NCBI GenBank assembly: GCA_021845685.1
Contig: JAJZVN010000019.1
Coordinates: 1 to 43,740 of the forward strand
Source of the DNA: a bacterium
Lineage (GTDB): Bacteria; SZUA-79; Acidulodesulfobacterales; Acidulodesulfobacteraceae
DNA: 43,740 nucleotides
Direction: 5' to 3'
Under the pieces are notes generated by a model. That model saw only the letters and a program-made list of their open reading frames with translations. It was not told the origin of the DNA and did not search any database. The position numbers and the translations under genes are program-made. Of the stretch, positions 1 to 43,740 are shown piece by piece. Position 1 is the stretch's first letter. The number at the start of each line of letters is the position of its first letter.

Positions 1-110
1 GGATTATAGCTTTAGCGGGAATGACACCTGTTGGGTGAAAACTTAAAAATCTACAAAGTTATCCCAGCTAAAGCGGAAATCCAGAAAAATAATTTTCTAT
101 CGGCAATTTT
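1..110 (+). repeat. Dispersed structured repeat, copy 1
   Basis: This copy has a 5' GCGGGAATGACACC-like part, a TGGGTGAAAA box, an AAATCCAG box and a 3' tail containing TTTTCTATCGGCAATTTT at 93-110. The same order of boxes occurs on the opposite strand at 41546-41650. A diverged copy lies at 26051-26136, and tail-only copies lie at 27772-27801 and 22158-22184. It may begin left of the window. No ORF is present, so it looks like a non-autonomous, REP- or MITE-like intergenic repeat. Confidence 0.65.
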
Positions 111-126
111 GAATGTTAATTATTTC

Positions 127-155
127 TTGACATTTAAATTTTAGTAATATATTAT
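127..155 (+). promoter_or_regulatory. Sigma-70-type promoter of the Hyf/Ehr operon
   Basis: A perfect -35 box TTGACA (127-132) is followed by a 17-bp spacer and a -10 box TATTAT (150-155). Transcription would start near 162, about 20 nt before the fluoride riboswitch aptamer. Position and spacing make this the likely promoter for the whole downstream operon. Confidence 0.7.
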
Positions 156-180
156 ATTTTTTATTATACTTTGTGATATA

Positions 181-254
181 AAAGCAATGGGGTTTTGCTT
201 ATAATGCCTTCGATTTAATATTTCCGCTTAAGTCTTTGGGCTGATGACTCCTAC
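181..254 (+). promoter_or_regulatory. Fluoride riboswitch (crcB motif) aptamer
   Basis: The stem-loop AAGCAATGGGGTTTTGCTT (182-200) matches the crcB-motif P1 with its AUGG...UU loop. It is followed by ATAATGCC (201-208). After a closed stem comes GGGCTGATGACTCCTAC (238-254), which matches the hallmark 3' half of the motif (GCUGAUGACUCCUAC). The middle stem is longer than usual: GCC (206-208) pairs with GGC, and GATTTAA (212-218) pairs with TTAAGTC (228-234). Fluoride riboswitches usually precede crcB/fluc or eriC-F fluoride exporters. Genes annotated as formate hydrogenlyase are among the reported associations (from memory), which fits the Hyf-like operon here. Confidence 0.85.
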
Positions 255-339
255 ATTATTAATTATTTTGTAATAATTTAAATATAAATTTAATTATTTA
301 AATTACTAAATTGTGTTTTTAAAATAATGTAGAATGAGG
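251..339 (+). promoter_or_regulatory. Probable riboswitch expression platform
   Basis: CTACATTATT (251-260), overlapping the aptamer 3' end, can pair with AATAATGTAG (323-332), a 10-bp stem. The right arm ends just before the likely ribosome-binding sequence GAGG (336-339) of the first gene, whose ATG is at 354. No U-run follows the stem, so translational control by exposing or blocking the start region is more likely than an intrinsic terminator. The pairing is visible in the sequence; the mechanism is inferred. Confidence 0.5.
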
Positions 340-353
340 TTTCAGTCTCCAAT

Positions 354-1313
354 ATGAATACCTATATAAATTCAACTGTTTTTCAAGTATTTCAGGTTAT
401 CACCGTTCTTGCATTTTCTCCTTTGATTTCAGGTTTTATTAACAAAGTTGAAGAAATTATTCAAGGTAAAAGAGGTCCTTCTATACTGCAGCCTTATTAT
501 GATATTTATAAACTATTTCATAAAGAAATTATAATTTCAAAAGATTCGTCTTTTGTTTTTCGTTTTGCTCCTTTTGTTTCCTTTATTTCGATGATACTTA
601 TCACTATGCTTATACCTGTTTTAACCGCATATCCTTTACCGCTTGGATTTATGGGCGATATGCTCGGCGGAGCTTTTTTGTTTTCGTTATCATCTTTTTT
701 TATAAATATTGCTTCGCTTGATAAAGGAACAAGTTATGGCGGGCTTGGGTCTTCAAGAGCGACGGTTCTTGCAATTCTTTCAGAGCCTACATTAATTTTA
801 GTGTTTGTAGGCGTTGCTTTAATTGCAAAATCAACTTTGCCTTATGTAATGCTGAATACGATAATTTCTCATTTGCCTTTATATTTCAGCCCATCCCATT
901 TTCTAATTATAGCAGCTTTTTTCCTTTTATTTCTTGCCGATACAGATAGAAGACCGATAAATGCTTCTACCCATGTTGAAATGAGCATGATTGAAGAAGC
1001 GCGCATACTGGATTATTCGGGACCTTATTTGGCGCTTCTTAAATGGAGCGGTTATATGAAGCAATTTTTATTGCTTGTTATTTTCTTAAATGTTCTGGTT
1101 TTTCCCTGGGGACTTGCAATAAATCATAGTCCGATATCGCTAATAATTGCAATTGCCGCTTTAATATTTAAAATGTTTATAATAGGCATAATTGCCGCTG
1201 TTATTGACACATCTATTTCAAGATTAAGATTTTTCAGATATCAGGAATATTTTGCCGCGGCTTTTGTATTAAGCGTATTAGCTATAATGACTTTTCAATA
1301 TAAAGGATTTTAA
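354..1313 (+). CDS. hyfC: Hydrogenase-4 / complex I NuoH-like membrane subunit (HyfC/HycD family)
   Basis: This 319-residue protein is highly hydrophobic, with about eight membrane segments. It carries HyfC/NuoH family signatures: KRGPSILQPYYDIYKL (39-54), a SEPTLILVF helix, a loop reading LADTDRRPINASTHVEMSMIEEA, and LKWSGYMKQF. In this family the subunit anchors the peripheral electron-transfer arm and forms the start of the ion path to the cofactor site. It is the first gene of a six-gene operon and is preceded by a fluoride riboswitch. Length and motifs agree with group 4 [NiFe]-hydrogenase and Ehr complexes. The acidic loop suggests an intact quinone- or cofactor-proximal channel. Confidence 0.88.
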   Translation: MNTYINSTVFQVFQVITVLAFSPLISGFINKVEEIIQGKRGPSILQPYYDIYKLFHKEIIISKDSSFVFRFAPFVSFISMILITMLIPVLTAYPLPLGFMGDMLGGAFLFSLSSFFINIASLDKGTSYGGLGSSRATVLAILSEPTLILVFVGVALIAKSTLPYVMLNTIISHLPLYFSPSHFLIIAAFFLLFLADTDRRPINASTHVEMSMIEEARILDYSGPYLALLKWSGYMKQFLLLVIFLNVLVFPWGLAINHSPISLIIAIAALIFKMFIIGIIAAVIDTSISRLRFFRYQEYFAAAFVLSVLAIMTFQYKGF

Positions 1314-1334
1314 AAATTAAGGGTATATTAAATC

Positions 1335-2009
1335 ATGCTGGGACTTGTGCTGCCTGTTTATTTAAATGTGACGATAGATTTATTGACAGCTTTCATACTT
1401 CTTTTGTCTTTTGTAATGTTAAGTTCAAAATGGATATCGTTTTATATTCATGCTTACGGCATCCAGTCTTTTTTAATTTTTATATTGACGCTGATTTTAG
1501 GCATAGAGACACATAGCGTTGATTTATATTTGGTTGCATTGTTGACATTAATAGTAAGGTGTTTGATAGTTCCCTATATGCTTTTAAATATGATGAAGAA
1601 GTTTAACATCAAAGAAGAAATAAATTTAAGCATAAAAATACCCGCTTCTATTATAACTGGGCTTGTATTGACTGTTTTCGGCTATTTTTTAATATTCAAG
1701 CTGATTCATAATTTTGTGCCTGATATAATTATTAATTCCGCAGCTATTGCTTTAAGTTTGGTCTTTATCGGTTTTTTTATGATTATTTCAAGATATACTA
1801 CTATAACCCAAATTTTAGGTTTGCTTGTGATTGAGAACGGTATTTTCTTATTTTCCGTTATATTAACGCCGACTTTGCCTTTAATAGTCGAATTAGTCGT
1901 TCTTTTTGATATTCTTGTTACGGTTGTTGCAATGTTAATTCTTTCAATGATAATGAAAATAAAAACAGGCTCATTTTCAACAGGTATGTTAAACAGATTA
2001 GTCGGATAA
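1335..2009 (+). CDS. hyfE: Hydrogenase-4 HyfE-like membrane subunit
   Basis: A 224-residue, strongly hydrophobic protein with about seven predicted membrane segments and very few charges. Length and order fit HyfE of hydrogenase-4 and Ehr complexes, whose C-terminal part resembles NuoK. It begins 21 nt after hyfC, consistent with co-transcription. No catalytic motif is expected; the family contributes to the membrane ion-translocating arm. The call rests on hydrophobicity pattern, length and operon position more than on sharp motifs. Confidence 0.78.
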   Translation: MLGLVLPVYLNVTIDLLTAFILLLSFVMLSSKWISFYIHAYGIQSFLIFILTLILGIETHSVDLYLVALLTLIVRCLIVPYMLLNMMKKFNIKEEINLSIKIPASIITGLVLTVFGYFLIFKLIHNFVPDIIINSAAIALSLVFIGFFMIISRYTTITQILGLLVIENGIFLFSVILTPTLPLIVELVVLFDILVTVVAMLILSMIMKIKTGSFSTGMLNRLVG

Positions 2010-2077
2010 GTTTAATAATAATAAGCAAAATTGTTTGTTCAGAACAAAATTTTAATGAAGGTATTTTATAATATCAT

Positions 2078-2141
2078 CATCATAACTATATTGATAATTA
2101 AATTTTATAACTAACATCATAACTATATTGATAATTAAATT
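2078..2141 (+). repeat. 27-bp direct repeat between hyfE and hyfF
   Basis: Two identical 27-nt copies beginning CATCATAACTATATTG lie at 2078-2104 and 2115-2141 (period 37). They occupy most of the hyfE-hyfF gap. They look like a recent tandem duplication in AT-rich spacer DNA. Confidence 0.85.
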
Positions 2142-2178
2142 ACAGGATAAATTAAAGTATATTTAGGATAGATAAATA

Positions 2179-3690
2179 ATGAAAATTATCGTATTAATTT
2201 TTTTATTGCTGCCTTTAATATCGGGTATAGCCGCTTTAATTTTTAGAAATAAAAGGTTTGCTGAATATATAACTTTTATTTCTTCAGCGGTTACTCTTGC
2301 GATTTCAATTTATTATTTATTATTTTTACTGCATTTTCATTCTATAACGTTTTTAAATAACGCAATAATTATTGATAAATTCAGCGCTTATATTATTTTA
2401 TTGGTAGCCGTTGTTTATTTTTTATCTTCAATGTATTCAATTTCATATATGAGGTCTGCAGTAAAAAACGAAGGGCTTACGGATAATGAGTTTTTTCGTT
2501 ATTACTTATTAATAAATTTATTTGCCCTTACTATGCTTGTTGCACCGATACTGAATAATATGGCGCTTTATTTAATTGATATAGAATTAACCACTGTAAC
2601 GAGTTCTTTTTTGGTTATAACCGAAATTACAGAAAAATCTATTGAAGCCGCATGGAAATATATTGTTATAGTTTCAAGCGGCATATCTATAGCACTATTA
2701 GGAACTGTATTGTTTTATTTAGCAGGAAATATTCATGGTATTCACCATGGTGTTTATAGCATGATATCTTCCTTAGACTGGACGGTTTTAAGCGCCCACG
2801 CTGCATTTTTAAATAAGGATTTGGTTAAAATAGCGTTTGTTTTAATAGTAATTGGTTTGGGCACTAAAGTTGGTCTTGCTCCAATGCACACATGGCTTCC
2901 GGATGCCCATTCCGAAGCTCCGGCTCCAATTTCAACCATGCTTTCGGCATCACTTTTAAATACCGCAATGTATGGCATAATGAGGTATTTTAATATTGCA
3001 GGTAAAAATCTGGGATTTAACTATCCGCAGGAGATAATGATTATAATTGGTCTTTTTACGATATTTATCGGAGTAATGGGAATTATTAATCAAAAGACGA
3101 CAAAAAGGCTTTTTGCATATTCAAGCATTGAGCATATGGGCATTATCAGTTTAGGTTTTGGACTTGGCGGCATCTTTGGAACATTCGGCGCCCTTTTTCA
3201 AATGTTGGCGCATAGTTTATCAAAACCTATAATGTTTTACGGTTCCGGAAATTTGCTGCATAAATATAAAACAAAAGATATTAAAGCTATAAAAGGTGTT
3301 ATCTACACTATGCCTAAAACTGCTTTTCTGTATGTCGCGGGAGCCTTAACGCTTGTAGGCGCTCCGCCGTCAGCCGTGTTTATAGGCGAGTTTATGATAC
3401 TCCTTGAAAGTTTTAAAAGAAGCGATTATCTTATATCAATTATATTAATAATATTATTAATATCCGCTTTTATTGCAATATTGGCTAAGATAAATTCGAT
3501 GATTTTTGGGGTCTCAAAAGATGAAAGCATATATGATATAAATAATTTAAAAATCACAAGAGGCGATTTTGGTATAGCTTCACTAATGCCTATGGCAGTT
3601 CCTTTAATATTGACTATCTTTTTAGGATTGTATATTCCGTCGCCTTTAAAATCTTTTTTAAATGGAATAGTAAGAATAATAATTAAATAA
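2179..3690 (+). CDS. hyfF: Proton-translocating antiporter-like subunit HyfF (NuoL/M/N family)
   Basis: 503 residues, about 13-14 membrane helices. The conserved antiporter features are present: Glu136 in the TM5-like helix (LIDIELTTVTS), Lys230 and His237 in GLGTKVGLAPMHTWLPDAH, and KRLFAYSSIEHMG in the following half. This family moves protons or sodium in complex I, Mrp antiporters and group 4 hydrogenases. It sits between the HyfE-like gene and the large subunit gene. Retention of the key Glu and Lys suggests ion pumping is still active although the redox active site of the partner subunit has changed. Confidence 0.9.
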   Translation: MKIIVLIFLLLPLISGIAALIFRNKRFAEYITFISSAVTLAISIYYLLFLLHFHSITFLNNAIIIDKFSAYIILLVAVVYFLSSMYSISYMRSAVKNEGLTDNEFFRYYLLINLFALTMLVAPILNNMALYLIDIELTTVTSSFLVITEITEKSIEAAWKYIVIVSSGISIALLGTVLFYLAGNIHGIHHGVYSMISSLDWTVLSAHAAFLNKDLVKIAFVLIVIGLGTKVGLAPMHTWLPDAHSEAPAPISTMLSASLLNTAMYGIMRYFNIAGKNLGFNYPQEIMIIIGLFTIFIGVMGIINQKTTKRLFAYSSIEHMGIISLGFGLGGIFGTFGALFQMLAHSLSKPIMFYGSGNLLHKYKTKDIKAIKGVIYTMPKTAFLYVAGALTLVGAPPSAVFIGEFMILLESFKRSDYLISIILIILLISAFIAILAKINSMIFGVSKDESIYDINNLKITRGDFGIASLMPMAVPLILTIFLGLYIPSPLKSFLNGIVRIIIK

Positions 3691-3715
3691 AAAAATAAAA
3701 TAACAAAATTATCAG

Positions 3716-5143
3716 GTGCAAAGAGTGTTTAAAAAATTTCTCGGGGATTATGAATTTATCTGGGGTCCTGTTAAAAAAGGCGTATGCGAATCTTCCTATT
3801 ATCACTTTTTAACTTCAAGCGAAGAACTCCATGAGCTTGATATCACGTTGGGATATAAAACAAGAAATGCGATAAAAATAGCAAAAGAGAAAAATAATTT
3901 ATATGAACAGATTTTAGTTATCGAAAGGATTGCAGGAATGCACGCATTTTCTGCTTCCTTAAGCTATTGTCTTGCAGTTGAAGACTATTTTGATTTGACT
4001 GATAAAATACCTGAATATATTAAATTAATAAGAATGTTTTTTGCAGAATTAGAAAGACTTAGGAATCATGTGGAAAATTTATCCGAAATATCAGGTTCGA
4101 CGTATTTAGAGGTGCCGTCTTCGTTGTATGCCTATTATGCAGAAAAAATAAAACAAATTTCATCGGAGGTTAATTTTTCAAGATATCTTATGGGAATCAA
4201 CACGGTAGGAGGTATAAGATTAAATAATTTAAATTATCATATTGACCGTATCGACGGAGCTATTAATACTCATACTAATGCCGATATCAATACCAATCAT
4301 GATATAAATATTAATATTGCTGCCGATCTGGATACTAACGCTAACATTAATTCTAATTTTAACACTGCTAATACTAATAAACATAATGAGGACATTTTAA
4401 AAGGCTTTGAATATATAATTAAAGAAATAAGCTTATATATTGATAATATTGAAAAAATTATCAAGCAAAATTCAGAAACTAAATCGCATATCGACAGATT
4501 AAAAACAACGGGGAAAATTAATTTAAAAATTGCCGAAAAATTTCATGCGGAAGGAATAGTCGCTAAAAGTGTGGGTATTAATAAAGATTTAAGATTAAAA
4601 TATCCTTATTTATCATATAAAGATATTAAATTAGAGTCCGCATCATATAACGACGGGGACGCTCTTTCAAGATATTTAATCAGAATTGCGGAAACAAGAC
4701 AATCTTTTAACATTATTAAAATTTGTTTTAAAAAATTGGCAAAAAATTTTCACGATAATATATTCAATTCAATAGAAAATTCATATTCAAGTTTAAATTC
4801 AAGTTCAGATTTAAATTTAAAAGAACAAAATAAAAATGAAATAGATGATAATGATAAACAATTTTTCAATGAAAATTTTAAAAATAAAAACAATTTTTAT
4901 GAATTAAATGCCGCCGCGCATAGAAATAATAAATACGGCTTTGGTTTTTCGGAATCTTCAGAAGGGCCTATATTTTGTATAGTGGGTGGATTTAACGGCA
5001 AAGTTTTTAAAAAATTAAATATTAAATATCCTTTTGACAATAATTATAAGATATTTAGCTATTTTACTAAAAATACTATGATGATGGATTTTAATATAAA
5101 TGAAACAAGTTATAATTTTTCGGTAGCGGCATGCGATAAATAA
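3716..5143 (+). CDS. hyfG: Hydrogenase large-subunit-like protein without NiFe ligands (HyfG/NuoD family, Ehr type)
   Basis: 475 residues, with the GTG at 3716 chosen as start because it is the first in-frame start after hyfF (25-nt gap). The N-terminal 37 residues resemble the HyfG/NuoC-type linker region, and the large-subunit fold follows. The usual ERxCGxC site reads E70-R-I-A73-G-M-H76, so both cysteines are replaced. At the C-terminus the CxxC pair is reduced to V470-A-A-C473. NiFe binding is therefore not expected. NuoD likewise lacks these cysteines. Residues about 183-224 form an Asn/Asp/Ile/Thr-rich insertion and about 360-405 a second Asn/Lys-rich stretch. The gene clusters with hyfC/E/F/B, so this is the catalytic-position subunit of an Ehr-like complex whose substrate is unknown. 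Confidence 0.82.
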   Translation: MQRVFKKFLGDYEFIWGPVKKGVCESSYYHFLTSSEELHELDITLGYKTRNAIKIAKEKNNLYEQILVIERIAGMHAFSASLSYCLAVEDYFDLTDKIPEYIKLIRMFFAELERLRNHVENLSEISGSTYLEVPSSLYAYYAEKIKQISSEVNFSRYLMGINTVGGIRLNNLNYHIDRIDGAINTHTNADINTNHDININIAADLDTNANINSNFNTANTNKHNEDILKGFEYIIKEISLYIDNIEKIIKQNSETKSHIDRLKTTGKINLKIAEKFHAEGIVAKSVGINKDLRLKYPYLSYKDIKLESASYNDGDALSRYLIRIAETRQSFNIIKICFKKLAKNFHDNIFNSIENSYSSLNSSSDLNLKEQNKNEIDDNDKQFFNENFKNKNNFYELNAAAHRNNKYGFGFSESSEGPIFCIVGGFNGKVFKKLNIKYPFDNNYKIFSYFTKNTMMMDFNINETSYNFSVAACDK

Positions 5144-5342
5144 TATTAAATAATATCAATAAATAATTATAAATATTTTTTATATTAGCAGTATAAATAA
5201 TATAAATAGAATAATATTCATGAAATATAAAATTTATTAATAACAATTATTAACAGCATTAATAATGACGGTAATAAAAATAAAATAGTTTGATAAATAT
5301 TATAATATAAACATCACAATTAATAATAAGAGCGAAATAATT

Positions 5343-6533
5343 ATGGCGATATGGACATTTGATGGATTAAGATTCGGTGTAAAATCGGTAGAATTTCCTA
5401 AAGAAAACGATTTTTATGAGGGTTTTTATTCGTATATAAAATTTGATGCCGATAAATGCTTAAATTCTATAAAAAATGACGAAGACACTTTAGACAAAAA
5501 TAATGCTTTAAATAAAGATAACGATAACTTATCAAAATTAAAATGTTCAAAATGTCGGGAAATATGTCCAACGTCGGCTATCGATTTATCGGGTTATTAT
5601 AAAGATAAAGATATAAACAATAAAGATATTGATAGGATTAAATATAATAATGGTGAGATAAATAAAAATATTAATAGCAATAAATATAATAATAATAAAG
5701 ATATAAATAAAGATATTGATAGCATTAAATATAATAATATTAAATATAATAATAATGATGACAATAATATAAATGATATAAATGGTAATGACAATATAAC
5801 TGTAAATATTTCTGATGCAAGTATTAATAATGCAAATATTAATATTATTGATATAAAAAAATGTATATATTGCGGTTTATGCGTTTCTGAATGTTTGAAT
5901 ATATCAAAAGCAATCAGTTTTGGCAATTATATAGACAAAGATAATATTAGCAGCGATATTATAAACAATTTAAAGTTTAATGCTTTTATTGAAAATTTTA
6001 ATAAAGGTAAAAATAACAAAAACAAAGACAATGAAGAAAATAAAAATAATAAAGATAAAAAAAATGATTCAGGCAATAATTTTAGCAATAGTAATATAAA
6101 TAAAAAAAAATTTAATTTTTTTAAAAAGTCGTTATTTGTAAAGCATATTGATACAGGTTCTTGCGGAGCATGCGAATCGGAAATAATAGCTTTAAACAAT
6201 CCCTATTATAATATGCATAGATTGGGGATATTTATAACTCCGAGTCCGAGATTTGCCGATGTAATTTTATTAACGGGAGTTTTTACGGATAAAATGTCGG
6301 ATATTTTTTACAATGTATTGGATAATACTCCAAAACCGAGATTTATTCTGCTTGCAGGCGCATGTCCTCTTTCAGGAGGAATTTACAGCGAATGCAGCCC
6401 CGGTTTTTTAAAATATAAAAGCAACGGAGATATTTTGAAATCAGAAAATATAGTGTTGGTGCCGGGATGTCCGCCAAATCCTTTTATGATATTAAATGCT
6501 TTATTATTTATAAAAGCCGGTGCTTTAATATAA
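5343..6533 (+). CDS. hyfI: Fused HyfH-HyfI protein: diferredoxin domain plus NuoB-like small subunit
   Basis: 396 residues joining two normally separate subunits. The N-terminal part (about 30-190) is a HyfH/NuoI-like ferredoxin region. Cluster 1 ligands are C39, C68, C71 and C75, with an Asn/Asp-rich insertion between the first and second Cys. Cluster 2 is regular (C174, C177, C180, C184). About 90 residues of Asn/Lys/Asp repeats separate the clusters, and a second such spacer covers 215-258. The C-terminal 265-396 is HyfI/NuoB-like with all four N2-cluster ligands: C274 and C277 (GSCGACE), C341 (GACPLSGG) and C376 (PGCPPNP). It should pass electrons from a ferredoxin-like donor to the large subunit. 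The 199-nt gap before it is AT-rich and holds no gene. Confidence 0.85.
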   Translation: MAIWTFDGLRFGVKSVEFPKENDFYEGFYSYIKFDADKCLNSIKNDEDTLDKNNALNKDNDNLSKLKCSKCREICPTSAIDLSGYYKDKDINNKDIDRIKYNNGEINKNINSNKYNNNKDINKDIDSIKYNNIKYNNNDDNNINDINGNDNITVNISDASINNANINIIDIKKCIYCGLCVSECLNISKAISFGNYIDKDNISSDIINNLKFNAFIENFNKGKNNKNKDNEENKNNKDKKNDSGNNFSNSNINKKKFNFFKKSLFVKHIDTGSCGACESEIIALNNPYYNMHRLGIFITPSPRFADVILLTGVFTDKMSDIFYNVLDNTPKPRFILLAGACPLSGGIYSECSPGFLKYKSNGDILKSENIVLVPGCPPNPFMILNALLFIKAGALI

Positions 6534-6598
6534 TTTAATTTAATATAATGCAACTATATTTATATTTATAAATTGTTTTTAGAGCCTTAGGAGCAGTC

Positions 6599-8815
6599 AT
6601 GTATTTTTTATATTATTATTTGTTTTTATTTTTTTCAATTACAGGGATTATTCTTTCGTTTTCAGGGATGATTTCTAAAAAATTTAGCAAAGCTTATATT
6701 GCCGGGAATATTTCATATATGGCAGCGTCCTTATTTGCCGTTATATTTGCGTTATCCTTTTTTATAAAGCCTCTTGCGGATTTTGCTAATTATTATAATA
6801 ACGCAAGCGGCAGTCATGACATTTTATTCAGTATCGGCAAATATTTTCCCGCAGGTAATATATTAATGTGTTTGGATCCGTTAAGCGCGTTTTTTATTTT
6901 ATTTTCTTTTGCCGTATTTTTTTATATTTCTTTATATCAGATAAAATATATTGAAAAATTTGAGGAAAAGATTAATCCTTCAAATTTTACTTTTTTATTC
7001 GGCATTATGCTTTTAAGTGTTTACTTTACTTTGCTTTCATTTAACGCTTTTATTTTTATGATAAGCTGGGAAGTAATGGCTGTGTCTTCTTATCTCCTTG
7101 TTCTTGGAAAACATTATATTAAAGGCACTGTTAAAGCTAGTTTTTTAATGTCGACGATTATGGAATTCGGCGGAATGTTTATAATGGCAGCCATTATGCT
7201 TTTATATGTTCATTCAGGTAATTTTAATTTATTTGATATGAAAGATATTATTATTTCTCCTGCTCTTAAAGAAGTTATATTTTTATTATTTTTATTTGGT
7301 TTTGGAGCAAAAGTAGGTATAGTTCCTCTGCATATATGGCTTCCTGAAGCTCATCCTGCTTCTTTATCCGGAGTTTCCGCAATCTTAAGCGGAGTTCTAA
7401 CTTCTGCAGGCATTTATGGTTTAATGCGATTCGGTCTTTATATTTTACATCCCGTAAATACGGCTTTATTTTTAGGCACGGTAGTAATTATCATAGCGGT
7501 GCTAACAATGTTTTTCGGGGTATTATATATGGCGCAGACTCATGATTTAAAAGTTCTGCTTTCTTACTCCACCGTTGAAAATATGGGACTTATTTTAACA
7601 GGTATAGGAGCGTCTTTATACTACAGATATTTTAATCTTGACGGTCTTGCCGCATTAGCATTATTAGCTTCTTTATACGCCTTAATAAATCATGCTTTTT
7701 TTAAAAGTCTTCTTTTTATGGGTGCAGGCAATATAGAATATCAAACAGACAGCCATGATATGGATAAATTTGGAGGATTATTGCATGCTATGCCGCTGAC
7801 GGGAGTTTTAGCTTTTATCGGAGTAATGGCTGCTGCGGCAATGCCGCCTTTAAACGGATTTGTTTCGGAATGGCTTAATATAGAAGTAGTTTTCTTAGGT
7901 TTTAATATACACAGTGTACTGCCGAGGATAATGCTTTTCTCCGCAGGCGCTATTTTAGCTTTGAGCGCGGCTATGGCAATAGCTAATTATGTTAAGCTTT
8001 ATGGGATAACTTTTTTAAGTTCCGCAAGATCAAAAAAAGCAATGAAAGCAAAAGAAGTTCCTCTGTTAATGAATATCGCAATTTTAATTCCCGTACTTCT
8101 GAGTATTTCTTTATCTGCTTTTATGTTTTTTTATACGCCTTTTATGTCCGAGGTGTCAAATTTGATTTATCATATAAATATAAGCGATAAAATAATGCAT
8201 AACTATATTTTTATTCCTTATTATAATACTTTTTCAGCGTCGAGTCCCGTCTATCTATTTTTTGTTTCAATCATTCTGATAATTATTTTATATTTGATTT
8301 ATCGTTTTATCGTAAAACCCAAAAAAAGATATGTGAAATTAGCCTGGATTGGAGGAACGGAAAGTTTAAATCCTCATGCGCAAATTTCTGCTTTAGGTTT
8401 TTCAAATGCAATAAGAATAATGTTTAATATTGTTTATAAATCGCGAAAAAGAATTGAGGCAAGAAAAATAAGAATTTTAAGTAACGGTGAAGAAATGCCT
8501 GCAGGCAAAGAGAGCTATATCTTAAAAACGCATACAAAAACCCAAAATTTATCGGTAAATGAAGAAAATATTGATGATTTTACGAAATCAGATGGGAATA
8601 TCCCTAATCCGTTTCCGTATTCTTCATTCTATCATGATTCAAGCGGGTATGGTTCTTATATATTTCCATTATTAGAATATTATTTGTATTTGCCTGTAAT
8701 TAAATTTTTTAACAGGTTAAGCAATATTTTTTCAAAATTGCAAAATGGTTCTTTAAATTTATATATATTTTATATATTTATTGTATTTTTAATAGCGCTG
8801 ATTGTTGCAAGATGA
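6599..8815 (+). CDS. hyfB: Antiporter-like subunit HyfB (NuoL family)
   Basis: 738 residues with about 16 membrane helices. Antiporter motifs include Glu158 (ISWEVMAVSSYLL), Lys238 and His245 in FGAKVGIVPLHIWLPEAH, and LLSYSTVENMG. The C-terminal 150 residues after about 570 form a soluble stretch and a last helix, as in HyfB/HycC proteins. GGAG at 6590-6593 precedes the ATG at 6599. It is the last gene of the Hyf/Ehr operon and gives the complex a second ion-translocating module beside HyfF. An inverted-repeat element follows it. Confidence 0.9.
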   Translation: MYFLYYYLFLFFSITGIILSFSGMISKKFSKAYIAGNISYMAASLFAVIFALSFFIKPLADFANYYNNASGSHDILFSIGKYFPAGNILMCLDPLSAFFILFSFAVFFYISLYQIKYIEKFEEKINPSNFTFLFGIMLLSVYFTLLSFNAFIFMISWEVMAVSSYLLVLGKHYIKGTVKASFLMSTIMEFGGMFIMAAIMLLYVHSGNFNLFDMKDIIISPALKEVIFLLFLFGFGAKVGIVPLHIWLPEAHPASLSGVSAILSGVLTSAGIYGLMRFGLYILHPVNTALFLGTVVIIIAVLTMFFGVLYMAQTHDLKVLLSYSTVENMGLILTGIGASLYYRYFNLDGLAALALLASLYALINHAFFKSLLFMGAGNIEYQTDSHDMDKFGGLLHAMPLTGVLAFIGVMAAAAMPPLNGFVSEWLNIEVVFLGFNIHSVLPRIMLFSAGAILALSAAMAIANYVKLYGITFLSSARSKKAMKAKEVPLLMNIAILIPVLLSISLSAFMFFYTPFMSEVSNLIYHINISDKIMHNYIFIPYYNTFSASSPVYLFFVSIILIIILYLIYRFIVKPKKRYVKLAWIGGTESLNPHAQISALGFSNAIRIMFNIVYKSRKRIEARKIRILSNGEEMPAGKESYILKTHTKTQNLSVNEENIDDFTKSDGNIPNPFPYSSFYHDSSGYGSYIFPLLEYYLYLPVIKFFNRLSNIFSKLQNGSLNLYIFYIFIVFLIALIVAR

Positions 8816-8839
8816 AAAAATAAAAAATATGTTTTAATA

Positions 8840-9035
8840 TTAATTACCTAACTTTTCTATGAATTTTATACAGGACATTATAACTATACGATATTATTAT
8901 GCTGCTTATTTTATAAAATAGATAATATCCTATATATCAATATACAGGACAAATAAAAATAATATAAAAATATTTAATAAAAAATAGGAAGTTCAAATAT
9001 CCTGCATAAAAAATAAGGAAAAGTTAAGTAATTAA
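8840..9035. repeat. Inverted-repeat element between hyfB and nifV
   Basis: The ends are an 18-nt inverted repeat with one mismatch: TTAATTACCTAACTTTTC (8840-8857) against GAAAAGTTAAGTAATTAA (9018-9035). Weaker complementarity continues inward for about 45 nt, including ACAGGA/TCCTG boxes. The 196-nt element has no ORF. It lies between two convergent genes and could act as a two-way terminator or be a MITE-like element. Confidence 0.6.
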
Positions 9036-9096
9036 CATTATTTAAAAAATAAGTATATTTTTTTGATTTTGATTTTGATTTATTTAATTACTATGA

Positions 9097-10242
9097 TTAT
9101 AATGTCAATTTATAATATATATCTTTAATTTCTTTATTCTTCAAATCTCTTTTAAGTTTTATAGATTCTTGCCTTATAATTTCTAACAAAGCTCTTGATT
9201 CCGCATCGCTTATAATTATTCCTAATTTTTTCAATTTATATTTAATAACCGATGTACCGCTGTGTTTTCCTATTAATAATTTTCGTTTAAGTCCTACTTC
9301 TTCAGGAGGGTACGGTTCATAATTTATTGGATTTTTAATAATGCCGTCCGTATGAATACCTGCTTCATGATGAAAAATATTTCTTCCTAGAATCGGCTTA
9401 TTAACCGGAATAGGTCTTTTAGTAATTTTTGCTATAATAGATGCAAGTTTTTTTACTTTTTTAAAATCAAAATCAATATTTTTTTTTTCAATAAACTTAA
9501 AGTAGGCTATGACTTCTTCTAATGCGCAATTCCCCGTTCTTTCTCCTATTCCCGTAATGCTTCCTGAAACATAATCGGCTCCGGCTTTCAAAGCTGCTAC
9601 GGAATTTCCAGTTGCCATGCCTAAATCGTTATGAGCGTGTATTTCAATTGCTATTTGTTTGAATTTAGATTTTATGAATTTTATATTTTTATAGATATCA
9701 AGCGGATTTAAAATTCCTACCGTATCCGAATATCGATATTTATAAGCCCCTTCGCCTTCAGCAATGTTTATAATTTCATATAAAATATTTTTATCTGCTC
9801 TTGAAGAATCTTCTCCTCCTATAGAAAATGCAATCTGTTCTTTTCTTAAAACCCTGCAAACATCTATTAACGTATTTTTAATATAACCAAAATCCTTATT
9901 TAATTTATATTTTATATGTATATCGGATATAGGAATAGAAATATGTATATATTGAACCCCTATATCAAGAGATGCTTTTATATCTTCAATATTAGCCCTA
10001 TTCCATGAAATAATTTTTGCGTTTAAACCTGAAGAATTAATAGTTTTTATAGCATTTTTTTCTTCCCCGCCCATTATAGGAATGCCAGCTTCAATTTCAT
10101 TGACGCCTATTTCATCAAGCATTTTTGCTATGAGTATTTTTTCGTTATAAGAAAAGATAACGCCTGCAGTTTGCTCCCCGTCTCTGAGTGTAGTATCGTT
10201 TATTAAAAAATTGCAATTTTTTTTATTATTTAACTTAATCAT
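9097..10242 (-). CDS. nifV: Homocitrate synthase NifV
   Basis: 381 residues of the isopropylmalate/homocitrate synthase (DRE-TIM) family. The active-site signature DTTLRDGEQTAGV lies near residues 16-28, the metal site HAHNDLGMATGNS in the middle, and GNCALEEVI and IFHHEAGIHTDGI follow. It makes homocitrate, the organic ligand of FeMo-cofactor, from 2-oxoglutarate and acetyl-CoA. It is divergent from nifH, with a sigma-54 promoter at 10395-10410 on its own strand. The length matches free-standing NifV. LeuA is the main alternative, but the nif context and shortness favour NifV. Confidence 0.93.
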   Translation of the reverse strand: MIKLNNKKNCNFLINDTTLRDGEQTAGVIFSYNEKILIAKMLDEIGVNEIEAGIPIMGGEEKNAIKTINSSGLNAKIISWNRANIEDIKASLDIGVQYIHISIPISDIHIKYKLNKDFGYIKNTLIDVCRVLRKEQIAFSIGGEDSSRADKNILYEIINIAEGEGAYKYRYSDTVGILNPLDIYKNIKFIKSKFKQIAIEIHAHNDLGMATGNSVAALKAGADYVSGSITGIGERTGNCALEEVIAYFKFIEKKNIDFDFKKVKKLASIIAKITKRPIPVNKPILGRNIFHHEAGIHTDGIIKNPINYEPYPPEEVGLKRKLLIGKHSGTSVIKYKLKKLGIIISDAESRALLEIIRQESIKLKRDLKNKEIKDIYYKLTL

Positions 10243-10394
10243 ATTATTATTTTATTTATTTAGTTTTATTATTTATTACCTAACTCAACTTCATCATTGC
10301 AAGCGCGTTTTCGCAGGAAAGTTTAATGTTGTCAGACATCAGTTTAAAAATTAGTTTAATTTACTCTTATTAATAATTTATCAGTATTAAAATA

Positions 10395-10410
10395 AGCATA
10401 AAATATGCCA
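10395..10410 (-). promoter_or_regulatory. Sigma-54 (-24/-12) promoter for nifV
   Basis: On the minus strand this reads TGGCATATTTTATGCT, with GG and GC at the exact sigma-54 spacing (GG-N10-GC). It closely resembles the nifH-side promoter at 10733. Transcription would start near 10384, leaving a leader of about 140 nt before the nifV ATG. Confidence 0.65.
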
Positions 10411-10424
10411 AAAATTATTTTGTA

Positions 10425-10440
10425 TGTTTACATTTAAACA
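10425..10440. promoter_or_regulatory. NifA-type upstream activator site (TGT-N10-ACA)
   Basis: TGTTTACATTTAAACA is a perfect TGT-N10-ACA site with extended symmetry (TGTTTA/TAAACA). It sits only about 15 bp upstream of the nifV sigma-54 promoter and about 290 bp upstream of the nifH one. A NifA-like activator looping to either promoter is plausible. Another dyad-binding regulator is possible because the site is unusually close to the nifV promoter. The rest of 10243-10860 is AT-rich spacer with no gene seen. Confidence 0.5.
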
Positions 10441-10732
10441 ATAGTTTAATTAATTTTTAAATAAAAATAAAAATCAGAAAAAATAACTTATATAAATTGA
10501 TTATATAAATAATTATGTGCTATGTATCGCAATAAAACATTGGTATAAAATTAATCAATAAAATTTTTTTTGTATAAATATTAGGCATTTTTTTTTTATT
10601 AAACTTATAAAAGTCGTAATGTTTTTGTTTTTTTAATTAATATTTAATTTTATTTAATTATGAAATATATCATTGTTATTAGTTATGAAATTTATATTAA
10701 TTTTATTATTAAATTTATATTAATTTTTTATC

Positions 10733-10748
10733 TGGCATAATTTATGCA
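10733..10748 (+). promoter_or_regulatory. Sigma-54 (-24/-12) promoter for the nifH operon
   Basis: TGGCATAATTTATGCA has GG and GC separated by exactly 10 nt, as sigma-54 promoters require. Transcription would begin near 10759, about 100 nt before the nifH ATG, which has the ribosome-binding sequence GGAGGT at 10847-10852. Confidence 0.75.
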
Positions 10749-10854
10749 TTATAAATAGCGAATAAGATTTAGACAAAGAATATATTTATATAATCAGCAT
10801 AATTTTTAACGCATAATAAAATAAAAAATTAATTATTATTATTTTTGGAGGTAA

Positions 10855-11733
<879 letters not shown>

Positions 11734-11779
11734 ACCGTTTTAATTTTTAAGCATCAAAGACTGTATTTTATTAAATTTT

Positions 11780-11831
11780 AAAAAGTTAGTTTTTGACCGA
11801 TGTTTTTTAGTTTTTGTTCGGTGTTATTCGG
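11780..11831 (+). repeat. Leader element shared with the 34565 region
   Basis: AAAAAGTTAGTTTT (11780-11793) is followed after 22 nt by GTTCGGTGTT (11816-11825). The same two boxes, 24 nt apart, occur at 34565-34612 upstream of the TonB-receptor-like gene. Here they lie in the nifH-nifB gap. They could be a small repeat or a shared control site. Confidence 0.5.
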
Positions 11832-11936
11832 TGTTAATAGTTGGAGAATTATTTAAAAAAATGAATCATTGTCTAATGTAATGCATAGTTAGTTATGTAA
11901 TAAAATGGCAGAATTATTTAAAAAAGGCAAATTATC

Positions 11937-12896
11937 ATGAAAACAGACAATAAAGCAATCAACAGCATAAGAAATATAGAAAAAGATAGCAATAATAATA
12001 TCTCAGTTAATAATAACGAAGACATTAAAAGGCATCCATGCTTTAGCATAGAAGCATCAAAATCTTACGGCAGGATACATTTGCCTGTTGCGAAAAGCTG
12101 CAATATTTCATGTAATTATTGTCATAGAGATTATGATTGTCCTAATGAATCAAGACCCGGAGTTACAAGCAGACTTTTGGAACCCGAAGAAGCGGTTGAA
12201 AGAATATATGAGGTAAAATCTTTTTATGACGAAATAAGTGTTGCTGCAGTGGCAGGTCCAGGAGACAGTTTGTCGGATCCGGAGAATACGCTTAAGACAT
12301 TTGAATTGGTCAGGAAAGAATTTCCCAAATTAATATTTTGCATGAGCACAAACGGACTTAATTTAAAAGAGAATATCAATGACCTGAAAGATGCAGGCAT
12401 AAAATTTATTACAGTAACGTTAAATGCGACAGATGCAGCTATTGCTTCTAAAATTTATAAATATGTTAATTATAAAGGAGTCTGTTATAAAGGCAATGAA
12501 GCTGCGGAACTTTTGCTTGAAAAACAGCTTGACGGTATAAGAACTGCAATTTTGGAAGGATTTACCGTTAAAATAAATTCGGTATTAATACCGGGCATTA
12601 ACGATAATCATATAAAAGAAATGTCCGAAAGCATTAAAAAAATGGGAGTTTATCTTTTTAATGTTATGCCTATGATTCCTGCAGAGAAATCGTTTTTTCA
12701 AAAAATAGGCATTCAGGCTGCAACAAGGCAAGATATAACCGATGTCACAAGCGGCTTAACGGGAATTAACATCATGAAGCATTGCAGACAATGCAGATCA
12801 GATGCCGCAGGCTTGCTTGAAAACGATATAAGCGGCAAGTTGAATAATAATAAGGAGGAAAATCATGATAACAGAAAATGCTGTTCAGGGGTGTAA
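11937..12896 (+). CDS. nifB: FeMo-cofactor biosynthesis radical SAM protein NifB
   Basis: 319 residues. After about 30 low-complexity residues comes HPCFSIEAS, then the radical-SAM motif C55-N-I-S-C59-N-Y-C62, then YDCPNESRPGVTS. The AGPGDSL SAM-binding segment and a C-terminal HCRQCRSDAAGLL typical of NifB follow. It builds NifB-co (an 8Fe-9S-C cluster) from [4Fe-4S] units, inserting carbide from SAM. It is the short form without a C-terminal NifX-like domain; NifX is encoded separately downstream. Its 3' end overlaps the next gene by 32 nt, indicating translational coupling to the methyltransferase. Confidence 0.96.
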   Translation: MKTDNKAINSIRNIEKDSNNNISVNNNEDIKRHPCFSIEASKSYGRIHLPVAKSCNISCNYCHRDYDCPNESRPGVTSRLLEPEEAVERIYEVKSFYDEISVAAVAGPGDSLSDPENTLKTFELVRKEFPKLIFCMSTNGLNLKENINDLKDAGIKFITVTLNATDAAIASKIYKYVNYKGVCYKGNEAAELLLEKQLDGIRTAILEGFTVKINSVLIPGINDNHIKEMSESIKKMGVYLFNVMPMIPAEKSFFQKIGIQAATRQDITDVTSGLTGINIMKHCRQCRSDAAGLLENDISGKLNNNKEENHDNRKCCSGV

Positions 12897-13728
12897 GCTG
12901 CAGAAAAGTTTAAATTTTTCGCAGGATGAAGAATTGTATATCGCAACTTCAGACACTAAAGGGAAAATGGAAAATGACTATAAACCGTTTGTGGATAAAA
13001 TTTTAAACAGCATTTCTTTTGTGCCTGATTCAATACTTGATCTTGGATGCGGTCCAGGCTATATAGCGCGGAGGTTTAGCGAGGTTCTTCCAGATGCTGA
13101 CGTTGTAGGCGTTGATATTTCGGAAATAATGATTAACCATGCGATTAAAGCTTCTATTAAAGATAAAGATTCTATTAATAAAGAAACTGATAAAGTAAAT
13201 TTAGATTTTAACAGAAGAAATATTCAAATTTTAGAATTTGCAAGTAATTACGATAATAAAGCAAAAAATAATCTATATCATATTGCTAATTCTGCGGATA
13301 AATTAGCAGACGTAATCGTAAACAACAATGTTTACGATTTAAACGGGGTTTATTTTTCCCAAAAGTTAAAATATCTTATTGCTAATAGCGAATACCTGCC
13401 TTTTAATGAAAACTATTTTGATATTATTATTTTAAAAGGAACATTTAAATGTTTGGAAAGAAAAGTTGAATCGCTGGAAGAAATGCACAGAGTATTAAGC
13501 GATGGCGGAGAAATATTAATATTCGAGTTTAGAAAAGATATTCCGGAAGATGAATTTTTGATTCTCACAAAAGATATGCAGCCTCAAAAAGTAAGGTCGT
13601 TAAGAAATAAATTAAATTGTTCGCCTGATTTGGCAGAATATAAATATTGTTTATCTAAATCAAATTTGTCAGAATTTGCAGAAATAACCGAAGACGGACT
13701 TGATTTAAAAATACGGATAATTAAATAG
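12865..13728 (+). CDS. Class I SAM-dependent methyltransferase in the nif operon
   Basis: 287 residues. Motif I ILDLGCGPGYIARRF (57-71), the acidic motif VVGVDIS (80-86) and the later LPFNENYFDIIILKG and MHRVLSDGGEILIFEF blocks define a UbiE/type-11 methyltransferase fold. A region rich in Asn, Lys and Asp (about 95-150) separates the first and second halves. The start at 12865 follows GGAGG (12853-12860 region) and lies inside nifB. Substrate unknown. Tight coupling to NifB invites a role in cofactor maturation or SAM-related handling, but nothing in the sequence proves it. Confidence 0.8.
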   Translation: MITENAVQGCKLQKSLNFSQDEELYIATSDTKGKMENDYKPFVDKILNSISFVPDSILDLGCGPGYIARRFSEVLPDADVVGVDISEIMINHAIKASIKDKDSINKETDKVNLDFNRRNIQILEFASNYDNKAKNNLYHIANSADKLADVIVNNNVYDLNGVYFSQKLKYLIANSEYLPFNENYFDIIILKGTFKCLERKVESLEEMHRVLSDGGEILIFEFRKDIPEDEFLILTKDMQPQKVRSLRNKLNCSPDLAEYKYCLSKSNLSEFAEITEDGLDLKIRIIK

Positions 13729-13750
13729 TTAAAAAACAGGAGAAAATTTT

Positions 13751-14050
13751 ATGAGTATTATGGACGGTTTTAGCGGAAATTTAGAAGATTACATAGTAGC
13801 TCCGAGAAGATCCGGTTCAAAATGGGTGCCGCATTTTTTAATAGCTTTTGATCAGGAAAGCTGCATTTCATGCGGCAGATGTATCAAAGTGTGTCCTGGA
13901 GGAGTTTATGTTTTTGAAGATGAAGGAGATAAAATGACTGTTAGAATTGAAAATATGGATGATTGCATCGGAGATATGTCTTGCGAAAAAGTTTGTCCAA
14001 AAAATAAGACAATGCATTTGCATAAATTTGAGCCGCTGCAGAAAAATTGA
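13751..14050 (+). CDS. fdxB: Nif-associated 2[4Fe-4S]-type ferredoxin (FdxB-like)
   Basis: 99 residues. Cluster 1 is regular: C38, C41, C44, C48 (CISCGRCIKVCPGG). The second site reads C72-I-G-D75-M-S-C78-E-K-V-C82-P, so the second ligand position is Asp where FdxB proteins usually have Cys. The N-terminal WVPHFLIAFD and the overall size match nif-specific ferredoxin III. It probably donates electrons for nitrogenase or cofactor assembly. Located between the methyltransferase gene (22-nt gap) and nifD (34-nt gap). Confidence 0.85.
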   Translation: MSIMDGFSGNLEDYIVAPRRSGSKWVPHFLIAFDQESCISCGRCIKVCPGGVYVFEDEGDKMTVRIENMDDCIGDMSCEKVCPKNKTMHLHKFEPLQKN

Positions 14051-14084
14051 ATAAATTTTAAATAAAGTATATGGAGGAATAAAA

Positions 14085-15521
14085 ATGGCTATCAATATCA
14101 AAGAAAATGAAGAAATAGTTGAAGAGGTTTTAAATATTTATCCGGAAAAGCCGCGAAAAAATAGGCAGGAGCATATAGGCGTCAATAAAAAAGATGCTTG
14201 CGGGTCTTGCGTTGCTAAATCAAATCTAAAATCTTTGCCGGGTGTTATGACCCCGAGAGGATGCGCATATGCAGGTTCTAAAGGCGTTGTTTGGGGGGCT
14301 GTCAAAGATGTTATTAATATCAGTCATGGTCCTGTAGGATGCGGGCATTACAGCTGGGGAACAAGAAGAAATTTGGCTAACGGAGCTATCGGAATAGAAA
14401 GTTTTGTGCCTTTTCAGTTTACTACCGATTTTAGGGAACGGGATATAGTTTTTGGCGGGGATAAAAAATTAGAACAGGCGATACATGAATTAAAAGGACT
14501 TTTTCCTACAACCAAAGGTTTTATTGTAGAATCTGAATGTCCGATAGGTCTTATAGGCGACGATATAGAAGCGGTAGCCAAAAAAACATCTGCCGATTTA
14601 AATACTGCGGTTATTCCTGTAAGATGCGAAGGATTCAGGGGGGTTAGCCAATCTTTAGGACATCATATCGCAAATGATTCAATAAGAGACTATGTTGTAG
14701 GCACAGGCAAATTAGACGAAAGCAAAAAGACTAAGTATGATGTTGCAATTTTAGGCGATTATAATATCGGCGGAGATGTTTGGGCTTCGATGAAAGTAAT
14801 ATCGGAAATGGGATTAAATGTAGTTGCCCACTGGAGCGGCGACGGTTCAATAGAAGAAATGAAGATAACTCATGAAGTCAACTATATACTATTGCATTGC
14901 TACCGTTCAATGAACTATATCTCAACTTATTATAACGAAAAATACGGTATTCCATATATTGAATATAATTTTTTCGGTCCTACAAAAATAAAAGAAAGTA
15001 TCAGGAAAATAGCTGCTTTATTTGACGAAAATATACAGGAAAAGTCTGAAAAAGTTATTGAGAAATACGAACCTAAAATGCAGGCGGTCATAGATAAATA
15101 CAGACCGAGACTTGAAGGCAAAAAAGTTATGATACTTGTTGGAGGATTGAGACCGAGGCATATAGTAGGAGCATATGAAGACTTAGGCATGCAGGTTGTT
15201 ACCGCCGCTTATGAGTTTGCGCATAAAGACGATTATGAAAGAACAACAAATGAATTGGAAGACGGGACTATTGTGGCAGACGATCTGAACGAGCATGAAT
15301 TTATTGAACTTGCAAAAAGATTGAAACCGGATTTGGTGGCATCGGGCATAAAAGAAAAATATGTTTTTCAAAAAATGGGGATACCTTTTAGACAAATGCA
15401 TTCATGGGATTATTCAGGTCCTTATCATGGGTATGACGGCTTTGAAGTATTTGCAAAAGATATGGATTTAGCAATTAACAGTCCATCATGGAAATTTGTA
15501 AAGCCGTCCTGGAAAAAATAA
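14085..15521 (+). CDS. nifD: Nitrogenase molybdenum-iron protein alpha chain NifD
   Basis: 478 residues. P-cluster ligands are C60 (PRGCAYAG), C86 (HGPVGCGHY) and C152 ([11 protein letters not shown]). FeMo-co ligands are C272 ([10 protein letters not shown]) and H439 ([10 protein letters not shown]). The segment [18 protein letters not shown] carries the histidine near the cofactor. This is the catalytic subunit partner of NifK, reducing N2 at FeMo-co. A strong ATGGAGGA ribosome site precedes the ATG. All catalytic residues are present, so a functional Mo nitrogenase is expected. Vnf/Anf types are unlikely because nifEN and nifV are present and no delta subunit is seen. Confidence 0.98.
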
Positions 15522-15577
15522 AATAATTAATCGGCATTATTTATAAATATAAATATTAACTTGCGGAGGTTATTTAA

Positions 15578-17005
15578 ATGGCTAAAATGACTAAGGAAGA
15601 AGTTCAAAAGACAAAAGATTGGATGAAAACCGAAGAATATAAAGAATTAAATTTTAAAAGAAAATCTATCGTAATTAATCCTGAAAGAGCTTGTCAGCCG
15701 CTTGGAGCTGTGCTTTGCTCCGCAGGATTTGAAGGTACTATGCCTTTTGTTCACGGTTCACACGGCTGCGTTGCTTATTACAGAAATAATTTATCAAGAC
15801 ATTTTAGAGAACCTATTGCCGCAGTTTCTACTTCTCTTACCGAAGACGGAGCGGTTTTCGGAGGACAGGCAAACGGATTTGAAGGGTTTAAAAATGCAAT
15901 AAATCTTTACAAGCCTAAAATGTTTGCGATATCTACGACTTGTATGACGGAAATAATAGGAGACGATCTCGGCGCAATAGTAACTAATGCAAGGGCAAAA
16001 GGATTTCTCCCTGAAGAAGTGCCTGCGCCTTATGCAAACACCCCAAGTTTTGTCGGTTCGCATTTGGAAGGATATGATAATATGCTTGCAGCAATTATAG
16101 ACACTTTAGGCGTTAAAAACGAATCTGTTTCTGACACTATTAATATAATACCGGGGTTTGATACAACGACGGGAAATATTAATGAAATAAAAAGACTTTT
16201 AAATATTATGAAAGTTCCTTATCTTGTTATTGCAGATTATTCTAATACTCTTGATTCTCCGCTAAACGGAGAATATAAGCTTTACAATGAAGGCGCCACA
16301 ACTTTGGAAGATACAAAAAATTGCGTTAGCAACAAGGCAACTATAGCTCTTCAAAAATTTAGCACCAAAAAGACTTTAAGCTTACTTTCGGAAAAATTTA
16401 AACAGGAAGCAAAAGCAGTTAAAAGTCCTGTCGGAATAAAATTTACGGATGAATTTTTAATGACCGTTTCTGAAATTACGGGAAAAGAAATTCCTAAAGA
16501 AATTGAAGACGAAAGGGGAAGAGCGGTTGATTCAATGACTGATGCGCAGCAGTATATTCACGGTAAAAAATTTGCAATATTCGGAGACCCTGATATATTA
16601 ACAGGGCTTACAAGCTATTTATTAGAAATGGGCGGTATTCCAAAATACGTGCTTTGTTCTAACGGAAATGAAGAATTTAAAAACGATATTGAAGAATTAT
16701 TGAAAGAATACGGATGCGATGAAGGAGAAGTTTATATAGATAAAGATTTATGGCATCTTCATTCGCTTGTAATGACGGGACCCGTAGATATGCTTATCGG
16801 TCCGAGCCATGGAAAGTTTGTAGCAAGAGATGCGGGTGTTCCGCATATTAGATTAGGATATCCTATTTTTGACAGAGTCAATATCCATCGTTATCCTTTT
16901 TACGGATATTCAGGAGTAATTAATTTAACTACTTGGATAGTGAATACATTTATAGAAATTGTGGACAATATAAGCGATGATGCTCATTTTGAGCTTTTAA
17001 GATGA
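15578..17005 (+). CDS. nifK: Nitrogenase molybdenum-iron protein beta chain NifK
   Basis: 475 residues. P-cluster ligands are C39 (RACQPLGAVLC), C64 (HGSHGCVAYYR) and C122 (STTCMTEIIGDD), followed by the TPSFVGSH segment. The N-terminus is short compared with the 523-residue Azotobacter protein, as in many anaerobe-type NifK. GCGGAGG precedes the ATG. It forms the alpha2beta2 tetramer with NifD, and the P-cluster lies at their interface. The 56-nt gap to nifD fits one operon. Confidence 0.98.
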   Translation: MAKMTKEEVQKTKDWMKTEEYKELNFKRKSIVINPERACQPLGAVLCSAGFEGTMPFVHGSHGCVAYYRNNLSRHFREPIAAVSTSLTEDGAVFGGQANGFEGFKNAINLYKPKMFAISTTCMTEIIGDDLGAIVTNARAKGFLPEEVPAPYANTPSFVGSHLEGYDNMLAAIIDTLGVKNESVSDTINIIPGFDTTTGNINEIKRLLNIMKVPYLVIADYSNTLDSPLNGEYKLYNEGATTLEDTKNCVSNKATIALQKFSTKKTLSLLSEKFKQEAKAVKSPVGIKFTDEFLMTVSEITGKEIPKEIEDERGRAVDSMTDAQQYIHGKKFAIFGDPDILTGLTSYLLEMGGIPKYVLCSNGNEEFKNDIEELLKEYGCDEGEVYIDKDLWHLHSLVMTGPVDMLIGPSHGKFVARDAGVPHIRLGYPIFDRVNIHRYPFYGYSGVINLTTWIVNTFIEIVDNISDDAHFELLR

Positions 17006-17137
17006 AAAAAAAACATAAGTGCGAAGATTTAAATTATTTATTATTATTTGTTTAATAAGGCAAATAATTAATTAATGAGTAAAAAAAATTGTATAAAATG
17101 AAATTTGCAAAAAATGACTCAAAAGGAGGCGATTAAA

Positions 17138-18490
17138 ATGCAGCTTAAGGTGAAAGAAGAGTTATTTGACGAACCGACATGCAGCCACAATATACAAAAA
17201 AAAGAAAAAAAAGCATGTAAAACAGCCGTTCCCGGTTCTTCAACAGGCGGATGCTCTCTTGACGGCGCATATATTGTACTAAGTCCTATACGAGATGCTC
17301 TTCATGTTGTCCACGGACCGATAAATTGCCTCGGCAACAGTTATAATCAAAGAACATCCGAGTCAAAAGGCAATGAAATATTTTATATGTACGGAATGAC
17401 TTCTTCAATAAATGAAAATGACCTCATTTTCGGTTCTGAAGATAAATTAAAGAAAGGAATAATTTATGCAGTAAATAAGTTTAAACCAAAAGGGGTTTTT
17501 ATATACAATACCTGCGTACCTGCATTAACAGGCGAAGATATTGGAGGCGTTGCAAAAGAGTTGGCTGAAAAACTTAATATTCCCGTAGTTCCCGTGTCAA
17601 GTCAGGGATTTTCAGGAGGAAAAAATTTAGGAAATAAGATTGCAGGCGATGTGCTCTTTGAATATGTTATAGGGAAAAAAGAGCCTGATATCGATATTTT
17701 AACCGATTATAATATTAATTTGATAGGTGAATACAACATAAAAGGCGAATTGTTTTTAATAAAAAAAGCTCTTAACGACAGCGGCATTAATCTGCTTTCA
17801 AATATAACAGGGAATGCAACTATGGAAGAGATAATGTATTCACACAAGGCAGGTTTAAATGTTGTTGTATGTTCTAAAGCCTTAGTGTATTTAGCCAGAA
17901 AAATGGAAGAAAAATACGGAATACCCTTTATAGAAGAATCGTTTTTTGGGCTTTCTTCGACAAATAATGCGATAATGCATATAGCCGAGAGTTTTAAAGA
18001 CGCTAAATTAATAGAAAAAGTTAAAAAAAATATTGAATTAAATACGAAAAAAATACAAAAAAAAATTGAACCCTATAAAAAATTTCTAACGGGCAAAAGA
18101 GTTCTGTTGTATACCGGCGGTGTTAAAAGCTGGTCTTTAATTTCAGCGTTAAACGATCTCGGTATGAAAGTTATAGCGACGGGGGTAAAAAAAAGTACGG
18201 AAGAGGATAAAAATAAAATTAAGGAATTTGACGCAAACGGCAATATTATAATGTTAGACAACGGAAACCCGGTTAATTTGATAAAAATGATAAAAGATGA
18301 GCAAGCGGATATTTTGCTTGCGGGAGGCAGAAATCAATATACGGCTATTAAATCTTTAATACCGTTTTTAGATGTTAATCAGGAAAGAGGAAACCCTTAT
18401 ACTTCATATGATGGAGTAGTCCATCTCGGAAGACAGATTTACCTTGAACTTAATAGCCCTGTTTATGACGTTATAAGAAAAGCAAGCTAA
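17138..18490 (+). CDS. nifE: Nitrogenase cofactor scaffold NifE
   Basis: 450 residues. The start is set at the ATG 17138 because AAGGAGG (17123-17129) lies 8 nt upstream; an earlier in-frame TTG at 17105 has no comparable site. NifD-like cysteines C39 (TGGCSLDGA), C64 (HGPINCLGN) and C126 (YNTCVPALTGEDIGG) are present. With NifN it forms the scaffold on which NifB-co is matured to FeMo-co. The NifK-NifE gap (132 nt) is AT-rich and holds no gene. Confidence 0.96.
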   Translation: MQLKVKEELFDEPTCSHNIQKKEKKACKTAVPGSSTGGCSLDGAYIVLSPIRDALHVVHGPINCLGNSYNQRTSESKGNEIFYMYGMTSSINENDLIFGSEDKLKKGIIYAVNKFKPKGVFIYNTCVPALTGEDIGGVAKELAEKLNIPVVPVSSQGFSGGKNLGNKIAGDVLFEYVIGKKEPDIDILTDYNINLIGEYNIKGELFLIKKALNDSGINLLSNITGNATMEEIMYSHKAGLNVVVCSKALVYLARKMEEKYGIPFIEESFFGLSSTNNAIMHIAESFKDAKLIEKVKKNIELNTKKIQKKIEPYKKFLTGKRVLLYTGGVKSWSLISALNDLGMKVIATGVKKSTEEDKNKIKEFDANGNIIMLDNGNPVNLIKMIKDEQADILLAGGRNQYTAIKSLIPFLDVNQERGNPYTSYDGVVHLGRQIYLELNSPVYDVIRKAS

Positions 18491-18539
18491 AGATTAATTA
18501 TTTTTATTTTAATAAATATAAATATATTATAAATATATT

Positions 18540-19958
18540 ATGGAAAATTTAAAAAACATTGAGATAAATCCGTTAAAAACCAGTTCTTCGCTTGGAGCAG
18601 TTATTGTGTTTCTTGGTGTTAAAAATGCCGTTGTTCTTATGCATGGTTCGCAAGGATGCGCCAGTTTTGACAAAGTTACTTTGACCAAGCATTACAGAGA
18701 AAATATACCTATTTATACAACCGCTTTAAACGAACTGGGAGCAATTTTAGGAGGAAGTGACTATTTAAAAGCGGGAGTTAAGAACATTGCCGATAAAATT
18801 AACCCCGCTTTTATAGGTATTACATCGACAGGTTTAAGCGAAGTAAACGGTGAAGATATTAATGCAACTTTTAATGAGTTAAAAAAAGAATTAAAAGAAA
18901 GCGGTTCTTATGAAAATTTAAATATGGCTTATGTCAGTACTCCGGATTATAACGGAAATTTTGAAGAAGGATATAAAAATGCTATCCTTGCATTGTTAAA
19001 AGAGTTTTGTAAGGATACTAAAAATACGGCAAATACAATAAATAATAATTTAGCCGGCTTAAATATAAACGATGATAAAAATAATATAAGAAATATAACA
19101 GATTATAAAAATAGCGATTATAAAAATAATAACGGTAAAAACATTCAAAATATACGCGCCAACGTATTTTGTCCGTTTTCTTTTACGGCAATAGATTTTT
19201 TAGAGCTTAGAGAATTATTGGAAGATTTCGGCATCACGCCGGTCATGATACCTGATTTAGGAACTTCAATGGACGGACATCTTGATGAAAGCGGTTATTT
19301 GCAGACGACATCGGGCGGAGTTGATATTAAAGATTTAAAAACAATCGGATTAAATAATTTAAATATAATTATAGGCAGCAGTTTAAAAGGTTTAATCGCA
19401 CCGGTTAAAGAAATTACAGGATTAAATACATATTATTTTTCAAATATAAGCGGATTAAAAAATACGGATTTATTTTTTAAATTTCTTGAAAAAATATCTT
19501 TAAGAAAAACCCCTGAAAAATATAAAAGACAAAAAAGACAATTAATGGACGCATACTTAGATTCGCATTTTTATTTTTTAGGTAAAAATATTGCTATAGC
19601 AGAAGGAATTGATATATTAGATTCTTTTTCGGAAATATTTGCGGAAGTGGGCGCAAATATTAAAATAGGAGTAACAACTTCAAGTTCCTATGTAAATTTA
19701 AAAAACAGATTTGAAATTTTAACGGAAGGCGATATTGATTTATTCGGCGAACTTATAGAAGCTGACGGCAACAATATAGATATTGTGATTTCAAACTCCA
19801 ATGCCAAATACACTGCCGAAAAAATAGGCGTACCTATTTTAAAAGCAGGTTTTCCTTTAATAGACCAAATAGGGCACAATTTTAAACACCGCATACTTTA
19901 TAAAGGCAGCGCTAATTTGGTATATGAAGCTGCAAATTTGTTAATGAAAAATTCATGA
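18540..19958 (+). CDS. nifN: Nitrogenase cofactor scaffold NifN
   Basis: 472 residues. INPLKTSSSLGAVIVFLG and MHGSQGCASFDKV (C40) match NifN, which has fewer cluster cysteines than NifK. Residues about 160-205 are an Asn/Asp/Lys-rich insertion; conserved sequence resumes at VFCPFSFTAIDF. NifN pairs with NifE in cofactor assembly. There is no clear ribosome site before ATG 18540, although coupling to nifE (49-nt gap) is possible. The insertion falls between two conserved blocks and probably loops out. Confidence 0.94.
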   Translation: MENLKNIEINPLKTSSSLGAVIVFLGVKNAVVLMHGSQGCASFDKVTLTKHYRENIPIYTTALNELGAILGGSDYLKAGVKNIADKINPAFIGITSTGLSEVNGEDINATFNELKKELKESGSYENLNMAYVSTPDYNGNFEEGYKNAILALLKEFCKDTKNTANTINNNLAGLNINDDKNNIRNITDYKNSDYKNNNGKNIQNIRANVFCPFSFTAIDFLELRELLEDFGITPVMIPDLGTSMDGHLDESGYLQTTSGGVDIKDLKTIGLNNLNIIIGSSLKGLIAPVKEITGLNTYYFSNISGLKNTDLFFKFLEKISLRKTPEKYKRQKRQLMDAYLDSHFYFLGKNIAIAEGIDILDSFSEIFAEVGANIKIGVTTSSSYVNLKNRFEILTEGDIDLFGELIEADGNNIDIVISNSNAKYTAEKIGVPILKAGFPLIDQIGHNFKHRILYKGSANLVYEAANLLMKNS

Positions 19959-19971
19959 AGGAGGCATCAAT

Positions 19972-20349
19972 ATGAAAGTAGGGTTTGCAACGACAGATAA
20001 TGTTTTTATCAACGACCATTTCGGATGGGCAAAAAAAATTGCAGTTTATGATGTTACCGAATCAGGATTCGACTTTATTGGATTAAGGGAATTTGAGGAA
20101 GAAGAAGATGAAACTGAAAAAATAGATAAAAAAATTGCAAAATTAAGAGACTTAAAAATAATATTTGTTGAAAGTATAGGCGGAACGGCTGCCGCAAAAG
20201 TAGTCAGTTCGGGTATTCACCCTGTTAAATCCAAGCCTGGCGATAAAATAGTAAATATTCTTGAAAATTTACGGGAGGTTTTATCAAAGAATCCGCCGCC
20301 ATGGCTAAAAAAAATTATAATGAAGGAAAAAACGGCAAATATTGCGTAA
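19972..20349 (+). CDS. nifX: FeMo-cofactor carrier protein NifX
   Basis: 125 residues of the dinitrogenase iron-molybdenum cofactor binding family (NifX/NafY/NifB C-terminal). MKVGFATTDN opens the domain, then INDHFGWAKKIAVYDV and a long acidic stretch EEEEDETEK, with IIFVESIGGTAAAKVV in the second half. NifX binds NifB-co or late cofactor precursors and passes them to NifEN. AAGGAGG precedes the ATG, 13 nt after nifN. The C-terminal NPPPWLKKII segment is also typical of NifX. Confidence 0.93.
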   Translation: MKVGFATTDNVFINDHFGWAKKIAVYDVTESGFDFIGLREFEEEEDETEKIDKKIAKLRDLKIIFVESIGGTAAAKVVSSGIHPVKSKPGDKIVNILENLREVLSKNPPPWLKKIIMKEKTANIA

Positions 20350-20395
20350 TTATTAACTAATATTTTAACAACAATTTAAGAAGGAGAAGAAAATT

Positions 20396-20722
20396 ATGGA
20401 ATCTATGGAAATGATCAGAGCAATAATCAGACCGGAAAAAGAAAAAGATGTTTTAAAGGGGCTTGAGGAAGGCGGATTTATATCCGTTACCAAGATGCAT
20501 GTTTTTGGAAGGGGTAAACAAAAAGGCATAAAGGTCGGACAGGTTGTTTATGACGAGCTGCCTAAACTTGAACTTATGATGGTTGTAAGCAAAAATGATG
20601 CTGAAAAGGTATGCGATATTATACAGGAAAATGCATATACAGGTAATATAGGCGACGGCAAAATATTTGTAGTGCCTGTTAGCCATACTTATACTGTAAG
20701 AACAGGCGCGGAGGGACTTTAA
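20396..20722 (+). CDS. nifI1: Nitrogenase PII-type regulator NifI1
   Basis: 108 residues of the GlnB/PII family. MIRAIIRPEK opens the domain, the T-loop reads HVFGRGKQKGIKVGQVVYDELPK, and YTGNIGDGKIFVVPV is the B/C-loop. NifI1 with NifI2 inhibits NifDK directly and is released by 2-oxoglutarate and ATP (established for methanogens). AAGGAGAAG precedes the ATG. The gene overlaps nothing and is 1 nt from nifI2, so they are surely co-translated. Its position after nifX is unusual, since nifI pairs usually lie between nifH and nifD. Confidence 0.93.
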   Translation: MESMEMIRAIIRPEKEKDVLKGLEEGGFISVTKMHVFGRGKQKGIKVGQVVYDELPKLELMMVVSKNDAEKVCDIIQENAYTGNIGDGKIFVVPVSHTYTVRTGAEGL

Positions 20723-20723
20723 T

Positions 20724-21143
20724 ATGGAATCAAAATTTGAAGAAAAAGCGGTTGAGGTGTTGGCAATAATCAGAAGACATAAATTTCAAGAAACAAAAAA
20801 AATGCTCTCAGATGCAGGTTATGATCAAATGACATTTTATTCTATACACGGCAGAGGTAAACAGAAAGGACGCGGCGGTTTAGCCAACGAGCTAGATCCG
20901 GGATTAGATTTAATAAACAAAAATAAAGATAATAATATGGAAATGGCGGATAATGATTATCATTTTTTGCCAAAAAGAATGTTGTCTTTAGTTATACCTG
21001 AAAGCGCTATGTCAAAAGTATTAGAAATTATAATAAATATTAACAAGACAGGGTTTTACGGGGACGGAAAAATATTTGTCATACCCGTTGGATTTGTTGA
21101 AAGAATAAGAACTTCGGAAGAAGGGCTATATGCTTTAGCGTAA
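20724..21143 (+). CDS. nifI2: Nitrogenase PII-type regulator NifI2
   Basis: 139 residues, longer than ordinary PII because the T-loop is extended (about residues 45-80: GRGKQKGRGG, then an Asn/Asp/Lys/Met-rich part). KRMLSLVIPES and GFYGDGKIFVIPV mark the PII core. It forms the NifI1-NifI2 complex that switches nitrogenase off after ammonium addition. It is the last gene of the nif operon; the 177-nt inverted-repeat element follows 13 nt later. Confidence 0.92.
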   Translation: MESKFEEKAVEVLAIIRRHKFQETKKMLSDAGYDQMTFYSIHGRGKQKGRGGLANELDPGLDLINKNKDNNMEMADNDYHFLPKRMLSLVIPESAMSKVLEIIININKTGFYGDGKIFVIPVGFVERIRTSEEGLYALA

Positions 21144-21156
21144 TTTTAAAATTTAA

Positions 21157-21333
21157 AAAGTTCCTTAATTCTGTATATAGCTTAATGATAATTATTTAAT
21201 ATTTAATTTTGCTTGTTTTATATATTTTATAATAATAATTTAATTTATTTATTACATTCAATAAATTAAATTTATGTTATTTTAAATATTAAATAATTAT
21301 TTTTTTAATTCTATGTCAGTATTAAGGAACTTT
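21157..21333. repeat. 177-nt inverted-repeat element after nifI2
   Basis: Ends are a perfect 13-bp inverted repeat, AAAGTTCCTTAAT (21157-21169) and ATTAAGGAACTTT (21321-21333). Further inside, ATAATTATTTAATATTTAA pairs with its complement near 21280-21301. The arms could form one long imperfect hairpin. It may terminate the nif operon or be a MITE-like insertion; no target duplication is obvious. Confidence 0.7.
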
Positions 21334-21336
21334 CAC

Positions 21337-21393
21337 TTATTTCTTTTTTGTTGACGGTTTTTTAGTTTCTTTTTTTATCGGTTTATTTGCCAT
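21337..21393 (-). CDS. Tiny Lys-rich ORF (18 residues)
   Basis: This 18-codon ORF encodes MANKPIKKETKKPSTKKK, with nine lysines. The ribosome-binding sequence AAGGGGGTG lies about 7-9 nt before its ATG on the minus strand, better than for many genes here. No family is recognised. It sits between the nifI2 element and the FmdB-type gene. A real small basic protein is possible, and so is chance in AT-rich DNA. Confidence 0.4.
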   Translation of the reverse strand: MANKPIKKETKKPSTKKK

Positions 21394-21566
21394 GGTTAAT
21401 TCACCCCCTTACTTCCTTTATAGTTATAATATTTTTTGACTATTTTAGTTAATTTATTTAAAATTATTTCAATATCAACCCTTACTTCTTTTTTTATAGT
21501 TATAATATTTTTAGACTATTATATTATATTATATTATTATATGAAATATTAATGCATATAAAATAT

Positions 21567-21911
21567 TTATTTATCTGTAGTGCCTGTCCCGCAAGCTTTT
21601 TCTGTTCCTGAAGAACAGCATGAAGCGGCGGCGGTTGGCACAGACGCGGTTGAAGTATTAGCAGCAGCTGATGTAGACGTTGCCTTGTCATTTTCTTTCG
21701 TTGTTGCAGCTGTATGCGATGGCGATTTGCTGCTGCTTGCGTAGTCAGTTTTATACCACCCCGATCCTTTTAGAACAAAACTTGAATTTGAAATTAATTT
21801 TTCAAGTTTACCGCCGCATTTAGGGCATTTCTCTAAAGGTTTTTCATTTATTTTTTGAATTACTTCCGTTATCTCTCCACAATCGCTACATTTGTATTCT
21901 CTTATAGGCAT
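21567..21911 (-). CDS. FmdB-family zinc ribbon protein
   Basis: 114 residues from the ATG at 21911, chosen because GGAGG lies 5 nt upstream and because MPIREYKC is the usual FmdB start. The N-terminal 60 residues hold two CxxC pairs (CSDC and CPKC) forming a zinc ribbon, then [19 protein letters not shown]. The rest is a Ser/Thr/Ala-rich tail containing CCSSG and a final Cys. The family was named for a putative formamidase regulator; its role is unknown. It may be monocistronic. Confidence 0.85.
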
Positions 21912-22034
21912 ATTAACCCTCCGATATATATATTCCAATTTTTGGTTTTTTTAAAATTTTTTTTAGTCAGCTTATTATATCAAGATATTATATCATAAAT
22001 TTATTTTTTTTCATCTAAAAATCATAGCTCGGAT

Positions 22035-22056
22035 ACCCCGTCCGATAGGGCGGGGT
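22035..22056 (+). other. GC-rich hairpin, possible IS200/IS605-type end remnant
   Basis: ACCCCGTCC-GATA-GGGCGGGGT forms a 9-bp stem with one U-G pair. It is preceded by AGCTCGGAT and followed by GATTGAC. This GC-rich block stands out in very AT-rich DNA. The layout resembles the hairpin at 37912-37927 followed by GTAGTTCAC, which is like right ends of IS200/IS605 elements. It could also be a terminator-like repeat. Elsewhere in 21912-22583 I see a repeat tail, a small palindrome and a microsatellite, but no convincing gene. Confidence 0.4.
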
Positions 22057-22157
22057 GATTGACGCTCGTCTGTAGCTATAATATTTATATATATACCTTA
22101 TATAATATAACATACAATATACCTTTAATTTTATTTTATTATAACATTAAATATATA

Positions 22158-22184
22158 AAAAATAAAATTTTCTATAGGCAATCT
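22158..22184 (+). repeat. Dispersed repeat, tail-only copy
   Basis: AAAATTTTCTATAGGCAATCTT matches the tail of the dispersed repeat (TTTTCTATCGGCAATTTT) with a few changes. The front part of the repeat is not recognisable here. Confidence 0.45.
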
Positions 22185-22318
22185 TGGGAGGAGGAGGGGT
22201 ATTTACTTGACAAACAACGCTTATTATGCTTTTATTGATAATATTTATAACGGATATATACATGTAATATAATAAATAATATTGACAGGCTAACGTCTTT
22301 AGACAACGGATAAATGTT

Positions 22319-22334
22319 AGAACCGTCCGGTTCT
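22319..22334. promoter_or_regulatory. Short palindrome AGAACCG-TC-CGGTTCT
   Basis: A perfect 7-bp dyad with a 2-nt centre, about 250 nt before the chemoreceptor gene. The core ACCGTCCGG recurs at about 24322 after that gene. It may be an operator-type site; no regulator is identified. Confidence 0.3.
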
Positions 22335-22479
22335 CCATATTTTTATACATGTTTATTGCGTACATAATAGAATTACCTATTATTGTAAGTAAAATGTCAA
22401 GCGCAAAACGAATTATACAATTCATAGGTTCTTGACTCTTCAGGTCTGCTGTTTAACATTAATAAATATTAAATATATA

Positions 22480-22535
22480 TATCTATCTATCTATTTATTT
22501 ATCTATTTATTTATCTATCTATTTATTTTATTTTA
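22480..22535 (+). repeat. Tetranucleotide microsatellite (ATCT/ATTT)n
   Basis: About fourteen ATCT or ATTT units in a row, ending about 50 nt before the chemoreceptor ATG at 22584. Length changes here could alter promoter spacing. Confidence 0.8.
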
Positions 22536-22583
22536 TTACTTATTATTACCTAAAAATAATTTTACATAGTATGGAGGAACGCA

Positions 22584-24275
22584 ATGTTAGTAACATTTAA
22601 ATCAAGGCTTTACTTTGCAGCTGTTTTAATGTTTTTTATAATTTTAGCAGGAGATTTTATTGTAATTAATTATATAAATACATTTAGGAATTCATCATAT
22701 ACTCAATCGGTAATTAGTTCTACGATTAGCTCTTTATTAAAGATTCAACGAAATGCAATGGGTATAGTTTATCTTTCAAAGCTTAGAAAGGCTGATATTA
22801 AAATAGCAAAATCGGAAAAAAAGACTTTTAATTCTTCGGCCATTGATAAAAAAATAGCAGGACTCGTAAAAGAAATTAAAATGTATAGAGTAAGCGTTTT
22901 ACCTTCTATTAACGGTTTTTACAGCGGTTTCAGTCATGAAAATTTTCATACGCTTTTCGGCGTAAAAAAAGATCATATAAAGAGACCAAAAAGCTATAAA
23001 ATCACTGCAGCAATGCTTAAATTAAGGGAACACATGGCGCATGTGAGACCTATTATGAATAAGCTTTTAAAAAATCCTTTAAATGTTGGTCCGACTATGA
23101 AAATAATCTATTGGAAGAAAAATATGGATACAATTATTAAACGCCTCCGATTTGTTGATAATACACTAACCTTACATACTACTAAAAAAATAGATATACT
23201 TTTAGATTCTTTTATGGTACTTCCATTTTTAGTTCTTGCAGCGCTTCTTCTAATAAGCTATTATTTTAAAAAAACACTATTAGATGAACTAGATCTTACG
23301 ATAAAAAAAATAGGCGAAGTGGCAAAAGGCGATTTAAGGTCAAAAATAATAATCAATATAAATCCAAAGAACGAAATAGGAAAACTTGTAAATCATGTAA
23401 ATACTCTTATTGATTCATTATCCAACAATGTCAGCATGATTTCAAATGCGGTAAATTCTATCTCAAGCAGCGGTACCGAGCTGACTTCTTCTTCAAAAGA
23501 GCTTGAAGAAAATATAATGAAAATGAAACAGAACGGCTCGTCCATTGTAGAATCAATAAAGCAGATAACTCTTGCTATAATAGAGGTTGCAAAAAATTCA
23601 TCATCCGGAGCGCAGGAAGCGGAACTAACTAACAAAGCTACCGATGAAGGTTATAATGCCGTTCAAAATGTTATAAACGAGATTAACTCAATAGAAAAAG
23701 CCGTAAATAAAGCTTCCGCCGTCATAGAACAGCTCGGCGCATCCTCGCAAAGAATAGGCGAAATAATAGCGGTAATAGATGAAATAGCAGACCAGACCAA
23801 CCTCCTTGCTTTAAATGCCGCTATTGAAGCGGCAAGAGCTGGAGAACAGGGAAAGGGTTTTGCCGTTGTTGCCGATGAAGTCAGAAAACTCGCTGAAAGA
23901 ACAACAAAGGCAACAAAAGAGATAACAGGAATGGTTGTTTCTATACAGGAAGATACGGGTAAGGCTGTTGAGTCAATGAATTACGGAAAAGAAGAAGTTA
24001 AAAACGGCGTAATCGTAGCTAAAAAAGCAGGTGAACAGATTGAGGCTATCAAAGAATTGACAAATAAACTGAAAGATATGATTACTTTGATAGCAACCGC
24101 CGCAGAAGAGCAATCAACAGCTACCGAGGAAATATCAAACTCTTCCGATTCAATACTGCATTCTCAAGAACTGGCTTTTTCAAGCAGCACGCAGGTAAAC
24201 GAAGCTGCAGCTTCGTTATCTAAGCTGGCGGTAGAACTATCTAACACGGTTAATGTTTTTAAATTTAGCAGGTAA
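22584..24275 (+). CDS. Methyl-accepting chemotaxis protein
   Basis: 563 residues. A first membrane helix (about 8-30), an extracytoplasmic sensor region of about 180 mostly helical residues, a second helix (about 208-228) and a HAMP domain are followed by the long coiled-coil signalling domain. The conserved hairpin tip reads [19 protein letters not shown] (about 398-416), then [20 protein letters not shown]. It relays an unknown ligand signal to CheA/CheW. GGAGG lies 8 nt before the ATG. No che genes are nearby. The sensor is Lys- and Phe-rich and matches no domain I can name. Confidence 0.93.
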
Positions 24276-24546
24276 GCGGCTTGATATACATTAGACAATA
24301 ATTTTTTAAATAATAATGCACCGTCCGGCAATTTATAGTTAATTTAATAAATATAATAAATATACTATATATTACAATATCCAACCTTGCCATAATTACC
24401 GGCAGCCTGTTGATATTGGTATATTTATGGGGGCAACAAAAATGTCTATGGGGACTACAAAATAAAAAATAAAATGTAATAATATTAATGGGTTATAATT
24501 TTAGAATAAAAAAAGTGGTGAAGTTGAGAATAGGAGTTTGTAATAT

Positions 24547-25944
24547 ATGACAGGATTTACGGGCAATAATGAAAAAACTGGCGGCGGCTGGCTTAACAGC
24601 AATGTTTTTTTTATAGCTTTCTCCGCTTTTTTTGCCGATTTAGGTTATCAGGCTGTTTTGGTAATATTCCCTATATTTCTCGTATTATACCTTCACAGTT
24701 CTATTATTTATTTCGGTATAGCATCGGCTATAAGTTATGGCGTGGGGGCTTTTTTTGGATATTTTGGAGGAATTGCCGGCGACAAATTCGGTCATAAAAA
24801 AATTGCTATTATAGGAAATCTATTTATACCCCTTCTTTCTTTTACAGGATTTAGCGTTTATCCTGCGGAAGCCGTCGCTTTATTTTCTGCAGGCTGGTGG
24901 GCAAGAAATTTCAGGTCTCCGTCAAGAAGAGTACTGCTTTCAAGATCAGTTTTTAGAGAATTTTACGGAAGAGCATTTGGTTTTTTGCATGCTCTTGACG
25001 AGGCGGGCGGCTTTTTCGCCGGTATTTATGCATTAATTCTTTTTGCTTATCATGCGCCTATAAAATATATTTTGATAATTACAATGATACCGCTTTTTAT
25101 GTCCACTTTTTGTCTAATATTAATATCCGAAAAAAAATTAATAAATAATCCCGGGGCAAATCAAAATATAGAAAATAAAAATATAAATGATAAAAATGAA
25201 ATTAATGATATAAATATAAAAAATGACAATAAAAATAAAAATAATGCTGATAATAATTTAATAAGCAATAAGAATAAGAATCAAATAAGTAAAATTCAGA
25301 ACAACGGAATAGCGGAACATAGAGAATTAAATAAAATTAACAGTTTGGATATTAAAAATGATGAAAATAAATATCTAAACGATAAAGGGCATAATTTAAA
25401 CAATAATTTATTCAAAAGGATTTTAATTGCTACATCTTTATACGGTTTTAGTTCTTTTAGTTTTGGATTCCCTATTTTAACTATTGCTCAATCTTCTAAA
25501 AATGATGAATTAGGAATACTTTCTTACATTGTATTTTTTGCTTTTACCTCGCTTACAGGTTTAGTTGCAGGCAGGACTATATTAAAAACCGTAAAAAAAC
25601 TTGGATTGGGATATCTTCTTACATTTATAGGTTCGGCAGGAATGGCTTTAGTATTTGCTTTTTCTTTAAACCCTTTATTATATTATATAGCAGTAGCTTT
25701 TTTGGGAATATCTTTAGGGTTTATAGAGACTGCGGAACCGACGGCTATAAGTATAATTTCTAAAAATGACAGAAGAGGGAAAAGTATGGGGTCTCTCACA
25801 GCGGCAAGGAGTATCGGAATATTCGGAGGTAATATTATTATGGGACTTCTATATTCAGTTGGAGCCGATTATTCATATTTATATGCAGGCATTTTGAGTC
25901 TTGCCGCTTCTTTAATAATATTTACATCAAAATCTAATATTTAA
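24547..25944 (+). CDS. Major facilitator superfamily transporter
   Basis: 465 residues with about 12 membrane helices. The motif GGIAGDKFGHKK (74-85) is the MFS motif A between helices 2 and 3. The central cytoplasmic loop (about 199-288) is an Asn/Lys/Asp-rich low-complexity insertion, far longer than usual. The second half contains SLTAARSIGIFGGNIIMGL. Substrate unknown. Drug- or sugar-type efflux is possible. The 24276-24546 spacer holds no gene. Confidence 0.85.
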   Translation: MTGFTGNNEKTGGGWLNSNVFFIAFSAFFADLGYQAVLVIFPIFLVLYLHSSIIYFGIASAISYGVGAFFGYFGGIAGDKFGHKKIAIIGNLFIPLLSFTGFSVYPAEAVALFSAGWWARNFRSPSRRVLLSRSVFREFYGRAFGFLHALDEAGGFFAGIYALILFAYHAPIKYILIITMIPLFMSTFCLILISEKKLINNPGANQNIENKNINDKNEINDINIKNDNKNKNNADNNLISNKNKNQISKIQNNGIAEHRELNKINSLDIKNDENKYLNDKGHNLNNNLFKRILIATSLYGFSSFSFGFPILTIAQSSKNDELGILSYIVFFAFTSLTGLVAGRTILKTVKKLGLGYLLTFIGSAGMALVFAFSLNPLLYYIAVAFLGISLGFIETAEPTAISIISKNDRRGKSMGSLTAARSIGIFGGNIIMGLLYSVGADYSYLYAGILSLAASLIIFTSKSNI

Positions 25945-26050
25945 ACTAATTAGTATATTATTATATAATTAAAATTAATATAATTAATATAATTAATAAA
26001 TTTTTAATCCTGCGTTAGAAAATATTTAGATGTTTCAAAGTCAACGGACG

Positions 26051-26136
26051 CTGGATTCATGCTTTTACAGGAATGACAATACTGTAATTTAACTTTTCAC
26101 CCAAAGGGCGTCATTCCTGCTTTCGCAGAAATGACT
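26051..26136 (-). repeat. Dispersed structured repeat, diverged copy
   Basis: Read on the minus strand, GTCATTTCTGC begins the copy, then TTTGGGTGAAAAGTTAAA, then GTCATTCCTG and GAATCCAG follow in the same order as in copy 1. The TTTTCTATCGGCAATTTT tail is not clear. The rest of 25945-26269 is AT-rich, with no gene seen. Confidence 0.55.
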
Positions 26137-26269
26137 TTTAGAGGTTTTAATTTTTAACACTATACTATATATTATATATATTATATATAATACTATGCTG
26201 TTAATCATCCGCAGCTCATAGAAGCGGGGACAGGCTTGCAAAAGCAGGTTGGTAAAGGAGATTAAATGT

Positions 26270-26917
26270 ATGAATAATAATCTGGATTATATAAAAAACA
26301 TAGAATATTTTAAAACTTTAAATGAAGATAAGATAGCTGAAATCGGTAATTTTCTGAAAGAAGAAAATTATGAAACGGAAGAAAATTTATTTATTGAAGG
26401 CGAAAAATCAAACGGCATATATTTTGTTAAAACCGGCACGATAAAAATTTATAAATCGTCAAAAGACGGAAAAGAACAAATTTTAAAGTTATGCTATACA
26501 GGCGAATCATTTAATGACGTTACCGTATTTAGCGGAAATATAAATCCTGCTTCCGCAGATGCCGTAATTAAGTCCACCGTCTTTTTGCTTTCGAAAGAAA
26601 ATCTGGAAAATTTAATATTTAAATATCCTGAAATATCATTAAATATTATAAAGAGTTTAACCGATAAACTACGATTTTTAACGGGTAGAATTGAAGATCT
26701 TTCATTAAAACACACTCAAGAAAGAATAGGAAATATTTTATTGCTTTTTGAAGGGCAAAAGTTAAGCCAAAAAATGATAGCGGATATTGCAGGAACGGCA
26801 AGGGAAGTTGTTTCGCGCGCATTAAGAGAATTTTCCAATCAAAATATTATCAGATTAAATAAAAGAGATATTGAAATAATTGACAGAGAAAAATTAAAAA
26901 CAATGATTGAGAAATAA
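26270..26917 (+). CDS. Crp/Fnr-family transcriptional regulator
   Basis: 215 residues from the ATG at 26270; AAAGGAG lies 9 nt upstream, and an upstream in-frame TTG lacks such a site. A cyclic-nucleotide-binding-like beta domain (about 15-120) is followed by a long dimer helix and a C-terminal winged helix-turn-helix: LSQKMIADIAGTAREVVSRAL. The N-terminus lacks the Cys cluster of FNR, so it is not an [4Fe-4S] oxygen sensor of that type. Its effector and targets are unknown. It is separated from neighbours by intergenic repeats. Confidence 0.9.
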   Translation: MNNNLDYIKNIEYFKTLNEDKIAEIGNFLKEENYETEENLFIEGEKSNGIYFVKTGTIKIYKSSKDGKEQILKLCYTGESFNDVTVFSGNINPASADAVIKSTVFLLSKENLENLIFKYPEISLNIIKSLTDKLRFLTGRIEDLSLKHTQERIGNILLLFEGQKLSQKMIADIAGTAREVVSRALREFSNQNIIRLNKRDIEIIDREKLKTMIEK

Positions 26918-26986
26918 TTATAAATTATAAAATTATAATATATATAAAAATAGGTATGATTTAAATAATTATTAATGCTGAATCAG

Positions 26987-27013
26987 TTTTAATAATTTCT
27001 AACGGTGATTTAA
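26987..27013 (+). repeat. 27-nt repeat, copy 1 of 2
   Basis: This copy contains TTTCTAACGGTGATTTAA. The same 27 nt, with one change, lies at 41678-41704 next to the full dispersed-repeat copy and 3' of thiE. Its role is unknown. Confidence 0.7.
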
Positions 27014-27150
27014 ATTAATATATGATTTTGTATATATGATTTAATATAAGATTTAACTTCAGCTACCGATAAGCCCTCTTCTGTAAGGGTGAGGTGTTTT
27101 GCTATGCTGTGTAATATATATTAATATGTGATAAATATAAGAGGTAAACA

Positions 27151-27765
27151 TTGAGGATAATTAGCGGATTATATAAAGGAAGAAAAATTCCAAATGTTTT
27201 CAATGTAAAAGAAGTTAACCCGTCATCTGACATTGTTAAAGGAGCCTTATTTAATATTCTTGCAGGCGAAATACAGGGGAAAATTTTTTTTGATGTTTAT
27301 GCAGGGACAGGCAATATCGGTTTTGAGGCATTATCAAGAGGCGCAGGATTTTGTGTTTTTATTGAAAAATTAAATAAAATGACCTCTTATATATCTAAAA
27401 TTGCAAATGAATTTAATATAAGAGATAAAACCAAAATAATTTGTGGCGATGCTAATAAATTTATAAATAAAGATCTTTTTAATTTGTATAAACCGGATTT
27501 TATTTTTATTGACCCTCCATATGATTATAATTTAGCTGAAAAATCTTTAGAAAATATTATTAATAGTTATTATTTGAGTAATTCAGGCAACGGTTTAGAT
27601 AACGATATAGATGATATAGATAAAGCAGACTTGGATAATAATCTTACGATAATTGTTCAGCATAATAAAAAAGAAATCTTACAAGATAACTATGAGGAAT
27701 TTTATTTAACCAAAAAAAATACTTATGGAAAATCTGCGCTTTCTTTTTACGAAAAATTGCCGTAA
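27151..27765 (+). CDS. rsmD: 16S rRNA (guanine-966-N2)-methyltransferase RsmD
   Basis: 204 residues. The start is TTG 27151 with AAGAGGT 5 nt upstream, giving the family-typical MRIISG opening. The SAM site VYAGTGNIGFEALSRGA (49-65) and catalytic DPPYDYN (121-127) are present. A short Asn/Asp-rich insertion (about 145-168) is added near the C-terminus. It methylates G966 of 16S rRNA. rsmD is commonly paired with coaD, as here. Confidence 0.9.
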   Translation: MRIISGLYKGRKIPNVFNVKEVNPSSDIVKGALFNILAGEIQGKIFFDVYAGTGNIGFEALSRGAGFCVFIEKLNKMTSYISKIANEFNIRDKTKIICGDANKFINKDLFNLYKPDFIFIDPPYDYNLAEKSLENIINSYYLSNSGNGLDNDIDDIDKADLDNNLTIIVQHNKKEILQDNYEEFYLTKKNTYGKSALSFYEKLP

Positions 27766-27771
27766 AGTTCA

Positions 27772-27801
27772 CCAGAAAAATAATTTTCTATCGGCAATTT
27801 T
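27772..27801 (+). repeat. Dispersed repeat, tail copy
   Basis: This stretch is identical to 81-110 of the window, with the box CCAGAAAA followed by TTTTCTATCGGCAATTTT. It follows rsmD by a few nucleotides. Confidence 0.7.
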
Positions 27802-27973
27802 CAGAGAAGTATGTTGATTGATTCCTCTATATTTTTATGTTATATATAACATATATATAAATATAAATATAAATAAAATCAGAAAATATATTTAAAATAT
27901 ATATCTATTATAATATTATATATATAATATTATATAATAAGTGGTGTTATTTATTTATTATAAATTCTCAATT

Positions 27974-28510
27974 ATGACAAATTATCAATTTAAAAATGTG
28001 GCAGTATATCCGGGTTCATTTGACCCCGTTACTTTTGGCCATATCGATATTTTAAAAAGAAGTCTTAATATTTTTGATAAAGTTATTATTGCGGTAGCAT
28101 GCAATAGAAAAAAAGGTTATCTTTTCAAACAAGAAGAAAGAGTAAAACTTATTAGAGACACAATAGCGGATATTAATGAAATAGACGGCAGCAAAGTTGA
28201 AGTTGTTGCGCTTAAAGGTCTTCTTATAAAATTTGTTGAAAGTATCAATGCAAGAGTTATAATCAGAGGACTAAGAGCGGTATCTGATTTTGAATATGAA
28301 CTTCAGCTTGCAACGACTAACAGGACATTAAATCCGGATATTGAAACTATATTTATGATGACGGCGGAAAAATATTCATTTTTAAGCTCTACTATCGTAA
28401 GAGAAATATCTTTACTTGGAGGAGATGTTTCATCTATGGTGCCGCTTTTAATATCTAAAGAACTTCAAAAATTATATTCCAAAGGAGACCATGATGAAAC
28501 TCTCATGTAG
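27974..28510 (+). CDS. coaD: Phosphopantetheine adenylyltransferase CoaD
   Basis: 178 residues from the ATG 27974; an upstream GTG at 27941 would add 11 residues unlike the family. The nucleotidyltransferase signature PGSFDPVTFGH lies near 13-23, IRGLRAVSDFEYE in the middle and the YSFLSSTIVREI motif near 140. It catalyses the fourth step of coenzyme A synthesis, 4'-phosphopantetheine plus ATP to dephospho-CoA. Its end overlaps the next gene. Confidence 0.93.
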   Translation: MTNYQFKNVAVYPGSFDPVTFGHIDILKRSLNIFDKVIIAVACNRKKGYLFKQEERVKLIRDTIADINEIDGSKVEVVALKGLLIKFVESINARVIIRGLRAVSDFEYELQLATTNRTLNPDIETIFMMTAEKYSFLSSTIVREISLLGGDVSSMVPLLISKELQKLYSKGDHDETLM

Positions 28511-29702
28511 GACATCTTTAATTAAACCTTCCGCTACTCTTGCAATAACTGCAAAAGCTAAAAAACTTAAATCGGAAGGTAAAGATATCGTAAGTTTCGG
28601 CGCGGGAGAGCCTGATTTTGACACGCCTTCTTATATAAAAGATGCGGTAAAAGACGCGCTTGATAAAGGTTTTACAAAATATACTTCTGTTTCAGGTATT
28701 GATGAGCTTAAAAATGCTATTCACGATAAATTTTTGACTGATTACGGCGTTAATTATGAAAATAATGAAATTTTAGTTTCTTGCGGCGGTAAACACAGTT
28801 TATATAATTTATTTATGGTTTTGTTAAATGACGGAGATGAAGTTATAATACCTTCTCCTTACTGGGTGTCTTATACTGAAATAGTAAAACTTGCAGGCGG
28901 AGTTCCTGTTCTTGCAGATACATCCTCCAATAATTTTAAATTTAATCTTGATATGCTTAAGGAAAGTTTCAGTTCAAAGACTAAAGCAGTAATTATAAAC
29001 AGCCCTTCAAATCCCACGGGAGTTCTGTTAGATGAAAAAGATATTATAGAAATTGCAATGTTTGCGATTGAAAAAGATATTTTGATAATTACGGACGATA
29101 TATATGAAAAGATAATATTTGACGATAAAAATTTTTTTAATGTTTTAATGGTTGATAAATCATTAAAAGAAAATACGGTAGCTGTTAATGCGGTATCCAA
29201 GACTTATTCTATGACCGGTTTTAGAATAGGTTACGCGGCAGGACATAAGGAAATAATTTCGGCTATGAATAATCTTCAATCGCAAAGCACTTCAAATCCT
29301 ACATCTTTTGCACAATACGGAGCGCTTGCAGCTTTAAGAGGCAATCTTGATTTTACTATGAAGATGAAAGAAGAATTTGAAAAAAGACGAAATTATATGT
29401 TAGATTTTTTTGAAAATGAAATAAAAACTATTAAACCTGTCAGACCGGACGGAGCTTTTTATATTTTCGCCGATATTTCTGAAGTATTTAAAAATAGCGG
29501 CGGTTTCATTGATTCATCGACCAAGTTTTGTTCATATCTTTTAGATTCATATTTAGTTGCGGCTGTTCCCGGAATAGAATTTGGAAACGATAATTATGTC
29601 AGACTTTCTTTTGCAACTGATTTTAATGTAATAAAAGAAGGTTTAAATAGAATAAAACAAGCGGTTAGTATAGATAATCTAAAAAATTTAAAAAGAGGAT
29701 AA
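28494..29702 (+). CDS. Aspartate/aromatic aminotransferase, class I
   Basis: 402 residues. The second of two adjacent ATGs (28494) is preferred because AAAGGAG is 6 nt upstream. The N-terminus carries FGAGEPDFDTP, the middle NSPSNPTGVL, and the PLP lysine lies in NAVSKTYSMTGFRIGYAAG. The C-terminal VRLSFATDFN is also typical. It is most like bacterial aspartate aminotransferase (AspC/AspB type) with PLP. It overlaps coaD by 17 nt, suggesting coupled expression. Confidence 0.9.
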   Translation: MKLSCRTSLIKPSATLAITAKAKKLKSEGKDIVSFGAGEPDFDTPSYIKDAVKDALDKGFTKYTSVSGIDELKNAIHDKFLTDYGVNYENNEILVSCGGKHSLYNLFMVLLNDGDEVIIPSPYWVSYTEIVKLAGGVPVLADTSSNNFKFNLDMLKESFSSKTKAVIINSPSNPTGVLLDEKDIIEIAMFAIEKDILIITDDIYEKIIFDDKNFFNVLMVDKSLKENTVAVNAVSKTYSMTGFRIGYAAGHKEIISAMNNLQSQSTSNPTSFAQYGALAALRGNLDFTMKMKEEFEKRRNYMLDFFENEIKTIKPVRPDGAFYIFADISEVFKNSGGFIDSSTKFCSYLLDSYLVAAVPGIEFGNDNYVRLSFATDFNVIKEGLNRIKQAVSIDNLKNLKRG

Positions 29703-29709
29703 TAATTAA

Positions 29710-30207
29710 GTGTTAAAATTATATAAAATAGTATTAAGATTTCTTGAAAATAATACCGGAAACGGGAATAAAGTCGAAGGTGATAGCAGCAGCGATAACG
29801 ACGATTATAACAATAAATATAACGGCGGAAACGGTAGTAATGTCAATTATTATAATAATAACAGGAAAATTTTTTTAAATTTTTTAAAAAATTTTATAAA
29901 ATTGCCTTTATTTGCGGTTTCTTTTGCCATTATTGTTTTTTCAAAACTTAAAAGAATTTTGTATTATAATAATATCATTTTTAAGACAAAAAATCCTAAT
30001 ATATTTACCATCAGCGTTGGAAATATTAACATGGGAGGCTCAGGTAAAACTCCGCTTTCTTATTCTATTGCGTCTTATTTGTATAATTATGGTTTAAAGC
30101 CATGTATAATCAGCCGCGGTTATGGGGCTAAGTTAAAAAAAAAATCTATATCGCAGGCTGGGAATTTGACAATAAACAATTGCTCTCCGATGAAACACTG
30201 CTTTTAA
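29710..30207 (+). CDS. lpxK: LpxK tetraacyldisaccharide 4'-kinase, 5' part before the frameshift
   Basis: This 165-residue frame begins at GTG 29710. Residues about 14-50 are Asn/Gly/Asp-rich. A membrane helix (about 55-75), the Walker A SVGNINMGGSGKTPLS and SRGYGAKLKKK match LpxK up to an A10 run at 30135-30144. After the run the frame gives unrelated residues to 30207. The natural continuation (IYIAGWEFDNKQLLSDE) is in the -1 frame. LpxK phosphorylates lipid A disaccharide. The two frames together would give about 606 residues, about twice the usual size. Confidence 0.85.
   Translation: MLKLYKIVLRFLENNTGNGNKVEGDSSSDNDDYNNKYNGGNGSNVNYYNNNRKIFLNFLKNFIKLPLFAVSFAIIVFSKLKRILYYNNIIFKTKNPNIFTISVGNINMGGSGKTPLSYSIASYLYNYGLKPCIISRGYGAKLKKKSISQAGNLTINNCSPMKHCF
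30135..30144 (+). other. A10 run at the lpxK frame junction
   Basis: Ten consecutive A residues follow GTT, and the lpxK reading frame changes by -1 here. A run of eleven A would restore one uninterrupted frame. RNA polymerase slippage or ribosomal -1 slippage on this run could also restore it. An assembly or sequencing indel is the simple alternative. Confidence 0.75.
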
Positions 30208-31529
30208 TAGAAAAATTTAAATCTCTTAATCAAGAAATACCTGTTGTTATATCAAAAAATAGATATAAAGCATCAAAGGTTTGTTTGCAGGAAGATATTT
30301 ATGCAAATTTACAGGATATTTATGATAATTACAATAAAATAAAAAATGGCGAAAATATAAATAGCGGAAAAGAAGACAATAATAATGATAATAATAATAA
30401 AAACAATATAGATAATATAATTATAAATGAAAATATTAATATAAATGAAATAAGCGAAGCAAACGAAATAAATGGTAAAATTTTTTCAAATTTTAATGAT
30501 GATAATAATAATAATGAGACAAAAAATATAGATAATACTATAAATACTAAAGATACAGAGAGCAACAATGAAAAGGAAATTGATTTTTTATCTCATTGCA
30601 AATACGGAGAAACCCATGATAAATATGAAAAATATAAAAAAGTATGCATTCTTGACGATGGGTTTACCGCATTAAATATCAAAAAAGATTTAAACATTGT
30701 TCTTATTGACGGAACTAAAAATTTATTTAAACAATTTGTTATTCCTGCCGGCATTTTAAGGGAATCTATGTCTTCAATCAAATATGCGAATTGCATTATA
30801 ATTTCTAAAACTGTAGAATTAAATCCGTCAATAGAAGCAGAAATAAGAAAATATAACAATTCTTGCCCTATTTTTTATTCTTATTATGTTCCGACAAATA
30901 TTAAAGGAGGAATGGGAGGCGAGGAAACAATTTTATGTCAAAATATATCGGAAAAAAAAGCAAAAAAAGCTATTATTATAAGCGGAATAGGAAATCCTGA
31001 ATATTTTTACTCCAATATAAAAAGCTGCGGATTTGAAATTATATATGATTTTGAATATAACGACCATTACAAATATAAAGATAAAGATTTGTTGAATATA
31101 AAAATAAAATTAGATGATTATTCAAATGATATATTCAATAATAAAAATAAAAATAATACATATATTACAAATATTAAATCGGATAAATATGCTAAAAATG
31201 ATAAATATAATGATAAATATGATAAAAAAAACGATAAAAATATTAAACAGACAACAAAATACCTGCAAAATGATAAATATTCGGAAGATATCATTATAGT
31301 AACTACTTTAAAAGATTATGTAAAATTAAAAGAATTTAAATTAAAATACCCTGACATTATAGATAAATTGTATTATTTAGATTTTGAAGTAAAAATAGAT
31401 AATAGATTTTATGATTTTATAATTGATAACTATTTAAACTATATTGGAAATATTGGAAATACAAGACCCGAATTAGTTTCTAATATTAAAAACTCTATTA
31501 TTAAAAAAAATGAAAAAAAACTTAATTGA
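30180..31529 (+). CDS. lpxK: LpxK tetraacyldisaccharide 4'-kinase, 3' part after the frameshift
   Basis: The open frame runs from 30132; TTG 30180 is only its first possible independent start. It continues LpxK with LLSDETLLL, then EIPVVISKNRYKA. After an Asn/Asp-rich insertion (about 55-135 of this part) come CILDDGFTALNIKKDLNI, DGTKNLFKQFVIPAGILRES and the domain ending TTLKDYVKL. A second Lys/Asn-rich insertion lies near 320-355. The conserved blocks are intact, so the enzyme is probably functional if the frame is restored. The end overlaps the next gene by 20 nt. Confidence 0.85.
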   Translation: MLSDETLLLIEKFKSLNQEIPVVISKNRYKASKVCLQEDIYANLQDIYDNYNKIKNGENINSGKEDNNNDNNNKNNIDNIIINENININEISEANEINGKIFSNFNDDNNNNETKNIDNTINTKDTESNNEKEIDFLSHCKYGETHDKYEKYKKVCILDDGFTALNIKKDLNIVLIDGTKNLFKQFVIPAGILRESMSSIKYANCIIISKTVELNPSIEAEIRKYNNSCPIFYSYYVPTNIKGGMGGEETILCQNISEKKAKKAIIISGIGNPEYFYSNIKSCGFEIIYDFEYNDHYKYKDKDLLNIKIKLDDYSNDIFNNKNKNNTYITNIKSDKYAKNDKYNDKYDKKNDKNIKQTTKYLQNDKYSEDIIIVTTLKDYVKLKEFKLKYPDIIDKLYYLDFEVKIDNRFYDFIIDNYLNYIGNIGNTRPELVSNIKNSIIKKNEKKLN

Positions 31530-32478
31530 AGGCAAAGCTGAGTATTTTTTGGTTAATATTTTTTATATTTTAATTAACGCTTTGCCTTTAAATTGCTCAT
31601 TAGCTTTAGGTAGATTTCTCGGTATTGCTTTTTATAAATTAGATAAAAAACATGCAAAAAGCGTTTTTAAAAATTTAAAAATTGCCTTTAAGGAGGATAA
31701 AAGCGATGAAGAATTAAATAAAATTATGGTAAATTTTTATAAAAATCTTGGAATGGTTTTTATTGAGATTTTCAGGCTTAATAAATATAATAAAGAAAAT
31801 ATAGATGAATTTGTTGAAACTGATTTTAGCAATTTAAAAGATATATACGGCAAAGAACCTATTCTGCTTTTAACGGCGCATTTTGGGAACTGGGAACTGC
31901 TGGCAAAAACGTTCAGCCTTAAAGGATATAAGGGCAATGTTCTTGCAAGACCTTTAGATAATAAATATATAGAGCAAATATTATATAAGTTAAGAACGGT
32001 TTCAGGCAATAAAGTGATTTATAATAGAGAAAATGCAATTAAAGAAATATTGACTGCTATAAATAAAAAGGAAATTATAGGATTTCTTCCCGATGAAAAT
32101 GCATCTAAAAGAATAGGTGTTTTTGTAGATTTTTTTGGAAATCCTGCATGCACTATGCCCGGTATCGCCAATATTGCCGCTAAAACTAAAGCCAGAGTGG
32201 TCCCTGCTTTTATCGTGAGGCGAACAGAAACAGATATCAATGTTAAAGATATAGAAAGCCATAAATTTAGAAAAATTACAAGCAAAAACAAAGACCTTTT
32301 TTCTATGCATAAATTAATTATCGGCGAGCCTTTAGAAATAAATTATACGGGCAATAGAAAAGAAGATGTTATAAATATTCTAAATATTTTTCATGTGGCA
32401 ATTGAAAATATAATTAAAGAATATCCTGAGCAATGGTTTTGGATCCACAATAGGTGGAAAACAAGACCTGATGAATGA
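31510..32478 (+). CDS. lpxL: Lipid A biosynthesis acyltransferase (LpxL/HtrB family)
   Basis: 322 residues. An N-terminal membrane segment is followed by the LPLAT motif LTAHFGNWELL (HX4E, near 120-130). EIIGFLPDEN and VFVDFFGNPACTMPGIA come next, and PEQWFWIHNRWKTRP at the end is typical of LpxL/HtrB. It adds secondary acyl chains to lipid A. It overlaps lpxK, forming a lipid A pair. The exact acyl specificity cannot be told from sequence. Confidence 0.9.
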   Translation: MKKNLIEGKAEYFLVNIFYILINALPLNCSLALGRFLGIAFYKLDKKHAKSVFKNLKIAFKEDKSDEELNKIMVNFYKNLGMVFIEIFRLNKYNKENIDEFVETDFSNLKDIYGKEPILLLTAHFGNWELLAKTFSLKGYKGNVLARPLDNKYIEQILYKLRTVSGNKVIYNRENAIKEILTAINKKEIIGFLPDENASKRIGVFVDFFGNPACTMPGIANIAAKTKARVVPAFIVRRTETDINVKDIESHKFRKITSKNKDLFSMHKLIIGEPLEINYTGNRKEDVINILNIFHVAIENIIKEYPEQWFWIHNRWKTRPDE

Positions 32479-32499
32479 CTTAATTTTCAAATAATAGGG

Positions 32500-32608
32500 G
32501 ATAATTGTGCAGTTTTTTACAATAATTAAAAATGAGGTTTTCCAAACCACATGAGACAATATGGGTAATGTGATAATTGTGCAGTTTTTTAAAATAATTA
32601 AAAATGAG
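32500..32608 (+). repeat. 37-nt direct repeat (two copies, period 72)
   Basis: GATAATTGTGCAGTTTTTTA begins each 37-nt copy (32500-32536 and 32572-32608), with one mismatch. They fill most of the gap before the thiamine-binding-protein gene. They may be a local duplication or paired regulatory sites. Confidence 0.85.
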
Positions 32609-32675
32609 TCTGTAATTTTTTATGGGTTAAATTTTTAATTGAATTATAAAGCAAGAATTTGATACAATATTTATT

Positions 32676-32975
32676 ATGAGTTATATATTGTCTGTCAGCA
32701 TATTTCCTGTGGATAAAGGAGGGGAGTCCTTAAGCAGGTATGTTTCTAAAGTTTCTAAAGTAATCGACGGCTCCGGCCTTGAATACGTGATAACTCCAAT
32801 GGCTACCATGATAGAAAGCGAAAACATAGATGACCTTCTCAATATTGTAAAGATGGGTATAGAAGTCCTTAAAGAGGATTCAAACCGAGTATATGCAAAC
32901 ATGGCTATAGATTATAGAAAATCTGGGCTTGGAAGGCTAAAACAAAAAGTAGAATCCTTAAAATCAAAGATCTAA
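32676..32975 (+). CDS. MTH1187-family thiamine-binding protein
   Basis: 99 residues. The N-terminal MSYILSVSIFPVDKGGESLSRYVS, the TPMATMIES strand and the NMAIDYRKSG segment match the MTH1187/YkoF-like small protein family, which binds thiamine in some members. thiC and thiE lie 7-9 kb downstream, so a thiamine link is plausible but not shown. The start at ATG 32676 has no strong ribosome site. It forms a dimer or tetramer in known structures. Confidence 0.8.
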   Translation: MSYILSVSIFPVDKGGESLSRYVSKVSKVIDGSGLEYVITPMATMIESENIDDLLNIVKMGIEVLKEDSNRVYANMAIDYRKSGLGRLKQKVESLKSKI

Positions 32976-33059
32976 AAGTAGCTTGTGAAGTTAATTTTAA
33001 TATTGCTTTTGACTAAAATGTCTAAAAAATAATATATTTATAAAAAGAAAAATTTCATA

Positions 33060-34358
33060 ATGACAAATTTTTGCAAGGTAATCACAAAGGGGAGTATTGC
33101 ATTAATTTTTTTATGTGTCTTTTTATTTGTATTATTTGCATCATTTATTGTATTTCCTAACTCAGCCAATGCAAGCGGTACGATAACAGGGATCATTCCT
33201 TCAAATACACCTGCAGAATCTGGAGCTTCCGGAGCTGGTTTAAACAATGGACTAAGCGCAGGAGCGTTGCCGTCAAACAATAATCAGAATAGCAATAGCC
33301 CTGATATTTTCAAATCGCAAAATTATGGCGCTAATGGCAGTATTGGTGCAGATAGTCCATTCAGATGGCGGGGCGTTAATTTAGATTTATCTCCTTTTGT
33401 AAGCCAGAACTATTCCAATCCTATAAGCCAGATTGACAATATCTCGGATACTATAACGGGAATTAACGGTCAATCAGTCGTAATTCCTTATAATTATAGT
33501 TTAAATAATTCAAATTTTAACGGTAATGGACTTGCATTAAGATATCATTCGTTTAATCATATTATTTCGGTAGGCGATTTTTTGCCCCCGCCAATTTCCT
33601 GGATTTTATTTTTTATTCCAAGCATTAAAGACAAATATTATTATTCAAGCGCAAATTTTAATTTAAGTTATGTAAATAGTTCAAATCTTACTATGAATAC
33701 AACAGATGCGACTATAACAGGTAAAATGCAGGAAGTATTTTTAAGATATTACTGGAATCCAATCGGCGTTGATTATCCTATCAGTATTGATAATAATAAA
33801 ATAACTATAGTTCCATACGCTGATTTAGGACTTGGAGGTTTTGCGGATTTCTTCTATGCACATAATTTTACTTCAAATAATCCGAACGATCTTTTATATG
33901 TCGCCTTAACTAATTCTCAAGCTGCTGATAATAAATATGCCCAGGGTCTTTACGGATTAGGATTAAGATACGGAGCAGGGGTGCAGGTATTTGCAAAACA
34001 TATTGTCGGTCAAGTTTCTTTTCATATATTGCCTTATAATTTTAAAAGAGGTTTTGCGGCTCCGGGTTTTTTAGCGGTAAATGAAGGTGCTTCTTTGCCT
34101 TCTCCGAGTATGACGGAACATATTTTTGATATCGGCGTCCACTATAATTTTATTTTCAACTGGTATGTAGGTTTAAATTATGAAAACGATTCTTTTCATA
34201 TAGGTTCAATAGGTCAAACGCCCGTTGATTTATCTAACGTTAACGCAACAAGCGGCGGGAATGGCAGTTTAAGTTCAACAGTATCTGCCGATAATTTTTA
34301 TAAAGGCGGAACTATGACAAATAATTATTTATATTTAACCGTAGGATATAATTTTTAA
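33060..34358 (+). CDS. Outer-membrane beta-barrel protein of unknown function
   Basis: 432 residues. A long hydrophobic signal peptide ends near ANASG (38-39). About 100 Ser/Asn/Gly-rich residues follow, then repeated amphipathic strands with aromatic ends (for example YYYSSANFNLSYV, VPYADLGLGGF, YGLGLRYGAGVQVF). The final YLYLTVGYNF ends in Phe, the usual BAM signal. It is probably a porin-like or OmpW/OmpA-like barrel. No substrate is suggested. It does not overlap its neighbours and may share regulation with the next receptor-like gene. Confidence 0.8.
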   Translation: MTNFCKVITKGSIALIFLCVFLFVLFASFIVFPNSANASGTITGIIPSNTPAESGASGAGLNNGLSAGALPSNNNQNSNSPDIFKSQNYGANGSIGADSPFRWRGVNLDLSPFVSQNYSNPISQIDNISDTITGINGQSVVIPYNYSLNNSNFNGNGLALRYHSFNHIISVGDFLPPPISWILFFIPSIKDKYYYSSANFNLSYVNSSNLTMNTTDATITGKMQEVFLRYYWNPIGVDYPISIDNNKITIVPYADLGLGGFADFFYAHNFTSNNPNDLLYVALTNSQAADNKYAQGLYGLGLRYGAGVQVFAKHIVGQVSFHILPYNFKRGFAAPGFLAVNEGASLPSPSMTEHIFDIGVHYNFIFNWYVGLNYENDSFHIGSIGQTPVDLSNVNATSGGNGSLSSTVSADNFYKGGTMTNNYLYLTVGYNF

Positions 34359-34564
34359 TCGCCTATAAATTCAATCAGGAGTAGAAGATAAAATAAAGAT
34401 AAAATAAATCGGATGCTTTTTTTAATAATATGAAATTTTAGTCAGAACATTGGGTAGCAGTTCATTAATTGAATAATAATTTTCTTTTATTACTACTTAG
34501 ATATCCTCCGTTAAAATACAAATTAAATTAATTTTAGTTAAGATACCTAATATTTTACTTTAAA

Positions 34565-34612
34565 AAAAAGTTAGTTTTAAATCGGCATTTTGTTTAAATT
34601 TCGTTCGGTGTT
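34565..34612 (+). repeat. Leader element shared with the nifH-nifB gap
   Basis: AAAAAGTTAGTTTT and GTTCGGTGTT (24 nt apart) repeat the boxes at 11780-11825. They lie about 45-90 nt before the receptor-like gene. The rest of 34359-34654 holds no gene. Confidence 0.5.
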
Positions 34613-34654
34613 TTATTCATTATACATTAGGCGAAGATAATAAAAGAGTAAATT

Positions 34655-36619
34655 ATGAAAAAAACATTATTAGCTTTATTTATATCATGGTTGTTATTGT
34701 TCTTATTTTCATTTAATGCTGTTTATGTTTATGGAAAAACAAGTCTAAAAAAAATAAAATTTAAGGCTAAAATAAAAAAGGGCGTTAAAATTTCAGTTAC
34801 GCCTACGGATAAATTTTATGCAGATATATTTGGAGGATACGGAGTTTTCGACACAAAAAAATATGGATTAGATCTGAACACCGGCAGGTTGCAGAACAAC
34901 ATTATGCTATATATAAAAGCAATAGGAAATAATTCTAACGGATGGATTCAAAATACAGCTGAAAATAATCTAAACTATTATGCCGCCTTAATGAAATATT
35001 ATAACGGCAATAAATCCAACATTACTTTTATATACGGAAGAAACGACGGCATGGGTTATATGCCCCAAATATTTTCAAAATCTCTTGAAAATATATACGG
35101 ATATCAATTTAATTTTCCGATGGATACGGCTTATATTTATAATATCGAGCACAGATGGCATGCCGCATTAAGATGGATAAACTATATAAATAAAAATATT
35201 ACATTTGAAAACAAAGTATCGTATAGTTACAGCAGGTATTATAGGGTCAGCTATGCTAATCCGGATTTTCAGTCGAATCCGCTTTCCTTGCTTAACGGAG
35301 GCTATTTGCCCAATTCTCCTGTGAATTGGGCGGCACCCACCATGCAAAATTCATATAATCCTACGGCAGAGTTCGGCAGTTCATTATTAGGGACTGCCTA
35401 CCATAATTTTATAAATAATGTCGATAAGATAGGTGACGCCCCGATGTTTATTCTGAAATTGCCTTTTAACAAACTTAAATTAGGCGGAGATTTCTTGTCA
35501 TATTCAACAAGATCAGCCGAGTTTTGGTACGGAAGTTATAATATGCCTGAAGGAGATAAGTATAATGATGTATGGGACGAATATGACACAATATCTAATT
35601 ATTATGTATATGCTCAGGATAAAATTAAAATAATCCCTAAAAAATTGTTTATAGAGCCAGCTATGAAATATCAAACAATTAAAACAGTGGCAAACTATAA
35701 TTCTGGTTATTATAACGCAATAGGCGGAACCAGCTCTAAATTTTATAACTACTGGCAACCGTCAATTTTAGCTGTATACTCCCCTATTAAGAATATAGAT
35801 ATTTATGCGGTATGGGGCAAAACAGTCGGGGTTCCCCAAATAGGGTCTAAGGTACATTTGATTAACTCCGAAACAGATGAAGTTTTGGAAGGTTATGACC
35901 CGTTAATAGACGAAAAACCGCAATATATGACAGACTATAAACTTGGTGTAAAATATTTGCATAAAGGTTTTTTGTTAAGCGCAGATATTTACAGGGAAGA
36001 TTATATCAATAAATATAATTCTGTTTACAACCCTATTGTAGGCGCTTCCGTGTATTTTAGTTCCGGAACTGCAAGACAGGAAGGTTTTAAGCTATCGGCT
36101 AAATATAATTTTAATAAGATTTGGGGCATATTTGCAAGATATTCGTATAAGAACGCTCAATTCACGTCAAATTTTTCTGGGACGTATGGAGCGGTTTCCG
36201 CAGGACAGCATGTGCCTTATATTCCTAAAAATTTAGCCGGACTTGGAGGATTTGCCGAAATTTTTGGCACTTATCTTAAGATATTTGGAGCGTACACCGG
36301 AACGCAGTATGTTCCTGTAAGCGCTCAGAAGAAAGGGGTATATGGGGTATATTACAATATAAATCAAAATTATGAAATTGGCGGCTATTTCGTTTTAAAC
36401 GGATATGTTTCTCGTAGTTTTAATTTAAGTAAAATATCATTATTTAATAAGATGAACCTAAAAATCGTTAAATTGTCGTTTTCAATAACTAATATTCTAA
36501 ATAGGCAGTATAATTCTTGGTCTGACTACACTTACGGTGTTTCAAGCACTAATCCCGTTCAAGAGGTTATGCCAGGTATGCCGAGATTTGTTTATGCTCA
36601 GGCATCTTTCGGATTTTAA
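34655..36619 (+). CDS. TonB-dependent-receptor-like barrel, plug apparently missing
   Basis: 654 residues with an N-terminal signal peptide (about 1-29). Barrel-like strands begin at about residue 50 (ISVTPTDKFYADIFGGYGVF), so there is no room for the usual plug of about 130 residues and no TonB box is visible. Later blocks fit TonB receptors: YYVYAQDKIKIIPKKLFIEPA, VGVPQIGS, ADIYREDYINKYN, GFKLSAKYNFNK, VKLSFSITNILNRQYNSW and a terminal Phe. It could be a passive pore or a receptor whose plug is supplied separately. Ligand unknown. Confidence 0.75.
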   Translation: MKKTLLALFISWLLLFLFSFNAVYVYGKTSLKKIKFKAKIKKGVKISVTPTDKFYADIFGGYGVFDTKKYGLDLNTGRLQNNIMLYIKAIGNNSNGWIQNTAENNLNYYAALMKYYNGNKSNITFIYGRNDGMGYMPQIFSKSLENIYGYQFNFPMDTAYIYNIEHRWHAALRWINYINKNITFENKVSYSYSRYYRVSYANPDFQSNPLSLLNGGYLPNSPVNWAAPTMQNSYNPTAEFGSSLLGTAYHNFINNVDKIGDAPMFILKLPFNKLKLGGDFLSYSTRSAEFWYGSYNMPEGDKYNDVWDEYDTISNYYVYAQDKIKIIPKKLFIEPAMKYQTIKTVANYNSGYYNAIGGTSSKFYNYWQPSILAVYSPIKNIDIYAVWGKTVGVPQIGSKVHLINSETDEVLEGYDPLIDEKPQYMTDYKLGVKYLHKGFLLSADIYREDYINKYNSVYNPIVGASVYFSSGTARQEGFKLSAKYNFNKIWGIFARYSYKNAQFTSNFSGTYGAVSAGQHVPYIPKNLAGLGGFAEIFGTYLKIFGAYTGTQYVPVSAQKKGVYGVYYNINQNYEIGGYFVLNGYVSRSFNLSKISLFNKMNLKIVKLSFSITNILNRQYNSWSDYTYGVSSTNPVQEVMPGMPRFVYAQASFGF

Positions 36620-36661
36620 GCATGTCTAAATAATCAGAACAGTTTAAATTTTTATATATTA

Positions 36662-36823
36662 TATGTCATTAAGTCATCCATTAAGTTATCTGATTTATTT
36701 TATAAAGAAGGTCTTTTAGACGTCGAAACTGTAAAAAATAGGGCGGAGGAGGCTCTAAGTTATTATGTGGGAGATACACGATTTATTAAATGTAATATTA
36801 GAGATGCCGTTGAATATATTTAG
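36662..36823 (+). pseudogene. Possible gene remnant after the receptor
   Basis: In frame from 36662, a 53-residue stretch reads as normal protein, including SDLFYKEGLLDVETVKNRAE and GDTRFIKCNIRDAVEYI before the TAG at 36821. No start codon is present in that frame before the receptor's stop. GAGGAGG lies inside it. It may be a degraded gene or a chance ORF; I recognise no family. The rest of 36620-37055 is AT-rich, with two short palindromes near 36865-36900. Confidence 0.35.
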
Positions 36824-36864
36824 GATTATAAAAAAATAGTTACTGATAAATAGAAAAAAATTAT

Positions 36865-36900
36865 ATTCCAGAATTAGTGGAATTATATTGACTTAGTCAA
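36865..36900. promoter_or_regulatory. Two short palindromes before the toxin-antitoxin pair
   Basis: ATTCCA-N7-TGGAAT (36865-36883) is followed by TTGACTTAGTCAA (36888-36900, 6-bp arms). They lie about 155 nt before the antitoxin ATG and could be operators for autoregulation by the antitoxin. The link is inferred from position. Confidence 0.4.
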
Positions 36901-37055
36901 TAACTTAACCTATAATATATATTATTATATAACATTATTAAATGGCGTGGGATAAGCGGAGCGATTAGGTTGGCTGCGTTGCCGTGCTAATATATTTTAC
37001 ATTTAATAAATTGTTAAATTTAATTTTTTATAAAAAAAAGGGTGGTGGTCAAATT

Positions 37056-37295
37056 ATGAAAGAAATTAACATATATGAAGCGAAAACAAATTTTTCAAAA
37101 CTTATAAACGAAGTTTTAGAAGGTGAAGAGATTATAATAGCGAAGGCAGGTTTGCCGCTTGTTAAAATAGTTTCATTACAAAAAAATAAAACAAACAGAA
37201 TACCTGGATTATTTAAAAATGATATAGAACTGAACGAAGATGAAGATATTGATAAACCGTTGCCAAATAAAATTATTAAAGAATTTTACAAATAA
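37056..37295 (+). CDS. Phd/YefM-type antitoxin
   Basis: 79 residues from ATG 37056, chosen because GGGTGGTGG lies upstream and because MKEINIYEAKTNFSKLINEV is the family opening. A longer frame from 36984 adds an unrelated hydrophobic leader. GEEIIIAKAGLPLVKIVSL completes the Phd/YefM fold, and the acidic C-terminus (NEDEDID) would bind the toxin. It neutralises the PIN toxin encoded next and probably represses its own promoter. Confidence 0.85.
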   Translation: MKEINIYEAKTNFSKLINEVLEGEEIIIAKAGLPLVKIVSLQKNKTNRIPGLFKNDIELNEDEDIDKPLPNKIIKEFYK

Positions 37296-37456
37296 AAATT
37301 ATAATTACTGATTAAATATAAATGCAATATATATTAGTTAATCGTCATATAATGTTAAATCATTATGCTGCTTAATAAACGACTATGACGGCTACGAATC
37401 ATTCAAGCTAATCGTCATTGTTAATATTAAATTATTAATAATAATTAAATAATAAA
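37296..37456 (+). other. 161-nt gap splitting the toxin-antitoxin pair
   Basis: The gap is long for such operons. It contains TAATCGTCAT twice (37339-37348 and 37409-37418), with GACTATGACG between them. A small insertion or duplication may have separated the two genes. No promoter or gene was identified in it. Confidence 0.5.
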
Positions 37457-37843
37457 ATGAAATATCTTTTAGATACTCACGTATTCTTATGGTTTGCCGA
37501 AGATAACATAAGATTGTCTAAAACAACAAAAGAAATTATAGCCGATTATAGAAACAATATATATTTAAGCTCTGCTTCCGTTTGGGAAATAAGTATTAAA
37601 ATCAGTATTGGAAAATTAAAATTAAAAAAAGATTTAAATAAGTTTATTGCCGAAAATATTGTTCAATACGGATTTATACCTATTGCTATAACTATTCCTC
37701 ATACTATTGAAATTGCTAAATTGCCTGAAATCCATAAAGATCCATTTGACAGGATATTGATTGCGCAATCAATCGTTGAAAAAATTCAAATAATTACTTC
37801 AGATAAGTATATTAATAAATATAATATAAAAACAGTTTGGTAA
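37457..37843 (+). CDS. vapC: VapC-type PIN-domain toxin
   Basis: 128 residues. Acidic residues of the PIN active site are present: D6 in LLDTHVFLWF, E46 in SASVWEISIK, D94 in HKDPFDRILIAQ and D115 near the end (ITSDKYI). The family are Mg-dependent ribonucleases that cut tRNA or rRNA. The genetic partner is the upstream Phd/YefM antitoxin. There is no good ribosome-binding site before ATG 37457. Confidence 0.87.
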   Translation: MKYLLDTHVFLWFAEDNIRLSKTTKEIIADYRNNIYLSSASVWEISIKISIGKLKLKKDLNKFIAENIVQYGFIPIAITIPHTIEIAKLPEIHKDPFDRILIAQSIVEKIQIITSDKYINKYNIKTVW

Positions 37844-37884
37844 AACATCAATTTTTCAAACTTCCCTCAATACCGGATATAGTC

Positions 37885-37938
37885 GTCATACGATGAAACA
37901 GGAAGAAGCCACCGCCTCTATAGGCGGGCGGTAGTTCA
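37885..37938 (+). mobile_element. Possible IS200/IS605 right-end remnant
   Basis: GATGAAACAGGAAGAAGCC (37892-37910) is followed by a GC-rich hairpin CCGCCT-CTAT-AGGCGG (37912-37927) and GGTAGTTCAC (37930-37939). From memory, this is the arrangement at the 3' ends of IS200/IS605 elements and the omega-RNA scaffold of TnpB. No tnpA or tnpB is nearby. If correct, it is a scar or a non-autonomous element beside the toxin gene. Confidence 0.45.
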
Positions 37939-37943
37939 CGTAT

Positions 37944-38408
37944 CTACCTGATAAATATTATATAAAACAGAGGTAAACATAATAATTCATTTATTAAAAA
38001 TAATTTAACAGACCATTTATGTAAATAATTAAATTCTTTTCTTCTGCTATCTTCTTTTGGCGTAACCGTAATTGAAATCATTTGCTTTTTTAAGATGCCC
38101 ATCCTTTTTGAAATGAAATTTTCTGAAAATATGATTAAAATTAGTATAATAAACGGTCCAAGCATAATAAATATATTGCTATAATTATTTATATACAGAA
38201 TATATCCCGCAATTATCATAACAGGCTGCGTAATAAACCCTAATATTGAAAATTTATGCAAAAGCGAGCCGACTATATTCCCAGCCTCATCTCTTGATTT
38301 TATTGTTTTGAATATATAAGGAGCGGTAAAATATCCTATAAAAATACTTGAACCAAAAAATATTGATAAACAAATATTATAAACATATAAAAATATTATT
38401 AAAATCAT
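37944..38408 (-). CDS. DUF4149-like integral membrane protein
   Basis: 154 residues from ATG 38408 (AGGGGT lies 7 nt upstream); a longer frame starts at TTG 38426. Four membrane helices are apparent, with FFGSSIFIGYFTAPYIFKTIKSRDEAGNIVGSLL resembling the DUF4149/TMEM205-type opening in two parts, a short charged loop (ENFISKRMGIL) and a final helix. Function unknown. A GC-rich hairpin lies just beyond its 3' end and may terminate it. Confidence 0.7.
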   Translation of the reverse strand: MILIIFLYVYNICLSIFFGSSIFIGYFTAPYIFKTIKSRDEAGNIVGSLLHKFSILGFITQPVMIIAGYILYINNYSNIFIMLGPFIILILIIFSENFISKRMGILKKQMISITVTPKEDSRRKEFNYLHKWSVKLFLINELLCLPLFYIIFIR

Positions 38409-38537
38409 TAATTTACCCCTATACAACTATAAACTAATAAATTCTTGAATAAAAATAATACATATAATATATATAATTACATCATATAGTATTTGTATTT
38501 TCAGTATTTATTGTCTGTATTACTCAAATAAATTAGA

Positions 38538-38639
38538 GAGGACTAGACAATTATTTTTCTTAAATTAATTATTTTTTAATAAACTTATGAGGACTAGACA
38601 ATTATTTTTCTTAAATTAATTATCTTTTAATAAACTTAT
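38538..38639 (-). repeat. 51-bp tandem duplication at the 3' end of the AAA+ gene
   Basis: Two 51-nt copies (38538-38588 and 38589-38639) share GAGGACTAGACAATTATTTT and nearly all following bases; one mismatch is seen. The copy inside the gene encodes the last residues and stop. The second, downstream copy still spells the same C-terminus and stop codon. Confidence 0.85.
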
Positions 38640-39755
38640 AACAAATTGTTTTGCTGTTCTTCCTGAACGAGAACCTTTTATCGTTGCAAAATTGACGGCT
38701 TCTTTTCTTACTTGATTCAGATTAAAGCTTGAAATGCCTAAATTGTATTTCTTTAAATACATTTCAACTATTTGTATATATGTTTCTTGATTGAAACTAT
38801 AAAGTCCAAAGCTAAGACCAAACCTGTCGCTTAATGATAAACCCTCCTCATATTCCTGCTCAGGATGTATAAAATTTTCAAGATTATTTAACGAAGCAAA
38901 TTTTTCTGTCGTCAAATGTTTTTTATTAGAAGTTGCGTAAATAATAACATTTTCAGGGAGTTCGTCTAAGCCGCCGTCAAGAATTGATTTAAGTTTTTTA
39001 TAAAATAATGAATCAGCGTCAAATGCTATATCATCAAAAAATAATATAAACCTGTAAGGTTCGTCTTTTATAATAGTAATCAGTTCGTAAATTAATTCGG
39101 CAGTATCTTCAATGACTTCAATAAATTTTATTTTATTAATGTATGGCTCATTACCGAAAGATTTTGTTATTGCCCTAATCAATGAAGATTTTCCCGTTCC
39201 TCTGTCACCCCATAAAAGAACATTATTGGCAGGTTTTCCTGAAGCAAATTTAAAAGTGTTTTTAAAAACCTCTTTTATAATATCGTCAATGCCGATAAAA
39301 TCGGATATTTCTAAAGAATTAATATTCTTAATCGGTTTTAAAATATATTTTGAATCAGTTTTTAAAAATTTAAATGAACCGTTATTTTGCAGATCATTTT
39401 TATTAAACAGAACACAGTTAAAATATTGGAAAGATGAATTCAATTCGTTAATATTAATTTTATTGTTTGCGGTAGTGCCGTTCCCATTCTCATTATCATT
39501 AGTATCATAATTGTTGCTGTCAAAATTTTTTATGCTTTTGTTATAAACTATTTGTAATATATCAATTAAAGCATTAAATTTTTCATTAAATTGAGAAAAA
39601 CTATTATGAATATTATAAATTAGTTTATTTGTAATCTTAAATTCTTCCTGAAAAGATTTTAAGATATTATTAAACTCTTCATTTTTATCAATTATTGAAT
39701 TTATAGAATCATTATGATGTTCATTATAAGTATCGTTAGAGTTAGCTTGTTTCAT
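38616..39755 (-). CDS. DUF815-family AAA+ ATPase
   Basis: 379 residues. An Asn-rich helical N-terminus (1-150) precedes the ATPase core: FIGIDDIIKEVFKNTFKF, GKPANNVLLWGDRGTGKSS (Walker A 183-190), YRFILFFDDIAF (Walker B near 237-242), and YATSNKKHL, the sensor-like DUF815 signature. KGSRSGRTAKQFV closes it. Function unknown. It may act as a chaperone-like loader or remodeller. It lies upstream of thiC's 3' end in the same direction, separated by repeats. Confidence 0.8.
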   Translation of the reverse strand: MKQANSNDTYNEHHNDSINSIIDKNEEFNNILKSFQEEFKITNKLIYNIHNSFSQFNEKFNALIDILQIVYNKSIKNFDSNNYDTNDNENGNGTTANNKININELNSSFQYFNCVLFNKNDLQNNGSFKFLKTDSKYILKPIKNINSLEISDFIGIDDIIKEVFKNTFKFASGKPANNVLLWGDRGTGKSSLIRAITKSFGNEPYINKIKFIEVIEDTAELIYELITIIKDEPYRFILFFDDIAFDADSLFYKKLKSILDGGLDELPENVIIYATSNKKHLTTEKFASLNNLENFIHPEQEYEEGLSLSDRFGLSFGLYSFNQETYIQIVEMYLKKYNLGISSFNLNQVRKEAVNFATIKGSRSGRTAKQFVISLLKDN

Positions 39756-39758
39756 TAT

Positions 39759-39849
39759 TTAATTTAATTTAATTTAATTTAATTTTTATTTGTTTCATTA
39801 TTTATTTAATTTAATGAATTAATTAATTAAATAAATAAATAAATAAATT
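39759..39849. repeat. Simple repeats (TTTAA)n and (AAAT)n
   Basis: A run of ATTTA pentanucleotides (39759-39783) and a run of AAAT tetranucleotides (about 39823-39848) lie before the AAA+ gene start. A duplicate of TTTCATTATTTAATTT at 39749 and 39793 is also visible. Confidence 0.7.
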
Positions 39850-39914
39850 AAAAATGTTTATAATAAATAATATAATAATTATGGGATGAAAAAAGTAAGT
39901 TTATAATTATTTAA

Positions 39915-41189
39915 TTATTTAAATGACGCATTAAGTTTTATGGCACAATACGAAGAACACATTGAACATACCTTATCGTCCTTTAATGTAATAGCTGAGC
40001 GCATATCTCTTGCTTTTTCAGGGTCTAAAGCACTGTTATATTGGCCTTCCCAGTTCATAGCTTTTCTGAAATTGCTCATCTGAATATCTTTTTGTATTGC
40101 ATTTTTGACGCCTTTAGCGATATCGCCTGCATGCGCTGCGATTTTAGCTGCTATTACCCCATTCCTAACATCTTCCGCAGACGGGAGTCTTAAGTGTTCG
40201 GCAGGCGTAACATAACATAAAAAGTCGGCGCCCGCTCCTGCCGCAATGGCACCGCCTATAGCGCTTGTAATGTGGTCATATCCCGGAGCAATATCTGTAA
40301 CAAGAGGACCTAAAACATAAAATGGAGCTCCGTTGCATAAACTTTTTTGAAGTTTTATATTAGTTTCAACCTGATTTAACGGAACATGCCCGGGACCTTC
40401 TATCATAACCTGGACATCTTCTTCAAATGCTTTTTTTGCAAGTTCGCCAAGCGTTATAAGTTCTGTTATTTGAGCTCTGTCTGTCGCATCTGCGATGCTT
40501 CCAGGTCTTAAGCCGTCTCCAAGACTTAATACCACGTCATTTTTTTTAGCTATTTTTACAAGACGGTCGTATTGATGATATAAAGGATTTTCCTTATTGT
40601 TTTTTATCATCCATGTAGCTATTAACGAACCTCCTCTTGAAACTATGCCAAGAATTCTTGATTGTTCGTTCATTTTTTTTATTGCTTCTAAAGTTAACCC
40701 GCAATGAACTGTAATAAAATCAACACCTTCTTCGCATTGTCTTTCAATGACCTCAAATAATATTTCAGGGTCGAATTTTTCTATAGATTCGTTTTTGTCC
40801 ATTAAATACTGAAATGCTTCATAAAGCGGCACTGTACCTAAAGGTATCGTAGAGTTTTTAAGTATTTTTTCTCTAAAGTCTTTAATATTTCCGCCTGTTG
40901 ATAAATCCATGACGGCATCGGCGCCGCTGTCGATTGAAACAAAAAGTTTTTCTAATTCTTCGTCAATACTGCAAATGTCACCTGAAGAACCTATATTGGA
41001 ATTAACTTTAGTAGATAAGTCTTTCCCGACGGCTAAAGGATTTATGTTATGCACTTTATTTTTTAAAATTATCGTATGCCCGTTTGCAATGTCATGCATA
41101 ATTTTTTCTGGTTCAATATCTTCTCTGTTTGCAGTAAATTGCATTTCTTTAGTGATTATATTTTTTTTGGCAGATTCAATTTGGTTCAT
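39915..41189 (-). CDS. thiC: Phosphomethylpyrimidine synthase ThiC
   Basis: 424 residues, the short bacterial/archaeal ThiC type. Family blocks include MDLSTGGNI, GTVPLYEAF, DFITVHCG, SRGGSLIATWM, SLGDGLRPGSIADATD, IEGPGHVPLNQVETN and GYDHITSAIGG. The C-terminal [4Fe-4S] site reads VCSMCSSYCA (three cysteines, one fewer residue between the last two than in E. coli ThiC). It makes HMP-phosphate from AIR by a radical-SAM reaction. I looked upstream and saw no TPP riboswitch. thiE lies further upstream in the same direction. Confidence 0.95.
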   Translation of the reverse strand: MNQIESAKKNIITKEMQFTANREDIEPEKIMHDIANGHTIILKNKVHNINPLAVGKDLSTKVNSNIGSSGDICSIDEELEKLFVSIDSGADAVMDLSTGGNIKDFREKILKNSTIPLGTVPLYEAFQYLMDKNESIEKFDPEILFEVIERQCEEGVDFITVHCGLTLEAIKKMNEQSRILGIVSRGGSLIATWMIKNNKENPLYHQYDRLVKIAKKNDVVLSLGDGLRPGSIADATDRAQITELITLGELAKKAFEEDVQVMIEGPGHVPLNQVETNIKLQKSLCNGAPFYVLGPLVTDIAPGYDHITSAIGGAIAAGAGADFLCYVTPAEHLRLPSAEDVRNGVIAAKIAAHAGDIAKGVKNAIQKDIQMSNFRKAMNWEGQYNSALDPEKARDMRSAITLKDDKVCSMCSSYCAIKLNASFK

Positions 41190-41545
41190 ATTTTTTTCCT
41201 CTCTAGTAAGTATTAAATTATTAAAGTATTAAATTATTAATGGCAATAGTATTTTAATTTTTAATCTTGCAGGTAAAAAAAATAGAGATGCTCATTAAGT
41301 GTAGTATAAGTGTAGTATTTATATTACTGCATTATCAAACATATATTTATTTAGTATAAATTTGCATAGCAAATGTTTTATAGTATTCAATATGTTTAAT
41401 AAATTAAAATTTTCTATTGCAGAATTAAATTAATGTTATAATTATTTTATACTTATATAATATAAATAAAATAAAACTACATTACAATATACTATAATAT
41501 AGTATACAATATATAATAATTTTTTAAAATAGTTTATTTAATCCC

Positions 41546-41650
41546 AAAATTGCCGATAGAAAATTTTATTCTGGATTCCCGCCTGTGCGGGAATGATTTT
41601 GAGGGATTTTAAAAGTTCATCCGTTAGGTGTTTTTCCTGCGAAAGCAGGG
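41546..41650 (-). repeat. Dispersed structured repeat, best preserved copy
   Basis: Read on the minus strand, GCTTTCGCAGGAAAAACACC begins the copy, followed by GGATGAACTTTTAAAATC. ATTCCCGC-N4-GCGGGAAT (perfect 8-bp stem, 41575-41594) and CCAG lead into the tail ending TTTTCTATCGGCAATTTT. It aligns along its length with 1-110. A 27-nt repeat (41678-41704) lies nearby. The rest of 41190-41706 is AT-rich, and no promoter or gene stood out. Confidence 0.7.
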
Positions 41651-41677
41651 GCCGGTCTTTATAATATGTTGAAGCAA

Positions 41678-41704
41678 TTTTAATAGTTTCTAACGGTGAT
41701 TTAA
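41678..41704 (+). repeat. 27-nt repeat, copy 2 of 2
   Basis: This copy contains TTTCTAACGGTGATTTAA and differs by one base from the copy at 26987-27013. It lies just past the thiE stop. Confidence 0.7.
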
Positions 41705-41706
41705 GA

Positions 41707-42327
41707 TTATTTTAATATATCTTTAATTATTTTTATACTTTCTTTAATATTTTTTTGTTTAAGAATCCCTGATTGAATTGCCGCATATCTTGTTCCTGCG
41801 TTTCTAATTGTTTGTATATTGCCGTTATTTATTCCGCCTAATGCAAATACGGGTATTTTTGTATTGTTGATTATTTTTTTTAGAGGTTCTAAACCTTGCT
41901 CAAAATCCTGATTTTTAGTTCTAAAAATAGGGCTGAATGTTATAGCGTCTGCCCCGTTTTTTTCAGCATCTAACGCTTCTTCATATGAATGCGACGAATA
42001 AAATATTATCATTTCCCTATATTTTTCTTTTACCGCTTTTATCGGAATGCTATTTTTATTTAAGTGCACTCCATTGGCTTCAAGTGCAAGTGCAATATCT
42101 ATTCTATCATTTACAAAAAAATAAATATCTTTGTATTGTTCAATAATTTTTTTAATCTTTTCTCCAAGATTTATAATTTGTCTAACCGATAAATCTTTTT
42201 GTCTCAGCTGAAAAGCTTTTATGTCGCTATCAAAGCATGTTTTTAAGGTATCAAGATATTCATTTTCCGAAGAAAAGAAATTTTTCTCCCCAATAAGATA
42301 TATATTAAATGGGATATGAGATTGCAT
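41707..42327 (-). CDS. thiE: Thiamine-phosphate synthase ThiE
   Basis: 206 residues. The TIM-barrel family blocks are seen: KAFQLRQKDLS (near 37-47), FFVNDRIDIALALEANGVHL (69-88), the HSYEEA and GADAITFSPIFRTKN segments, and VFALGGINNGN. It joins HMP-PP and thiazole phosphate to give thiamine phosphate. The FSPIF segment is slightly like TenI, the aromatising aminohydrolase-like relative, so TenI is an alternative. It is upstream of thiC on the same strand, but 500 nt with a repeat separate them, so joint transcription is not certain. Confidence 0.85.
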   Translation of the reverse strand: MQSHIPFNIYLIGEKNFFSSENEYLDTLKTCFDSDIKAFQLRQKDLSVRQIINLGEKIKKIIEQYKDIYFFVNDRIDIALALEANGVHLNKNSIPIKAVKEKYREMIIFYSSHSYEEALDAEKNGADAITFSPIFRTKNQDFEQGLEPLKKIINNTKIPVFALGGINNGNIQTIRNAGTRYAAIQSGILKQKNIKESIKIIKDILK

Positions 42328-42710
42328 ATTGTAATTCTACCTGGATTTATTTATGGAATTATATTTTTCGTTAATTAATAATGCAGTTTATATTTTATAT
42401 AGTATTTATATATTTAATATATTATTTGAAATCAAAATCAATTAGTTCAAGCAAGGTAGTTATTATATAGAAAGAATATGGTTATTATATTTCTAAAAAT
42501 AAAACTTGTCAATTAAAACTGTTTATTATATAATTTATATAATAAATAATATTGATTAATAATAATTATTATATTAAGTCTTGAATTAAACAATTTTTGT
42601 GATATGCTATAAATATTGAATATTAATCAATAAGAAAATAATAAAATACATAATAAATAATATATTATAAAATAATATAAAAATTTTTTTAAACAACTTA
42701 ATTAAATAAC
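42328..42710. other. AT-rich intergenic stretch
   Basis: Nothing gene-like is seen. Composition is extremely AT-rich, with homopolymer runs and no clear promoter, RNA gene or repeat before the minisatellite. Confidence 0.5.
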
Positions 42711-42912
42711 TAACTAATTAATTTAATCTAATTCATCAAATAAATAACTAATCAAAATAAATAACTAATTAATCTAATTCATCAAATAAATAACTAATCA
42801 AATAATTAACTAATTAATCTAATTCATAAAATAAATAACTTAATTAAATAACTAACTAATTAATCTAATTCATCAAATAAATAACTTAATCAAATAACTA
42901 ACTAATTAATCA
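42711..42912 (+). repeat. 45-51-bp minisatellite before the rubredoxin-like gene
   Basis: Four and a part units begin TAACTAATTAAT at 42711, 42762, 42807, 42853 and 42899. Units are 51, 45, 46 and 46 nt and share AATCTAATTCATCAAATAAA with few changes. The array ends about 100 nt before ATG 43014. Copy number could vary between strains. Confidence 0.85.
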
Positions 42913-43013
42913 ATCATTAATTAAATAATTAATCTATTTTTTTATTAAATTCTATTAAATCTATTAAAATAACTCAAATAACTAAATTAAAATTAAATTA
43001 TGGAGGTATTATT

Positions 43014-43346
43014 ATGTTGTGGAAATGTTCTATGTGCGGTTATATTCATGATGGAGATTCAGCTCCCGATGTTTGTCCTAAATGCGGGGCGCCTAAAGAA
43101 AAATTTGAAAAAATTGCTCCGGATGTTGAGCAAATTATTGTTCGTTCAAGAAAGACCAACCAATTACATATGGATTTGACGCATTTACTAACCAAGGTTA
43201 TTGCAATTTCAGAAGAAGGCATAACAGATAATCTTGATCCAAATTGCGTGACTATATTCCAAAAAGCTAAAAAATCAGCTTTTGAATTGAGGCAAATGTC
43301 AAAGGCTGAGATAGTAGCTCATATAAATAAACAAAAATGGGGTTAA
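43014..43346 (+). CDS. Rubredoxin-like domain protein
   Basis: 110 residues. The N-terminal LWKCSMCGYIHDGDSAPDVC and PKCGAPKEKFEKI form a rubredoxin-type metal site with two CxxC pairs, as in rubrerythrin C-termini. The C-terminal 70 residues are helical and lack the ferritin-like di-iron Glu/His pattern of rubrerythrin. It may be a small electron carrier or oxygen-stress protein. TATGGAGGT lies about 7 nt before the ATG. Confidence 0.85.
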   Translation: MLWKCSMCGYIHDGDSAPDVCPKCGAPKEKFEKIAPDVEQIIVRSRKTNQLHMDLTHLLTKVIAISEEGITDNLDPNCVTIFQKAKKSAFELRQMSKAEIVAHINKQKWG

Positions 43347-43641
43347 TTTAAGTATTAAAATTTATTATATTCTATATGATGAATATAAAATAAATAAATT
43401 AGTTTTTATTTAGATTGACATTTCAATATCTAATTTTTTTTAATGTCTAAATTGATAAATTTAAAATAAATCAAAGTATATAAGTTTTTTATTTTATTTT
43501 TTATTTTTTTAATATATTATTTCATTAAATAAATTTATTAACTTATATATTTATTTTAATTATTGATAAAGTTAATATACTTTAATACTCAATATTGATA
43601 TTTGATACTAATATTTAAATTTATATTAAATTTTTTCTTGT

Positions 43642-43689
43642 AATATTAAAAACCATAAATTTGTTAACAAATTTATGGTTTTTAATATT
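43642..43689. terminator. Perfect 48-nt palindrome
   Basis: Two 24-nt arms (left arm AATATTAAAAACCATAAATT, then TGTT) meet without mismatch at 43665/43666. The arms would form an unusually long perfect hairpin, about 300 nt after the rubredoxin-like gene. It may be a two-way terminator or a cruciform-forming element. The surrounding 43347-43740 is AT-rich, with short TTTATATA repeats near the end and no gene seen. Confidence 0.65.
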
Positions 43690-43740
43690 TATATATATTT
43701 ATATATATTTATATACAATATATATAATTGATAAATTACT

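Follow-up and report, generated by a model that had tools for sequence, protein, structure and literature searches.

Why should a fluoride riboswitch precede the genes of a hydrogenase-like membrane complex? Formate hydrogenlyase is listed among the common targets of this RNA (PMC2864571, PMC11139923), a tie that dates from 2010 (PMC2864571) and that a sequence-only reading of the present locus had correctly noted; a literature search for fluoride riboswitches together with either of these enzymes, hydrogenase or formate hydrogenlyase, returned no paper on this subject. The locus lies in a 43,740-nt stretch of DNA (the window) from a member of the Acidulodesulfobacterales. The answer favoured here, with a probability of about 0.7, is that it represents a fluoride-resistance operon in which a riboswitch-controlled, non-hydrogenase Ehr-type complex moves ions and replaces Fluc/CrcB within this order.

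Riboswitch, expression platform and operon

The features of the locus are as follows:

127..155, + strand: sigma-70-like promoter, TTGACA-N17-TATTAT, 11 of 12 consensus positions
174..260, + strand: fluoride riboswitch aptamer (crcB RNA, RF01734), detected by cmscan and in the same place in relatives of the order
238..260, + strand: 3' half of the aptamer, left arm of an alternative hairpin, pairing with 323-348 in the MFE fold
323..348, + strand: right arm covering the ribosome-binding site (RBS), expression platform (AATAATGTAG..GAGG..TCAGTCT) in its predicted OFF state (MFE fold, shuffles)
354..1313, + strand: hyfC, NuoH/HycD-like membrane subunit, 319 aa (PF00146, 109.7 bits)
1335..2009, + strand: membrane subunit resembling HyfE, 224 aa (64.6 bits against NF008556, hydrogenase 4 membrane subunit, whose cut-off of 136 is not reached)
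2179..3690, + strand: hyfF, antiporter-like subunit, 503 aa (PF00361, 160 bits; NF005044, 392 bits)
3716..5143, + strand: hyfG, large subunit without Ni-Fe cysteines, 475 aa (PF00346, 85 bits)
5343..6533, + strand: fusion of a ferredoxin-like part (two Fer4) with a hyfI/NuoB small subunit, 396 aa (PF01058, 62.5 bits)
6599..8815, + strand: hyfB, antiporter-like subunit and last gene of the operon, 738 aa (PF00361, 148 bits)

The crcB-type aptamer that the sequence-only reading had placed at 181-254 was correct to within a few bases, RF01734 matching positions 174-260 of the forward strand with 36.5 bits (gathering threshold 34, E=1.2e-6). It is the sole Rfam match within the window, no second fluoride riboswitch was found in the genome, and ca. 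94 nt separate its end from the start of hyfC. The promoter proposed upstream proved to be the top site of a 10 kb scan; since promoter-like sites showed no overall excess in that scan (78 vs 69.7 expected by chance, sd 9.3), it is the position and quality of this one that argue for it. A translational platform had also been suspected, and the predicted pairing of 238-260 with 323-348 over the RBS was better than in 200 of 200 shuffles of the RBS segment (p<0.005), with a dinucleotide shuffle of the whole window UTR giving a z of only -1.73. In the order, the RBS-covering pairing reached p<=0.01 in the shuffle test in 13 of 15 UTRs.

Downstream of the aptamer, profile matches identified the six genes of the announced membrane complex in the order hyfC-E-F-G-HI-B. 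The AF2 model of HyfG matches both the formate hydrogenlyase (FHL) subunit HycE (7z0s_E) and the 49 kDa subunit of complex I; low-complexity inserts are present in this protein. HyfF retains the TM5 Glu and the TM7 Lys and has an Asn at the TM8 position, while HyfB, whose closest solved chain is HycC of FHL (7z0s_C), is missing the TM8 Lys.

Distribution of the pairing and of CrcB

In the Acidulodesulfobacterales, the aptamer is located directly 5' of hyfC in 17 of the 18 riboswitch-positive genomes and precedes crcB instead in the 18th (G027); a weaker aptamer (26.4 bits) is present in G005. Relatives in which the operon would occur without an aptamer were sought, and every operon of the order with upstream DNA carries one, the pairing being kept in Ca. 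Acididesulfobacter and kin wherever checkable; the contig of one genome (G022) stops at hyfC and so offered no upstream DNA for this check. Among 30 genomes of the order, 18 have hyf only, seven crcB only, four neither and one both, a near mutual exclusion (Fisher p=0.0011) drawn from non-independent genomes of a single order. The single overlap (G023) relies on a 6 kb crcB contig 97-99% identical to a contig of another species (G013), for which contamination or transfer is the likelier origin; this genome was rejected as a genuine double carrier, and p is 0.0002 without it. The window's genome has no CrcB domain (PF02537), the operon subunits belonging to other families. The possibility that these genomes of the order hide a CLC-F exporter was also considered and discarded, its signatures being absent from all 20 CLC proteins read; the CLC of the window's genome displays GSGGSGGREGP, matching neither GNNLI/GMGLI nor GREGT/V. 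In this acid-loving order, the operon takes the place of CrcB/Fluc, the two having a nearly exclusive gene distribution.

Outside the order, 79 loci picked by HyfC similarity alone, from Thermococcus to Bacteroidota, were searched for the aptamer, which occurs within 1 kb upstream of hyfC in 68 of them at a median distance of about 60 nt. With Rfam alone, 10 of 18 such loci had an aptamer immediately 5' of the operon that exceeded the gathering threshold, and its searches revealed that regex scans had overlooked many true aptamers. No recognisable aptamer was present at five Nitrososphaerota loci. In the Desulfurellales, 17 of 19 genomes encode the complex, 17 have the riboswitch and none has CrcB; 20 of the roughly 80 CLC matches there were read for CLC-F signatures. 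A general rule that the complex strictly replaces CrcB was rejected: beyond the order, both occur together in 16 of 50 genomes, so that the complex is not always a substitute for the channel.

Aptamer-linked loci form one tree group with the gene order hyfB-last, and no aptamer was found alongside the hyfB-first Ehr or hydrogenase operons examined. In the HyfC tree, this fluoride clade separates from the hyfB-first group with a support of 100/100, raised from 98/64 in an earlier tree by adding outgroups. Residues S43, P47 and Y49 of HyfC were dropped as clade marks: S43 and P47 also occur in some hyfB-first operons, and one riboswitch-bearing operon (L252) encodes a HyfC with neither S43 nor Y49. 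Several genomes yielded no fluoride riboswitch besides that of hyf; in some others the operon belongs to an island bearing more than one. Nearby genes controlled by further fluoride riboswitches encode enolase, MutS and phosphoglycerate mutase, and a pyrophosphatase gene adjoins hyfB.

Metal ligands and rival explanations

The large subunit had been described as having lost most of the cysteines that hold Ni-Fe, and none of the four remains in the window: HyfG contains no CxxC, IAGMH stands where E. coli HyfG/HycE have CGIC, and the C-terminus reads NFSVAACDK, without the CYSC motif. The two large-subunit CxxC motifs that mark group 4 [NiFe] hydrogenases and FHL are thus lacking, and the features of Ehr, group-4-like subunits without Ni-Fe ligands together with antiporter-like subunits, are present. 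By these motifs, the window complex is not a hydrogenase but an Ehr-type, complex-I-like assembly.

Such a complex might be a redox-driven proton (or Na+) pump, in which reduced ferredoxin would feed electrons through Fer4 to N2 and proton expulsion would restore pH and pmf once HF has entered the cell, leaving fluoride itself untouched. This explanation survives best among the rivals, although we consider it doubtful. The window does retain two Fer4 and the four N2 cysteines (Cys 274, 277, 341 and 376 of the HyfI fusion), so that its complex may still be redox-driven, and the four N2 cysteines also persist in 44 of 62 HyfI read, 43 of these 44 from the fluoride clade. The antiporter subunits conserve TM5 Glu, TM7 Lys and TM12 Glu, and Na+/H+ antiporters come second only to exporters as fluoride-riboswitch targets (PMC11139923). 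However, the N2 cysteines were lost in at least three lineages, and 14 loci that lack a Fer4 domain and have no more than one N2 Cys still keep the operon, with a model-detected riboswitch in all but one. In addition, the operon includes no gene for a partner reductase or dehydrogenase, and near-exclusion with CrcB in the order fits a substitute exporter better than a helper. For the clade, the cofactor-free relatives argue against redox chemistry coupled to charge translocation, the mechanism that the literature proposes for Ehr complexes. Of the two roles initially suggested, homeostasis of ions, acid or fluoride finds good support in the conservation of the pairing across phyla, the near exclusion of CrcB in the order and the known fluoride-stress genes nearby (those for enolase, pyrophosphatase and MutS). 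The alternative of fluoride-linked redox chemistry is disfavoured, since the operon persists in several lineages that have lost every recognisable Fe-S and Ni-Fe ligand.

A genuine hydrogenase or formate hydrogenlyase serving a fermentative shift under fluoride stress, which is how the annotation has been understood in print, is highly improbable. It has in its favour the literature target lists (PMC2864571, PMC11139923) and the subunits' top scores against hydrogenase-4 and FHL models, yet these remain under the equivalog cut-offs, no formate dehydrogenase occurs among the six genes, and the Ni-Fe motif pair, complete in E. coli HyfG and HycE, is found in none of the 63 large subunits read, so that the label is wrong for this clade. 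That the riboswitch was merely inherited from a neighbouring fluoride gene, as its occurrence in multi-riboswitch islands of some genomes might suggest, is scarcely credible given an aptamer within 1 kb in 68 of 79 protein-selected loci, an RBS-covering pairing retained in 13 of 15 UTRs and hyfB-first operons without aptamer.

Proposed role and comparison with known systems

In the fluoride-resistance operon favoured here, fluoride binding to the aptamer would free the RBS and switch translation on, as suggested by the conserved alternative pairing. The product, which by sequence and fold is an Ehr-type membrane complex resembling complex I and not a hydrogenase, would move ions through its antiporter-like subunits and relieve the effects of HF entry, most likely by proton-coupled ion transport lowering cytoplasmic fluoride or acid. 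Within the order it would substitute for the passive channel Fluc/CrcB, probably because the latter requires an outside-positive membrane potential (PMC11139923) and acidophiles are reported to have an inside-positive one, with HF entry (PMC12831704). Taken together, the pairing that recurs in bacteria and archaea, the replacement of the channel in this order and the loss of every recognisable redox-centre ligand in some versions make it probable that the complex is an ion transporter for fluoride resistance that has so far gone unrecognised. Export of fluoride by the complex itself would go further: we tentatively envisage fluoride exporters of a third class, in which a redox pump of the complex I type became a proton-coupled F- transporter, the Ni-Fe site being lost first and all Fe-S ligands later in several lineages.

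What is new is that, judged by their motifs, no formate hydrogenlyase is formed by these riboswitch-linked complexes; in this clade at least, the "formate hydrogenlyase" target is a fluoride-responsive Ehr-type complex, which probably confers resistance by ion transport. Ehr complexes are widespread with no assigned function, and their advantage is stated as unknown in a review of ammonia-oxidising archaea (PMC10432482); the link to the riboswitch gives a concrete, testable role to the distinct hyfB-last clade and corrects its annotation. If true, it would explain how acidophiles cope with HF where a passive channel should fail at inside-positive potential. Members free of redox ligands offer a natural test of complex I coupling parts working without electron transfer, and a third exporter class would add to the complex I superfamily a member that has a peripheral arm yet lacks any redox centre.

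Fluc/CrcB and CLC-F exporters are also found under fluoride riboswitches, CrcB being nearly exclusive with hyf in the order, but the hyf proteins are unrelated to them and form six subunits, through which F- might be transported. HyfB resembles MrpA/MrpD of Mrp-type multisubunit cation/H+ antiporters, and members devoid of cofactors would, like these antiporters, need to operate with no electron transfer, but the clade retains HyfC, HyfG and HyfI, i.e. the peripheral arm. With E. coli Hyd-4 (Hyf) and formate hydrogenlyase (Hyc) it shares subunits C, E, F, G, I and B and the fold of the large and small subunits; it differs in gene order and in lacking the CGIC/CYSC motifs, HyfA, HyfD, HyfJ and the TM8 Lys of HyfB (0 of 63). 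Ehr complexes share with it subunits of the group-4-hydrogenase type that lack Ni-Fe ligands, along with antiporter-like subunits and, in many members, an N2 cluster (PMC6349859, PMC10432482); in the present clade, some members have no recognisable Fe-S ligand, hyfB is last rather than first, a fluoride aptamer lies 5' of the operon, and the tree group is separate (100/100).

Riboswitch, operon and predicted expression platform

The window is the entire contig G000:C23 (43,740 nt) of a genome of 3.04 Mb, 96% complete. Among named organisms, its closest relative is Candidatus Acididesulfobacter diazotrophicus, with 98% identity in HyfC. The fluoride aptamer proposed in the sequence-only reading is the sole Rfam match in the window and is followed by six genes.

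127-155: good promoter, upstream of the riboswitch
174-260: fluoride riboswitch
238-260 with 323-348: predicted alternative pairing of the aptamer 3' half
downstream: hyfC, hyfE, hyfF, hyfG, a Fer4+NuoB fusion and hyfB

The alternative pairing would mask the GAGG ribosome-binding site (RBS). With single-base shuffles, the window duplex was better than 200/200 shuffles of the RBS segment and an RBS-covering duplex reached p<=0.01 in 13 of 15 UTRs of the order; set against dinucleotide shuffles, the fold of the whole window UTR was only moderately better (z -1.73). The pairing is consistent with a predicted translational ON switch, in which fluoride binding would stabilise the aptamer, free the RBS and turn translation on.

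The operon is located on the opposite side of the same nifV-like gene that borders a crcB-DUF190 pair in G012, a genome without the hyf operon in which this pair lies between the nifV-like gene and nifH (regions compared: window 9097-11733; L097, 382-3821).

Distribution of the riboswitch-linked operon and of CrcB

Among the 30 genomes of the order, the riboswitch was detected at E<=0.001 in 18, of which 17 have it directly 5' of a hyfC homologue (HyfC 68-100% identical over the part present) and one, G027, upstream of crcB. In G005 the operon is accompanied by an aptamer scoring 26.4 bits; in G022 the contig ends at hyfC. CrcB (PF02537) was not found in the window genome and, across these 30 genomes, the operon (19 genomes) and CrcB (8 genomes) nearly exclude each other, with a single overlap (p=0.0011). 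The overlap genome, G023, is 59% complete and its case rests on a 6 kb contig that is 97-99% identical to a contig of another species; within one genus holding both types, G023 left out, the figures were 0/7 vs 6/8 (p=0.007). The 20 CLC proteins read in the order were all of the GREGP type, with no CLC-F among them. In the Desulfurellales, the complex occurs in 17/19 genomes and CrcB in 0/19.

When 84,980 species genomes were searched with a HyfC alignment, 79 loci were obtained, picked on protein similarity alone. A covariance model trained on aptamers that Rfam had detected placed an aptamer no more than 1 kb 5' of hyfC in 68/79, two of the 79 starting at or just before hyfC; with Rfam alone, 10 of 18 loci tested exceeded gathering directly upstream of hyfC. 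The L178 aptamer scored 31.7 bits with Rfam, below gathering, and those of L174 and L128 were recognised by eye. Carriers include archaea (Thermococcus, Archaeoglobaceae, Thermoplasmata, Micrarchaeota and Nitrososphaerota) and bacteria (Actinomycetota, Chloroflexota, Acidobacteriota, Campylobacterota, Thermotogota, Bacteroidota and Pseudomonadota). Two cultured strains, Castellaniella caeni and Eoetvoesiella caeni, are among them. No aptamer was found next to the operon of the outgroup-like L182 or at five Nitrososphaerota loci (L129, L131, L135, L141 and L167); the latter retain the hyfB-last operon, for which a diverged aptamer or another control may be considered.

The riboswitch-linked operons share the gene order C-E-F-G-HI-B, and two hyfB-last plasmid operons (Caballeronia and Mycobacterium branderi) also carry upstream aptamers. 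Controls were hyfB-first operons of Cupriavidus, Variovorax, Rhodococcus, Methylocalor, Methylovirgula, Ciceribacter, the window genome (its second operon) and E. coli (hyf), plus E. coli hyc; no credible aptamer was found at any of them, the single partial match (E 0.16) falling within Methylovirgula hyfB. Except for those of E. coli, these controls are also Ehr-like, without the Ni-Fe motif pair. Because hyfB-last operons carry aptamers, hyfB-first controls carry none and the HyfC tree splits the two at 100/100, the fluoride link is a property of one Ehr clade and not of Ehr complexes generally.

The second operon of the window genome (G000:C60; L104, 4672-15592) has hyfB first, a HyfG without Ni-Fe motifs and no riboswitch; two extra genes lie between hyfF and hyfG, and we take this pair to resemble molybdenum-storage (MosA/MosB-type) proteins.

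Redox ligands of the large and small subunits

The motifs CGIC and CYSC, present in E. coli HyfG and HycE, are both absent from window HyfG and its relatives; the pair occurs in 0/63 HyfG read (two cut by contig ends), with one stray CKEC, in L148. In its AF2 model (mean pLDDT 80), window HyfG remains a structural match to the large subunit of FHL and to the 49 kDa subunit of complex I. The fused small subunit of the window retains all four N2 cysteines together with two Fer4 motifs. On these grounds, the window complex is assigned from sequence to the Ehr type in the sense of PMC6349859, its large subunit not being a hydrogenase. Asn/Asp/Lys-rich low-complexity inserts split both the fusion (5343-6533) and HyfG (3716-5143) in the window and are shorter or lacking in relatives.

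The four N2 cysteines are kept in 44 of 62 HyfI read (L107 cut by a contig end), while in 14 others no more than one is left and Fer4 motifs are missing. In L120, N2 is gone but Fer4 remains; L117 and L119 lost two N2 cysteines and kept a separate small Fer4 protein. On the HyfC tree, the loci with lost ligands occupy at least three distinct regions, and 13 of the 14 ligand-poor loci have a model-detected aptamer, that of the 14th (L128) being visible by eye. L136 HyfI scores 73 bits against PF01058, and the AF2 model of L157 HyfI (one Cys) adopts the NuoB fold, nearest to MBH and FHL small subunits. Cofactors may be held by other ligands in these proteins.

Fluoride-associated neighbours and putative function

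At loci where several fluoride riboswitches are clustered, the additional ones lie ahead of genes whose names were read from their translations: enolase (L136), phosphoglycerate mutase and citrate synthase (L139), MutS-like proteins (L119, L149 and L154), and an MFS transporter and a dynamin-like GTPase (L127); in Castellaniella, a pyrophosphatase gene lies 3' of hyfB. Dynamin-like GTPases recur as partners of fluoride riboswitch/hyf loci: beside the riboswitch in L127, behind one in Desulfurellales L212, L221, L224-L228 and L230, and, in part of the window's order, just 3' of hyfB (L112, 17492; L123, 17280; L111, 12370). At L119, a second hyfB-like antiporter-type gene (17454-19908) follows its own fluoride riboswitch. 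The Mycobacterium branderi plasmid pJCM12687 (L255, 506259-525140) carries a fluoride island with several aptamers, comprising MutS-like, UspA, histidine phosphatase, the hyf operon, enolase and a DUF190 protein.

We infer that fluoride induces the operon and that the complex translocates an ion; a dedicated fluoride-resistance ion transporter is the reading we favour (probability of about 0.7), and fluoride itself as the exported ion is a more tentative proposal, somewhat on the doubtful side. The passive Fluc channel depends on an outside-positive potential (PMC11139923) and acidophiles are reportedly inside-positive and HF-flooded at low pH (PMC12831704), conditions under which a proton-coupled exporter would function.

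A link between crcB RNA and formate hydrogen lyase has been known since 2010 (PMC2864571), and a 2024 paper restates it, offering fermentation as the rationale (PMC11139923). None between fluoride riboswitches and Ehr complexes was found in the literature searched, which takes in only a minority of subscription papers. Unlike E. coli HyfB and HycC and the HyfB of the window genome's second operon, in which the TM8 lysine is present, HyfB lacks this residue in 63/63 members of the clade.
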